IMG/VR virus record: IMGVR_UViG_3300027896_000109
Coordinates: 1-38,289 of that record
Reading direction: 5' to 3' (one strand)
From: a virus
Length of the DNA: 38,289 bases
The notes under the pieces are model-generated. The model made no database searches. It was given only the letters and a program-made list of their open reading frames with translations, and was not told where the DNA came from. A program made the translations under genes and the position numbers. Positions 1 to 38,289 of the stretch are shown in pieces (within the stretch, counting starts at the first letter, position 1; each line of letters opens with the position of its first letter).

Positions 1-61
1 CCCCCCGCCGCTCCAGGCGCTTCTCCAAATCTTCCAGGGTCTTGATCGGGTCCTTAGGCAT
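1..61 (-). CDS. Start of an unidentified head-region gene, cut by the left edge
   Basis: Only the first 20 codons are inside the window. The product begins MPKDPIKTLEDLEKRLERRG, a charged, probably helical N-terminus. The ATG at 61 is preceded by a good AGGAG ribosome binding site about 4 bases away, so the start is well supported. It follows the major capsid gene by one hairpin, the usual place for a small head-completion or connector protein. Nothing visible identifies the family. The frame does not continue into the repeat protein at the right window edge if position 1 is joined directly to 38289, so sequence is missing between them. Confidence 0.6.
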   Translation of the reverse strand, partial: MPKDPIKTLEDLEKRLERRG

Positions 62-76
62 AGCGCTCCTGTGGAT

Positions 77-95
77 CACCGGCTGAAAGCCGGTG
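77..95. repeat. Perfect hairpin directly after the capsid stop codon
   Basis: CACCGGCT-GAA-AGCCGGTG is an 8-bp perfect stem with a 3-base loop, touching the stop codon of the major capsid gene. There is no T-run, so it is not a classical intrinsic terminator. It may protect the 3' end of the capsid message, lower expression of the next gene, or be a REP-like chromosomal repeat. Confidence 0.65.
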
Positions 96-1061
96 CTACG
101 ATAGGGTCGCCTTCAGGGCATATTGCCAGTAGCCGTAGCCGACGTTGCGGCTCGCCTTGATGCCGTACTGATGCCGGTCGGTGTCGTGCTCGTATTCCGA
201 GCCCTCGGCCTTGGCCGAGACCTTGACCCCGTACTCCTCCTGGCGGATCAGGGGCTTGGCCCGGGCATCGGTGCGCAGCACCACGAAGTTAGTGGTCCAG
301 GAGAGCAGCGGGTTGACCACCACCGCGATCTGGAAGCCATTGGCCTGCATGGCCCGGACCAGGAGGTTATCGGCGGCGGCCCCGGCGGCGGTGGCCACCA
401 TCGGCGAACTGACCGCGGCGATCGCCGGCACGAACAGCGGCACCGGCACCATCACCAGGAACTGCCGGGCCTGGCCGTTCAGCGGCTGGCCCTGGTCATC
501 CACATAGCGGTACTGGTAGCCGATGCAACCCAGGATGGCCGCGGCCATCTCCGCCGGGGTCGGGGTGGCGGCGGTCGCCACGTCCAACTGGGGCACCTGC
601 GCCGCGGCCAGGAGATTGAGCTGGGTCCCGGAATTGCCCTCGATGTGGCTGGCGCTGAAGAACGGCAGGCCGTCATAGCATAAGGCCGATTCCCCCAGGG
701 CCAGGGCCGCGGAGCCTAAGACCTCCCAGTGCTCGTTGACCCGGTCCGCCATCTCCTGGACCCGGAGCATGATCTGCCCGGTCTTGTCCCGGATCAGGTC
801 GTCCAGTTCGATGTCCAGGGTGGCCTCGAATTTGAGGTTTTCCAGGGAATAGGCGTCGGCCCGGAGTCCCTGGGGGTGACGGCCGGCGATCCATTGGCGC
901 ACCGCCGGGGACATGCCCAGCCACCGGTATTGCTCGACTTTCTGCTGCGAGGTCACCAGAAACGATACCGGCGACATCCAGGAGCCGGCCAACCCGGCCT
1001 CCAGGGTCTGAAAAAAGATGCCGATCAGGGCTCGGCTGGAAAATCCAAGTTGTTCAGGCAT
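96..1061 (-). CDS. Major capsid protein, Mu gpT-like
   Basis: This 321-residue protein has the length and features of the Mu-like major head subunit gpT family: an N-terminal arm, a central stretch with DGLPFFSASH around residues 130-140, a KPLIRQ motif near residue 270, and a C-terminus ending GYGYWQYALKATLS. It would assemble the icosahedral shell. It is the last complete gene of the head operon in this window, 2 bases after the coiled-coil gene. The surrounding large terminase, gpW, portal and S49 protease are of lambda type, so a Mu-type shell protein here is a mosaic combination. The family call rests on recognised motifs, not a search. Confidence 0.85.
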   Translation of the reverse strand: MPEQLGFSSRALIGIFFQTLEAGLAGSWMSPVSFLVTSQQKVEQYRWLGMSPAVRQWIAGRHPQGLRADAYSLENLKFEATLDIELDDLIRDKTGQIMLRVQEMADRVNEHWEVLGSAALALGESALCYDGLPFFSASHIEGNSGTQLNLLAAAQVPQLDVATAATPTPAEMAAAILGCIGYQYRYVDDQGQPLNGQARQFLVMVPVPLFVPAIAAVSSPMVATAAGAAADNLLVRAMQANGFQIAVVVNPLLSWTTNFVVLRTDARAKPLIRQEEYGVKVSAKAEGSEYEHDTDRHQYGIKASRNVGYGYWQYALKATLS

Positions 1062-1063
1062 GG

Positions 1064-1282
1064 TTAATCCTCCTCTTGGTCCTCGCCAATAATTTTAAAG
1101 TTTGACCCGGACGGGAACTTCGCCAGCCAGAAACCTAATTCCTGGCTGGCGCCCCGGATGGCGTTGATCTGCGCCAGGATGCCCCCTTTCTGTTGCTCCA
1201 GGGCCTCCAGTTGCGCCAGCAAGGATTGCTCCCGCTGGTCCAATTCCGCCTGCCGCTGACTGAGTTCCTCGATGGTGATCAT
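1064..1282 (-). CDS. Small coiled-coil head-operon protein
   Basis: About 72 residues. The central part is rich in Gln, Glu, Leu and Arg (ELSQRQAELDQREQSLLAQL) with heptad spacing, so a coiled coil is likely; the C-terminus is acidic (GEDQEED). I prefer the ATG at 1282 over the one at 1309, because it lies 10 bases after the upstream stop codon and has TAAGGA 7 bases before it, whereas 1309 overlaps the decoration gene. The place between decoration and capsid genes suggests a head-assembly helper. No specific family is recognised. Confidence 0.7.
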   Translation of the reverse strand: MITIEELSQRQAELDQREQSLLAQLEALEQQKGGILAQINAIRGASQELGFWLAKFPSGSNFKIIGEDQEED

Positions 1283-1292
1283 GCGCCCATCC

Positions 1293-2306
1293 TTAGGAGG
1301 CCGTGCCATAGAGCCGGATAAACTTCTGGCCGTCCGGGGTCATGACGCTGATGGCAATGGACGCCGCGGACAGAAAGCCCCCGGCCTCCTCGATGTTAAA
1401 CAAATGCGGCAGCCGGGCCGGATAGACCGTGATCGCCCCATCGATGATCGCCGAACCGTTCTGGCTGAGGCGGACCAGGTAATGGCCGCCGCTGGCTTTG
1501 ACGGTGCTGTGATCGTCGAACCAGGCGGACCAGCGCCGCCCCACCGACGCCCCGGTGGCGTCGATACACGAATACAGCCCGCAGACGATGTTGGCGACGC
1601 TGTTTTGGGTATAGGCGTTGGGCTGGGCATACCCCTGGACCGCATAGAGGTTGCCGTGGTTATCCACCCCGGCGGAGGCCGAGAAATTACCGCAGACCGT
1701 GGGTCCGGCGGCGTCGCTGCGGGCCCGCATCCGCAGGGTGGCGAAGTCGCCCGAGGCCGCGGCATTCGCCAGCAGCAGTTTCATCCCGCAGGCCCCAGGC
1801 GCGGTGAAGGGCACCCAGGTGATTCCAGTGGTCATCAGCGAGCCGTTGGTTTCGGTCCCCGGCACCAGGGTTTCGAAATCGAGGCGGCCCCCGCCCTCCA
1901 CCTCCTGGACCGTCAGGAACTCCACCACCGCGATGTTGGTGGTGACGTAACGGATCACCAGACCCACCAGGGTATTGGCGTTGCCATTCGAGGTCAGGGC
2001 CAGGGTATTGCTATCCGAGGCGAAGACCTGTTTGCCGGGGCTAGTGAGCGCCACCGAGGCGAGAGTGACCTGGGCCCGATAGCGGCCACTATGCAGCCAC
2101 ACCGAAATGGCTCCGGCGCCGCCGTTGCGGTTGTCAGCTTCGGCGGCGGCATGTCCGAGAAATTTCGCCCCCAGGACCGCGGTGGCCCGCCCGGCGGCAT
2201 CCGCAAAGACCAGGGACCCCTGAAAAAGTTGCTGGCCCGCGGCCACCGGGATAACGTTACGGTCGCCGGTCTCCAGTTCCAACGGCACATTCTTGCTTGC
2301 AGCCAT
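1293..2306 (-). CDS. Head decoration / capsid cement protein with an extra C-terminal domain
   Basis: 337 residues. The first ~120 (NVPLELETGDRNVIPVAAGQ, then a Gly/Ala/Val-rich beta region) resemble the DUF2190-like cement proteins that lie between protease and capsid genes in lambda- and Mu-like phages. Cement proteins are usually about 110-150 residues. Here a further ~200 residues follow, with many Asn/Ser/Gly residues and a few Cys, suggesting a second beta-rich domain displayed on the capsid surface, such as a head spike. The order protease, decoration, capsid supports the role. The function of the C-terminal domain is inference. Confidence 0.7.
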   Translation of the reverse strand: MAASKNVPLELETGDRNVIPVAAGQQLFQGSLVFADAAGRATAVLGAKFLGHAAAEADNRNGGAGAISVWLHSGRYRAQVTLASVALTSPGKQVFASDSNTLALTSNGNANTLVGLVIRYVTTNIAVVEFLTVQEVEGGGRLDFETLVPGTETNGSLMTTGITWVPFTAPGACGMKLLLANAAASGDFATLRMRARSDAAGPTVCGNFSASAGVDNHGNLYAVQGYAQPNAYTQNSVANIVCGLYSCIDATGASVGRRWSAWFDDHSTVKASGGHYLVRLSQNGSAIIDGAITVYPARLPHLFNIEEAGGFLSAASIAISVMTPDGQKFIRLYGTAS

Positions 2307-2339
2307 AGATTTCCTCCTCGTGGCGCCGGCGTCGCCGGG

Positions 2340-2846
2340 TTAGCCTTTTTTGATCTGTTTGGCGAGACCGCTTTCCTCGGCCCGTTGATAAGCCAGGTAG
2401 GTCTCGAACTTGCCGCCGAACTCCTGGCGGAGTTTGGCGTCCTGGTCCCAGGCCGCCTTCGTCCGGGTCTCGATGGGGGCATCCCCCGGCGGTTCGAGGT
2501 GCGTCTCCACCTTCGCGGGCGTGGTCCCCATCGGCGGCGGGGCCGCCGCGGTCATCGCCGCCAGGGCCTCGGCCCGCACCTGGTCCCCGTGGGCCAGGAA
2601 GGCTTTGAACGCCGCCTTAGGCTCGCGCCCGTCCTGGATCACCTCGAACAGCAGACCTTTCAGCCCCGCGGCCTCCAGGATCTCCACCACCCGGGCCCGC
2701 TCCCCGTCCCGGCCTTCGGCCCGCAGCTGCGCCGCCGCCTCCGGCTGCCGGGTGCACAATTGTTCCAGCGTCACTTCTCCGGCTCCCTCGGCCTTGATCG
2801 CCACGAACAGCTCCGGGTGCTGGCTCTCGAAAGTTTTTCGGTCCAT
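2340..2846 (-). CDS. Internal in-frame scaffold protein (Nu3-like)
   Basis: Inside the protease gene three ATG codons occur in a row (2852-2844), preceded by AGGGGAGG at 2860-2853. The third ATG is 6 bases from GGAGG, an optimal spacing. Translation from it gives a 168-residue protein identical to the protease C-terminus, beginning MDRKTFESQHPEL. Lambda makes its scaffold Nu3 this way, from an internal start within gene C. The product would line the procapsid and then be degraded. The start signal is seen directly; the role follows from the lambda analogy. Confidence 0.7.
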   Translation of the reverse strand: MDRKTFESQHPELFVAIKAEGAGEVTLEQLCTRQPEAAAQLRAEGRDGERARVVEILEAAGLKGLLFEVIQDGREPKAAFKAFLAHGDQVRAEALAAMTAAAPPPMGTTPAKVETHLEPPGDAPIETRTKAAWDQDAKLRQEFGGKFETYLAYQRAEESGLAKQIKKG

Positions 2847-3737
2847 CATCATCCTCCCCTGGCCCGGTTGGGCCATTTGCTTAGCCAACGCCAAGGCGTC
2901 GTCCAAGGTGCCGATCTGATCCACCAGGCCGACATCCAGGGCCTGGCGGCCAATGAACATCCGCCCGTCACCCATCGCCGCATGCACCACGGCCGCATCC
3001 TGCCCGCGGTTGCGCCCCACCCCATCCAGGAACAGCTGGTAATAGGTATCCGAAATCTGTTGTAAATAATCCTGGGCCTCCGCCGACAGGGGGCCGGCGT
3101 CGCTACCCATGGTTTTGTAGCGGCCCGAATAGATCAGGGTGCGTTTGACGCCCCGCTGGGCATCCTGGCCGGAGCGGTCGAAATGGGTCATGGCCACGCC
3201 GATCGACCCCAGCACCGCGGTCTCCTCGGCCACCACCTGATCGGCCGCCGACCCGAGCCAGTAAGCGGCGCTGGTCATCTGGCCGTTGGCGAAGGCCACC
3301 AGGGGCTTTTGCCCCCGGCTCGCCAGGATCTGATCCGCCAGGGTCTTGACCCCGTCCACCGAGCCCCCCGGAGAATCGACATCCAAGAGGATCGCCTGCA
3401 CCCGGGGATCGGCCAGGGCCTCCCGGAGTTGCGCGCCCACCACCTCATAGCTGGTGCCGCCGGAAAAATCGGCCAGCAGGTTCATCCGTTTATCCAGGAC
3501 GCCATACACCGGGATCAGGGCCACCCCGTCCCGCACCTGATAGGATTCATCCTGAACCTGAGGGCCGCCTTTGCCCGCCGCCAGGACGGGCCAGTCGAGC
3601 TTCTGGCCGTCCAGCAGGGCCTCGGCCAGGGCGACAAATTCCTCCAGTTTGGCCGGGTGCAGGGCCCAAGCTTTGTCCTGATACGAGGCAAAGACCAGGG
3701 GATATCGCTGCTCGAAAATCGGTTCATTGCGGGGCAT
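2340..3737 (-). CDS. S49 family capsid maturation protease with scaffold tail
   Basis: A SppA/ClpP-like S49 serine peptidase, equivalent to lambda gpC. From the ATG at 3737 it is 465 residues. DVDSPGGSVDG forms the oxyanion region; the likely nucleophile is Ser156 in TSAAYWLGSAAD and the general base Lys208 in SGRYKTMG. The last ~170 residues are charged, Ala/Glu-rich and proline-containing, as in phage scaffold domains. The ATG at 3737 is preferred over a GTG at 3746 because AGGAGG sits 8 bases before it. The gene overlaps the portal stop by 14 bases. It should remove scaffold and trim procapsid proteins. Confidence 0.9.
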   Translation of the reverse strand: MPRNEPIFEQRYPLVFASYQDKAWALHPAKLEEFVALAEALLDGQKLDWPVLAAGKGGPQVQDESYQVRDGVALIPVYGVLDKRMNLLADFSGGTSYEVVGAQLREALADPRVQAILLDVDSPGGSVDGVKTLADQILASRGQKPLVAFANGQMTSAAYWLGSAADQVVAEETAVLGSIGVAMTHFDRSGQDAQRGVKRTLIYSGRYKTMGSDAGPLSAEAQDYLQQISDTYYQLFLDGVGRNRGQDAAVVHAAMGDGRMFIGRQALDVGLVDQIGTLDDALALAKQMAQPGQGRMMMDRKTFESQHPELFVAIKAEGAGEVTLEQLCTRQPEAAAQLRAEGRDGERARVVEILEAAGLKGLLFEVIQDGREPKAAFKAFLAHGDQVRAEALAAMTAAAPPPMGTTPAKVETHLEPPGDAPIETRTKAAWDQDAKLRQEFGGKFETYLAYQRAEESGLAKQIKKG

Positions 3738-5250
3738 TGGCTCCACCTCCTACCTGCGAGTCGCCTTCCGGCAGGATCTGCACCTGCACGCTCAAAGGCG
3801 CAGGCAAACCCAATTCCTTCAGGCGCTTTTGCTCCCGGGCCCGCTGCTTCAGGACATCCTCCCAATCCCGGCCCTGGGCGGCGCACTGGTCCGCGAGGGT
3901 GGCGTAGTTGTAATCCTCCTCCAGCTTGGCGGCGACGATCTCCTTCACCGGATCGACCCAACCCCGGCCCGGCCCGATCCAGACCGCCCGGCAATATTCC
4001 GCCCGCTGGGCGTAGAAATTCTTTGCCGGGAACCGGCCCCGGAGATAGGCCTCCTCCAGGACCAGCTCCCACACCGGCTGGCAGAATTTCCGGGTCAGCC
4101 ATTGCCGCCAATAGAGAAAAACCCGCCAGGCTTCCAGCAGGGCCGCCCGGGCGCTGGAATAATTGGTCCGGGAAAAATCCTTGAGCAGCAGTTCATACGG
4201 CAACCCCAGGGCATTGCCGATGATGCGTAGCACCTTGGTCAGGAAGACGTCGAAAGTTTCGCCGCCCCGTTTGAAGTCGATGAGCTTGATGTCCTCCCCC
4301 GGGGCCAGGGTCGGGATCATGCCGGGCTCCAACTGCGTCAATTTTTTGCCGGTGCCGGGCTCCTGGATGGTGGCCAGGATGGGAATATTGGGATCGTTCT
4401 GGGTAATGACCGCCGACAGACAGGCGGCGACCTTTTCCGCGACCACCTCGGCGTCCAGGGAATCCGCCAGCGATTTAAATAATTTCAGCACCGGGGCGAA
4501 GTGGGGCACGCCCCGGACCTGGCCGGGTTGCTGGGTGGCGAAGATATGGAGGATCAAGGGGCGACCCTGGGCATCCCGGGCCGGAATCCCGGTGAATTCA
4601 AAGCTCGGCAATTCCAGGTCACCGACATTTTTGGGGGCCTTGCGAATCCAATAGCGCACCGGCTCCTGACGCACCGCCCCCAACTCCACCCCCTGAAAGA
4701 CATTCTCGCGGCTCAGACCCTGGGGGGTGGCCAGGCGGTCGGCGGCCACCATTTCCAGGGCCCGGCCCAGGGGCCGGAAGGAGGTCGGCGGCAATATCGG
4801 CAGGTTGACCAGGATTTCCCCGTCTTCAACCACCTTGCGCATCACCAGGGCCTGGATCTCGGCGAAATCGAGGCGGCCGGCGGCGTCGGCCCCAGGCTGC
4901 CAGAGATCGAAGGCGGCCTCGGCTTGCGCCTGGAGGGCCTCGGCCTCCTCTTCGGAGATCCCCAACTGGTCGGCCCGCAGGCGGCTCTGGGGCTGCAACC
5001 CCGGCCCGACGACATTGACGGTAATGGTTTGGGGGAGCGACGCGGCGATAGGGTCGTTGAGGCAGCGGTCCTGGGACCGGTCCCGCAGGGTCTGGAGTTC
5101 CCAGGGCAGGGGGTTGGTGCCCAGACCGGAGGTGACCCAATCCATCATCAGGCGGTTGAAGCGGGCGCCTTCGAAACGGCCGGCTGCCGCTTCGACCCGC
5201 AGGGGCCGGCCCAGATAATCCAGCAGGGGTCCGGGGGTTTCGGCTCGCAT
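3724..5250 (-). CDS. Portal protein, lambda gpB type
   Basis: 508 residues. The content (MMDWVTSGLGTNPLPWELQT near the N-terminus, DPIAASLPQTITVNVVGPGL, ADRL, then ALGLPYELLLKDFSRTNYSS and ARAALLEAWRVF around residues 360-395) is typical of the lambda-type phage portal family. It forms the dodecameric ring at the capsid vertex through which DNA enters and leaves. The open frame extends upstream, but the true start is the ATG at 5250, which shares a base with the gpW-like stop (TGATG). The lambda order W, portal, protease is preserved. Confidence 0.92.
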   Translation of the reverse strand: MRAETPGPLLDYLGRPLRVEAAAGRFEGARFNRLMMDWVTSGLGTNPLPWELQTLRDRSQDRCLNDPIAASLPQTITVNVVGPGLQPQSRLRADQLGISEEEAEALQAQAEAAFDLWQPGADAAGRLDFAEIQALVMRKVVEDGEILVNLPILPPTSFRPLGRALEMVAADRLATPQGLSRENVFQGVELGAVRQEPVRYWIRKAPKNVGDLELPSFEFTGIPARDAQGRPLILHIFATQQPGQVRGVPHFAPVLKLFKSLADSLDAEVVAEKVAACLSAVITQNDPNIPILATIQEPGTGKKLTQLEPGMIPTLAPGEDIKLIDFKRGGETFDVFLTKVLRIIGNALGLPYELLLKDFSRTNYSSARAALLEAWRVFLYWRQWLTRKFCQPVWELVLEEAYLRGRFPAKNFYAQRAEYCRAVWIGPGRGWVDPVKEIVAAKLEEDYNYATLADQCAAQGRDWEDVLKQRAREQKRLKELGLPAPLSVQVQILPEGDSQVGGGANAPQ

Positions 5251-5492
5251 CAGGCCGGCCTCTCGAACTGGACATAAGTGACGCGGCCACCCGCGGCGAT
5301 GGCTTCCCCCCGGGCATATTCCTTGAGCCAGAACTGGCGCTCCCGGTACATGGCGGCCAGGTCGCCCCGCTGCTGGTGCGCCCCCTGGCCCGGCCCCCCG
5401 GAGACCACGACCTGCTTGCTTTCGGTCTCGAGGATCTGGGTATCCAGGGCGACGATCTTCGCCTGAATTTCGGCTAAGGTATAGAGCGGCAT
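5250..5492 (-). CDS. gpW-like head-tail connector
   Basis: 80 residues from the ATG at 5492, which has GGGAGG just upstream. The N-terminus MPLYTLAEIQAKIVALDTQI followed by a charged helix (AAMYRERQFWLKEYARGE) fits the gpW family of small joining proteins that plug the portal after packaging. In lambda, W lies directly before the portal gene, as here. A terminator-like hairpin ends only about 10 bases upstream of the start codon, so expression may depend on readthrough or antitermination. Confidence 0.75.
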   Translation of the reverse strand: MPLYTLAEIQAKIVALDTQILETESKQVVVSGGPGQGAHQQRGDLAAMYRERQFWLKEYARGEAIAAGGRVTYVQFERPA

Positions 5493-5501
5493 GGACCTCC
5501 C

Positions 5502-5543
5502 AAAAAAAACCGGATGTTTCCTGAGAGGATACACCCGGTTTTT
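5502..5543 (-). terminator. Intrinsic terminator just before the gpW-like gene
   Basis: On the minus strand AAAAACCGG and CCGGTTTTT form a 9-bp stem, extended inward by a G/T-G-T to A-C-A pairing with one mismatch, and followed by eight T residues. This is a convincing rho-independent terminator. It separates the glycan cassette and HTH gene from the gpW-portal-capsid genes. Confidence 0.75.
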
Positions 5544-5576
5544 GGCCCAAATACAACTCGTGACGTCTATGAACGC

Positions 5577-5801
5577 CTATGAACGCTCAGGTGATAACTT
5601 TTGCTCTTGACATATTTTTTTTCGCCGCCATTGGGTGATCAATTCCGAATCGGATTCCCAGACGCCATTCAGTTTTCTCGCCGGGAAATCTTGGCAAACG
5701 ATCCATTCCTCTACCGTCTTCCAAGACCGGCCGACAAAATTGCAAATATTCTTTTTCCCGGTAAGCAGAAAAGTCGTCATGGCGTGATCCCCGGTCGTCA
5801 T
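5577..5801 (-). CDS. Small winged-helix DNA-binding protein
   Basis: 74 residues. The segment GKKNICNFVGRSWKTVEEWI, then FPARKLNGVWESDSELITQW, has the helix-turn-helix plus wing pattern of excisionase and gpNu1-type proteins, and resembles the N-terminus of the small terminase at 11146. The ATG at 5801 overlaps the upstream stop as ATGA. A second in-frame ATG lies 21 bases downstream because a 21-base segment including the start codon is tandemly duplicated. It is the last gene of the glycan cassette, before a terminator. A regulatory role is likely but its target is unknown. Confidence 0.7.
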   Translation of the reverse strand: MTTGDHAMTTFLLTGKKNICNFVGRSWKTVEEWIVCQDFPARKLNGVWESDSELITQWRRKKICQEQKLSPERS

Positions 5802-6511
5802 GGCATGATCCCCTGCCGGTATTTTTCGTTGATCGCCGCGGTCTTGGCCAGATAGGTCTCCAGGGGTGTCGGCTCGGTGACGGTCTGCCCCCGCCAGTCC
5901 AGCGCCGCGCCGCAACGATCCTCGCCGATGAACCAGCGGGCGTAGCGGTTGACCTGGCTGTGCAGGGTCCACACCAACGACTCGCCATCGATCCGGTGAT
6001 CTACCAGGGATGGCATGGTGTACCACACCGGACGCCCCTGGGTCAGATACCAATAGGCGATGCGCACATCATAGTTGGGCATGTGGCAGTGGGCCTCGAC
6101 CCAGGCGAGCATCGGGGCAATATCGGCCACCGGCAGGAGCACCGCCGGGCCCCAGTTGAGGCGCTGCAGCACCAGCCAGCGCCCCCCCCGGCGCCCGTCC
6201 CGGCGGCATTGCGCCACCAGGTGGTTCCAGCGCTTCTTGTTGCGGACGAACAGTGAGATTGGCCGGTCCGGGGCCGCGGCAATCACTCGGGGCAAGGCCC
6301 GCAGCAAATCCCGGCTCAGGATCACATCATCCTGAAGCACCAGGTGGTGGCTGGCCGCCGGGTCGTGCAGCTCCCAGGCCCGCCGGCCGGTATCCCAACG
6401 GTTGCCGATCTGGTCCCAGGCCACCGGCACCTCCTGCCCGAGAGCGGCAAAGAGGGGGGGGATGAAGGCGGCCCGCGAGGGATGGGCCATGATGGAGACG
6501 GAGATGGTCAT
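5798..6511 (-). CDS. Putative GT-A type glycosyltransferase
   Basis: 237 residues. After an N-terminal beta strand (MTISVSIMAHPSR) comes HHLVLQDDVILSRDLLRALP near residues 55-75; the Asp-Asp pair after hydrophobic residues is the metal/nucleotide-sugar signature of GT-A folds, and the surroundings resemble GT25-like enzymes. It would transfer a sugar from a nucleotide donor; the acceptor is unknown. The start is 3 bases after the methyltransferase stop and its own stop overlaps the HTH gene start, so translation is coupled. Confidence 0.65.
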   Translation of the reverse strand: MTISVSIMAHPSRAAFIPPLFAALGQEVPVAWDQIGNRWDTGRRAWELHDPAASHHLVLQDDVILSRDLLRALPRVIAAAPDRPISLFVRNKKRWNHLVAQCRRDGRRGGRWLVLQRLNWGPAVLLPVADIAPMLAWVEAHCHMPNYDVRIAYWYLTQGRPVWYTMPSLVDHRIDGESLVWTLHSQVNRYARWFIGEDRCGAALDWRGQTVTEPTPLETYLAKTAAINEKYRQGIMP

Positions 6512-6514
6512 CGT

Positions 6515-7087
6515 TTACCCCAAATCCTGATCAAAATGATGGACTATTTGGTGATACCAGATGGACCCCAAGGTATGAAAATTCGTCCCGAAGATCTCCC
6601 GGACCGCCTGCACCACGCCCGGCCAACCGGACCGGTAGTCGTGCCCGGCGATGAGTTTCCGGGCCTTAGGCCGCCAGGCGAGAATATCGGCCCGGACCTC
6701 CTCATAGAGGTGGCCGCCGTCAATAAAGACCATATCCACCGCCGCGTCTTGGAACAGGGCCGCAGCCTCCAGACTCGGCTTACAGATCACCTGCAGGTTG
6801 GGAAAATGGTTAAGGTTTTTGAGAAACCGGGCGAAGACATCCTCCCGCTGCACCGCCCGGCAAGCCGGGTCCAGGTCCCCGGCGGCGGTCCGGCTGCCCT
6901 GCCAGTGATCTACCGCAAAGACCGGTCCATGGGTGCCGGACAACAGGGCATGGGTGCTGCGGCCATACCAGGAGCCGATCTCCACTACCGAGTCCATGCG
7001 CCCGGCGGTGGCGTAGAGCCATTGTAATAACTCGGGCCGCATCCAGCCCTTGAGGTCATTGCCGGGATAAACCTGATGAGACATCAT
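6515..7087 (-). CDS. Class I SAM-dependent methyltransferase
   Basis: 190 residues from the first of two adjacent ATGs at 7087, which overlaps the upstream stop. VVEIGSWYGRSTHALL is the SAM-binding motif I, FAVDHW the second acidic strand, and DMVFIDGGHLYEEVRADI with AGHDY are typical of Methyltransf_24-like enzymes that act on small molecules or sugars. Between glycosyltransferase genes it probably caps or modifies a glycan. DNA methylation is unlikely, because no DPPY/NPPY-type motif is present. Confidence 0.8.
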   Translation of the reverse strand: MMSHQVYPGNDLKGWMRPELLQWLYATAGRMDSVVEIGSWYGRSTHALLSGTHGPVFAVDHWQGSRTAAGDLDPACRAVQREDVFARFLKNLNHFPNLQVICKPSLEAAALFQDAAVDMVFIDGGHLYEEVRADILAWRPKARKLIAGHDYRSGWPGVVQAVREIFGTNFHTLGSIWYHQIVHHFDQDLG

Positions 7088-7740
7088 CGTTTCCCCTCGA
7101 TTAGCGGTCGGTCTCGCTCGCCGATTTTCGTATGACAATTGCCGCCGTGCACCACCAGGTCGCAATAACCCTCAGGCACCGTCACCACCCGGGGGCAAAT
7201 CTGCCACAGCCGGCGGTGATTACATTCGTAAATATAGCGATAGTTTTTCTGGTCGGGTTGGTAGAGGCTAAGGAACATCGAGGGTTGCTGCCGGTGATAA
7301 CGGGTGGCCAGGCGATAGCGTTGGCCGCTGGCCAGGTCCAGCTTGTAGGGTTGGAAGGATACCAACAGGGACTTGTCGGGCCGTTTGGCGATTTCTTTGC
7401 GAATGCGAGCCACGTAGTGTTTGGACAGCAAATCGTCGGAATCGTGCCGGGTCTGGATCGCCACCTGGGGCAGCGCCCCTTTCCCCGGCGCCAGGGCGAT
7501 GAGGCCGATTACCTGATCTTCCGCCTGGGCGCCATCCTGATATGTGCGGATCCGGGGGTCCAGGGCCTGCAAACGCTCCTGGTGGGCGGGATGACAACTA
7601 ATCCAGATGGCGAAATCCGGGCAGGTCTGGCGGGCCAGGCACGGGAGCACCTGCTGCTCGAAAAAATCCAGGCGCCAGGCGGCCCGGGGATCGTCCGGGG
7701 CGAAATATAGGCGGATGATGATGGCGTGGGTCAAAGTCAT
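7084..7740 (-). CDS. Putative rhamnosyltransferase-like glycosyltransferase
   Basis: 218 residues. It begins with an IIIRLYF strand, has QTCPDFAIWISCHPAHQERL near residue 40-55 and TRHDSDDLLSKHYVARI near residue 98-115. The Asp-Ser-Asp-Asp cluster fits the DxD motif of the putative rhamnosyltransferase family found in capsule and O-antigen loci and in phages. The stop at 7084 overlaps the methyltransferase start and its start overlaps the Stealth-like stop. Substrate and acceptor cannot be read from sequence. Confidence 0.7.
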   Translation of the reverse strand: MTLTHAIIIRLYFAPDDPRAAWRLDFFEQQVLPCLARQTCPDFAIWISCHPAHQERLQALDPRIRTYQDGAQAEDQVIGLIALAPGKGALPQVAIQTRHDSDDLLSKHYVARIRKEIAKRPDKSLLVSFQPYKLDLASGQRYRLATRYHRQQPSMFLSLYQPDQKNYRYIYECNHRRLWQICPRVVTVPEGYCDLVVHGGNCHTKIGERDRPLIEGKR

Positions 7741-8474
7741 CTCCGCGGCCCCGCTTCATAGCTGGAGGGCTCCGGGTAGAGGCGCTCCAGCAGCTGCCAG
7801 ACCAGCCGGGGCAGGTGTTCCCCGGTGGACCAGCAGGGCCGCTGGCGCAGGACTTCCAGCCAACCCTCGACGCTGCCATGGGTTCTGGCGGTCAGTTTGC
7901 AATCGGCCAGATAAACCCCGGCGATCTCCGGGCGGGAGTTGGCATAAACGCTTTTCATCACCACGCCCGGTCCCGCCAGGTCCAACCAATAGAAAGTATT
8001 AAAGATCTCCCGAAAGCACGCCGGGTGGATCAGGATGGGCGTATGCACGTCATAATTCCGGGTCGGCCGCCCCCAGCCCGCCAGCAGCCGCCGGGTATTG
8101 GCCAGGCGGCGGCTATATTCCCGGTGGAGCGATGGCCCCCCCTTGAGCTCGCCCTTGTGGTAATAGGGGAAGGCGACGGCCTCGCCATCCTGGGAAAAGT
8201 AATGGTCGTCGTTGACAAAGAGAAAGGGGTTGGATAAGCCGCGCTCCGGTTGACAGACGGCCAACATCTTGCGGATGATATTGGCATCCTTATTATGGGT
8301 GAAGGGGTCCGCCTCCGGCAGGTGCACCACCCCCCGCAGCCAGGTGGGCCGGGACCCCGCTACAAAAACCCTTTGCACCCCGGAAATATAGAGTGCCAGG
8401 CTCCGGAGCGAGAAGCGCAGCTCCCGGTGGTCTGAGAAGCTGTGATTCGTAGTAAAATAGACGACGTCGATCAT
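7737..8474 (-). CDS. Stealth-like sugar phosphotransferase / glycosyltransferase
   Basis: 245 residues from the ATG at 8474, which overlaps the large terminase stop (ATGA). IDVVYFTTNHSFSDHRELRF opens the protein, and NPFLFVNDDHYFSQDGEAVA near residues 100-120 carries the NDDhyf pattern seen in Stealth-type hexose-1-phosphate transferases. YDVHTPILIHPACF follows. It is the first gene of the cassette and is coupled to terminase translation, so it would be made late in infection with structural proteins. Function as a sugar-transferring enzyme is likely; the exact chemistry is not known. Confidence 0.65.
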   Translation of the reverse strand: MIDVVYFTTNHSFSDHRELRFSLRSLALYISGVQRVFVAGSRPTWLRGVVHLPEADPFTHNKDANIIRKMLAVCQPERGLSNPFLFVNDDHYFSQDGEAVAFPYYHKGELKGGPSLHREYSRRLANTRRLLAGWGRPTRNYDVHTPILIHPACFREIFNTFYWLDLAGPGVVMKSVYANSRPEIAGVYLADCKLTARTHGSVEGWLEVLRQRPCWSTGEHLPRLVWQLLERLYPEPSSYEAGPRR

Positions 8475-10366
8475 CTCCCCAGCCAACTCCCCTGGCGGAA
8501 TCCGGTGAAGGGGTTGACGCCGCCGGATTCCGGAATCACCGTTCCCGCCGGGCTGGATTGGGGTCGGGGCAGCAGCCAGACATTGAAAGCCTCCGCCGCC
8601 CCCGCCGCCAGCACCTCACAATCCAGCAGATGGTTCGCCCGGCCATATTGCACCGACCAGACCAGTTGCCCCTTCCGATTGCGTTCTTTGACTTCGGCCG
8701 CCAGATGCGCCCCGTAGATCTCATCGGTGTCGGCATCCAGGTGGAATAGACCGTTCTCGATGCGTGCCCAGATGAAATCCTTCAGGGCGTCGGTATCCAG
8801 CCGCCACAGCACCAGCCCGCCGGGCAGGGGTTTGCCGCTGGGATAGCAGTCAATCTGGCCCCGCACTGCCAACCGGCCCGAAGTCAGGGGCCGGGAACTC
8901 CCCTTGGAGCCGAAGATCCGCCCCCGCCCGGAGCGCCGCAACCAGTTGTAAACCTGCTCGGTCAGGGTGGCCTCCCCCTCTCCCATCAGCCCGCCGCCGG
9001 TGTCGATCAGGCCGGTCCAGACCCGGTGCTCCAGGCCGCTCATGGTACGGTAGACATCCTCAAATAGCCATTGCTCCAACTCCCCAAAACTGGCCACAAA
9101 CCCATGGCGGATTTTATGGGACTCCCGGAGGCCATCCGCAGTCAGCACCCAGGCCCGCAGCACCACCCAAAAGCCCCGTTTCTGCGAGTCAATGCCCGCG
9201 GTCAGGGCCAGGGTCTCCTCTGGCACCACCCAGGCCGGCCGGTTAGTGCGGCAATTAAGGATGGCCGCGGCTTCGTGGGACTGCACGATCTCTTTCCAGG
9301 GCTGCCCATCCCAAAGATTGGTCCAGGTTTTGAGCTGCTCGCGGTCCCGGTAGATCTCAAAAAATTTGGCGGCCATTTCCGACCAGGTGGCCAGGGGCGA
9401 GTATAGGGCGTTCCAGTGATAGCCCTGATGTACCGCTGGCCCCGGCCCGGCCTCCCCGGATTCGCCCCCCGCCGCCGGCCGCCAGACGCCCGCGGCCAGC
9501 ATCTCCGGGCGCTGCCGCTCGGTGATTTCCGCGGCGCAGTATTCGCACTGATACCGGGCCACCCGCTGCCGTTTGATATAGCCCGGATGCCGCCGATCTC
9601 GCGGCCATTGGCCCCGGGGTTCCCCGGCATGGATCACCCGGCCAAACTGCAGCACCTGATAACCGCCGCAATCGGGACAGGGTACCCAGAAGCGGCGGCG
9701 GTCGGAGCGGTCGTAATCTTTGGTGATGAAGCCCTCCGGGTCCGTGGGGGTGCTGGCGGTGATGATCTTGCGGTTCCAAAAGGATTGGCCCCGGATCTCC
9801 GCCATTTGCGTCGGCGACCCCTGCCCCGCCACGTCCAGGGGATACTTGTCGGTTTCATCCTCGAAAATATATCGGGCCTCAAAATCCCCCAGGTCGGCGG
9901 CGCTGCCGGCGGTGGCAAAGATGATCTCCATGTGCTGTAAGACGATGGATTTCTTCTGCTCATCGTCTGAATTGCCAGTGCAGTGCCGGGCCAGGTCGGG
10001 GCTGCAGCGAATCATTCGGAGAATCCGGCGGCAGGCCCGCTTCACCGAACTTTCGGTACTGGCCACCCACAGGGCCGGGGCCGGGTCCTGGGAAATGGCG
10101 TAGCCCAGCATGTTCAGCATGATTTCGGTTTTGACCGACCGGGCGCTGCCCATCAGGGTGATCCGCTCGACCTGGGGGTCATTAAACGCATCCATCGGCC
10201 CCACCGCCAGCCGCCCCTTGCCCTCATCCCAGCGCCCCGGAAAGGAGGACCCGACCGGAAACTCCCGGTGCGCCGCGGCCCACTGGCTGACGGTCAGGTC
10301 CGCGGGCGGGGCCCAGGCGGCCCGCTCCCGCGGCGACCAGATAGTTGTGTCAAGTTGCGTTAGCAT
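8471..10366 (-). CDS. terL: Terminase large subunit, GpA family
   Basis: 631 residues. The packaging ATPase and nuclease. A Walker A-like motif GSARSVKT lies at residues 73-80 (Val replaces the usual Gly before Lys, a variation also seen around the lambda gpA P-loop), Walker B YIFEDE at 166-171, a zinc-ribbon-like pair CPDC (230-233) and CEYC (274-277), and the C-terminal nuclease part contains GIDSQKRGFWVVLRAW and GLIDTGGG. The ATG at 10366 has only a close GGAG before it, so initiation may depend on coupling to upstream translation. It forms the packaging motor with the small subunit and docks on the portal. Confidence 0.93.
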   Translation of the reverse strand: MLTQLDTTIWSPRERAAWAPPADLTVSQWAAAHREFPVGSSFPGRWDEGKGRLAVGPMDAFNDPQVERITLMGSARSVKTEIMLNMLGYAISQDPAPALWVASTESSVKRACRRILRMIRCSPDLARHCTGNSDDEQKKSIVLQHMEIIFATAGSAADLGDFEARYIFEDETDKYPLDVAGQGSPTQMAEIRGQSFWNRKIITASTPTDPEGFITKDYDRSDRRRFWVPCPDCGGYQVLQFGRVIHAGEPRGQWPRDRRHPGYIKRQRVARYQCEYCAAEITERQRPEMLAAGVWRPAAGGESGEAGPGPAVHQGYHWNALYSPLATWSEMAAKFFEIYRDREQLKTWTNLWDGQPWKEIVQSHEAAAILNCRTNRPAWVVPEETLALTAGIDSQKRGFWVVLRAWVLTADGLRESHKIRHGFVASFGELEQWLFEDVYRTMSGLEHRVWTGLIDTGGGLMGEGEATLTEQVYNWLRRSGRGRIFGSKGSSRPLTSGRLAVRGQIDCYPSGKPLPGGLVLWRLDTDALKDFIWARIENGLFHLDADTDEIYGAHLAAEVKERNRKGQLVWSVQYGRANHLLDCEVLAAGAAEAFNVWLLPRPQSSPAGTVIPESGGVNPFTGFRQGSWLGR

Positions 10367-10385
10367 GCTCCGGCGTCATTTTTTT

Positions 10386-10511
10386 TTAAACAGCAAGATA
10401 GAAATTCTCCCGCCACCCTGCGCCACTTTTGGAACTGCCAATCCCCACCCGGCCCTCGAGAAGCTGCTCCATCCCGGACGGCCGGCGGGCCTGATTCCAC
10501 CACTTCCACAA
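10386..10511 (-). CDS. Possible tiny ORF between the terminase genes
   Basis: A 41-codon frame from a TTG at 10511, or 28 codons from the ATG at 10472, ending in ENFYLAV before an A-run. Third codon positions are GC-rich like the real genes, and Trp-rich WKWWNQARRPSG is unusual for a chance frame. There is no clear ribosome binding site. A competing frame on the same strand ends at the terminase start. Alternatively the ~150 bases between the terminase genes are untranslated. Function unknown. Confidence 0.3.
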   Translation of the reverse strand: MWKWWNQARRPSGMEQLLEGRVGIGSSKSGAGWRENFYLAV

Positions 10512-10516
10512 TCCAG

Positions 10517-11146
10517 TTAGGCCATATTCGGGGACGATTCCCCATTTCCCGGCGGATTCGGAGCTCCATGCAGGGGCTCATCACCGGGCGATCCCCCCAC
10601 TTCGCCTTCATCCGGAAAATCCCATAATTCCGGCGGCGGGGCGAATCCCCCCAGGTTTTCCGGCAGGGGCCTCGCGAAGGCCGCCAGCAACTGGCGGCAG
10701 GCCCGGGTGAAGATTGGCTCCATCTCCCGGGCAGTTTTTCCTTCCAATTCTGGGAGCACCTGGACCAAAGACTGGAGCCCCTGCTTCACCGCCAAAATGC
10801 AGCCGATGATATGCTGTTCCATCTCCCGGACCTCCACCAGCTCCTCCTGGCGCTTGCGGAAATCGAGCTTTCGTATCTCCGCCTGATATCTTTTCCCTTC
10901 CTTATCCCAATAATCTTTGTCGCCCTCGGCGATCAATTTTCCCTGGCCATAGGCGGCCGGGGCCACCACCGCCGCCGGCCCCCGGCCGCCTTTTTTCTGG
11001 GCCCGCCAGGCCCCGATCTGTTCCAAATCAAAACGATTCCCCGAGAGAGCAGGCATACCCGCCCGCCGCCAGTTCCGGACCTGGCGTACCGTCTTCCGGA
11101 AATGGGCTGCCACCGCCTCTAATCCCTCGACTATCGTCTCACTCAT
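10517..11146 (-). CDS. terS: Terminase small subunit, gpNu1-like
   Basis: 209 residues. Residues ~8-50 (GLEAVAAHFRKTVRQVRNWR, then MPALSGNRFDLEQIGAWR) form the winged helix of the Nu1/excisionase type that binds cos. A charged helical middle (KLDFRKRQEELVEVREMEQH) serves self-assembly, and the C-terminus is Pro/Gly-rich. The start has GGGAAGGG upstream. It should recognise packaging sites in the repeat-bearing region directly upstream and hand the DNA to the large subunit. Confidence 0.88.
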   Translation of the reverse strand: MSETIVEGLEAVAAHFRKTVRQVRNWRRAGMPALSGNRFDLEQIGAWRAQKKGGRGPAAVVAPAAYGQGKLIAEGDKDYWDKEGKRYQAEIRKLDFRKRQEELVEVREMEQHIIGCILAVKQGLQSLVQVLPELEGKTAREMEPIFTRACRQLLAAFARPLPENLGGFAPPPELWDFPDEGEVGGSPGDEPLHGAPNPPGNGESSPNMA

Positions 11147-11534
11147 AAATTACCCTTCCCAAATTTCCCCTAACCCGTCCTCAGGAAAAAACGGAAACCC
11201 GATTTTTCCCCCATGTGTAAAAAATTAGCGAGCCTTTGGATCCTTGTTAGTTTTTCCCATGGGAAGGACCCAACAAAGACTCCGTTAACCCTTCCCTTCC
11301 GCCACTTGTGCCCCGCCATGCGCCACCTGCTAACCGCCTGTTTCCTCTATCCTTTTTTAACAGGTGACACTTGGTGTCCTTTATTTCCATAAAGTTAACT
11401 TTATAAAGCGCGTAAAGAGCTATTTCCCGGTTTTTGGGGTCACACTCAGTCACCTTCCCGGTTATTCTTGATAATTCCATTATTTAACCTGGTGACCCAT
11501 GCCCAGGCGCAGGGTGACTGAGTGACCTATCCTT
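11147..11534. other. Non-coding stretch before the small terminase gene: candidate cos region
   Basis: 388 bases without a convincing gene. It contains a 12-bp perfect inverted repeat, CACTCAGTCACC at 11443-11454 and GGTGACTGAGTG at 11513-11524, with a 58-base spacer holding another GGTGAC at 11491. A further GGTGACAC occurs near 11362. Each long copy is itself nearly palindromic. In lambda-like phages cos, with several terminase binding sites, lies just upstream of the small terminase gene, so these repeats are candidate terminase sites. A replication origin or operator is the alternative. A 77-codon minus frame here has no ribosome binding site. Confidence 0.45.
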
Positions 11535-13841
11535 CTAACAAACACGCAAAGCCACGCCCCGCCACAACCGCTTACCGCCGGCGCCCCGATCCCGGATAAA
11601 GCCCCGCTCCGTCAGGCAGGCCCCGAAGGTGCGCTGCTTGAGCCGCTGCTTCTCCGGGATGCCCCCGTCCTCAGCCCAATCGTCATAACTTTCATAGAGC
11701 TCTTTGGCCGTAGCCACATACCCAGGGGCCACCACACAGCGATCCTCGATGAACTCGCCCAACACGTCCATCTCCGCCCGATACTGGGCCGTGGCTGCCA
11801 GCACTTCCGGCGGCGGCGCCAGCCCCTCCCGCTGCCATTGCAAGCAGCCCCGTACCAGCCAGGCGAGGATACCCGCCCCGTCCGCCTGCAGCTTCGCCTC
11901 CAGTTCCAGATCCCATTGCTCTCTCGGAATCTCCACCGGGAAACGGCAGAACATGATGCGCCGCCAGATGCCGGTGTCCGTGCCCCTGATAATGGGCTTG
12001 GTGTTGGTCGACAGCCAGAGTTTAAATTGCGGCGTAAACTCGAAATGTTCCCCATACAGAAACCGGGCCGTAATCGTCCCGCGCCCCGTTAAGGCCTTGA
12101 CCAGGGACTCGGCCAAACGCCGTCCTTTATCGACTTCATCGGCCGTGACAAAACGGGGACCATCCAGCCGGGCGATGTCGGCGGGGATCTCCCCGCCCCG
12201 GTCCCGGTTCAGCAGGGTCTCCACCGGCGTATTCGTGGCATATCGGGCCAGGATGGTGCTGATGGTGTTCACCAAGGTGCTCTTGCCGTTCGCGCCGTTG
12301 CCCCACAGAATGAAAAAACAATCCTCCTGGATCGACCCGCTCAGTGAATAGCCCAGGGCCCGTTGTAGGAATGAGACCATACGGTCGGCGGCTTGGGGCT
12401 GATTGTTCACATCCATAATCTCGTAGAGAAATCTTTCCCAGAGATTGCAGTTGGCCTCCGGATCATATTCCACCTCGGTGATGATGGTCAGCAAGTCCTC
12501 CCGGCGGTGGGGCTTAAGTTCCCCGGTGGTCAGATCCACCGTGCCGTTGGCGCAATTCAGCAGCCAGGGGTTGGCATCCAGGTCTTTCGGGGCCACCGGC
12601 ATCCCCGGCTCGCTCTGGGCCTGGCGCACCATGGCTATCAGGTTCTTGGATTCCTCGGTCTTGAGGGCGAACTTGGCGAAGGCTTTACGTTCCTCCAAGT
12701 CCGCAGACCGGCCCGCCTCCTGGTAGATGCCGCCCACCGTGTCTTTGGCCCGCCGCTCCACTTCGCCGGAGTCGTCCCGGCGCCAACGGCGCCCGTCCCA
12801 GACGTACCATTTTTTGCTCAGGTGACAATAATGTAGATCCTTCCCATGCCGGGCCACCAGCCGCCGGGCGTTGCCCAGATCGCTGAAGGTGAAGCCGCCG
12901 CTGACGATTACCGGCGGTGGCGCCGGGGGCCGGGCGTTTTTTTTTAGCGCCGCCAGCAACTTGGGAATATCCTGCCCCTGGCAGTGGGCCTCGCTCAAGT
13001 CCTTGAACTCTTTCGGCGCCGGGATGACTTTCGCCTGGGGCAGGTCGGCGCTAATATCCAAAGGCATTTTCTCAGCGCCGGGCTCCTGCCAGACATAGAT
13101 CTCCAGGCCCTGCAAAATCGCCAACTCGGCGGGGTTCAAATGCTTGGCGCTGCTCTTCCAATTGCCCAGGCCGGGTATCCCGAGACAGGGTAGTTGGTGC
13201 AACCAACAAGTGAGCGAATCGCTTTCCCCCTCCACCAGCAGGCACCAGCCCGCCGCCCGGATTTCTGGAAGCCGCCAGAGACCATAAAGTCTGACCTGCT
13301 CCCCTTTGCGAAACTTGAATTTCTTAGTTTTATCCGTCCCGCCGAAACGCCGCCGGTTGCCGACGTTCTTCCCGTCCTGATCCTTATAGGGGAAATTAAC
13401 CGTGAGAGCGCCGTCAAAAATATCCGGGGGATAGCGATAGGGGCCAATTCCCTGAGCCTCCAAAAAATCCACCGGCAATTTCTTGGCCAGAGCGAATTCC
13501 TTCACGGTCAAGGACTCGTATTTACCCTCGGATTTCGCCGCCGCCGGCACCCCCGCCTTGTCCGCCAACGCGGTCAGGGCTTCCTTGAAATCGCAAGCAT
13601 GCCGCTTTTGGTAAAACTCAAAGACATCCCCCTGGGCCTCGCAGGCAAAGCATTTGAACAGCCCGGAGACCAGATTGATCGACAGGTTGGGGGTATTCCG
13701 GTCATCATGGAAAGGGCAGAGGACCGTGACATTGTCGCCCCGGTGGCGCAAGGTGCCCAGGTCCAGACCCAACTCGCCCGCGAAAAACGCCGGAATATTG
13801 AGGCGCTCCCGGACCTGGTCCCGGCGGCTGGAGCCGACCAT
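11535..13841 (-). CDS. Bifunctional primase-helicase (CHC2/TOPRIM + SF3)
   Basis: 768 residues, the replication protein. A CHC2 zinc finger (Cys42, His45, Cys64, Cys67) is followed by a TOPRIM core with LLVEGESDSL near residues 201-209, a D5-like middle region, and an SF3/D5-type helicase with Walker A GNGANGKST (514-522), Walker B FVTADEVD (564-571), sensor WLSTNTKP (609-616) and an arginine-finger candidate in GIWRRI (625-630). A winged-helix-like C-terminus follows. The start overlaps the preceding stop (TAATG). It should prime and unwind phage DNA at the origin. Confidence 0.92.
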   Translation of the reverse strand: MVGSSRRDQVRERLNIPAFFAGELGLDLGTLRHRGDNVTVLCPFHDDRNTPNLSINLVSGLFKCFACEAQGDVFEFYQKRHACDFKEALTALADKAGVPAAAKSEGKYESLTVKEFALAKKLPVDFLEAQGIGPYRYPPDIFDGALTVNFPYKDQDGKNVGNRRRFGGTDKTKKFKFRKGEQVRLYGLWRLPEIRAAGWCLLVEGESDSLTCWLHQLPCLGIPGLGNWKSSAKHLNPAELAILQGLEIYVWQEPGAEKMPLDISADLPQAKVIPAPKEFKDLSEAHCQGQDIPKLLAALKKNARPPAPPPVIVSGGFTFSDLGNARRLVARHGKDLHYCHLSKKWYVWDGRRWRRDDSGEVERRAKDTVGGIYQEAGRSADLEERKAFAKFALKTEESKNLIAMVRQAQSEPGMPVAPKDLDANPWLLNCANGTVDLTTGELKPHRREDLLTIITEVEYDPEANCNLWERFLYEIMDVNNQPQAADRMVSFLQRALGYSLSGSIQEDCFFILWGNGANGKSTLVNTISTILARYATNTPVETLLNRDRGGEIPADIARLDGPRFVTADEVDKGRRLAESLVKALTGRGTITARFLYGEHFEFTPQFKLWLSTNTKPIIRGTDTGIWRRIMFCRFPVEIPREQWDLELEAKLQADGAGILAWLVRGCLQWQREGLAPPPEVLAATAQYRAEMDVLGEFIEDRCVVAPGYVATAKELYESYDDWAEDGGIPEKQRLKQRTFGACLTERGFIRDRGAGGKRLWRGVALRVC

Positions 13842-14194
13842 TAAAACTTGGCCCTCAGGATTTGGGCGATCATTTGTTGCGCTTCACCCATTTTTTCAAA
13901 CCACAATGCCAATTCTTCGGTCGGGCTTGGCTTTAATTGCTTAAAAGGTTCGAAAATAGTCACGGGCGGCGGCTGGATCCGCTCCGGGGCGTGCGCCGCT
14001 TGGATTTCCCGCAAGATCCGCACCGTGGTCTGCGCCTCCGCTTCGCTCCCCACCCGCACCGTCACCCAGTCGTGCCCCTTTTCCTGCCGGGCCACCCGCG
14101 CCTGATTCTCGCCCACCGCCTGCGACAGCGGTTGGCAATGGAATTCATTCCGGGCGGCGCTATATTGGGCGATCCATAGATCCTGGAGATTCAT
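13841..14194 (-). CDS. Hypothetical early protein upstream of the primase
   Basis: 117 residues, no recognised domain. The middle (GHDWVTVRVGSEAEAQTTVR) could form an alpha/beta unit, and the C-terminus is helical (ELALWFEKMGEAQQMIAQIL). Both ends are coupled: its start overlaps the previous small gene (ATGA) and its stop overlaps the primase start (TAATG). This tight packing suggests a replication accessory, but that is inference from position only. Confidence 0.75.
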   Translation of the reverse strand: MNLQDLWIAQYSAARNEFHCQPLSQAVGENQARVARQEKGHDWVTVRVGSEAEAQTTVRILREIQAAHAPERIQPPPVTIFEPFKQLKPSPTEELALWFEKMGEAQQMIAQILRAKF

Positions 14195-14367
14195 CGGGCT
14201 CCTTTTTGCGGTCGCCGCGCTTTCCGGTGGCGCTGGCGGTCCGCCTTTGTCATTTTGGGCTCCAAACGGCGAATCTGCCCATTGGCTTGCACCTCATAGC
14301 GAGTGCCGTCCTGGGCTCGAATCGGCCCGGCGGGATAGCCGCAGGGTGTCCTCTTCTGCTCTTCCAC
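14191..14367 (-). CDS. Small basic protein, GTG start
   Basis: 58 residues from a GTG at 14367 preceded by GAGGAGG, ending in a TGA that overlaps the next start. The sequence contains CGYPAGPIRAQDGTRYEVQA and a strongly basic tail (KADRQRHRKARRPQKGAR), suggesting nucleic-acid contact. The GTG start and short length make it easy to miss. No family recognised. Confidence 0.65.
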   Translation of the reverse strand: MEEQKRTPCGYPAGPIRAQDGTRYEVQANGQIRRLEPKMTKADRQRHRKARRPQKGAR

Positions 14368-14471
14368 CCCCGCTCCTCCTCAAAAATAAACCCCGGCGGC
14401 CTGGCGGTTCCCCGGCGGGATTCCCCGCCCCCCGTGGTCCCAGACCGCCGGGGGTCAAATCCGCCTCAATC

Positions 14472-14630
14472 CTACCTGGCCTTAATGACCGGTGATCTTA
14501 GTAACTCCAATTCGGCCTCCAATTCGGCCTCCCGCCGCAGCAGCCGGATCATTTCCGCCGCCGCCTGCTCCGGGTCCTCCGCAATGGCCTGTTGGATCGC
14601 GAACTCCAAAAAAGATGGCTTTTCCGCCAT
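14472..14630 (-). CDS. Small acidic helical protein
   Basis: 52 residues from an ATG at 14630 with GGGGAGG 5 bases upstream. The product is nearly all helix-forming, with a Glu/Leu repeat (EAELEAELELL) suggestive of a short coiled coil. It lies in the leftward early operon. The ~100 bases between its stop and the next start hold nothing clear. Function unknown. Confidence 0.6.
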   Translation of the reverse strand: MAEKPSFLEFAIQQAIAEDPEQAAAEMIRLLRREAELEAELELLRSPVIKAR

Positions 14631-14647
14631 GACCGCCTCCCCTTAAG

Positions 14648-14995
14648 TCACAATTCCCGGAGCGTCGCCGGGCCGATGCTCTCCCCCAGGAAGGCCAGTA
14701 GCGCCCACCGGTCCAGGCGCCCCGGCTCGCAAGTGCTCAACAGCACCTCCGTCTCCCCTAGGTCCGTGTAAACATCGATGATCAGATAACTCTCCATCAA
14801 CGGGAACCACCCGGTCCAACCCAGCCCGCCGCCCCCGCGGTAGGGATAAGGGTCGATCCGGCCCTGCCGGGCCGGGGTCATGCCCGCCCGGCGGATGAAG
14901 TGCCGGGCGAACCGCCGGGCCTCCCGTCGGGCCAATATCCCCCGGCAGGTCCAGAGCAGTTTGGCTTTCTCGGTCCCCAGGACTGTCGCCGCCAT
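14648..14995 (-). CDS. Hypothetical early protein
   Basis: 115 residues. A basic N-terminal helix (CRGILARREARRFARHFIRR) is followed by a probable beta region (MESYLIIDVYTDLGETEVLL) and ends LGESIGPATLREL. I do not recognise a family. It lies 12 bases after a zinc-ribbon gene in the leftward early operon. A longer frame on the same strand covers the same bases but is proline/glycine-rich and is the shadow. Confidence 0.65.
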   Translation of the reverse strand: MAATVLGTEKAKLLWTCRGILARREARRFARHFIRRAGMTPARQGRIDPYPYRGGGGLGWTGWFPLMESYLIIDVYTDLGETEVLLSTCEPGRLDRWALLAFLGESIGPATLREL

Positions 14996-15007
14996 CCATA
15001 GAACCCC

Positions 15008-15190
15008 CTAAATGTGCACCACTTCCTGGCCGTTGCAGGGAGCGAGACACATCCGCTGTTCCTCCAGGATCAATTCCGCCCGGGGCGGCCGGAATTCCGC
15101 TTTTTTCAGGATGAAAAACCGCTCCCCCGGCTCGAAGCGCCGGTGACAAATGGCGCAATACAACGGCTCCCCATCCCGATTTAAGCCCAT
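15008..15190 (-). CDS. Small zinc-ribbon protein
   Basis: 60 residues with a CAIC pair near residues 12-15 and further Cys near residues 48 and 52 (MCLAPC), fitting a four-cysteine zinc site. The ATG at 15190 directly follows the previous stop, with GGAGG about 6 bases upstream inside that gene. Phage early regions often carry such proteins; partner unknown. Confidence 0.7.
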   Translation of the reverse strand: MGLNRDGEPLYCAICHRRFEPGERFFILKKAEFRPPRAELILEEQRMCLAPCNGQEVVHI

Positions 15191-15487
15191 CTAATCCTCC
15201 ACCAAGTACTTGGCCACGGTGCGGCAGTGCTCGCACAGGCGGTTGTGGCGCTTGTCCCAGGAATAAAACTCCCGGTCGCAACGCAAGCACCGGCATTTTC
15301 CGGGTTTGCGGCGGGCCGCCAGGGATTTCTCCATTTGCGCCGTTTCCCGCTTCTCCCGCAGGGCCTTGACCCGCGCCTTCTCCAAGATCTGGCCCTGGTG
15401 CGTGCGGTAGTATTCTTTTCGGTATTCCCGGCTTTGCCCCGAGGTGACCCAGGCCGACCCCGGCGCCTGACCTGGCCCTTTAGCCAC
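15191..15487 (-). CDS. Zinc-finger protein with basic helix, GTG start
   Basis: 98 residues from the GTG at 15487, chosen because GGGAGG lies 5 bases upstream and the codon overlaps the preceding stop. A basic Lys/Arg/Gln-rich helix (EYRKEYYRTHQGQILEKARV) precedes CRCLRCDREFYSWDKRHNRL-CEHC, a four-cysteine finger. Probably binds nucleic acid. The frame continues upstream as low-complexity Pro/Ser sequence, which is the shadow of the adjacent gene. Confidence 0.7.
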   Translation of the reverse strand: MAKGPGQAPGSAWVTSGQSREYRKEYYRTHQGQILEKARVKALREKRETAQMEKSLAARRKPGKCRCLRCDREFYSWDKRHNRLCEHCRTVAKYLVED

Positions 15488-15717
15488 GGGCGCCTCCCGG
15501 TTCCGCCCGGACCTCTCCGGGGGCCGGGGCGCCCGGACCCCGCTTGCGGGTGTAATCAAAGGGCTTAGTGGTGGTATGCCAGTCCCCGCACAGCCCACAG
15601 AGATAGGCCCGCAGCGGCAGGTAATCGGCCCGGCTCTCCTGCTTGAGGATGAAGCACTGGGCCGCGCCGCAATCGGGGAAGGATTTCTTGCCGGTATAAG
15701 GAGCAATCCCGATCCAT
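15480..15717 (-). pseudogene. Small zinc-ribbon gene with an apparent frame break at its start
   Basis: The frame ending at 15480 reads as a convincing protein: IGIAPYTGKKSFPDCGAAQC, then LCGLCGDWHTTTKPF, with two cysteine pairs for zinc. This frame has no usable start, being closed by TAA just upstream. A good ATG at 15717 with GGAGG 6 bases before it opens a different frame that gives Arg/Pro/Leu-rich nonsense and stops at 15565. Removing one G from the GG after the ATG joins the good start to the good frame. This is either a real inactivating indel, an assembly error, or an unusual start. Confidence 0.6.
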
Positions 15718-15748
15718 AGTTATCCTCCTAATGGCGCCGTTTTTATCT

Positions 15749-15769
15749 CCCCCCTTTAGCAAAGGGGGG
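15749..15769. repeat. C6T3/A3G6 hairpin repeat, copy 1
   Basis: CCCCCCTTT-AGC-AAAGGGGGG is a perfect 9-bp stem, followed by TCAGGGGGGATTT. The stop codon of the regulator gene lies inside it, so the repeat supplies that protein's last residues. A second copy with the same right flank lies at 35396. It looks like a bacterial intergenic (REP/MITE-like) repeat. Confidence 0.8.
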
Positions 15770-16298
15770 TCAGGGGGGATTTACCCCGCCGCGGTCCGGG
15801 CCACGTCCCTCGCACCCGCCGCCGGGCCGCCTCTTCCAGGGAGGCCAATTGCCGCTGCGCCCCCCGGACCTGGTCCTTGATGGCCTCGAATTCCGCCCCG
15901 GTAATCTCCGGGCCGCCGGGGGATTCGGTCGCCAGGGCCTCGAGCGCCGTCTGACACGTGGCCGCGATCTCCCGGAGCACCCCAGTCAGGTGCCGGTTCA
16001 GATCTTCCAGGGAGACCAGGGGTTGCGGCTGGGGCGTGGACAGGCGGCCGAAAAGGCCGTTGAGGAAATCCAGCAGGGCGAAATTACCGGTCCGGGCCAG
16101 GAGTTCCAGGAGCTCCGGACGGATCAGAGTGTGCGTCTCGCAAGTCTCATCCCGCCACTTATATAAGGTGTAGGGCGATTTGCCCACCGCATAGGCCAAT
16201 TCCTTAACCTGGCCCTCGGGGATCAGGTCGAACACCAGGCGCTTGAGCACCCGATGGCGCTCTTCCAGGGATAGACCCAGATAGGTGCCGATCTCCAT
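15756..16298 (-). CDS. Phage regulatory protein, CII/CP76-like HTH
   Basis: 180 residues. The N-terminal half (EERHRVLKRLVFDLIPEGQV, then ELAYAVGKSPYTLYKWRDE, then LIRPELLELLARTGNFALLD) matches the pattern of CII-like regulators: a helix-turn-helix followed by a dimerisation region. The C-terminal part is a charged helix. The last residues SPLTPLC come from the hairpin repeat, so the original end was probably altered by repeat insertion. It may control the switch between lysogeny and replication. Confidence 0.7.
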   Translation of the reverse strand: MEIGTYLGLSLEERHRVLKRLVFDLIPEGQVKELAYAVGKSPYTLYKWRDETCETHTLIRPELLELLARTGNFALLDFLNGLFGRLSTPQPQPLVSLEDLNRHLTGVLREIAATCQTALEALATESPGGPEITGAEFEAIKDQVRGAQRQLASLEEAARRRVRGTWPGPRRGKSPLTPLC

Positions 16299-16366
16299 GC
16301 CCCCTCCTGTCTAAAAATCGCCGGACCTTGCCCTGGTCCAGGCCGGCCGGCAGGATTAAACTGCCC

Positions 16367-16582
16367 TCAGACCTGGTCGCCGTTGCCGCCAAAGAGCGCC
16401 GCCACCGGCTGCCCTAAAAATCCGGCAATGCGATCCCGGAGCTCCGGGTTGCCCCGGTAACCATAGACGTTGTTGGCCACCGAGCCGAAGGGCGCATCCA
16501 GTTTGCGGGCCATGGAGGAGATCGATTCCCCCCGCTCCGCCAGCAGGCGCTTGATCCGGAAAGTTTGCTCGAGGTTTTTCAT
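16367..16582 (-). CDS. Cro/Ner-like HTH protein
   Basis: 71 residues. EQTFRIKRLLAERGESISSM, ARKLDAPFGSVANNVYGYRG and RDRIAGFLGQPVAAL give the helix-turn-helix plus C-terminal helix of Ner/Nlp and Cro-like repressors. It lies near the start of the leftward early operon, transcribed away from the repressor, the usual position of a Cro-type protein. GGAGAG lies ~10 bases before the ATG. Confidence 0.75.
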   Translation of the reverse strand: MKNLEQTFRIKRLLAERGESISSMARKLDAPFGSVANNVYGYRGNPELRDRIAGFLGQPVAALFGGNGDQV

Positions 16583-16722
16583 TGGCTAAATCTCTCCGCC
16601 TATGTTACCGTATTAATCCCCTCAGAACCGGGACCGCCTGCCAGGGTCTCGCCCCGGCCCAGAGGGGCCGCACTGTTACCGGCCTGGAGGCCGGAGGTGC
16701 ATCTTTTTTAGGAGTTATAAAT
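16583..16722. other. Divergent intergenic region with a GC hairpin
   Basis: 140 bases between a leftward HTH gene and a rightward gene. CCGGCCT-GG-AGGCCGG at 16679-16694 is a 7-bp stem followed, after 8 bases, by TTTTTT. The gap makes it a poor terminator for the plus strand. No clear sigma70 box was found on either strand. Confidence 0.5.
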
Positions 16723-16956
16723 ATGCGTTATGAGTATCTGGTCCTGGAAATCGAGGAAACTGCCTCCGGCTTAAAGATCAAATTTTCCAATGACGCCGAG
16801 CAAGCCGCAGCAAATCTCGAAACCGTTCTCAATTCCTATGGTGCTGAGGGTTGGCAACTGGCCACCAGCAATTCCTTGGAGTGGGTTCATGATGAGATAA
16901 CCACAAATACCTTAATGCTCGGGTACCGTTTAATTTTCCAACGCCCCGTAGATTAA
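16723..16956 (+). CDS. DUF4177-like small protein, opposite to its neighbours
   Basis: 77 residues from the ATG at 16723, with AGGAG 7-8 bases upstream. MRYEYLVLEI opens the protein, NSYGAEGWQLATSN lies in the middle and LGYRLIFQRP ends it; the LN-x-G-x-EGWxL and C-terminal hydrophobic strand pattern is that of DUF4177, a small alpha/beta family of unknown role. It is the only plus-strand gene inside the leftward early operon and its codons are more AT-rich, so it is probably an independently acquired gene. Confidence 0.7.
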   Translation: MRYEYLVLEIEETASGLKIKFSNDAEQAAANLETVLNSYGAEGWQLATSNSLEWVHDEITTNTLMLGYRLIFQRPVD

Positions 16957-17195
16957 GGGCGGCCCCCGGCGGTTTTTCCGGCCGCGACGCGGGAGCGGCT
17001 TTGTCGTTGGCGGAAGGTGAGTTCCTCCTCCGGCCGGGGCGAGATCTGGTACGTCTCCATTAACACCTGACGGCGCGCCGCGGGGATGGCGTGCCAACCG
17101 GCATAAACCAGCAGTTCATTGGCGATCTGCAACTCGGCCAGGATCGCGGCCAGTAGTCCGGTGATGGTTTGCGGATTTTTTTCTGATTGCGGCAC
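16953..17195 (-). CDS. First gene of the leftward early operon, hypothetical
   Basis: 80 residues from a GTG at 17195 with AAGGAAGGG upstream. ITGLLAAILAELQIANELLV is a hydrophobic helix and the C-terminus is basic (RQRQSRSRVAAGKTAGGRP). It starts about 30 bases after the predicted transcription start, so it is the first product of the leftward promoter. It overlaps the end of the convergent plus-strand gene by four bases. No family recognised. Confidence 0.6.
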   Translation of the reverse strand: MPQSEKNPQTITGLLAAILAELQIANELLVYAGWHAIPAARRQVLMETYQISPRPEEELTFRQRQSRSRVAAGKTAGGRP

Positions 17196-17231
17196 CTTGC
17201 CCTTCCTTTTTCCTGAGGCTCTGGGAAAAGG

Positions 17232-17259
17232 ATAATACGCATATCAAACTTTATGTCAA
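17232..17259 (-). promoter_or_regulatory. Leftward early promoter
   Basis: On the minus strand TTGACA (17259-17254), a 16-base spacer, and TATTAT (17237-17232) form a strong sigma70-type promoter divergent from the repressor gene. The surrounding ~45 bases are nearly the same as those around the rightward promoter at 19156. Confidence 0.8.
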
Positions 17260-17269
17260 GGAAAAAATT

Positions 17270-17278
17270 CTATATCGA
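17270..17278. promoter_or_regulatory. Putative repressor operator element, copy 1
   Basis: CTATATCGA lies upstream of the leftward -35 box and touches the repressor start codon. The same plus-strand 9-mer recurs at 19138 at the same distance from the other promoter. Binding is inference. Confidence 0.45.
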
Positions 17279-18036
17279 TGATTAAACCTGAGCACCAAAA
17301 TATTCGGGAACGAATTTTGAGTCTGGCGGCGCGCTTTAAGATAGCTGACTTGAAAAAAGGCGGCAAACTGGCTCGGGCTCTGGGAGTCCATAATTCCGTT
17401 ATCAAGCGCCTCATCGAAAATCAATCACTGCCAGCCCTTGATAACTTAAACAAAATCTGCGAAAAGGCAGGAGTTTCAGCAGATTGGGTCTTAACCGGAA
17501 GAGAACCCGAGCCGAAAACCGAAATCCAGGTCCTGGAACCCCGGCTGCTCTTCTCCGGCCTGCCCCAGGACCTGCCCCCCGAGGTCCGCGGCCTCAATTA
17601 CCGGTCCATTCCCCGCGTGGCCGGGTTCATCGGCGCCGGCTATGAGGGCGCGGTCCCCTGGGATTACTGTGACGGCCTGGTCCTGGTCCCCGAGTCGGAA
17701 TTGGGCAATCACGCCGGGCATGACCTCCGGGCCATCAGGGTGGCCCGCCAGGCCATCTCCATGATCCCCACCATCCGCCCCGGCGACATCGTCATCATCG
17801 ACCCCCAGGACCGCCCGGACCTGCCCCTGCGCCCCGCGGATAAAAAAGCGATTTGGGCCGTGCGCTATCCAGAAGGGGATAATGCCGCCCTCAAGCGGGT
17901 CCGGGAGGCTGACGACCATTGGGTCCTGCTCTCCGATAATCACCTCATCGACCCCATTCTCATCAAAAAAGCCGAAATCCCGGACCTCATCATCGGCCGG
18001 GTCATCTGGTCCTGGACCAAATGGATAAAATCATGA
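17278..18036 (+). CDS. CI/LexA-like repressor with S24 peptidase domain
   Basis: 252 residues. An N-terminal helix-turn-helix (residues ~24-75: KKGGKLARALGVHNSVIKRL, NLNKICEKAGVSADWVLTG) is joined to an S24 autopeptidase domain. The self-cleavage site is probably an Ala-Gly pair (115-116 or 120-121 in RVAGFIGAG), the nucleophile Ser161 in ISMIPTIRPGD and the base Lys206 in AALKRV. It should maintain lysogeny and be inactivated by RecA during DNA damage. The ATG at 17278 has only a distant AAGGA, so expression is probably weak. It faces the leftward early promoter. Confidence 0.9.
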   Translation: MIKPEHQNIRERILSLAARFKIADLKKGGKLARALGVHNSVIKRLIENQSLPALDNLNKICEKAGVSADWVLTGREPEPKTEIQVLEPRLLFSGLPQDLPPEVRGLNYRSIPRVAGFIGAGYEGAVPWDYCDGLVLVPESELGNHAGHDLRAIRVARQAISMIPTIRPGDIVIIDPQDRPDLPLRPADKKAIWAVRYPEGDNAALKRVREADDHWVLLSDNHLIDPILIKKAEIPDLIIGRVIWSWTKWIKS

Positions 18037-18054
18037 ATTAAGGAGAACCTGCCT

Positions 18055-18585
18055 ATGTCCCTTTTTTCCTTTCTTTTTGGTCGCCGGAAAGGCGAGGTCG
18101 AATCTCCCTTGGAAATTCAAGAAGTAGATTCGGGTTCAGGAGAACTGCTAGTAAAACTTTCTTTGAATCGGCCTTTAACCATGGCAGATTTAGAACCTGA
18201 GGCAAACGAGGATCGGGAGATCGCCCACAATACTATAATCATCGCGGCTAAAGGTACTTCGGAGCCCTATTATGAGGTAACTTTTAAAAATATCGGCGGG
18301 TCTATCAGCGTTAAATGCCAATGCCGGGCCGGGGAATTTACTCAACTCTGCAAGCACAAACTGGCCCTGGTGCGGGGGGATTCCTCCATCTTATACGAAG
18401 GGGATTTCTTTCAAACTGATGAGCAAAAAAATAACTTTCAAGCAATGCAAGGCTGGGTCCAACAATCCGGCCTGGCTCCCTTGATTTTGCAGCATGATCA
18501 GACCCAGCAGGCTTTTCTCCAAAAAGAAAAAGAGTTTAAACAGATCAAAGAGAAGATCGAACTGGCTATGAGAAAAGGAGTTTAA
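18055..18585 (+). CDS. SWIM zinc-finger protein, probable lysogenic cargo
   Basis: 176 residues. Cys88-x-Cys90, Cys99-x-His101 (KCQCRAGEFTQLCKHKLAL) is a CxC-xn-CxH SWIM finger, associated with DNA or protein binding. The N-terminus MSLFSFLFGRRKGE and a helical C-terminus (QTQQAFLQKEKEFKQIKEKI) flank it. AAGGAG precedes the start. It follows the repressor by 18 bases, so it is probably expressed in the lysogen. It is more AT-rich than the phage backbone, suggesting recent acquisition. Role unknown; regulation or defence are possibilities. Confidence 0.65.
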   Translation: MSLFSFLFGRRKGEVESPLEIQEVDSGSGELLVKLSLNRPLTMADLEPEANEDREIAHNTIIIAAKGTSEPYYEVTFKNIGGSISVKCQCRAGEFTQLCKHKLALVRGDSSILYEGDFFQTDEQKNNFQAMQGWVQQSGLAPLILQHDQTQQAFLQKEKEFKQIKEKIELAMRKGV

Positions 18586-18589
18586 ATTT

Positions 18590-19084
18590 ATGAAAAAATT
18601 ATTTGCTGTTGTTATTTTCTTGCTGTTCTCCCTTTCCCTTGCAGTCCTTGCCTCTGGTCAATCATCCAAAGAAACCTATCGGGCCTTGAAGAAGCTTGAG
18701 GCTAAAACCCAGACTGGTATTTCCTATCAAGACTATGGACCCGCCCTGGGAGAGGCAAAATTAGAAATTAATTTGTTTTCCGAATCCCCGGAAGCAAAGG
18801 AGAAACCAAAATTGAAGGAAATTTTTTATAAAACTATGGGCCACTATGAGGAAGCGGGCAATGTCTGGGGGTGCCAATTTGCCGGAAGAGGCCCCGCCTA
18901 TAATATGGTCCCCGCCCAACATGGCGGAACCGATTCGGACTTGATTGCCCAGGTTTTGCGGACTTATCCCAAGGCGAGATTTAAGGTGGATGCTATGGGG
19001 TGCCTACCCTATAGCGAGGTAATCAAAATTATGTGGCAAGAAGCTACTAATGAACTTAAAAAGGCTGGCCCCTTGCTGAAATGA
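18590..19084 (+). CDS. Secreted hypothetical protein, probable lysogenic conversion gene
   Basis: 164 residues. The N-terminus MKKLFAVVIFLLFSLSLAVL is a classical Sec signal peptide with a probable cleavage after LASG or nearby. The mature part has no recognised domain; two Cys (in WGCQF and MGCLP) could form a disulfide in the periplasm. It starts 4 bases after the SWIM gene and ends just before a strong terminator, making a three-gene repressor operon. A periplasmic protein made by the prophage state would alter the host envelope, for instance against superinfection; that is inference. Confidence 0.65.
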   Translation: MKKLFAVVIFLLFSLSLAVLASGQSSKETYRALKKLEAKTQTGISYQDYGPALGEAKLEINLFSESPEAKEKPKLKEIFYKTMGHYEEAGNVWGCQFAGRGPAYNMVPAQHGGTDSDLIAQVLRTYPKARFKVDAMGCLPYSEVIKIMWQEATNELKKAGPLLK

Positions 19085-19099
19085 CATCCCTTCCCTGCG

Positions 19100-19122
19100 G
19101 CGGCCTTCGGGCCGCTTTTTTT
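19100..19122 (+). terminator. Intrinsic terminator of the repressor operon
   Basis: GCGGCC-TTCG-GGCCGC followed by seven T residues: a 6-bp GC stem with a stable UUCG tetraloop. Confidence 0.9.
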
Positions 19123-19137
19123 ATGCTCTAAAAAATA

Positions 19138-19146
19138 CTATATCGA
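19138..19146. promoter_or_regulatory. Putative repressor operator element, copy 2
   Basis: CTATATCGA, same plus-strand 9-mer as at 17270, ending 9 bases before the -35 box of the rightward promoter. In each promoter's own reading direction the two copies are reverse complements at the same place. Confidence 0.45.
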
Positions 19147-19155
19147 ATTTTTTTC

Positions 19156-19183
19156 TTGACATAATATTCTAAATGCGTATTAT
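19156..19183 (+). promoter_or_regulatory. Rightward early promoter
   Basis: TTGACA (19156-19161), a 16-base spacer and TATTAT (19178-19183). GAATTTTTT before the -35 box and ATGCG before, CC after, the -10 box are shared with the leftward promoter, so both probably answer to the same repressor. Confidence 0.8.
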
Positions 19184-19233
19184 CCTCTTCATAGCCACAC
19201 GGGAATCAAACCCCACTACTCCAGGAGGTAGTT

Positions 19234-19461
19234 ATGAGTAGCCCCGAAGAAGCCCGCCGCCCGGCGCTCCCGATCCTGACCCTCACCATCCGGGCCGCGG
19301 GTCTCGGCGGCATCGGCAAGAGTTATTGGTTATCCAAACTGGCCGACCGCCTGCAGGCCGACGGCTTTGTCATCCGCGGCTTTCCTGAGCCCCATCGCCT
19401 GGTGGCGACCAAACGCATCAACCCGGAGGATCTATGTGGCCCTGGCTGTTCATCGGCTTAA
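19234..19461 (+). CDS. Mini P-loop protein
   Basis: 75 residues with AGGAGG before the ATG. LTIRAAGLGGIGKSYWLSKL contains a Walker A motif (GLGGIGKS, about residues 23-30), then a helix and ADGFVIRGFPEPHRL. There is no Walker B or the rest of a kinase fold. Many phages carry such 70-90 residue P-loop proteins of unknown role in early operons. It may bind a nucleotide or act with a partner. It is the first gene of the rightward operon. Confidence 0.65.
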   Translation: MSSPEEARRPALPILTLTIRAAGLGGIGKSYWLSKLADRLQADGFVIRGFPEPHRLVATKRINPEDLCGPGCSSA

Positions 19462-19643
19462 TCGCCGGCATCTTCATCGGCGTCGCCCTGATGTGCCTGC
19501 TGTTTATGGCCTCGCCGCCGAAATCACCCCCGCCGCTCGCGCGCGCCGACCTGGAAAAAATGCAGCGGCGTCTCGACCCCGCCCCCGACTCGCCGTCGCC
19601 ATCCCCGAAACCCGGAGGTCCCCCCGATGTCCCCCTTTTATAA
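19434..19643 (+). CDS. Small single-span membrane protein
   Basis: 69 residues. MWPWLFIGLIAGIFIGVALM-CLLFM is one transmembrane helix, followed by a Pro/Ser-rich tail. GGAGG precedes the ATG by a few bases, and the gene overlaps the end of the P-loop gene by 28 bases. No function recognised. Confidence 0.6.
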   Translation: MWPWLFIGLIAGIFIGVALMCLLFMASPPKSPPPLARADLEKMQRRLDPAPDSPSPSPKPGGPPDVPLL

Positions 19644-19749
19644 AAACTTGCTGATCCTGGCCGGGGCGGTCCTCCTGGCCGCCCTGGCCATCGCCTTTGC
19701 CCCCGCGGCCCCGGCCCCGGACTGGCTCGCACTGCGGGCGGTGCTGTAA
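19627..19749 (+). CDS. 40-residue membrane peptide
   Basis: MSPFYKNLLILAGAVLLAAL begins a 40-residue product with one hydrophobic helix and an Ala/Pro-rich end. GGAGG lies 8 bases before the ATG. It overlaps the preceding gene by 17 bases. Function unknown. Confidence 0.5.
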   Translation: MSPFYKNLLILAGAVLLAALAIAFAPAAPAPDWLALRAVL

Positions 19750-19764
19750 GGAGGGCAAGAAACC

Positions 19765-20043
19765 ATGAGCCCCAGACACCAAGCGGCTGCTAATGTCCCC
19801 CTGGACATCCTGGCGGGATTAGACCTGATCTATACCCTCTTATCCCTCTATGCCCCGGATAGTTGGGAGCGGCGGCAGGTCTTCGATTTTCTGGCCGACC
19901 TACGAACTAAAGAACTTTCCCCCCATCACGTTCTCTGCCCTCAATGTGACAAAGAGCCGCTGGTCTGCCCGAAGTGCGACGACCTCACCGCGCAATGTGA
20001 TTGCGATCCCCACCTCGTCATCAATGGGAGGCACTACCGATGA
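19765..20043 (+). CDS. Zinc-ribbon protein with three cysteine pairs
   Basis: 92 residues, AAGGAGG upstream. The N-terminal half is helical (VPLDILAGLDLIYTLLSLYA). The C-terminal half holds CPQC, CPKC and CDC, enough for one or two zinc sites. Probably a protein- or nucleic-acid-binding early protein; no family recognised. Confidence 0.65.
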   Translation: MSPRHQAAANVPLDILAGLDLIYTLLSLYAPDSWERRQVFDFLADLRTKELSPHHVLCPQCDKEPLVCPKCDDLTAQCDCDPHLVINGRHYR

Positions 20044-20096
20044 GCGCCTGGCTGCGGCCTCTAATCCTGGCCGCCCTGCTGCTGCTGATCGGCTAA
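20040..20096 (+). CDS. Possible 18-residue membrane peptide
   Basis: The ATG overlaps the previous stop (ATGA), giving MSAWLRPLILAALLLLIG. It is entirely hydrophobic after the first turn. Coupling supports translation, but this may be only a spacer; expression is unproven. Confidence 0.3.
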   Translation: MSAWLRPLILAALLLLIG

Positions 20097-20106
20097 CGGA
20101 GAATCC

Positions 20107-20331
20107 ATGCCGGAACTCCTGATCCCCCGATATCGCTGCCCGGACTGCGGCCTCTTTTTTCTAAACCCGACCCTGGCGATCGCCGCCCTTTACTGCGGCT
20201 GCCCCGGCTGCGACATCGGGGTTTATGGTCTTCGCCCCTATCGGACCGCCGACGGCACCGAAATCCCGGACCGCCCGCCCCGGCCGGCCCGCACGATTAT
20301 TCGCCTGGGAGGTGAAATCGATGCAATGTAA
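20107..20331 (+). CDS. Small zinc-ribbon protein
   Basis: 74 residues. CPDC near residues 11-14 and CGCPGC near 30-35 fit a zinc ribbon; the C-terminus is Pro/Arg-rich. The terminal part contains GGAGGTGA, the ribosome binding site of the next gene, and overlaps its first codons by 11 bases. Function unknown. Confidence 0.6.
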   Translation: MPELLIPRYRCPDCGLFFLNPTLAIAALYCGCPGCDIGVYGLRPYRTADGTEIPDRPPRPARTIIRLGGEIDAM

Positions 20332-20772
20332 AAATTGCGGTAAAGACTGCAACAAGGCCGCCCTTGGAAAATTTGCGAGGAGCACCAGCGCCTGTTGAAG
20401 GAAATCAAGACGACCCTACCGCCCCCGGAGGTCCCCGAGGGTGACACCGGGGCCGTCCAGGGATTGATCGCCGGAGAGACCTCCATCCCCCTGGCGGAAA
20501 TAAACATGGTGTTGAAAGAGGCGATGATCGAGACCAACGGCATCCTCAGCGAATATTCGTCCCGGATTGTCGCTAACACCGCCGGAACGCCGCCGGGGGT
20601 GATCGTGCCGCCGGATGGCTGGGACCGCCTGAAAGAGGCCCTCAGGGCGGCCTTTGACCTCTATTTCCGCCCGCACCCGGATGAATTAACCCAATTCGGC
20701 CATACCTGTGATCAATTCAAGGAGCGTCCCCATGCCCGCCTCGACTCCGATGATGACGGCGACCCGGATTGA
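20321..20772 (+). pseudogene. Zinc-knuckle protein carrying a copy of the tape-measure C-terminal motif, apparent frameshift
   Basis: The ATG at 20321 has an excellent GGAGGTGA site and gives MQCKNCGKDCNKAALG, a cysteine knuckle, but this frame stops at 20397. The +1-shifted frame, readable from ~20360 to 20772, continues ICEEHQRLLKEIKTTLPPPE and then AVQGLIAGETSIPLAEINMV-LKEAMIETNGIL at 20452-20547. That stretch matches tape-measure residues 791-822 at 27 of 32 positions. One extra A in the AAAA run near 20364 would make a single ~150-residue protein. The second half ends in an Asp-rich tail. Without frame repair, a TTG at 20395 could start a 125-residue product. Role unknown. Confidence 0.6.
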
Positions 20773-20881
20773 CCGCCTCCGGCGCGGGCTCGACGCCGAG
20801 CCCGGCCCCTGGCTGTCCCTGGCCCTCTGGCTTTTAGGCCTGGCCCTGTTCTGCTGCTGGGCCTGGCCGGGAGGAAATTAG
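20732..20881 (+). CDS. Small membrane protein, one span
   Basis: 49 residues from the ATG at 20732, with AAGGAG about 8 bases upstream. A basic start (TRIDRLRRGLDAEPGP) precedes one transmembrane helix, WLSLALWLLGLALFCCWAW. It overlaps the preceding gene by 41 bases in another frame. No function recognised. Confidence 0.5.
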   Translation: MPASTPMMTATRIDRLRRGLDAEPGPWLSLALWLLGLALFCCWAWPGGN

Positions 20882-20882
20882 T

Positions 20883-20930
20883 ATGAAAGCCCTTAGCCAT
20901 CTGGTAGGCATCCAAACTTTAAGGAGATAG
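20883..20930 (+). CDS. Possible 15-residue leader peptide
   Basis: MKALSHLVGIQTLRR, with GGGAGG upstream; its last codons contain AAGGAG, the ribosome binding site of the AT-rich gene 4 bases later. It could couple translation to that gene. May be incidental. Confidence 0.3.
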   Translation: MKALSHLVGIQTLRR

Positions 20931-20934
20931 AGAC

Positions 20935-21774
20935 ATGCAAGAAATCATTATTGGAAGAGAATTGTTAAAGGTATTTTTAAGCGATTTACTCAAGAAAAAC
21001 CTTTCGATTCCACAAATAAAATATTTTGTGCAAATTGGACTCCCAACAAAAGCAAACGGAATTTATGATAAATCGAAAGTCGAGAATTGGGTGATAGATA
21101 ATATTGATCGCATAGAATTATATCTATCCAGATTTGCCAAGGATAAATCCATACAAAAACTGGGAATTAGACGTAAACAATATCCTATTGGTATGTCCAA
21201 TAAAATATTAAATATAATTGGAAAAATAATATCTGATGGTACCGATCGATTTTTTGTTGACGATATTGCTCCACTTCTCTTTGACGATGAGAAAGATTAT
21301 ATCCGTAAAAGGGCTATGGTTCGTTATTATCTGGATACGATGGCTAGTAAAGGTACACTGATAAAAACCAAATTGGGCGATCGAATAATTTTCTCCGGTT
21401 CGGCTCTTCTCTTTAATGAATTAAAACTAATGGAAAAAGAAAGATTACCAATGAGTAACGAAAATAAACTAAATAATAAGGAGGAACCGCCAACAATATA
21501 TCCTATTGCGGAAAAGGAATTAAATAGCGAGGAGGAAAAACCGGCGATTTCGGGATCTTTGGAAGAAGCTGCTATTAAATCCTCACATAGAAAGCGGCGA
21601 TTTCGATCTTTCTATTGTGAGGTTTGTCCAGACGATGAGGTCTTACACTATAAAAAACTCGATAAAGTACAATTCCGTTATTGCCATAAGTGCAATTCGA
21701 GATATTATCTGCTTAATGATGAGATTTTTCGGACTGGGAATCCAATAGAACCGTTCACCATGATCGTCGAATAA
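20935..21774 (+). CDS. AT-rich cargo gene: winged-helix plus zinc-ribbon protein
   Basis: 279 residues; base composition is far more AT-rich than the phage backbone, a clear sign of transfer. Residues ~1-60 (FLSDLLKKNLSIPQIKYFVQ, then KVENWVIDNIDRIELYL) and 85-160 (NIIGKIISDGTDRFFVDDIA, then RYYLDTMASKGTLIKTKLGD) look like two helix-turn-helix or winged-helix units. An acidic linker follows, then a zinc ribbon, Cys228/Cys231 and Cys250/Cys253. AAGGAG precedes the ATG. Its place between the early operon and the integrase suits an anti-defence, defence or excision-control gene, but no family is recognised. Confidence 0.75.
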   Translation: MQEIIIGRELLKVFLSDLLKKNLSIPQIKYFVQIGLPTKANGIYDKSKVENWVIDNIDRIELYLSRFAKDKSIQKLGIRRKQYPIGMSNKILNIIGKIISDGTDRFFVDDIAPLLFDDEKDYIRKRAMVRYYLDTMASKGTLIKTKLGDRIIFSGSALLFNELKLMEKERLPMSNENKLNNKEEPPTIYPIAEKELNSEEEKPAISGSLEEAAIKSSHRKRRFRSFYCEVCPDDEVLHYKKLDKVQFRYCHKCNSRYYLLNDEIFRTGNPIEPFTMIVE

Positions 21775-21793
21775 TTCCCGCCCCGGATAATCC

Positions 21794-21823
21794 TTGACAA
21801 TTCCTCCCGGCCCACGACATAAT
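21794..21823 (+). promoter_or_regulatory. Integrase promoter
   Basis: TTGACA (21794-21799), an 18-base spacer and CATAAT (21818-21823), 27 bases before the integrase ATG. It lets the integrase be expressed independently of the early operon. Confidence 0.7.
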
Positions 21824-21850
21824 GATCCTCCCTGGCAAGGAGGGCTCTGC

Positions 21851-23011
21851 ATGGCCGGCCACATCCGCACCCACCAGCACTGCCCCCGGTGCGGCGGCAA
21901 TTTCGCCAAGGACTCGCTCCTCTGCCCCCCTTGCCAGACCCGCCCCAGCCGCTATTTTATCGACCTCTGGTGGCAGGCGGGCCGCCTCAAGATCTATACC
22001 GATCCCCAGGGCTATCCCCTGGACTCCTACGCCCGCACCGAGCAGTTGCTGTCCACCATCCGCCACCAAATGGGCAAGGGGACTTTCGACCCCGCCGACT
22101 TCGTCGCCCGGGAACTGCAATCCCTGCGCTTCGACCACTATGCCGCCGCCTGGCTGGACCGCCGCCAGCGGGAGGTGGGCCGCCCCGCCGGCATCAGCCG
22201 GGCCTATTTTAAGGAGCTCGCCCGCTATGTCGGTAGCTATTTCATTCCCTGCTTCGCCCGCCTCAGCATCCGGGACTTACGCAAAGGCCACCTCCTGGAT
22301 TTCCAGGCCTGGCTGCCGGCGCACCTGGCGCCCAAGACCGTGCGCAATATCTTCGGGGCCCTGCATTGCCTTCTGGCCGAAGCCGCCGACCGCAAGGACC
22401 TCCTGGTCCTGCCCGGCTTCCCCCGGATCCCTAAAGGGGAGGCCGAGACCCGATGGCTGACCGCGGAAGAGCAGGCCCAGGTCCTGGGCCATTGCCGGGA
22501 GCCGTACCGCAGCCTCTTCCTGTTTTGCATGCGCCAGGGCTGCCGCATCGGTGAAGCCCGGGCCTTGAAATGGGACCGGGTGGACCTGAAAAACCGCCTG
22601 GTGGTCATCGCCGCCGGCCTGGATTTAGGCGTCTGGAAACCCTACACCAAGGAGCGGGACGTGCGCCATCTGCCCTTGCACGACCGGGTGCGCCAGGCCC
22701 TCCTGGCCCTGCCCCGGAGCCTCTCCGGTTTCGTCTTCGTCAACCGGGAGGGCCGCCCCCTGTCTGATACCCGGGTGCGCAGCGCCTGGAACCGGGCCGC
22801 GGCCTTAGCCGGAATCAGCATTAACTGCTACCAGGGCACCCGCCACTCCTTTGCCACTCAGCGGCTCATCTCCGGGCACTCCGAGCGCAAGATCATGGAG
22901 GTCACCGGCCACAAGACCAGCGCCGCCTTCCGCCGCTATGGCAAACTGGTCACCGAGGCCCTCCGGGCCGTGATCGACGATGATGGGCACGAAGGAAAAT
23001 TCAGAAGATAA
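21851..23011 (+). CDS. int: Tyrosine integrase with N-terminal zinc ribbon
   Basis: 386 residues; the ATG at 21851 has AAGGAGG 8 bases upstream. Cys11, Cys14, Cys25 and Cys28 form a zinc ribbon, then an arm-binding and a SAM-like core-binding domain (~90-200), then the catalytic domain. Catalytic residues: Arg232 (GCRIGEA), Lys267 (TKERDVR), Arg331 (GTRHSFAT), His354 (GHKTS) and the nucleophile Tyr363 (RRYGKL). The His normally three residues before the second Arg is Gln328. It recombines the adjacent attP with the host tmRNA gene. Confidence 0.93.
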   Translation: MAGHIRTHQHCPRCGGNFAKDSLLCPPCQTRPSRYFIDLWWQAGRLKIYTDPQGYPLDSYARTEQLLSTIRHQMGKGTFDPADFVARELQSLRFDHYAAAWLDRRQREVGRPAGISRAYFKELARYVGSYFIPCFARLSIRDLRKGHLLDFQAWLPAHLAPKTVRNIFGALHCLLAEAADRKDLLVLPGFPRIPKGEAETRWLTAEEQAQVLGHCREPYRSLFLFCMRQGCRIGEARALKWDRVDLKNRLVVIAAGLDLGVWKPYTKERDVRHLPLHDRVRQALLALPRSLSGFVFVNREGRPLSDTRVRSAWNRAAALAGISINCYQGTRHSFATQRLISGHSERKIMEVTGHKTSAAFRRYGKLVTEALRAVIDDDGHEGKFRR

Positions 23012-23037
23012 AAAAACCGGGCGATTCGCCCGGCTTT
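23012..23037. terminator. Bidirectional terminator between integrase and lysis genes
   Basis: CCGGGCG-ATT-CGCCCGG, a perfect 7-bp stem. On the minus strand it is followed by TTTTTT, so it ends the leftward lysis/late transcript; on the plus strand the tail CTTTGT is weaker but may end the integrase message. Confidence 0.8.
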
Positions 23038-23211
23038 GTCCGTACACCATCCGTACCACTCCTAAGGCCCCACAAAACCCCTTGATTTACCTCAATTATT
23101 TAACCGGGGCGGAAGGTTCGACTCCCGCCGCCTCCACCAGGTAAAACCCTTTATTTATGCGGGTTTGGGGATTTCACCGGGCTAAAAACTGTGTCCGTAC
23201 ACCGTCCGTAC
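23038..23211. other. attP: tmRNA-end core flanked by integrase arm-site repeats
   Basis: The core at 23115-23139 runs from GGTTCGACTCCCGCC to GCCTCCACCA and has the T-loop and 3' CCA end of a bacterial tmRNA. The T-stem upstream of it does not pair well, so only the last ~25 bases are gene-derived. Left arm 23038-23057 and right arm 23193-23211 each hold two tandem TCCGTAC units 11 bases apart and start with the same 11 bases, GTCCGTACACC, a typical arrangement of arm-type sites. AAACCC and GGGTTT near 23145-23167 may form a hairpin replacing the tmRNA terminator. A tRNA target is the alternative. Confidence 0.8.
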
Positions 23212-23213
23212 GG

Positions 23214-23300
23214 TCAGCCACGGCAGGCCCTCCAGAGGGCCCCGCAGATCACCGCCAGACCTACCAGGGTGCAACCGGCCCAAAATAATTTGCTAATCAT
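23214..23300 (-). CDS. 28-residue membrane peptide next to attP
   Basis: From an ATG at 23300 with GGAGG 7 bases upstream; the product MISKLFWAGCTLVGLAVICG-ALWRACRG has one hydrophobic helix with basic C-terminus. The start overlaps the previous stop (ATGA). It is the last gene of the leftward late operon. A lysis-accessory role is possible. Confidence 0.55.
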   Translation of the reverse strand: MISKLFWAGCTLVGLAVICGALWRACRG

Positions 23301-23485
23301 GATTGGTCCTCCGGGGACTCCCGGCGGCCTGCGGTCAGGCAACCCGGGGTATCAGGCAGGCGGCAGGCGATGCCCCCGAGCCAGTGACGGCAGACCGGGG
23401 CCTCATCCCCCAGGCTGATCCCCGGCCAGATATGGGCGGTATCGGCTTGCCAGTGGGGGCAGGGCGGCGCCCGTTCTGTGATCAT
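23297..23485 (-). CDS. Small Cys/His/Trp-rich protein
   Basis: 62 residues, beginning MITERAPPCPHWQADTAHIW, with further Cys/His in VCRHWLGGIACRLPDTPGC. The residues could bind metal or form disulfides. GAGGGGG lies upstream of the ATG, and the stop overlaps the next start. It lies in the lysis region; function unknown. Confidence 0.55.
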   Translation of the reverse strand: MITERAPPCPHWQADTAHIWPGISLGDEAPVCRHWLGGIACRLPDTPGCLTAGRRESPEDQS

Positions 23486-23521
23486 CGATCATCCCCCTCT
23501 TTGGGTGATGGGAAGGGATTG

Positions 23522-23608
23522 TTAATTCGGGATTTTTTTCCACAGGCGATACAGGCCGTAGATAATTCCAGCCGCAATGATGAGTCCCAAAATAATTCCA
23601 AAGGTCAT
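23522..23608 (-). CDS. 28-residue membrane peptide with strong start
   Basis: MTFGIILGLIIAAGIIYGLY-RLWKKIPN: one transmembrane helix and a basic cytoplasmic end. AAAGGAGG lies 7 bases before the ATG, a near-ideal site, which argues for real and strong translation. It sits just after the o-spanin gene, so a holin or lysis-timing role is the first guess, but small membrane peptides have many roles. Confidence 0.65.
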   Translation of the reverse strand: MTFGIILGLIIAAGIIYGLYRLWKKIPN

Positions 23609-23626
23609 GTCAAAACCTCCTTTGGT

Positions 23627-23968
23627 TTATTTCCAAAACTGCCACCAGTGCCGCGGCGGCGTGCGCAGGATCGCAAAGATCCGGTTGGCGGCGCCGGTGT
23701 TAGCCTGGCCCAATTCCGCCGCTTCTTTCAGTCCTACCTGATACTCGGCGGCGGCAAAGGCGTCCGCGGTCCGGAACAACAGGCCGGCCGGTTGGCCCTG
23801 AGCATCAAGGAGCTTCCTGGTATGCAGCACCGGTGCCGTCGGCAGGATGATAGCGGGCAGGGGTTTTAGTGCCTCCCGGGGGATTTGCGGGCCCGGGGCG
23901 GCGCACCCTGCCAGGGTTATTAAAATGATCGGCCAGGCCATCCAGGTCATTAGCTCTTTGCAGTTCAT
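23627..23968 (-). CDS. Outer-membrane spanin lipoprotein (Rz1-like)
   Basis: 113 residues from the ATG at 23968 with AAAGGAG upstream. The N-terminus ends in LAGC, a lipobox, so the protein is lipidated and sorted to the outer membrane; a Pro-rich stretch (GPQIPREALKPLPAIILPTA) follows, as in o-spanins. It overlaps the C-terminal coding part of the inner-membrane protein in another frame by 164 bases, the classical nested Rz/Rz1 layout. It helps fuse inner and outer membranes in the last lysis step of a Gram-negative host. Confidence 0.8.
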   Translation of the reverse strand: MNCKELMTWMAWPIILITLAGCAAPGPQIPREALKPLPAIILPTAPVLHTRKLLDAQGQPAGLLFRTADAFAAAEYQVGLKEAAELGQANTGAANRIFAILRTPPRHWWQFWK

Positions 23969-24206
23969 GGAGCTTTCTCCTTTGCTGGTCGGCTTTGGTC
24001 TTAATCGCCTCCCGCTCCTGATAGAGTTTGACAAAGCCTTCGTAGCCGATTCGGAGGCCTTGTTCAGCGGTGGCCTGAGCCGCCCGGGCCTGGAGTTTGG
24101 CGGTGTGCTCATAATTGAGGACTATTAGGACCGCGACGACCGCCAGCCCCCCCACCAGCCACCCTCCCAGCCGGGAGATGATGAAAGTCCAGATGATGGT
24201 GATCAT
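23805..24206 (-). CDS. Inner-membrane spanin (Rz-like)
   Basis: 133 residues from the ATG at 24206, AGGAG 8 bases upstream. One N-terminal transmembrane helix (GGWLVGGLAVVAVLIVLNYE) is followed by a charged helical periplasmic part (GFVKLYQEREAIKTKADQQR), a predicted coiled coil, and a Pro/Gly-rich end encoded over the o-spanin. It would pair with the lipoprotein across the periplasm. Confidence 0.8.
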   Translation of the reverse strand: MITIIWTFIISRLGGWLVGGLAVVAVLIVLNYEHTAKLQARAAQATAEQGLRIGYEGFVKLYQEREAIKTKADQQRRKLHELQRANDLDGLADHFNNPGRVRRPGPANPPGGTKTPARYHPADGTGAAYQEAP

Positions 24207-24208
24207 CT

Positions 24209-24526
24209 CTATTCTCCTGGCGGGGCCGGTTTCGCCCGGGACGGCGGCGGCCCTGGGGGCATCCATGGCTCTTCTGATCCCCATTGCGGACCGGAGGACC
24301 GCCAGACCCGGCCGGCGGTGTTGACCCCATAGACGCCGGCGACGCTGCCCACAATCACGGAGATATGAGCCCAGATACCTAATCTGATCCCCAGGGCCTC
24401 ACAAGCCCCCATGATCGGCAGATAAACCAGGATGAGCACCATGAGCAGCAGCCGGGACGCCGACAGCTGGCCCGAGGAGGGATCGATAATCAACTCCACC
24501 GGCTTCCGTCGGCCCCGGCGGCTCAT
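24209..24526 (-). CDS. Putative holin
   Basis: 105 residues from the ATG at 24526, which overlaps the endolysin stop by one base. Two hydrophobic segments (SRLLLMVLILVYLPIMGACE and AHISVIVGSVAGVYGVNTAG) and a polar, Pro-rich C-terminus fit a two-span holin. The place between endolysin and spanins supports it. Sequence alone cannot exclude another small membrane protein; the protein at 25468 is the other holin candidate. Confidence 0.6.
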   Translation of the reverse strand: MSRRGRRKPVELIIDPSSGQLSASRLLLMVLILVYLPIMGACEALGIRLGIWAHISVIVGSVAGVYGVNTAGRVWRSSGPQWGSEEPWMPPGPPPSRAKPAPPGE

Positions 24527-25062
24527 CACGCCCCCCAGGGCACCGGAGCCAGGGGCCCGGTGCGCACCTTGATCCAGGGCAGTTGGAAGTGCATCCCATC
24601 CCGCAGATTATCCGGTTGCCAGAGCCCGCCCCACTCGAAGCCGGACTCGGCAAAGCACTTGACGAAGTCGGGGGATAGGGACGGGTCCTCGCCAAAGCCG
24701 TTGTTGCCGGCGTTCAAATCCACGGCCAACCCCCAACTGTGCACCGAGTAACCCGAGCCGCCCGTTTTCCGCCGGATATTGAAGCAGCCATCATAGGTCT
24801 GGAGTTCCGGCGCCAGGCCCCGGGCTCCCAGGAGGCCGAAGGCTCGGCGCAAGGGGGCTTCCAGGACATAGTTGCCATAGATTTTGTGGCCCCAAGGGTT
24901 GCCCTCATAATCCCGGACATGAGCGAAGGCGGCGGCAAATTCGGGGAAATCCAGAGACCGTAAATAGGTCAGAGCGAACTCAGGATCCCTGGGGTCGCCA
25001 AAGATAAATATCATCTGCGATTGAAACATCGGGAAATCAATTTGGGTTTCTGGATCAAGCAT
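24526..25062 (-). CDS. Endolysin, M15 peptidase family
   Basis: 178 residues. SGYSVHSWGLAVDLNAGNNG (Ser106-x-His108, Asp115) and FEWGGLW (142-148) with DGMHFQ (His158) supply the zinc ligands and catalytic acid of VanY/M15 D,D- or L,D-peptidases, which cut peptide stems of peptidoglycan. There is no signal peptide, so release depends on a holin. It overlaps both neighbouring genes. Confidence 0.88.
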   Translation of the reverse strand: MLDPETQIDFPMFQSQMIFIFGDPRDPEFALTYLRSLDFPEFAAAFAHVRDYEGNPWGHKIYGNYVLEAPLRRAFGLLGARGLAPELQTYDGCFNIRRKTGGSGYSVHSWGLAVDLNAGNNGFGEDPSLSPDFVKCFAESGFEWGGLWQPDNLRDGMHFQLPWIKVRTGPLAPVPWGA

Positions 25063-25300
25063 CCCTCATCCTCCTTTCTACTGCCAGGACCACAAGTTTG
25101 TAGCGATCTGCCACCCCAAATTTCGCCCGGAGATGATCGCAATGGCTATCAATCCCACGTTCGGAGATTCCCATAGCCTCGGCCATTTCTTTGCAGGTAT
25201 AGCCCAAGGACAACATATTAAAGATTTGTTGTTCCCTGGCGGTGATTACCACGGCCCCGCATTCAACGCACCTGGAGAAGTCGCCTTTTAACTTCACCAT
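25055..25300 (-). CDS. LuxR-type HTH protein in the lysis operon
   Basis: 81 residues from the ATG at 25300. After a CVEC pair comes ITAREQQIFNMLSLGYTCKE-MAEAMGISERGIDSHCDHLR, the GerE/LuxR four-helix DNA-binding unit almost entire; no sensor domain is present. The start overlaps the previous stop as ATGGTGA, and the stop overlaps the endolysin start. It may time lysis or late transcription. Confidence 0.8.
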   Translation of the reverse strand: MVKLKGDFSRCVECGAVVITAREQQIFNMLSLGYTCKEMAEAMGISERGIDSHCDHLRAKFGVADRYKLVVLAVERRMRDA

Positions 25301-25466
25301 AGTTTCCACCAGGGCCGCCGGGGCGCTTCCGGCAGGCCGTCGATAATGACGAAAACATCCTCCAGGCGAATATTCTTCCCCTTGGCCCAGAGTTCCAGGC
25401 GCCGCCGGTTGATCCGGCTTTTCAAAATCGCCTTCTGCTCCGGGGTAAAACGCCAGGTGGCCCCAT
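25294..25466 (-). pseudogene. Small basic protein gene, start frame broken
   Basis: The frame ending at 25294 reads WRFTPEQKAILKSRINRRRL-ELWAKGKNIRLEDVFVIIDG and looks like a real basic helical protein. It ends overlapping the LuxR-like start. The nearest ATG (25466) lies one base after the upstream stop but in a different frame that stops within 15 codons. One extra G in the GGGG after that ATG would restore it. A TTG at 25425 could start a 43-residue version. So either a damaged or misassembled gene or a non-ATG start. Confidence 0.5.
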
Positions 25467-25467
25467 G

Positions 25468-25869
25468 TTATTTATTTCCCCTGATTATCGCCTCGATGAT
25501 CACCCCTTGTGACGATAAGATTTGCCCATGTAAGGACTCGAAGTCCGCTGACATGGATTTATTAAGGTCCTTGACCTCATAAAAAAGGTTTTGGATATCG
25601 TTTTCCGAACGATTTATCCGCGTCTCCAGGGCCTGATGGAGAGGGCAGTTTTGCGGATCTCCATGACATGGAATCACTTCGGCGATGGTTTTGGGCATCT
25701 TAGTGAACTCTCCGATTTCGATATTTACCCCTCCACGATCTTTAAAAAGGCCGAACCATCGGGCGATATCCCTCAGGTTGCCGCCGGTGGCCACCGTCAG
25801 GATAACTAACATCATGCCGATGATGATGAGCACGAGATGATGCGGTTCACAGAGAGTTTTTAGATCCAT
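25468..25869 (-). CDS. Membrane-anchored coiled-coil protein, possible holin-like
   Basis: 133 residues. One transmembrane helix near the N-terminus (HHLVLIIIGMMLVILTVATG), then a soluble part with two Cys (IPCHGDPQNCPLH) and a coiled coil (LETRINRSENDIQNLFYEVK). The layout recalls XhlA-like lysis accessory proteins except that here the membrane helix is N-terminal. It opens the lysis region after the tail genes. Confidence 0.6.
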   Translation of the reverse strand: MDLKTLCEPHHLVLIIIGMMLVILTVATGGNLRDIARWFGLFKDRGGVNIEIGEFTKMPKTIAEVIPCHGDPQNCPLHQALETRINRSENDIQNLFYEVKDLNKSMSADFESLHGQILSSQGVIIEAIIRGNK

Positions 25870-25895
25870 TTCTTGATCCCGTCTTCAGGCGTAAG

Positions 25896-26267
25896 TTACG
25901 TCGGATCCTCGATCTCCCAGACATCATAGGCGGCGACATTTTTGCTCACCCCGTCGGCGATCGCATATTCCGGGCAGGTGGTCACGGCCTTGAGGGCGGA
26001 GTTGCCGGTATCCACCAGCACCGCATGGTCGCCAGCGCCATCATCGGTCCCCATAACGGCTTTCTGGGCCAGGGTCAACTTGCGGCCAGAGACATCGCCA
26101 TCTCCCAGGGTGAAATCTCCCGGCGCCAGGGCGCAGTTGGCCAGGGTGTAGATGGCCACCTCGGCATAGGTCACGGGTTCCTGGGAGCAGATGTGCAGCT
26201 CGTCGGCATTGTTCTTGAGGTCATTCAGGGCCAGATCCATGGAATCGTGATCGATCGCCTTACCCAT
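25896..26267 (-). CDS. Conserved-type phage structural protein
   Basis: 123 residues. MDLALNDLKNNADELHICSQEPVTYAEVAIY is the hallmark opening of a family of small phage proteins found with tail genes, followed by a Gly/Asp-rich beta region (SGRKLTLAQKAVMGTDDGAG) and VWEIEDPT. Probably part of the tail fibre or tip. The name is from recognised pattern; function not established. Confidence 0.6.
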   Translation of the reverse strand: MGKAIDHDSMDLALNDLKNNADELHICSQEPVTYAEVAIYTLANCALAPGDFTLGDGDVSGRKLTLAQKAVMGTDDGAGDHAVLVDTGNSALKAVTTCPEYAIADGVSKNVAAYDVWEIEDPT

Positions 26268-26278
26268 TGATTTTCTCC

Positions 26279-27031
26279 TTAAAAGACCAGAAACATATTG
26301 CCGGCCCCGCCGGCAAGCACCGTCTCATCACAGTGCGTCAGGCAGCGGCAGTCTTCCGGGTTGATATCCAAAGTCTCCGGCTCGCCGCAGGTGGTGAGCG
26401 AACGGCAATCTTCCGGTTCGATCGGTCCCAGGGGGCAGCCGGTGTTGATCTGGAAATTGTCGAATCGAACATCGGCCGCGGGACTAGGATTATTCCAGGT
26501 ATCTAGATAAAGTCGAACCTTTGCATCACCTTTCAGTTTTACATCAGTAACATTGCCAATTTCAGACCAGCTGGAACCATTCCACCAATAAGCATAGCAC
26601 TGCCCGGTAGAATTGTTTCGAGTTATCCTAAATTTACTTGAAGTATCACTGGTAGTATAGTTAGTTCCAACATGAATCCACGATGAACCATCATGCCAAT
26701 ACGCAGTATAGACATGCTGACCAAAGACCGAATACTGATAACCAGCAAAGAACCGAACCGAACCGATAGCCATCCTAAGATCAAAACGATAACCATCTCC
26801 AGGATCACCTTGCCTGGCCCAATCTACCTGAACATCAAAATCTCCGGTAAAGATTCCCTGAGTCTCGACATAACTGACAACCTCACCAGAATTGCCACCA
26901 GCATCGGCAATTCGTAAGGCATTACTCTGAATATCTAGGGTCCCACTTGCCGCTTTAGTGACCGCCCACTTTTCCGCATTGGGCGGATCGCCGTTGACCC
27001 CAGCAAAAATATCATCCCACCAGCACGACAT
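26279..27031 (-). CDS. Lectin-like tail protein, mosaic composition
   Basis: 250 residues. Trp/Tyr/Gly-rich beta sequence (GYRFDLRMAIGSVRFFAGYQ, RLYLDTWNNPSPAADVRFDN) suggests a concanavalin/laminin-G-like jelly roll, used by tail fibres to bind sugars. The last ~50 residues hold two repeats, EPEDCRSLTTC and NPEDCRCLTHC. The coding sequence is AT-richer up to about residue 190 and GC-rich after, so the lectin part was probably exchanged by recombination. Confidence 0.6.
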   Translation of the reverse strand: MSCWWDDIFAGVNGDPPNAEKWAVTKAASGTLDIQSNALRIADAGGNSGEVVSYVETQGIFTGDFDVQVDWARQGDPGDGYRFDLRMAIGSVRFFAGYQYSVFGQHVYTAYWHDGSSWIHVGTNYTTSDTSSKFRITRNNSTGQCYAYWWNGSSWSEIGNVTDVKLKGDAKVRLYLDTWNNPSPAADVRFDNFQINTGCPLGPIEPEDCRSLTTCGEPETLDINPEDCRCLTHCDETVLAGGAGNMFLVF

Positions 27032-27874
27032 TTAAAACCCCTTGGCCACTGCTACTAAATCATATTTGGTGTCATTTCCATCATAATCAAATCCAAAATA
27101 ATCCTTCTTACCCGCAGCCGAAAGAGTAGGGATACTGGGAATATCAGTTCCAAATCGAACTTCGGATCCGACAGCAATTCCCCTACCACCATTCCCATCC
27201 TGCTTGCATTTAAGAACACATTTCTGCCCATCCACCGCCCCGGTGAGGGTGAAGGTAGTGAGGGCCCGGTCCAGCAGCACCTCGGCGGTGGATCCCAGGG
27301 ACCAATCCACGGTGATCGCCGCCCCTGGGGTCAGGACCTGGACCGCCTGGCGCAGTTGCAGGGCCTGGAGTTCTATCCAGGCATCGCCATCGAACAGGAT
27401 CGCCACCCCGGCATATAGGACCTTGGCGGAGATCGCATGGGTGCCCGCATCCCAATGGAACTGCCGGGTGGTGGTGGCGTCGGCGGCGGCGCTCACCGTC
27501 GGATTACCGGCGGCATCCAGGTTAAGGAAATAATCACCGGTGGTCTTCCCGACCATGGGCAGGCTGCTGGCCTGGGCCTGGCGGTAAAACTGGCCGCCGC
27601 TCCAGTAGGCCCCCGGGTCGATCGCCAGGTTATAATCCGGCCCGATGAGCGTCCCCTCAGCGAAATCGTAGCTCTCCAGGCCGATCAGGCCCCGGCGGTC
27701 GAAGATCTCCTGGAGGGCCAGGGGCACGCCTAAGGCGCCGCCGGAAAGGCCCGCCAGCGCCGCCAGGGCCTGGTCCAGGGCCCCGGCCAGGAGGGCGTCG
27801 TTGCCATTCATACGGGCGATATAATCGACTTCCGCGGTCAAGAACGTATGCAGTTGTTCCAGGATCGTAGCCAT
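27032..27874 (-). CDS. Tail fibre-region structural protein
   Basis: 280 residues from the ATG at 27874, two bases after the preceding stop with GGGGAG upstream. The N-terminus is helical (ATILEQLHTFLTAEVDYIAR), then beta-rich (GPDYNLAIDPGAYWSGGQFY). QFHWDAGTHAISAKV and DGDAWIELQALQLRQA follow. The last ~55 codons (27032-27200) are more AT-rich than the rest. Likely a fibre or tip subunit; family not recognised. Confidence 0.6.
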   Translation of the reverse strand: MATILEQLHTFLTAEVDYIARMNGNDALLAGALDQALAALAGLSGGALGVPLALQEIFDRRGLIGLESYDFAEGTLIGPDYNLAIDPGAYWSGGQFYRQAQASSLPMVGKTTGDYFLNLDAAGNPTVSAAADATTTRQFHWDAGTHAISAKVLYAGVAILFDGDAWIELQALQLRQAVQVLTPGAAITVDWSLGSTAEVLLDRALTTFTLTGAVDGQKCVLKCKQDGNGGRGIAVGSEVRFGTDIPSIPTLSAAGKKDYFGFDYDGNDTKYDLVAVAKGF

Positions 27875-27875
27875 C

Positions 27876-28346
27876 TCAACTCCCCAAAAGTTCGATGAAG
27901 GTGCCGTCGGCGGCAAACCGGCCCCAAACGCCTAAGGGCAGGAGGCCGAAGCCGTCCACCAGGGTGCCCAGCTCCCCTAAGGTCAGGGGCCGCACCTGGT
28001 AACCGGTGGTCTCGTCCCGGACGATCTGGACGATATCATCCGTGAAACTCATATAGATGATGTGCGTGGTGCTGCGCACGGTCTTGGCCAGGCCCGCCAC
28101 CACCCAGCGCCCCCCGGTGGTCTTTTTCAGGGCCACCGATTTCCCCATCTCGGCGTAGTAGATCTCCCGGTTATTGCTGGCGATAGGGACATTCCGGAGG
28201 ATCTCGGGCTCGCCGATATCGACATCAACGCACCAGACCCATTGGTTCTGATCGTCATAGAGCTGCTTGAATTCCGAGGCGATGGTCCCGGTTTTCTCGC
28301 CCGCGGCCTCGGCTTGAGACCAATCTAAAATCTTTCGGATCGTCAT
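27876..28346 (-). CDS. Tail-tip region protein
   Basis: 156 residues, no recognised domain. QWVWCVDVDIGEPEILRNVP and VSGY-like beta segments such as THIIYMSFTDDIVQIVRDET suggest an all-beta fold. The start overlaps the stop of the large tail-tip gene (ATGA). Probably a structural or assembly protein of the tip. Confidence 0.6.
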   Translation of the reverse strand: MTIRKILDWSQAEAAGEKTGTIASEFKQLYDDQNQWVWCVDVDIGEPEILRNVPIASNNREIYYAEMGKSVALKKTTGGRWVVAGLAKTVRSTTHIIYMSFTDDIVQIVRDETTGYQVRPLTLGELGTLVDGFGLLPLGVWGRFAADGTFIELLGS

Positions 28347-29902
28347 GCCCGCAGCACCTTGAACCCATCCAGGGTGAGGATCGGCACCTCACCCCGTTTG
28401 ATGGTCTTGGCCAGATTGGTGATGGCGAATTTGCGCCCGTCCGGCAGGAGCACGATGTCCCCCGGTTCCAGGGCCAGGTCATCTTCCATAACCAGGCGCC
28501 GGGGCCGGGCCAGGGATTGCTCCCAGGTGAGCTCCAGCATGGCGACGGCGTCGGCCTGCTCCTGGGTGCCGATGAAGTCGTTCTCGATCTTCTTTTCGTT
28601 TTCCTCCCAGTACTCCAGGCCGTCGACGATGGCGATGGCCCGCTTCTCCAGGTAGGCCATGTCATAGGGCACGCCCCAGATCTCGTATTGGGCGCTTCCC
28701 AGGCACATCATGATGAGCATGATGCCCATGAGAGAAATCGCCGAGGCCAGGCGGCCTATCGGGATGGTCGGGCAGGGCCCCGTCGGGGTGACGATGACCA
28801 AATCGACATTGATCATCTGCCCGCCGACGTAGCCGGAGACCAGCATCAGCACCAGGCTCGGCACCCAGACCGCGATCTCTACGGTGATCACCCCGTGAAA
28901 GACGTCGATTTCCAGATAGGACTCGGAGCCCACCGGCAATAACCCGGAGTTTACCGACTTGATCACCCGCAGTTGGGTGTTCTTGGCCCGCTGCTTATGG
29001 TCCTCGGACCACCAACATTCGAGTTTCTCCCCCATGGAGAAAAAGCCGGTGGTCACCTGGGCGCTCCCTAACTTCTGATAGGGGCCGTCGACCTCCTCCA
29101 GAACGGAATCCAGGAAGGTCACCTGGACCCGGTTGATGTCGTCCTGGTTCCGGGCCGGGATCTCGTAATCGAAAACCTTCAGGTAATCCGGCAGGCGCCG
29201 GACCGCATTGCGGCTTAAGTCCTTGCTGTAGTAGGCCAGGCGCCCGTCGCCGTCAAAAAACGGCACCCCGCCCACGGTTTGCAGGAGAGCGGTGACCGCC
29301 TCCCAGGGGGCGATCCCGGCGACCTGGTTGGTCTTGTGCTTGAATTGGAGGCCCAGGACCGACGGTAGGCGTAATTCGGCGGCGGTCAGGCCCAGGAAGG
29401 TTTCGCACAGGTCCCCGAGCATCACCCCGATATCCGACCCGGCGGTATATTCCTTGGAGACGATACTGCGGCGCTTATAAGATTGCGAATTATCCCGGCT
29501 GAAAACCGTGATCTTGCTCTCTAGGACCTTCGAGCGCCGGGATTGGCGCCAGCCGCACTGCCCCCGGATGCTCCCGGTGAAGGTCCAGACCCAGTCATCC
29601 TCCGAGACCCGGCTATCGCCCTCCCGCAGGCGGATGATCGCCCCGTCCGCCAGGAACTGGCGGCAACTGCCGGTATCGGGATGAAATAGCGCCTCCGGGT
29701 CGGCCAGGGTGAAGCTCAGTTGTGCCGGGTTCCAGGAGATATCAGTGCAATAGGGGGTCAAATCATAAGGTTCATGGGTGTAGCTGCCGTCGATGATGGC
29801 CCCGAAACTATCGACCCGGGGTGCCCAGGCGAGAATCCGGTAATCCGGCCGCCGGGCGCCGGCGGCCAGGGCAGTTTCAAAATTGTCGGTCAGGGGGCGC
29901 AC
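28343..29902 (-). CDS. Large tail-tip / hub-like protein
   Basis: 519 residues. The N-terminal ~290 (ARRPDYRILAWAPRVDSFGA, DISWNPAQLSFTLADPEALF, WEAVTALLQTVGGVPFFDGD) resembles hub-like proteins of long tails (gp27/siphovirus tip type). An unusual hydrophobic stretch at roughly 315-405 (WVPSLVLMLVSGYVGGQMIN, ISLMGIMLIMMCLGSAQYEI) follows. The C-terminus (LEPGDIVLLPDGRKFAITNL) is an OB-like beta unit. Placed after tape measure and two propeller-like proteins. It may form the tip that contacts the membrane. Confidence 0.65.
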   Translation of the reverse strand: MRPLTDNFETALAAGARRPDYRILAWAPRVDSFGAIIDGSYTHEPYDLTPYCTDISWNPAQLSFTLADPEALFHPDTGSCRQFLADGAIIRLREGDSRVSEDDWVWTFTGSIRGQCGWRQSRRSKVLESKITVFSRDNSQSYKRRSIVSKEYTAGSDIGVMLGDLCETFLGLTAAELRLPSVLGLQFKHKTNQVAGIAPWEAVTALLQTVGGVPFFDGDGRLAYYSKDLSRNAVRRLPDYLKVFDYEIPARNQDDINRVQVTFLDSVLEEVDGPYQKLGSAQVTTGFFSMGEKLECWWSEDHKQRAKNTQLRVIKSVNSGLLPVGSESYLEIDVFHGVITVEIAVWVPSLVLMLVSGYVGGQMINVDLVIVTPTGPCPTIPIGRLASAISLMGIMLIMMCLGSAQYEIWGVPYDMAYLEKRAIAIVDGLEYWEENEKKIENDFIGTQEQADAVAMLELTWEQSLARPRRLVMEDDLALEPGDIVLLPDGRKFAITNLAKTIKRGEVPILTLDGFKVLRA

Positions 29903-30478
29903 TCAACTCCCCTCCTCATGCTCGCCGATGATCCGGAAGGTGAAAACCACCTCCCCCAGGACATAACCCGCGTTCAGGGCCAGGAAATTATGCTGCAGCA
30001 GGTCCTGGCCCCCGGCCTGGAGGCCCTCGATCTCGATGTCAAAGGCCTGGTCCACCCGGTCCTTGGGGGTCCAGGTGATATAGCCGCTGGCCGGGGGGTT
30101 GGCGAAGTACTCCCACAGGCGCCGCAATTGATAGGCGCTCATGCGGGATTCGCGGTCGCTGCCGGACCAGTATTCCTTCACCGGGCGGTCGCCGACGTAG
30201 CCGGCCCAACGGGCCAGCTGATTGCCCGTCAGGGTCTGCTGGGATTGAGTCAGGGGCCGGGCGGTCAACGGGCCGGTGTCGAAATTCTCCCACTTGTCCG
30301 GGTTGTCCTCATAAATCAACGGCGGCAGCAAATCTGCCGGATAATGCAGTTCCCGCAGGGCGGAGCTCCCGGCATTCTCGGGCAGGAGCAGGAGATCGAC
30401 GCTCTCCACATAAAGTTCCTGGGCCGGGGCCACGGTGAAAGTGGTTTGAGCAGTGAGTTCGGTCATATTAAGCCCCAT
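29903..30478 (-). CDS. Distal tail-region protein
   Basis: 191 residues from the ATG at 30478, or 187 from the ATG at 30466, which lies just after the previous stop. FTVAPAQELYVESVDLLLLP begins a beta-rich N-terminus; the centre is charged (SYQLRRLWEYFANPPASGYI with TWTPKDRVDQAFDIEIEGL). It is followed immediately by the hub-like gene, so a distal-tail role is likely. No specific motif. Confidence 0.6.
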   Translation of the reverse strand: MGLNMTELTAQTTFTVAPAQELYVESVDLLLLPENAGSSALRELHYPADLLPPLIYEDNPDKWENFDTGPLTARPLTQSQQTLTGNQLARWAGYVGDRPVKEYWSGSDRESRMSAYQLRRLWEYFANPPASGYITWTPKDRVDQAFDIEIEGLQAGGQDLLQHNFLALNAGYVLGEVVFTFRIIGEHEEGS

Positions 30479-31565
30479 CCGTTATCGTCGCGGTTACGGT
30501 CAAGGTCTCTTCCCCGGTTGCCGCCGGGGCCAGGTATTTGACCACCCCGGCGCCGTTGAGGCCGGTGGCCGCCACCGGGGTCAGGACCGTCCCCAGGGCC
30601 GGGGCCTCCAGGGCGGCGTTAATGACGTAGGGGGTAACCCCCTCCCCCTGGGAACCGTAGAGGTGGGTAACGAAATCCACCCGATCCGCGGCCCGGACCC
30701 GGCTGACCGGCACCGGGTCGGTGAGGCCCGCCACCTGGACCAGAGGCCGGTAAAACTCGATCTGGGATTGGGAGGCCCCATCCGCGGCGTCCGGGCGCTG
30801 GCGGAACACCGCCAGGCGGTTCCTGAGGGAGTCGAAGGCGCAGAGATAGGCCAGGGCATCCGCCGAGGGGTCCTGGACCGAGGACAGCATCTCCCAGCGG
30901 GGCATCACCGCCCGATAGCGGGCCTTGGCGATCAGGCCGTTATTAGTGACCAACCATAGGCAATCCCGGTTTTCATAGGCCAGCCCTCCGAGGGTGTTGG
31001 GGAGGCGCAAGGTGTGCAGCAGGGCCGGGGGCGAGACCGCCAGGTCGTAAATTTCCAGGTTCCAGGTGCTGACCCCGGCGATCAGGTGATCCTGGCGGTT
31101 GACCACGGCCCAGGTGAAAATTGTCCCCGGGTCCCAATCGCCGGGAGCAACGGTCCATTGCCCGGCAGCCCAGGCCAGGGTGTAGGGGTCGACCTGGGCG
31201 ACGCCGTTGAAGGATTGGCCGCAGGCGTAGATCTGGCCGTAGGAGCCGGGGCCGGCGCTGCTGAGCCAGGCCCACAGGAAAAAGCTGAGACCCCGCCATT
31301 CCTGAAAGGCCCCGGTATCGGCGCTGAACAGGGCCAGGCGGTATGACCAGCCGGGCCAAGCCAAGATATCCAGGCCCACGGCCAGGGCCAGGATATCGGC
31401 CCCGGGGAGATAATAAAAGGCCTTGGGGGGCAGCGACGTCATCAGGGCCTCGGAGTAATGCCGGGGCGGGGTCACCAGATAATCGTTATAGTGAATCCCC
31501 GGCATGACCCCGTCCCACTCGGTATAGAGCTCCGGCACCGCGGTTTTAATCGGCCACAGGCTCAT
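30468..31565 (-). CDS. Beta-propeller plus Ig-like tail protein, paralog A
   Basis: 365 residues. Repeated beta blades with conserved Trp/Asp/Leu turns (FYYLPGADILALAVGLDILA, LIAGVSTWNLEIYDLAVSPP, LGGLAYENRDCLWLVTNNGL) suggest a propeller, and the last ~90 residues (VINAALEAPALGTVLTPVAA, GEETLTVTATI) an Ig-like domain. The next gene has the same plan. Such proteins could form the tail tip or receptor-binding parts. Confidence 0.6.
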   Translation of the reverse strand: MSLWPIKTAVPELYTEWDGVMPGIHYNDYLVTPPRHYSEALMTSLPPKAFYYLPGADILALAVGLDILAWPGWSYRLALFSADTGAFQEWRGLSFFLWAWLSSAGPGSYGQIYACGQSFNGVAQVDPYTLAWAAGQWTVAPGDWDPGTIFTWAVVNRQDHLIAGVSTWNLEIYDLAVSPPALLHTLRLPNTLGGLAYENRDCLWLVTNNGLIAKARYRAVMPRWEMLSSVQDPSADALAYLCAFDSLRNRLAVFRQRPDAADGASQSQIEFYRPLVQVAGLTDPVPVSRVRAADRVDFVTHLYGSQGEGVTPYVINAALEAPALGTVLTPVAATGLNGAGVVKYLAPAATGEETLTVTATITDGA

Positions 31566-32479
31566 ACGGTCACGCTCGCGAGGATGGTCTCCGACCCGGC
31601 GGCCACCGCCGGACCGAAATAAAAGTTGTCGGCATAGCCGTCGGCGTCAGTCCGGCTTTTCTCATGCAGCAAGGCCCCCAGGGCCTCAGGCGCCAGGGAC
31701 CAGTGGATCACCCAATCGGGGCAGGGCTCCCCGGCGCCCCCGAGGAGGCGGGTGCGCACCACCTGGCCGACATATTGGTGCGCATGGGTCTCCGCCGAGA
31801 CAAACGCCGGATTGGCCAGGACCGCGGGCACCGCCGCCAGGATGAATACGCGGATGTTGTTATCGCTTTGCAGGGTAATGAGCAGCTGGTGGCGGCAATC
31901 CACCGCACTCAAAACGCAGGGGGGCACTGTGCTCTGCCAGCGGACCGTCCGGCTCCGGTAATCGATGCCCGCGACCTTGCCGGTATCATGGCTGATAAGC
32001 ACCACCTGACCGGCGGCCAGATAGGCGATATTATGGTAATAGGCCGCCGCCAGGGTGATGCTACCCAGCAATGCCCCGGTGTCGCAGTCGTAGCAGCTCG
32101 CCTCGCCGTAGCCCGTGGCGATGACCATCAGGCGCTGCAGGTCATCTAGATAGCGGGCGCCGACGGAAAGACCGCCGCTAGGCTCCCAATCCGGGTGCAG
32201 GGAGTTGCCCGGCTGGATCTGGCCGGTGATCTCGTCGGTGCCGTAGGAATAGCCGCTATACGGATAGGTCAGGGCATAGCGCCCCCCGATCCGGTTGACC
32301 TTCCCGGCGCCGTTCAGGGGCGCTCCTAAGTTGGCCTGGGAGCCATCCCGGAAGATCTTGTCGAGATAGGAGCCGCTATAGAGGACCAGGGCGTCCCAGG
32401 CCGCCAGATAGGCCATAAAGGCGGGCGTCGCCCCGTGGGGGTCGATGGCCTTCTCGCTGGTGTAGATTTGTTCCAGCAT
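31562..32479 (-). CDS. Beta-propeller plus Ig-like tail protein, paralog B
   Basis: 305 residues, same layout as its neighbour: blades (YLDDLQRLMVIATGYGEASC, VVLISHDTGKVAGIDYRSRT) and a C-terminal Ig-like part (LAPEALGALLHEKSRTDADG, VAAGSETILASVTV). The stop overlaps the start of paralog A. Residue similarity is clearest in the Ig-like ends. Probably interacting tail-tip subunits that arose by tandem duplication. Confidence 0.6.
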   Translation of the reverse strand: MLEQIYTSEKAIDPHGATPAFMAYLAAWDALVLYSGSYLDKIFRDGSQANLGAPLNGAGKVNRIGGRYALTYPYSGYSYGTDEITGQIQPGNSLHPDWEPSGGLSVGARYLDDLQRLMVIATGYGEASCYDCDTGALLGSITLAAAYYHNIAYLAAGQVVLISHDTGKVAGIDYRSRTVRWQSTVPPCVLSAVDCRHQLLITLQSDNNIRVFILAAVPAVLANPAFVSAETHAHQYVGQVVRTRLLGGAGEPCPDWVIHWSLAPEALGALLHEKSRTDADGYADNFYFGPAVAAGSETILASVTV

Positions 32480-32489
32480 GCCCTCACCT

Positions 32490-32756
32490 TTAGGCGGTGC
32501 CCCACCTGATTTTTACCCGGTCCGTGCACCCGGCCAGGGCCGGGGCCACGGGGGCCAGGTAGATATTCACCGCGCAGCCGGCCCGGTCGGTCCGGGTATG
32601 CTCCCAGCGCAGCGACCCATACGGCGCCCCTTCCAGTTCGGTAATCGGGTCGTAGGACACCAACTCCCAATAGACCGCCCCATCCGGTCCGGGACCGCGG
32701 GCGGTCAGGACTCCGCCGCCGCCAATGCGGGGCGCGAACGGGGCCAGGAGGCTCAT
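32490..32756 (-). CDS. Small protein after the tape measure
   Basis: 88 residues. An N-terminal Gly-rich beta part (MSLLAPFAPRIGGGGVLTAR) and YWELVSYDPITELEGAPYGS; the end is IYLAPVAPALAGCTDRVKIR. The ATG overlaps the tape-measure stop. In siphoviruses small tip-assembly proteins occupy this place; identity not recognised. Confidence 0.55.
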   Translation of the reverse strand: MSLLAPFAPRIGGGGVLTARGPGPDGAVYWELVSYDPITELEGAPYGSLRWEHTRTDRAGCAVNIYLAPVAPALAGCTDRVKIRWGTA

Positions 32757-35374
32757 GCCAACCCTTTCTGTAGATAATCCGCAAAATATTGATCCAGCCA
32801 GTCAAATAAAGTTTGCCGACTAACCGCCTGGATAATCAATGGCGTGCCGCTGCTACCGCTGCCGCCGTTGCCGCGGAACGCGGCCACCACCGCGGCAAAT
32901 CCCTCCTGCAAAATCCCATTGGTTTCGAGCATCGCTTCCTTCAGGCCCACGTTAATTTCCGCCATGGGAATGGAGGTCTCCCCGGCGATCAGGCCCCGGA
33001 CCGCCTCGTGGGAAGTCACCCCGCTCTGCACCCCGGAGGCGCTATAGGATGACGTGCCGCCGCTGGTCAGGAGCATGCCGATCAGGCCAATGACCCCCAT
33101 GACCGCGTTGGCGATGGCGCCGCCGGCGGCCCCGAAGATCGCTTTGAGACCCTGCACCAGCAAGTTCTTGAGCTGATCCAGGCCGGACTTCAGGGCATCG
33201 TCAAAAAGTTTTTTGAAGAAGGTGTTGAGGGCCTTGAGCACATCCTGCCCCCCCTGCATGATCGAATCCACCAGGGTGCTGAAGCCGGAGACGATGGTCC
33301 CGGCCATGGCCCCATATTGGGCATCGGCCTGCTTCGCCTGGAGATTGGCTTGTAAGGCTCCGGCGAATTCCGGGGTGTAGCCCCCGGCCTTGATCGCCTC
33401 GGCTTTGGCCCGCTGCCAGTCGAGATAAAGTTTTTGCAGGATGGCTTCCTGGGTGGAGATCGCCCCCAGAAGTTGGGCGGTCTCGATGGTCAGGTCCTCG
33501 GTCTTTTCCCGGTATTGCCGCCGGATCTCCACCTGCTTGGTGAGTTCCTCGGTGAGCCGCTGCTCGCCCGTCAGCCGGATCTTGGCGGCGTCGGCGTCCA
33601 ACTTGGCGAGCTCCGCCCGGTTCTTCATCTCCAATTCATAGCGCCGGTAGGCCGCCACTTGCGGGCTGACCTGCTCCAGGGCCAGACCTTGCAGGGCATC
33701 AGCATGGGCCTTGATTTGCGCCTGTTTTTTCTGGTCGATTAAGGCCAGGGCCGCGGCGGTTTCCCCTTGCTCCATCTCCTTGAGGCGCTCGTAATAGGTC
33801 TGGCCGTCAATCAGGCCTTCGGCTAGTTGCTTATCCAGTTCCGCCTTTTTGACGGCGTGCTCCGCCTTCAAGACCTCAATCGACTCTTCGGCCTGTTTGA
33901 GATCCGCCTGGCGGATAGTCTCCACCATCTTCAGATAGGCCCGCACCTCCTGATCATATTCGATATCCGCGGCGCTTTTCCCCGTCTTTGCGGCCCTGGG
34001 CGCATTCACGGCCTGGTCCTGCAGGGCCTTTTTGGCGGCTTTGTCCGCCCGGGCCTGGGCCCCGGCATTATCCCGGTTAATGTCCGTTTCCAACTGGGAT
34101 GCCAGCTCCGGGGAAATTTCCCCTCGGGGGCTGATGCCGGGAACCGGTTTTAATTTGATACCTTCTTCGGGGCTGGTCAGGGGACCGTGGCCCTGGGCCG
34201 CGGCCTTCTTTTGGGCCGCATCAATTTCTTTTTGCAAACCGCGGATTTGGTTCAGGCCATAGGCGATGCCGCCCACGGTCACCGCAATGGCGATGGCCCA
34301 CGGGCCGGAACAAGCGATCTGCAGACCCAGCACGGCCCCGGTGGCGGCGATAATCTGGGGGATCACGGTGGTTAAGGCCACGCCGATATTAAGGATATAA
34401 CTGGCCATTTTGGCGAACACGGCCAGTTCCAAAATCGTCATGATCAATTCTTTATGGGCCGCGACAAAATTAATGACCATCTTGATCGACAAAAAGCCGT
34501 TTTCGATATAGGCGACGATGACTTCCGAGAGTTTGGCCAGTTCGACGCGATTACGGATGATCCACTCATAAAAATCTCGCCAACTCTGGATTTCCGCCCC
34601 GGTGATGGCCACGGAAATCGGCTTGATGAATTCAAACAGGGCCTCTTTGGCCTGCTTGACCGCCACTTGATAGCGTTCCAGCTCGCGGATCGAGGTGTCC
34701 GTCGCCTCGGTCCCGACCCCCTTCATTTTGGCCGCGGCCTGCAAGACAAAATCTGTCAGGATTTGCGCTTTTTCCGCCCCGGAAATCAGGGTGGAATCCA
34801 GCATCTTTTTGGTTTCCGAGCTGGCCGCGGCTAAGGCTTCGCGGATGCCTGGGGTCAATTCCGCCAGGGCTTTGGGGGTGCCCTTGGTGATCGTCTTAAC
34901 GATGGCGTCAAAGGCGTCGTTGACCGTCATCGCCATGCTGGGGGCCAAATCCTGGGCGGCCTGGGCCAGTTTCGGCAGAAAATCGATCGAGACCCCGGCC
35001 TTGAGGAAATTGTTGACCGCCTGCAAGGCCCGGTCCTCTTCAATGCCCTTGGCTTGGAGTTTCTGGACATAAAGATCGATGTCCCCAGCCGCGAGGTGGT
35101 AATAGCGGCCGAGGGCTTCGGCGGAAATCCGCAGCAATTCCGACTTGCCGCCGATCTCCAGAATGGATGAAGCAAATTGTTTTAATTGCGAGACAATTTC
35201 ATAGAGGCCGAGGCTGATCCCGGCGAAGGACAGGACTTCCTTGATCCGTTGGCCGAACGATTCCGCCACCCCCTGGAAGGAGGCCAATTGCTGGCGGCCC
35301 TCCATCAGACCCTGTTTCAGGTCGGTGACATCCACCCCCAGTTTGGCGATTAAACTGCCGAGATCGTCAGCCAT
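32753..35374 (-). CDS. Tape measure protein
   Basis: 873 residues, the longest gene, in the tail region between chaperone and tip genes. Long helical, Ala/Lys/Glu/Gln-rich stretches, several hydrophobic segments (~275-370 and ~735-780), and an opening DLGSLIAKLGVDVTDLKQGL typical of tape measures. It sets tail length, fills the tube and is ejected with DNA. By the usual scaling (~1.5 angstrom per helical residue) it predicts a tail of about 130 nm. Residues 791-822 are copied in the early gene at 20321-20772. Confidence 0.92.
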   Translation of the reverse strand: MADDLGSLIAKLGVDVTDLKQGLMEGRQQLASFQGVAESFGQRIKEVLSFAGISLGLYEIVSQLKQFASSILEIGGKSELLRISAEALGRYYHLAAGDIDLYVQKLQAKGIEEDRALQAVNNFLKAGVSIDFLPKLAQAAQDLAPSMAMTVNDAFDAIVKTITKGTPKALAELTPGIREALAAASSETKKMLDSTLISGAEKAQILTDFVLQAAAKMKGVGTEATDTSIRELERYQVAVKQAKEALFEFIKPISVAITGAEIQSWRDFYEWIIRNRVELAKLSEVIVAYIENGFLSIKMVINFVAAHKELIMTILELAVFAKMASYILNIGVALTTVIPQIIAATGAVLGLQIACSGPWAIAIAVTVGGIAYGLNQIRGLQKEIDAAQKKAAAQGHGPLTSPEEGIKLKPVPGISPRGEISPELASQLETDINRDNAGAQARADKAAKKALQDQAVNAPRAAKTGKSAADIEYDQEVRAYLKMVETIRQADLKQAEESIEVLKAEHAVKKAELDKQLAEGLIDGQTYYERLKEMEQGETAAALALIDQKKQAQIKAHADALQGLALEQVSPQVAAYRRYELEMKNRAELAKLDADAAKIRLTGEQRLTEELTKQVEIRRQYREKTEDLTIETAQLLGAISTQEAILQKLYLDWQRAKAEAIKAGGYTPEFAGALQANLQAKQADAQYGAMAGTIVSGFSTLVDSIMQGGQDVLKALNTFFKKLFDDALKSGLDQLKNLLVQGLKAIFGAAGGAIANAVMGVIGLIGMLLTSGGTSSYSASGVQSGVTSHEAVRGLIAGETSIPMAEINVGLKEAMLETNGILQEGFAAVVAAFRGNGGSGSSGTPLIIQAVSRQTLFDWLDQYFADYLQKGLA

Positions 35375-35395
35375 TACCTGTCCTTTTCCTTATTT

Positions 35396-35464
35396 CCCCC
35401 CTTTGATAAAGGGGGGTCAGGGGGGATTTTAAATCCCCCTAAATCCCCCTTTTTCTCAGGGGGA
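35396..35464. repeat. C6T3/A3G6 hairpin repeat, copy 2, with two further hairpins
   Basis: CCCCCCTTT-GAT-AAAGGGGGG (35396-35416), then TCA, then a perfect palindrome GGGGGATTT-T-AAATCCCCC (35421-35439), then CCCCC...GGGGG. The first unit and TCAGGGGGGATTT are shared with 15749. It fills the gap between the chaperone frame and the tape measure and may act as an mRNA attenuator. Confidence 0.8.
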
Positions 35465-35465
35465 C

Positions 35466-36178
35466 TTAATTAGGCCGCCGTCGCCGGGTCACCACCGGCA
35501 GGCCCTGGATCCAGGGCTTCAGGGGATTGTCCCCGCCGGGCGCCCTGGCGGCCGTCGCCGCATCTTCCGCCAGCCAGGCCTGGAGCAATCGCCCTTCCGT
35601 TCCTAAGGCGTCCCGAATTCCTAAGGAGACCCCCACCGCCAGCTCCACCGCCAGGCGGCGGCGGTTGGCCCGAGCCACCCGGGCGAGATTGAGGACCAGC
35701 CCCACCGGGTAGCCGTCCACCACATCCTTGAAACAATGCCCCCGGCTGACCAGGTCGTCGATTAGTCCGGTCAGGGCGAGGGGGTCGAGGCCCCGGTCCC
35801 GGGAGCCCGGCGCGGGATCAGGGCCGAAAAGTTTTTTAGGGGCTCCAGGTTCTGGGAGAAGATGGTTACGGCCAGGGCCAGACCCGGCGCCCACGCCAAT
35901 TCCTCCACCTCGGCCAGGGGAATTTCCAGGGTGACGGCGATCAGGGACCGCACCAGGGGCATCAGTTCCGGGGCCAGATCCAGGAGTTTCTCTCCCAGGA
36001 ACTGCTCCAGGTTGTCCCAGGTCATCCCCGCAGCCACCAGGGCCGCCACCAGGGGCCGGGCCACGGGATAGACCTGATCGAATTTTTTTAGGGTCCAGGG
36101 CCGGACGGTGTAACCGCCGATCTGCACCGGCCCGGTAAACAGGACCTGCACCTCATCGGGGATGATCTTTTTGCTCAT
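35466..36178 (-). CDS. Tail assembly chaperone fusion (G-T) made by -1 frameshift
   Basis: Reading 116 codons from 36178 to the slippery site, shifting back one base and continuing to 35466 gives a 237-residue fusion. The downstream frame (LFGPDPAPGSRD, then LALTGLIDDLVSRGHCFKDV) has no own start codon with a ribosome binding site. This is the gpG/gpGT arrangement of lambda and most siphoviruses, made in low ratio to hold tape measure and tube subunits during assembly. The frames overlap by 124 bases. Confidence 0.85.
35771..36178 (-). CDS. Tail assembly chaperone (G-like)
   Basis: 135 residues, product of normal reading. VQVLFTGPVQIGGYTVRPWT, then LKKFDQVYPVARPLVAALV and LIAVTLEIPLAEVEELAWAP resemble G-like chaperones. 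The start overlaps the tube gene stop (ATGA). The last ~20 residues (RRAPGTGASTPSP) exist only in the unshifted product. Confidence 0.8.
   Translation of the reverse strand: MSKKIIPDEVQVLFTGPVQIGGYTVRPWTLKKFDQVYPVARPLVAALVAAGMTWDNLEQFLGEKLLDLAPELMPLVRSLIAVTLEIPLAEVEELAWAPGLALAVTIFSQNLEPLKNFSALIPRRAPGTGASTPSP
35831..35837 (-). promoter_or_regulatory. -1 ribosomal frameshift site A-AAA-AAC
   Basis: On the minus strand the heptamer AAAAAAC is read CTA-AAA-AAC in the normal frame, exactly the X-XXY-YYZ phase. After a -1 slip the next codons are CTT TTC GGC, matching the downstream frame LFG. A GC-rich stretch downstream could form a stimulatory structure. Confidence 0.85.
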
Positions 36179-36717
36179 ACCGAGCCCTCATCCTCGTAAT
36201 AGATGATCCGGCCCAGGGGGTAGGTCGGCGTCGCCAGGTAATTATCCAGGATCTCCAGCATCATCGGCAGCTCCAGGACCTTCTTGTCATCATAGGTGAT
36301 GGCCCCATTGGGCTTGAGCTGGCACAGGGGGACCTCAATATCGAAGGCCCGGCCCTTGCCCGGCGCCGGCTGACATTCCAGGCGGGCGGCGCCCTGGAGG
36401 TAATCGCTGACGCCGATGGCGAAGCGCCGGCCCCCGGACACCCCTTCATCGTCGCCACCTTTGAAGAAGGCCTGCAAGTTGGCCAGGATCGGGGAATTGA
36501 GCGAAAAGCTGATGGTCAGCTGCTCTTCAATGGCCCAGGTCTTGGCCACCCGGCGCATGCCCGAGCGGTTGCTGTAGTACTTCAATTCCTCGGTTTTCGG
36601 TTCCACCTTCAGGCCCGGGGATTCGAAAAACCCCAGGTCCCGCTCTCCGGAGCCGTCGTCAAAGTACAGGACAGTACCGCCGGGAATGGTCAGATCGGCA
36701 ATGTTGGGCGTGGTCAT
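36175..36717 (-). CDS. Major tail tube protein
   Basis: 180 residues from the ATG at 36717, where GGGAGG lies 6 bases upstream; an upstream ATG in frame lies inside the neighbouring gene. GGTVLYFDDGSGERDLGFFE, ELKYYSNRSGMRRVAKTWAI-EEQLTISFSL and KKVLELPMMLEILDNYLATP are typical of tube subunits. It forms the hexameric rings of the tail. Placed between completion and chaperone genes as expected. Confidence 0.85.
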   Translation of the reverse strand: MTTPNIADLTIPGGTVLYFDDGSGERDLGFFESPGLKVEPKTEELKYYSNRSGMRRVAKTWAIEEQLTISFSLNSPILANLQAFFKGGDDEGVSGGRRFAIGVSDYLQGAARLECQPAPGKGRAFDIEVPLCQLKPNGAITYDDKKVLELPMMLEILDNYLATPTYPLGRIIYYEDEGSV

Positions 36718-36718
36718 G

Positions 36719-37246
36719 TTATCCTCCCGTGAGTGCAAAGGCATCGCCGGCGGCGTGCCCGTAGGTGAGTTGATAGGCCATAAATAACACCCCGTAGTCC
36801 GAATTGTAGCGGGCCTGATCCACCCGGCCCGGTTCCACCAGGATCAGGCCCGCGGCCCGCAATTCGCCGGGCGCCGCAAAAAGATTGGCGATCCGCCCGG
36901 CGACAGTGGCCGCCGCATCTTTAAAGGCGGTGAAGCTGGCGAGATCATCCGGGTCCAGGACGAAAAAGACCTCCAGCCAGAAATCGAGTTTCCCGAGAGT
37001 CAGGCGGTTAAAGGACCCCGGTTCCGCTTGTTCATTTTCCCAGCAGTAGAGGGCGGGCATGGCCAGGCCGGTGAAATCCGCCGGGATGTCCTCCTCCCGT
37101 TTTACCACCGCCACCTCCAGGATCTCGTTTAGGCGCTCCTCGATGGCCCGGAGCAGCCCGGTCTTGATGGTCTCCCCCACCGGCTGCAGCAGACCCAGCC
37201 CATAAAAAACCCCGCGGCTGACGAATCCTAAATAATCTCGGGCCAT
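36719..37246 (-). CDS. Tail completion / terminator protein
   Basis: 175 residues. RDYLGFVSRGVFYGLGLLQP, AIEERLNEILEVAVVKREED, and the position immediately before the tube gene fit gpU/gp17-like proteins that cap the tail at the head end. It overlaps the previous gene by 19 bases and ends two bases before the tube start. Identification is by order and general features. Confidence 0.65.
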   Translation of the reverse strand: MARDYLGFVSRGVFYGLGLLQPVGETIKTGLLRAIEERLNEILEVAVVKREEDIPADFTGLAMPALYCWENEQAEPGSFNRLTLGKLDFWLEVFFVLDPDDLASFTAFKDAAATVAGRIANLFAAPGELRAAGLILVEPGRVDQARYNSDYGVLFMAYQLTYGHAAGDAFALTGG

Positions 37247-38289
37247 GTCGGGGCGCTCCGTTCGGTGGTCGTCGCCAGGCGGCGATATTGGCCGGTGGCC
37301 GCGGGGGTGGCGCCGTCCCCTTGATAAAGGGTCCAGGTGCCGTCGGCGTTGAGGACCACCAATTTATTCATCGCCAGCCAGGCCAACTTGCGGATTAGGT
37401 CGCCTAAGGAGTTGAGCGTCAGGGCGGCCCCGTCCCCCAGGTCGGCGCCGAGGATCTCGGCCAGGGAGAGATCGTTGAGGGCATTGATCGCCGCCAGCAC
37501 CCCGGACAGGTCAGTTGTGGGAATCCCGGCAATAGCCGCCTCCAGTTCCGTCTGGGTGGGCGGGTCATAGGAGACCAAGGCTGCTCCAGCCCCGGCCTCG
37601 GCGTGGGTAGCAACATTGCCTTCCAGGGCCAGGTCGGAGATATCCGGGAGCACCGCGATAATGGCTGCCTGCGCCGCATCCAACTCGCCCTTGGTGGCTC
37701 CCTGGGTGGCATCATGCAGCGCATCCAGGGTCTGCTTGGTCCCGGAAATCGTGAACCCGGCCTTGTCGGTCAGGACCGCCGGCAGGAACCCGGACACATC
37801 AGCCGCGGCCAGGGTCGCCGGGGATTTACCCATGACCGCCCCTGGTTTAGCCGGGCCGTAAGTAGTTAGGGCTGCCCCAGCCCCGGCCTCTGCATGGGAG
37901 GCGACATTCCCTTCCAGGGCCACGGCCCCGGCACTCAGGTTATCAAGGTAGCCCGCCCTTAAGGCCGTCAACCGGGTCAGAAGAGTATCAACATCCGCCG
38001 GGATATTGAGTGACCCTAGCTCATCGAGGTATCCGGCCCGATCCGCGGTCAGCCGGGATTCCAAGTCATCCACGTATTCTTTAATGGCCTTTAAAGTTTC
38101 TGTGGACCAACCTGAACCTTTGATTGCCGTCAAACTTGCCTCCAAAGCCTGGGCATCCTTAATGGCCTTTAGGGTCTCGGTTGACCAACTGGCCCCCTTG
38201 ATCGCCGTCAGGGTCGCTTCCAGGGCCGCCGCCCCAGCCGAGAGATTATCTAGATAACCGGCCCGAGTCGCCGTCAGCCGGGATAGATC
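37228..38289 (-). CDS. Repeat-rich structural protein, cut by the right edge
   Basis: The frame is open from 38289 to 37228, at least 353 residues; the beginning is missing. The apparent TTG start at 38145 is only the first in-frame start-like codon. It is built of repeats: RLTATRAGYLDNLSAGA-like units, LTAIKG-x-x-WSTETLKAIK twice, and ALEGNVASHAEAGAGAAL / ALEGNVATHAEAGAGAAL. It ends NADGTWTLYQGDGATPAATG and RRLATTTERSAPTWPEII. Such repeats occur in phage fibres and head or neck appendages. In this position, between head and tail-completion genes, a head/neck fibre is likely. Confidence 0.7.
   Translation of the reverse strand, partial: DLSRLTATRAGYLDNLSAGAAALEATLTAIKGASWSTETLKAIKDAQALEASLTAIKGSGWSTETLKAIKEYVDDLESRLTADRAGYLDELGSLNIPADVDTLLTRLTALRAGYLDNLSAGAVALEGNVASHAEAGAGAALTTYGPAKPGAVMGKSPATLAAADVSGFLPAVLTDKAGFTISGTKQTLDALHDATQGATKGELDAAQAAIIAVLPDISDLALEGNVATHAEAGAGAALVSYDPPTQTELEAAIAGIPTTDLSGVLAAINALNDLSLAEILGADLGDGAALTLNSLGDLIRKLAWLAMNKLVVLNADGTWTLYQGDGATPAATGQYRRLATTTERSAPTWPEII

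Follow-up and report, generated by a model that had tools for sequence, protein, structure and literature searches.

A putative virion glycosylation cassette with a predicted minimal Stealth-type enzyme behind the terminase gene of a lambda-type temperate phage

Introduction

Four genes for predicted sugar-modifying enzymes stand directly behind terL, the large terminase gene, of a temperate phage and raise the question of what their products modify. In the literature reached, phage-encoded virion glycosylation has been shown for mycobacteriophages. PMC12363180 reports two glycosyltransferases, Che8 gp110 and Corndog gp38, as essential for capsid glycosylation in mycobacteriophages, and PMC12619734 locates the glycans of Mycobacterium phages at the C-termini of their capsid and tail-tube subunits.

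Results

Gene order at the locus

The window analysed here is the whole of IMG/VR virus record IMGVR_UViG_3300027896_000109, 38,289 bases. The phage is temperate, with genes for a CI-like repressor and an integrase; a CII-like gene, a D5-type primase, terS, terL, the portal, a decoration-type protein and the major capsid protein (MCP) are encoded on the minus strand. The features discussed are:

17278-18036, plus strand: CI-like repressor
21794-23011, plus strand: integrase
8471-10366, minus strand: TerL, lambda gpA-type large terminase (Pfam GpA_ATPase 5.5e-61, GpA_nuclease 6.6e-40)
7737-8474, minus strand: GT1, predicted minimal Stealth-type sugar-1-phosphate transferase (PHROG 7999)
7084-7740, minus strand: GT2, putative rhamnosyltransferase-family glycosyltransferase (Pfam Rhamno_transf 6.1e-17, 62 bits, cut-off 23)
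6515-7087, minus strand: MT, SAM methyltransferase (Pfam Methyltransf_24 2.6e-17)
5798-6511, minus strand: GT3, glucosyltransferase family (PHROG 854, 1.3e-28)
5577-5780, minus strand: WH, small winged-helix/HTH-like protein (alternative start 5801)
5504-5542, minus strand: terminator-like hairpin that has A and T tracts and lies between WH and gpW
5250-5492, minus strand: gpW-like head-tail adaptor, preceding the portal (PHROG 118 0.0031, a weak match)
minus strand: portal (PF05136 1.8e-87)
96-1061, minus strand: MCP
36175-36744: tail-tube candidate

GT1, GT2, MT, GT3 and then WH follow terL on its 3' side, all on the minus strand. ATGA overlaps join the start of GT1 to the stop of terL (8471-8474), GT2 to GT1 (7737-7740) and MT to GT2 (7084-7087), and GT3 starts 3 nt past the MT stop. 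WH could start at 5801, in an ATGA with the GT3 stop; homology favours 5780. An ATGA overlap is possible at four of the five junctions, the fifth being the 3-nt gap. These coordinates confirm a preliminary description of the locus, in which the enzymes were linked by overlapping or adjacent stop and start codons beginning on the terL stop. Its Stealth-like, rhamnosyltransferase-like and SAM methyltransferase assignments likewise agree with the matches to Stealth_CR2, Rhamno_transf and Methyltransf_24. The window was also scanned for Rfam families and tRNAs, with no matches.

Conservation and insertion site

Two related contigs carry closely similar gene sets. L059 (contig 3300037424_002632) has GT1, GT2, MT, GT3 and WH in the order of the window, at approximately 55-76% protein identity, and L060 (contig 3300018055_000152) has GT1-GT2-MT with a PF00535 glycosyltransferase in the place of GT3. 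GT2 is 68% identical in L059 and 45% identical in L060. The shared order in these two contigs indicates that the arrangement is not chance, and TerL is only 54-62% identical between the contigs that share GT1-GT2-MT. In all four enzyme genes differences are concentrated at third codon positions, indicating purifying selection. In a further contig, L073, GT1 follows terL and the contig ends there. L059 also has an additional 107-aa gene without known family between GT1 and GT2 (6507-6830).

Among approximately 20 contigs with TerL at least 49% identical, a set that includes near-duplicates, the cassette is found in the window, L059, L060 and partly L073, and is missing from about a dozen relatives with similar TerL. 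L085/L090 (TerL 63% and MCP 60% identical) have the order terL, WH, hairpin, gpW, portal, and WH stands directly behind terL, without any glycosyltransferase, in L085, L091, L106 and L113. The cassette was therefore inserted between terL and WH. WH, which is 58-61% identical in L059 and L060, was rejected as a cassette member and, from these comparisons, is a phage backbone gene. The five-gene cassette of the preliminary description is thus reduced to its four enzymes.

Elsewhere among the relatives, the interval from terL to the portal is occupied by an IS605-type OrfB transposase, BRO/P22_AR-type genes or SSB, and in the more distant L033 by DNA methylases. By these gene contents, the terL-gpW interval is a general, variable cargo site in this lineage, and with cargo so varied a location there is weak evidence for function. 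A nucleotide search of the region against GenBank phages gave no match, and scans of genome contigs with portal and MCP found no prophage.

Expression signals

The preliminary description had taken the position between terL and gpW to mean late expression. The terminator-like hairpin separates the block from gpW. Its folding energy is -23.6 kcal/mol (z -5.2). The hairpin sequence is near-identical in the window, L059, L060, L085 and L091; folding is strong in the window and L059 (z about -5) and less clear in L060. The preliminary description did not include a hairpin between the block and gpW. A promoter scan found no more promoter-like sites in the cassette than expected by chance, and the strongest promoter-like site (17259-17232, 11 of 12) is divergent from the repressor. 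It is likely that the terminase and the cassette form one transcription unit that ends at the hairpin unless antiterminated.

Short sequence elements are also present near the end of the block. A 15-mer, TGTCAAGAGCAAAAG (5598-5612, minus strand), lies near the WH stop, upstream of the hairpin. It is kept in L059, in L060 with one change, and partly in L085; TGTCAAGAGCAAAAG may be where the WH protein binds. Between WH and the hairpin, L085 (3600-3700) has GCGGGTCTGA repeated in tandem; at the corresponding place in the window stands a shorter repeat, GCGTTCATAG.

GT1 resembles a minimal Stealth enzyme

GT1 (245 aa) belongs to PHROG 7999, labelled 'unknown function'. Alone, it matches PF11380 Stealth_CR2 at 2.7e-7 and 31.2 bits, under the Pfam cut-off of 39.4; all 13 GT1 family members match this domain at E <= 0.01. 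A profile of the 13 sequences matches, among solved structures in the PDB, GNPTAB (8.6e-16) and CpsY (4.6e-7). Stealth CR4 is matched at E 0.19 only, with H-P and pSxyE matching in the GNPT alignment. An AlphaFold2 model from the 13-sequence alignment reached pLDDT 88.3, compared to 35 with three sequences. Along its entire length the model superposes on human GNPT (Z 21.3, rmsd 2.8) and on CpsY (Z 18.9), whereas other GT-A folds reach at most 11.7. GNPT, the GlcNAc-1-phosphotransferase, makes the mannose-6-phosphate tag in animals. The fold of GNPT and of Mycobacterium tuberculosis CpsY, both Stealth proteins, is common to the whole GT1 model, and the ELRYSLRS, DD and H-P motifs are shared. 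GT1 differs in being a minimal form and in having KDANIIRK where the canonical CR2 stretch would be. Because the Z gap to other GT-A folds is large, the modelled fold points to Stealth-type activity: GT1 is likely a minimal Stealth-type sugar-1-phosphate transferase, which would assign a likely activity to a PHROG without a labelled function.

GT1 homologues recur in the head-tail gene blocks of unrelated phages. One lies between the major tail protein and the head-tail adaptor in TurkishDelight, another just upstream of terS/terL in Fionnbharth, and others amid terminase, capsid, tail or Dit genes in L071, L075, L078 and L083. Methyltransferases are nearby in L071, L078 and L083, as are a UDP-galactopyranose mutase in L071 and a sulfotransferase in L078. 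Some GT1 or GT3 homologues are outside structural blocks, as in Gordonia OneUp and Ronaldo.

GT2 and the methyltransferase

GT2 has no GenBank phage relative at the sensitivity used, and neither GT2 nor GT3 has a solved structural relative by sequence. The best solved relative of the MT family is PDB 6g7d (1.8e-4), which we take to be the sugar O-methyltransferase MeT1. PMC9883506 describes MeT1, without the PDB code 6g7d. MT is homologous to the C-terminal half of pas34 of Actinoplanes phage phiAsp2 and to Fionnbharth gp95. The K4 mycobacteriophages carry homologues of GT1 and MT close to the left and right genome ends, respectively. Judged by its relatives, MT probably acts on a sugar hydroxyl.

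MT (6515-7087) also matches PHROG 2675, named 'DNA methyltransferase'. This name is a probable mislabel, since it is a Methyltransf_24 domain that gives the match, and pas34 of phiAsp2 is annotated 'putative O-methyltransferase'.

GT3 is related to a virion glycosyltransferase

GT3 and Che8 gp110 both belong to PHROG 854, and the two are homologous (blastp 4e-6, 26% identity over 197 aa; profile E 9.9e-13). GT3 also matches phiAsp2 pas35 and Ronaldo gp139 by blastp or profile, and the QDD/EDD and PS[LI][VI]DH motifs are shared. GT3 is a candidate for the enzyme that adds the first sugar to a virion protein.

Gene sets with a glycosyltransferase, a methyltransferase and a PHROG-854 gene last occur in phiAsp2 (pas33-35), Che8 (gp108-110), the window and L059. 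Che8 gp108-110, which PMC12363180 and PMC11256854 cite from Freeman et al. 2023 as genes for virion glycosylation, form a sugar-transfer cluster as in the window, with a methyltransferase-like part in gp108 and the PHROG-854 glucosyltransferase last. Unlike the Che8 cluster, the window cassette belongs to a lambda-type TerL lineage, lies between terL and WH/gpW, and includes a Stealth enzyme and a Rhamno_transf enzyme, neither of which was found in the Che8 cluster. In phiAsp2, pas33-pas35 encode a glycosyltransferase, a Methyltransf_24 domain and a PHROG-854 glycosyltransferase after the tail genes, and pas34-35 are translationally coupled like the window genes. The phiAsp2 cluster differs in that MT is fused to a glycosyltransferase domain and no Stealth enzyme was seen in that stretch.

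Discussion

The results indicate that the cassette probably glycosylates the virion proteins of the phage itself during assembly. This function was proposed in the preliminary description on the basis of position, an argument that is weak at a site with such varied cargo; the proposal now draws its support from the homology of GT3 to Che8 gp110 and from the GT1 homologues in head-tail blocks. Against it, GT3 is just 26% identical to Che8 gp110 and is replaced by a different family in L060.

Acceptor, order of steps, linkage, timing and benefit are proposed as follows. The four enzymes would build a glycan on the major capsid and/or tail-tube protein from host nucleotide sugars. GT3 would place the first sugar on a Ser/Thr residue of the structural protein, GT2 would add a second sugar, a deoxyhexose or similar, and MT would O-methylate a sugar hydroxyl. 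GT1 would transfer a sugar-1-phosphate onto the chain, which would then carry a phosphodiester; the virion glycan is thus probably phosphate-linked and O-methylated. The cassette genes would be co-translated with terL, so that the enzymes would be made alongside the packaging proteins, and, provided that the repressor shuts down the leftward operon, the cassette would be off in the lysogen. The glycan coat may hide or alter the particle surface with respect to antibodies, grazers or adsorption.

Capsid and tail-tube sequences contain no obvious acceptor segment. The preliminary description had suggested comparing related phages with and without the cassette; cassette-less sites were found, but the capsid protein of cassette-less L085 has everything evident that the capsid proteins of the carriers have. 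In the decoration-type protein of the window (1293-2306, minus strand), PHROG 1731 covers residues 8-129, and a C-terminal extension of approximately 200 residues is missing in L059, L060 and L085. As two of the contigs without it, L059 and L060, carry the cassette, this extension was set aside as the acceptor.

It is unlikely that the enzymes instead modify host LPS or capsule to seroconvert the host, exclude superinfection or aid release from debris. Bacterial Stealth and rhamnosyltransferase-type enzymes do have capsule or LPS as their target, GT1 finds its best structural match among bacterial proteins in CpsY, an exopolysaccharide phosphotransferase, and the phage is temperate, with repressor and integrase. 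However, genes for a flippase, for lipid-linked sugars or for an O-antigen acetylase were not recognised, and no cassette protein matches the hallmarks of gtr/oac O-antigen conversion (flippase, lipid-linked glucosyltransferase, O-acetylase). A simple hydropathy scan found no transmembrane segments in the four enzymes, with no hydrophobic 19-mer >1.6. In addition, promoter-like sites within the cassette stay at chance level, and GT3 has its closest characterised relative in an enzyme that acts on virions.

That the genes are unselected hotspot cargo, modifying some host protein or serving defence, is quite improbable. Unrelated cargo does occupy the same interval in relatives, but the GT1-GT2-MT order is kept despite the TerL divergence, the genes are under purifying selection, and related gene sets recur in head-tail blocks elsewhere. 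Hypermodification of phage DNA against restriction is very improbable: phage glycosyltransferases are known to glycosylate DNA (cited in PMC12619734) and PHROG 2675 bears a DNA methyltransferase name, but MT has the Methyltransf_24 domain and the O-methyltransferase-annotated relative pas34, and no hydroxymethylase or base-modifying enzyme was recognised among the main window proteins searched, a set covering part of the small ORFs.

Virion glycosylation by this cassette would extend the genetics known from mycobacteriophages to a lambda-type temperate lineage. Compared with known virion glycosylation, the new features are the Stealth enzyme, the lineage, and the fact that relatives differ in the presumed initiating enzyme through a swap, and the cassette predicts a phosphodiester-linked, O-methylated glycan. 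K4 mycobacteriophages such as Fionnbharth, with GT1 and MT homologues, make this reading directly testable. Tentatively, and with somewhat less confidence than even, PHROG 7999 and its relatives may be a widespread minimal Stealth family that adds sugar-1-phosphate to virion glycans, giving a phosphoglycan coat akin to the mannose-6-phosphate precursor. Since the initiating enzyme would be exchangeable (GT3 in the window and L059, a GT2-family enzyme in L060), the surface glycans of these phages may vary like serotypes.

Follow-up and report, generated by a model that had tools for sequence, protein, structure and literature searches.

The complete virus record analysed here, hereafter the window (38,289 bases), raises the question why a small gene in an early operon encodes sequence from the C-terminal end of the phage's own tape-measure protein (TMP), and what such a stand-alone copy might do. 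The genome is that of a lambda-type siphophage with terminase, portal, major capsid protein, tail chaperone, major tail protein and CI-like repressor genes identified by PHROGs, and an integrase. The head genes continue beyond the left end, and the neck and tail genes that follow them come in at the right end, so that the record resembles a circular map opened at a single point.

Features of the early region and of the TMP are compiled in Table 1. The two promoters lie inside 66-nt inverted copies which are 77% alike, and a preliminary description made from the sequence rightly pointed out that the early gene lies behind a promoter resembling the leftward early promoter. Twin promoters and a terminator-like hairpin together form a pL/pR layout and thus indicate early expression under repressor control, a prediction that is well supported for the operon. 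The ORF carrying the TMP-like sequence (domain ORF) fits an early pL-type gene, as it is located on the cI-int side, with a cI-like promoter upstream, and downstream of the terminator.

Two further ORFs of this region deserve mention. An ORF between cI and the early promoter (18055-18585, +) showed a weak match to the candidate defence model PDC-S62 (E = 7e-7) as well as a cysteine/histidine stretch, and is possibly a prophage-expressed gene. Between the domain ORF and the integrase, an AT-rich ORF with CxxC pairs (20935-21774, +) has a third-position GC of 0.30 compared to about 0.75 for its neighbours; it looks recently acquired and no match was found among named phages.

Table 1. Positions of early-region and tape-measure features in the window
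Feature	Position	Strand	Remarks
Twin promoter TTGACA-16-TATTAT adjoining the repressor gene	17232..17259	-	within repeat copy 17210-17275
CI-like repressor	17278..18036	+	PHROG 4, E 1e-26
Terminator-like hairpin	19099..19116	+	separates repressor transcript from pL-like operon
pL-like promoter TTGACA-16-TATTAT of the early operon	19156..19183	+	within 66-nt repeat 19140-19205
Small cysteine-rich ORF upstream, same operon	20107..20331	+	stop overlaps ATG 20321
Leader ORF, 25 codons, CxxC, strong SD (GGAGGTG)	20321..20398	+	frame differs from the domain
Domain ORF, 125 aa, stand-alone copy of the TMP C-terminal domain	20395..20772	+	TTG start, TGA 20772
Full copy of the TMP C-terminal domain (AVQGLIAG...DLYFR)	20452..20670	+	17-TMP profile, positions 1-68/76; alignments
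32-residue motif, early copy	20452..20547	+	reads AVQGLIAGETSIPLAEINMVLKEAMIETNGIL; 27/32 aa and 75/96 nt as in TMP
Small downstream ORF (MPASTPMM...), AAGGAG SD	20732..20881	+	starts within 3' end of the domain ORF
TMP C-terminal domain, residues 791-873, paralogue of the early copy	32756..33004	-	alignments, profile
Tape-measure protein, 873 aa	32753..35374	-	four prophage TMPs related along its length

The tape-measure domain copy and its origin

The counterpart of the early motif consists of TMP residues 791-822 (AVRGLIAGETSIPMAEINVGLKEAMLETNGIL), encoded at 32909-33004 on the minus strand, and the match has an E value of 9e-13 for the second place within the record, far above chance. The preliminary description had reported this match and a DNA similarity short of identity; coordinates, residue numbers and both counts proved exact on recheck. 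It had taken the shared part to be a motif of 32 residues, which was too small, as the entire C-terminal domain of the TMP (about 73-80 residues) aligns. A profile constructed from 17 other TMPs, with both window copies left out, scored 54.5 bits for the early ORF and 62.2 bits for the window's own TMP; the early ORF thus fits the family nearly as well as a true TMP, and this match to related TMPs makes it a member of the TMP C-terminal domain family. The early ORF can be aligned to related TMPs far beyond the 32 residues, up to the last conserved YFR. It is not a whole TMP, having only 125 codons and no long coiled-coil or hydrophobic body ahead of the domain, and lying in the early rather than the tail operon. 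Chimeric assembly as the source of the two copies was ruled out, as they differ at 21 of 96 bases.

Genomes of Syntrophobacterales/Syntrophales and other 'Deltaproteobacteria' yielded four prophages with related TMPs, and further related TMPs came from IMG/VR records and from the class of one prophage host. In each of these, the ORF has between 558 and 1218 codons and terminates with the conserved stretch. No matches were obtained when IMG/VR was searched with a single sequence (small ORF, TMP end or entire TMP) or with a degenerate DNA pattern; likewise, none of 31 records reached via the terminase and none of the named phages contained a TMP match. A profile search of the PDB returned chance matches only, homology to solved TMPs thus not being detectable. 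A 40-nt element, TTATCTCCCCCCTTTAGCAAAGGGGGGTCAGGGGGGATTT, occurs in two copies which are 90% alike (15743-15782 and 35390-35429), one of them just upstream of the TMP start.

Both window copies have AEIN, LKEAM and ETNGIL in common and share a 4-residue insertion after ILxE which other TMPs lack. The closest DNA to the copy is that of the phage's own TMP, whereas any other TMP found reached at most 61 of 96 identical bases. A tree paired the two window copies with moderate support (83/87), both branches being long. The shared insertion, the closest DNA and the grouping in the tree together place the copy in the lineage of the phage's own TMP, from which it derives either by duplication or via a sister phage.

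Constraint and reading frames

Within the motif, 15 synonymous and 6 non-synonymous changes were counted, corresponding to a dN of 0.088 and a dS of about 1.4, which is near saturation. The preliminary description's proposal of an old duplication of TMP sequence is supported. It had also proposed selection on the motif; the dN/dS of about 0.06 across the motif agrees with this and is far from the value near 1 of a pseudogene. Simulated neutral drift of the copy resulted in a mean of 18-26 amino acid differences with a minimum of 11, compared to the 5 observed, and neutral drift of the copy since the split is excluded by this simulation. Relative-rate counts, depending on the outgroup, assigned 5-9 private changes to the copy and 3-14 to the TMP; the copy has evolved no faster than the TMP. 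Simulation and private changes together show that the copy was constrained for most of its history, its motif having been under strong purifying selection during the greater part of the period after its separation from the TMP. This constraint may have acted either on a stand-alone protein or on the end of another TMP which was captured late. For the 13 codons following the motif, comparison with the own TMP gave a dN/dS of about 0.9. The GC contents of the three codon positions are 0.64/0.44/0.76 in the domain ORF and 0.62/0.40/0.75 in the TMP.

The proposed fusion of the motif to a cysteine knuckle did not hold. Positions 20321-20772 comprise two frames rather than one ORF: the frame opened by ATG 20321 (MQCKNCGKDCNKAALGK..., reading MQCKNCGKDCNKAALGKFARSTSAC) contains the CxxC and is terminated by the TGA at 20396-20398, which the TTG start codon at 20395 overlaps (TGTTGA). 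The SD sequence of this TTG start is poorly spaced (12 nt). For CxxC...CxxH to arise, the frame would have to shift by -1 around 20369-20374. We examined GGA AAA TTT as a site of programmed -1 frameshifting, but the case is not convincing, as there is no in-frame X_XXY_YYZ heptamer and the downstream fold is ordinary (z -0.9). The out-of-frame cysteine part suggests a recent break, and the change of frame is either a recent mutation or assembly error, or else the leader ORF couples translation to the TTG start.

A regulatory zinc-finger early protein with the TMP piece as a passive tail would agree with the cysteine-rich nature of several neighbouring early ORFs (19765-20043 and 20107-20331). 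We regard it as very improbable, since the domain is not read in the frame of the cysteine part and it is the TMP part which shows the selection signal.

The domain ORF showed no apparent signal peptide or membrane helix when read from sequence, and its N-terminus (MKEIKTTLPPPEVPEG) has no signal sequence and thus does not qualify as an Ltp-type lipoprotein signal. It matched no family in PHROGs, Pfam or PADLOC (the PADLOC library dates from 2023 and predates the publication of Tab), and its AlphaFold model, with a mean pLDDT of 50, was too poor for a structure search.

Only one instance of a stand-alone TMP C-terminal domain is known. About 20 related TMPs, three prophage hosts, eight virus records, 29 of 29 genomes of one class and 395 genomes of the phylum yielded no second stand-alone copy, nor did self-comparison of the large ORFs in all fetched loci. 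One candidate with a cysteine part (L107) was wrongly taken for a second copy and is a 912-aa TMP. Searches for the same operon elsewhere, made with the cysteine-coding part, with the early ORFs next to it and with the following gene, detected no relatives; as the neighbouring early ORFs lack relatives, the comparison did not include a truly close phage. The expectation that related phages carry the motif outside TMPs was thus left without a second example, but this absence says little because no relative of this early operon was found either.

These results bear on the main rival to a functional early protein, namely that the 3' end of a sister phage's TMP was recently captured into an early gene by illegitimate recombination and is now a non-functional, decaying fusion, the conserved motif reflecting selection in the donor TMP. 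The frame break between cysteine part and domain, the lack of a second stand-alone copy in relatives, a conservation pattern which is just that of TMPs and a cysteine part without detectable relatives all agree with such a capture. However, the search found no donor TMP nearer to the copy than that of the phage itself, the domain ORF is intact with a coding-like codon composition, and the homology starts at or near a domain boundary. We consider recent capture about as likely as the role in tail assembly discussed below.

Possible roles of the stand-alone domain

In phage JBD30, the C-termini of the TMP are located in the baseplate core, where tail assembly starts, and the fold of this end is common to T5 and 80alpha (PMC11445458). 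The JBD30 domain (residues 1067-1158) belongs to the same length class as residues 791-873 of the TMP described here; as there is no detectable sequence homology to the solved TMPs, the structural role is assigned from position alone. Unlike in JBD30, a homologue of the own TMP's C-terminal domain here also stands alone in the early operon. Tab, a prophage protein, prevents tail assembly, with sensitivity mapping to the TMP C-terminus (PMC10884400).

By analogy, we tentatively propose, with a probability of about 0.37, that the free domain is a competitor at the tail-tip partner of the TMP C-terminus and interferes with tail assembly in a Tab-like manner, but by self-mimicry. The proposal draws further on the whole-domain homology, the relation to the own TMP, the constraint on the motif and the twin promoters. 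The stand-alone domain would retain the binding surface of the TMP. In siphophages, this surface would hold the TMP trimer fixed in the core of the tail tip (baseplate), the starting point of tail assembly. If made freely in the cytoplasm, the domain might occupy this tail-tip site or poison TMP trimers, and would thereby compete with tail assembly in a dominant manner. Its main targets would be co-infecting related phages with a TMP closer to the copy, the own TMP having presumably drifted in its last 50 residues. Coupling of translation by the leader ORF to the TTG start would yield a domain lacking the cysteine knuckle. The lack of a visible signal peptide or membrane segment favours a cytoplasmic partner, as expected for a role in tail assembly, over a partner in the inner membrane. 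On the other hand, a competitor expressed early in the lytic cycle could harm its own phage, no partner gene for self-protection was found, and the conservation of the motif could date from its time inside a TMP. Further points against it are the single instance, the out-of-frame cysteine part, the poorly spaced SD of the TTG start, the dN/dS of about 0.9 in the 13 codons after the motif and the uninformative AlphaFold model. The more general idea that the anchoring domain of the own TMP was turned into an early self-mimic, either competing with the TMP of co-infecting phages or soaking up defences which recognise the TMP, seems to us somewhat unlikely.

Tab, from Pseudomonas phage JBD26 (PMC10884400), is, like the early ORF product, a small temperate-phage protein proposed to interfere with tail assembly via the TMP C-terminus. 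Its gene lies between terminase genes, is expressed from the prophage and is paired with anti-Tab, whereas the early ORF lies in an early operon and is a putative self-mimic; the available part of that report does not describe Tab as a TMP copy. The Tai tail assembly inhibition systems (PMC11364771) are likewise phage- or satellite-borne proteins which halt tail assembly, a likeness by description only, and the available part of their report does not establish the TMP as their target. Superinfection exclusion lipoproteins of the Ltp type (PMC3952083) are also tied to the C-terminal region of the TMP, but Ltp is a surface lipoprotein that binds the TMP, whereas the early ORF resembles the TMP itself and has no lipoprotein signal. 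In searches of the open-licence literature, no stand-alone TMP C-terminal domain with a competitor role was found.

Interference with the TMP C-terminus is an antiviral strategy recognised only recently (Tab), and the tail-tip partner of the domain is conserved. If the proposed competition is correct, a phage-made copy of the TMP end would be a natural dominant competitor and a ready tool to find the partner of the TMP C-terminus. It would also represent a simple evolutionary path from structural gene to exclusion gene and predict more early genes copied from structural domains, which could be found by self-comparison of phages. Even as a mere relic, the copy would date an exchange between the tail and early modules.

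The domain might instead bind whichever inner-membrane or periplasmic host protein the TMP interacts with and thereby block DNA entry of later phages, as envisaged for injection decoys and superinfection exclusion. TMPs act with host inner-membrane proteins in injection, as for SNIPE/ManYZ (PMC13190303), the Sie lipoprotein Ltp targets the C-terminal region of the TMP (PMC3952083), and early expression suits exclusion. We nevertheless consider this role improbable, as the ORF has no visible signal peptide or membrane segment and the ManYZ dependence of lambda was tied to residues around 300-400 rather than to the C-terminus (PMC13190303).

An equally improbable alternative is that the early copy serves as a counter-defence sponge, titrating a Tab-like host or prophage protein which recognises the TMP C-terminus and thus protecting later tail assembly. 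Early phage genes often encode counter-defence functions, and a sponge would fit early expression and avoid self-harm. Tab recognises the TMP via its C-terminus, and phages carrying Tab also carry anti-Tab (PMC10884400), but a Tab-like system was not recognised in related hosts.

The two motif copies form the strongest inverted repeat of the window and face each other, with both variable 3' ends inside a 12.4-kb segment, and the early copy has a domain-like 3' end of its own. Recombination across the inverted motifs could therefore exchange the TMP tail end for an alternative 3' cassette, comparable to invertible tail-fibre segments. However, the 78% DNA identity extends over 96 nt only, exact runs are short, an inversion would take the integrase, lysis and tail-tip genes along with it, and none of the examined genes near the repeats was recognised as an invertase. 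We rejected an inversion switch on the grounds of this low identity and of the lack of a recognised recombinase near the repeats; a cassette is highly improbable, and the least likely explanation when compared with sponge, decoy and recent capture.

Further features of the genome

Two sugar-transferase-like genes are located between the large terminase gene and the portal gene (7084-8486, -), which is an unusual place. They matched Rhamno_transf PF11316 (E 6e-17) and, as a Stealth_CR2-like sequence below the cutoff of that model, Stealth_CR2 (E 3e-7); a third ORF (5798-6511) comes after this pair. In the lysis region, an ORF with a LuxR-type (GerE) DNA-binding domain (25055-25309, -) is located beside a peptidase M15-like gene (24526-25062). 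At the right end, a neck/tail ORF (37228-38289, -) contains repeat units of 42 to 74 nt which are 60-87% alike, suggesting that its product is internally repetitive.
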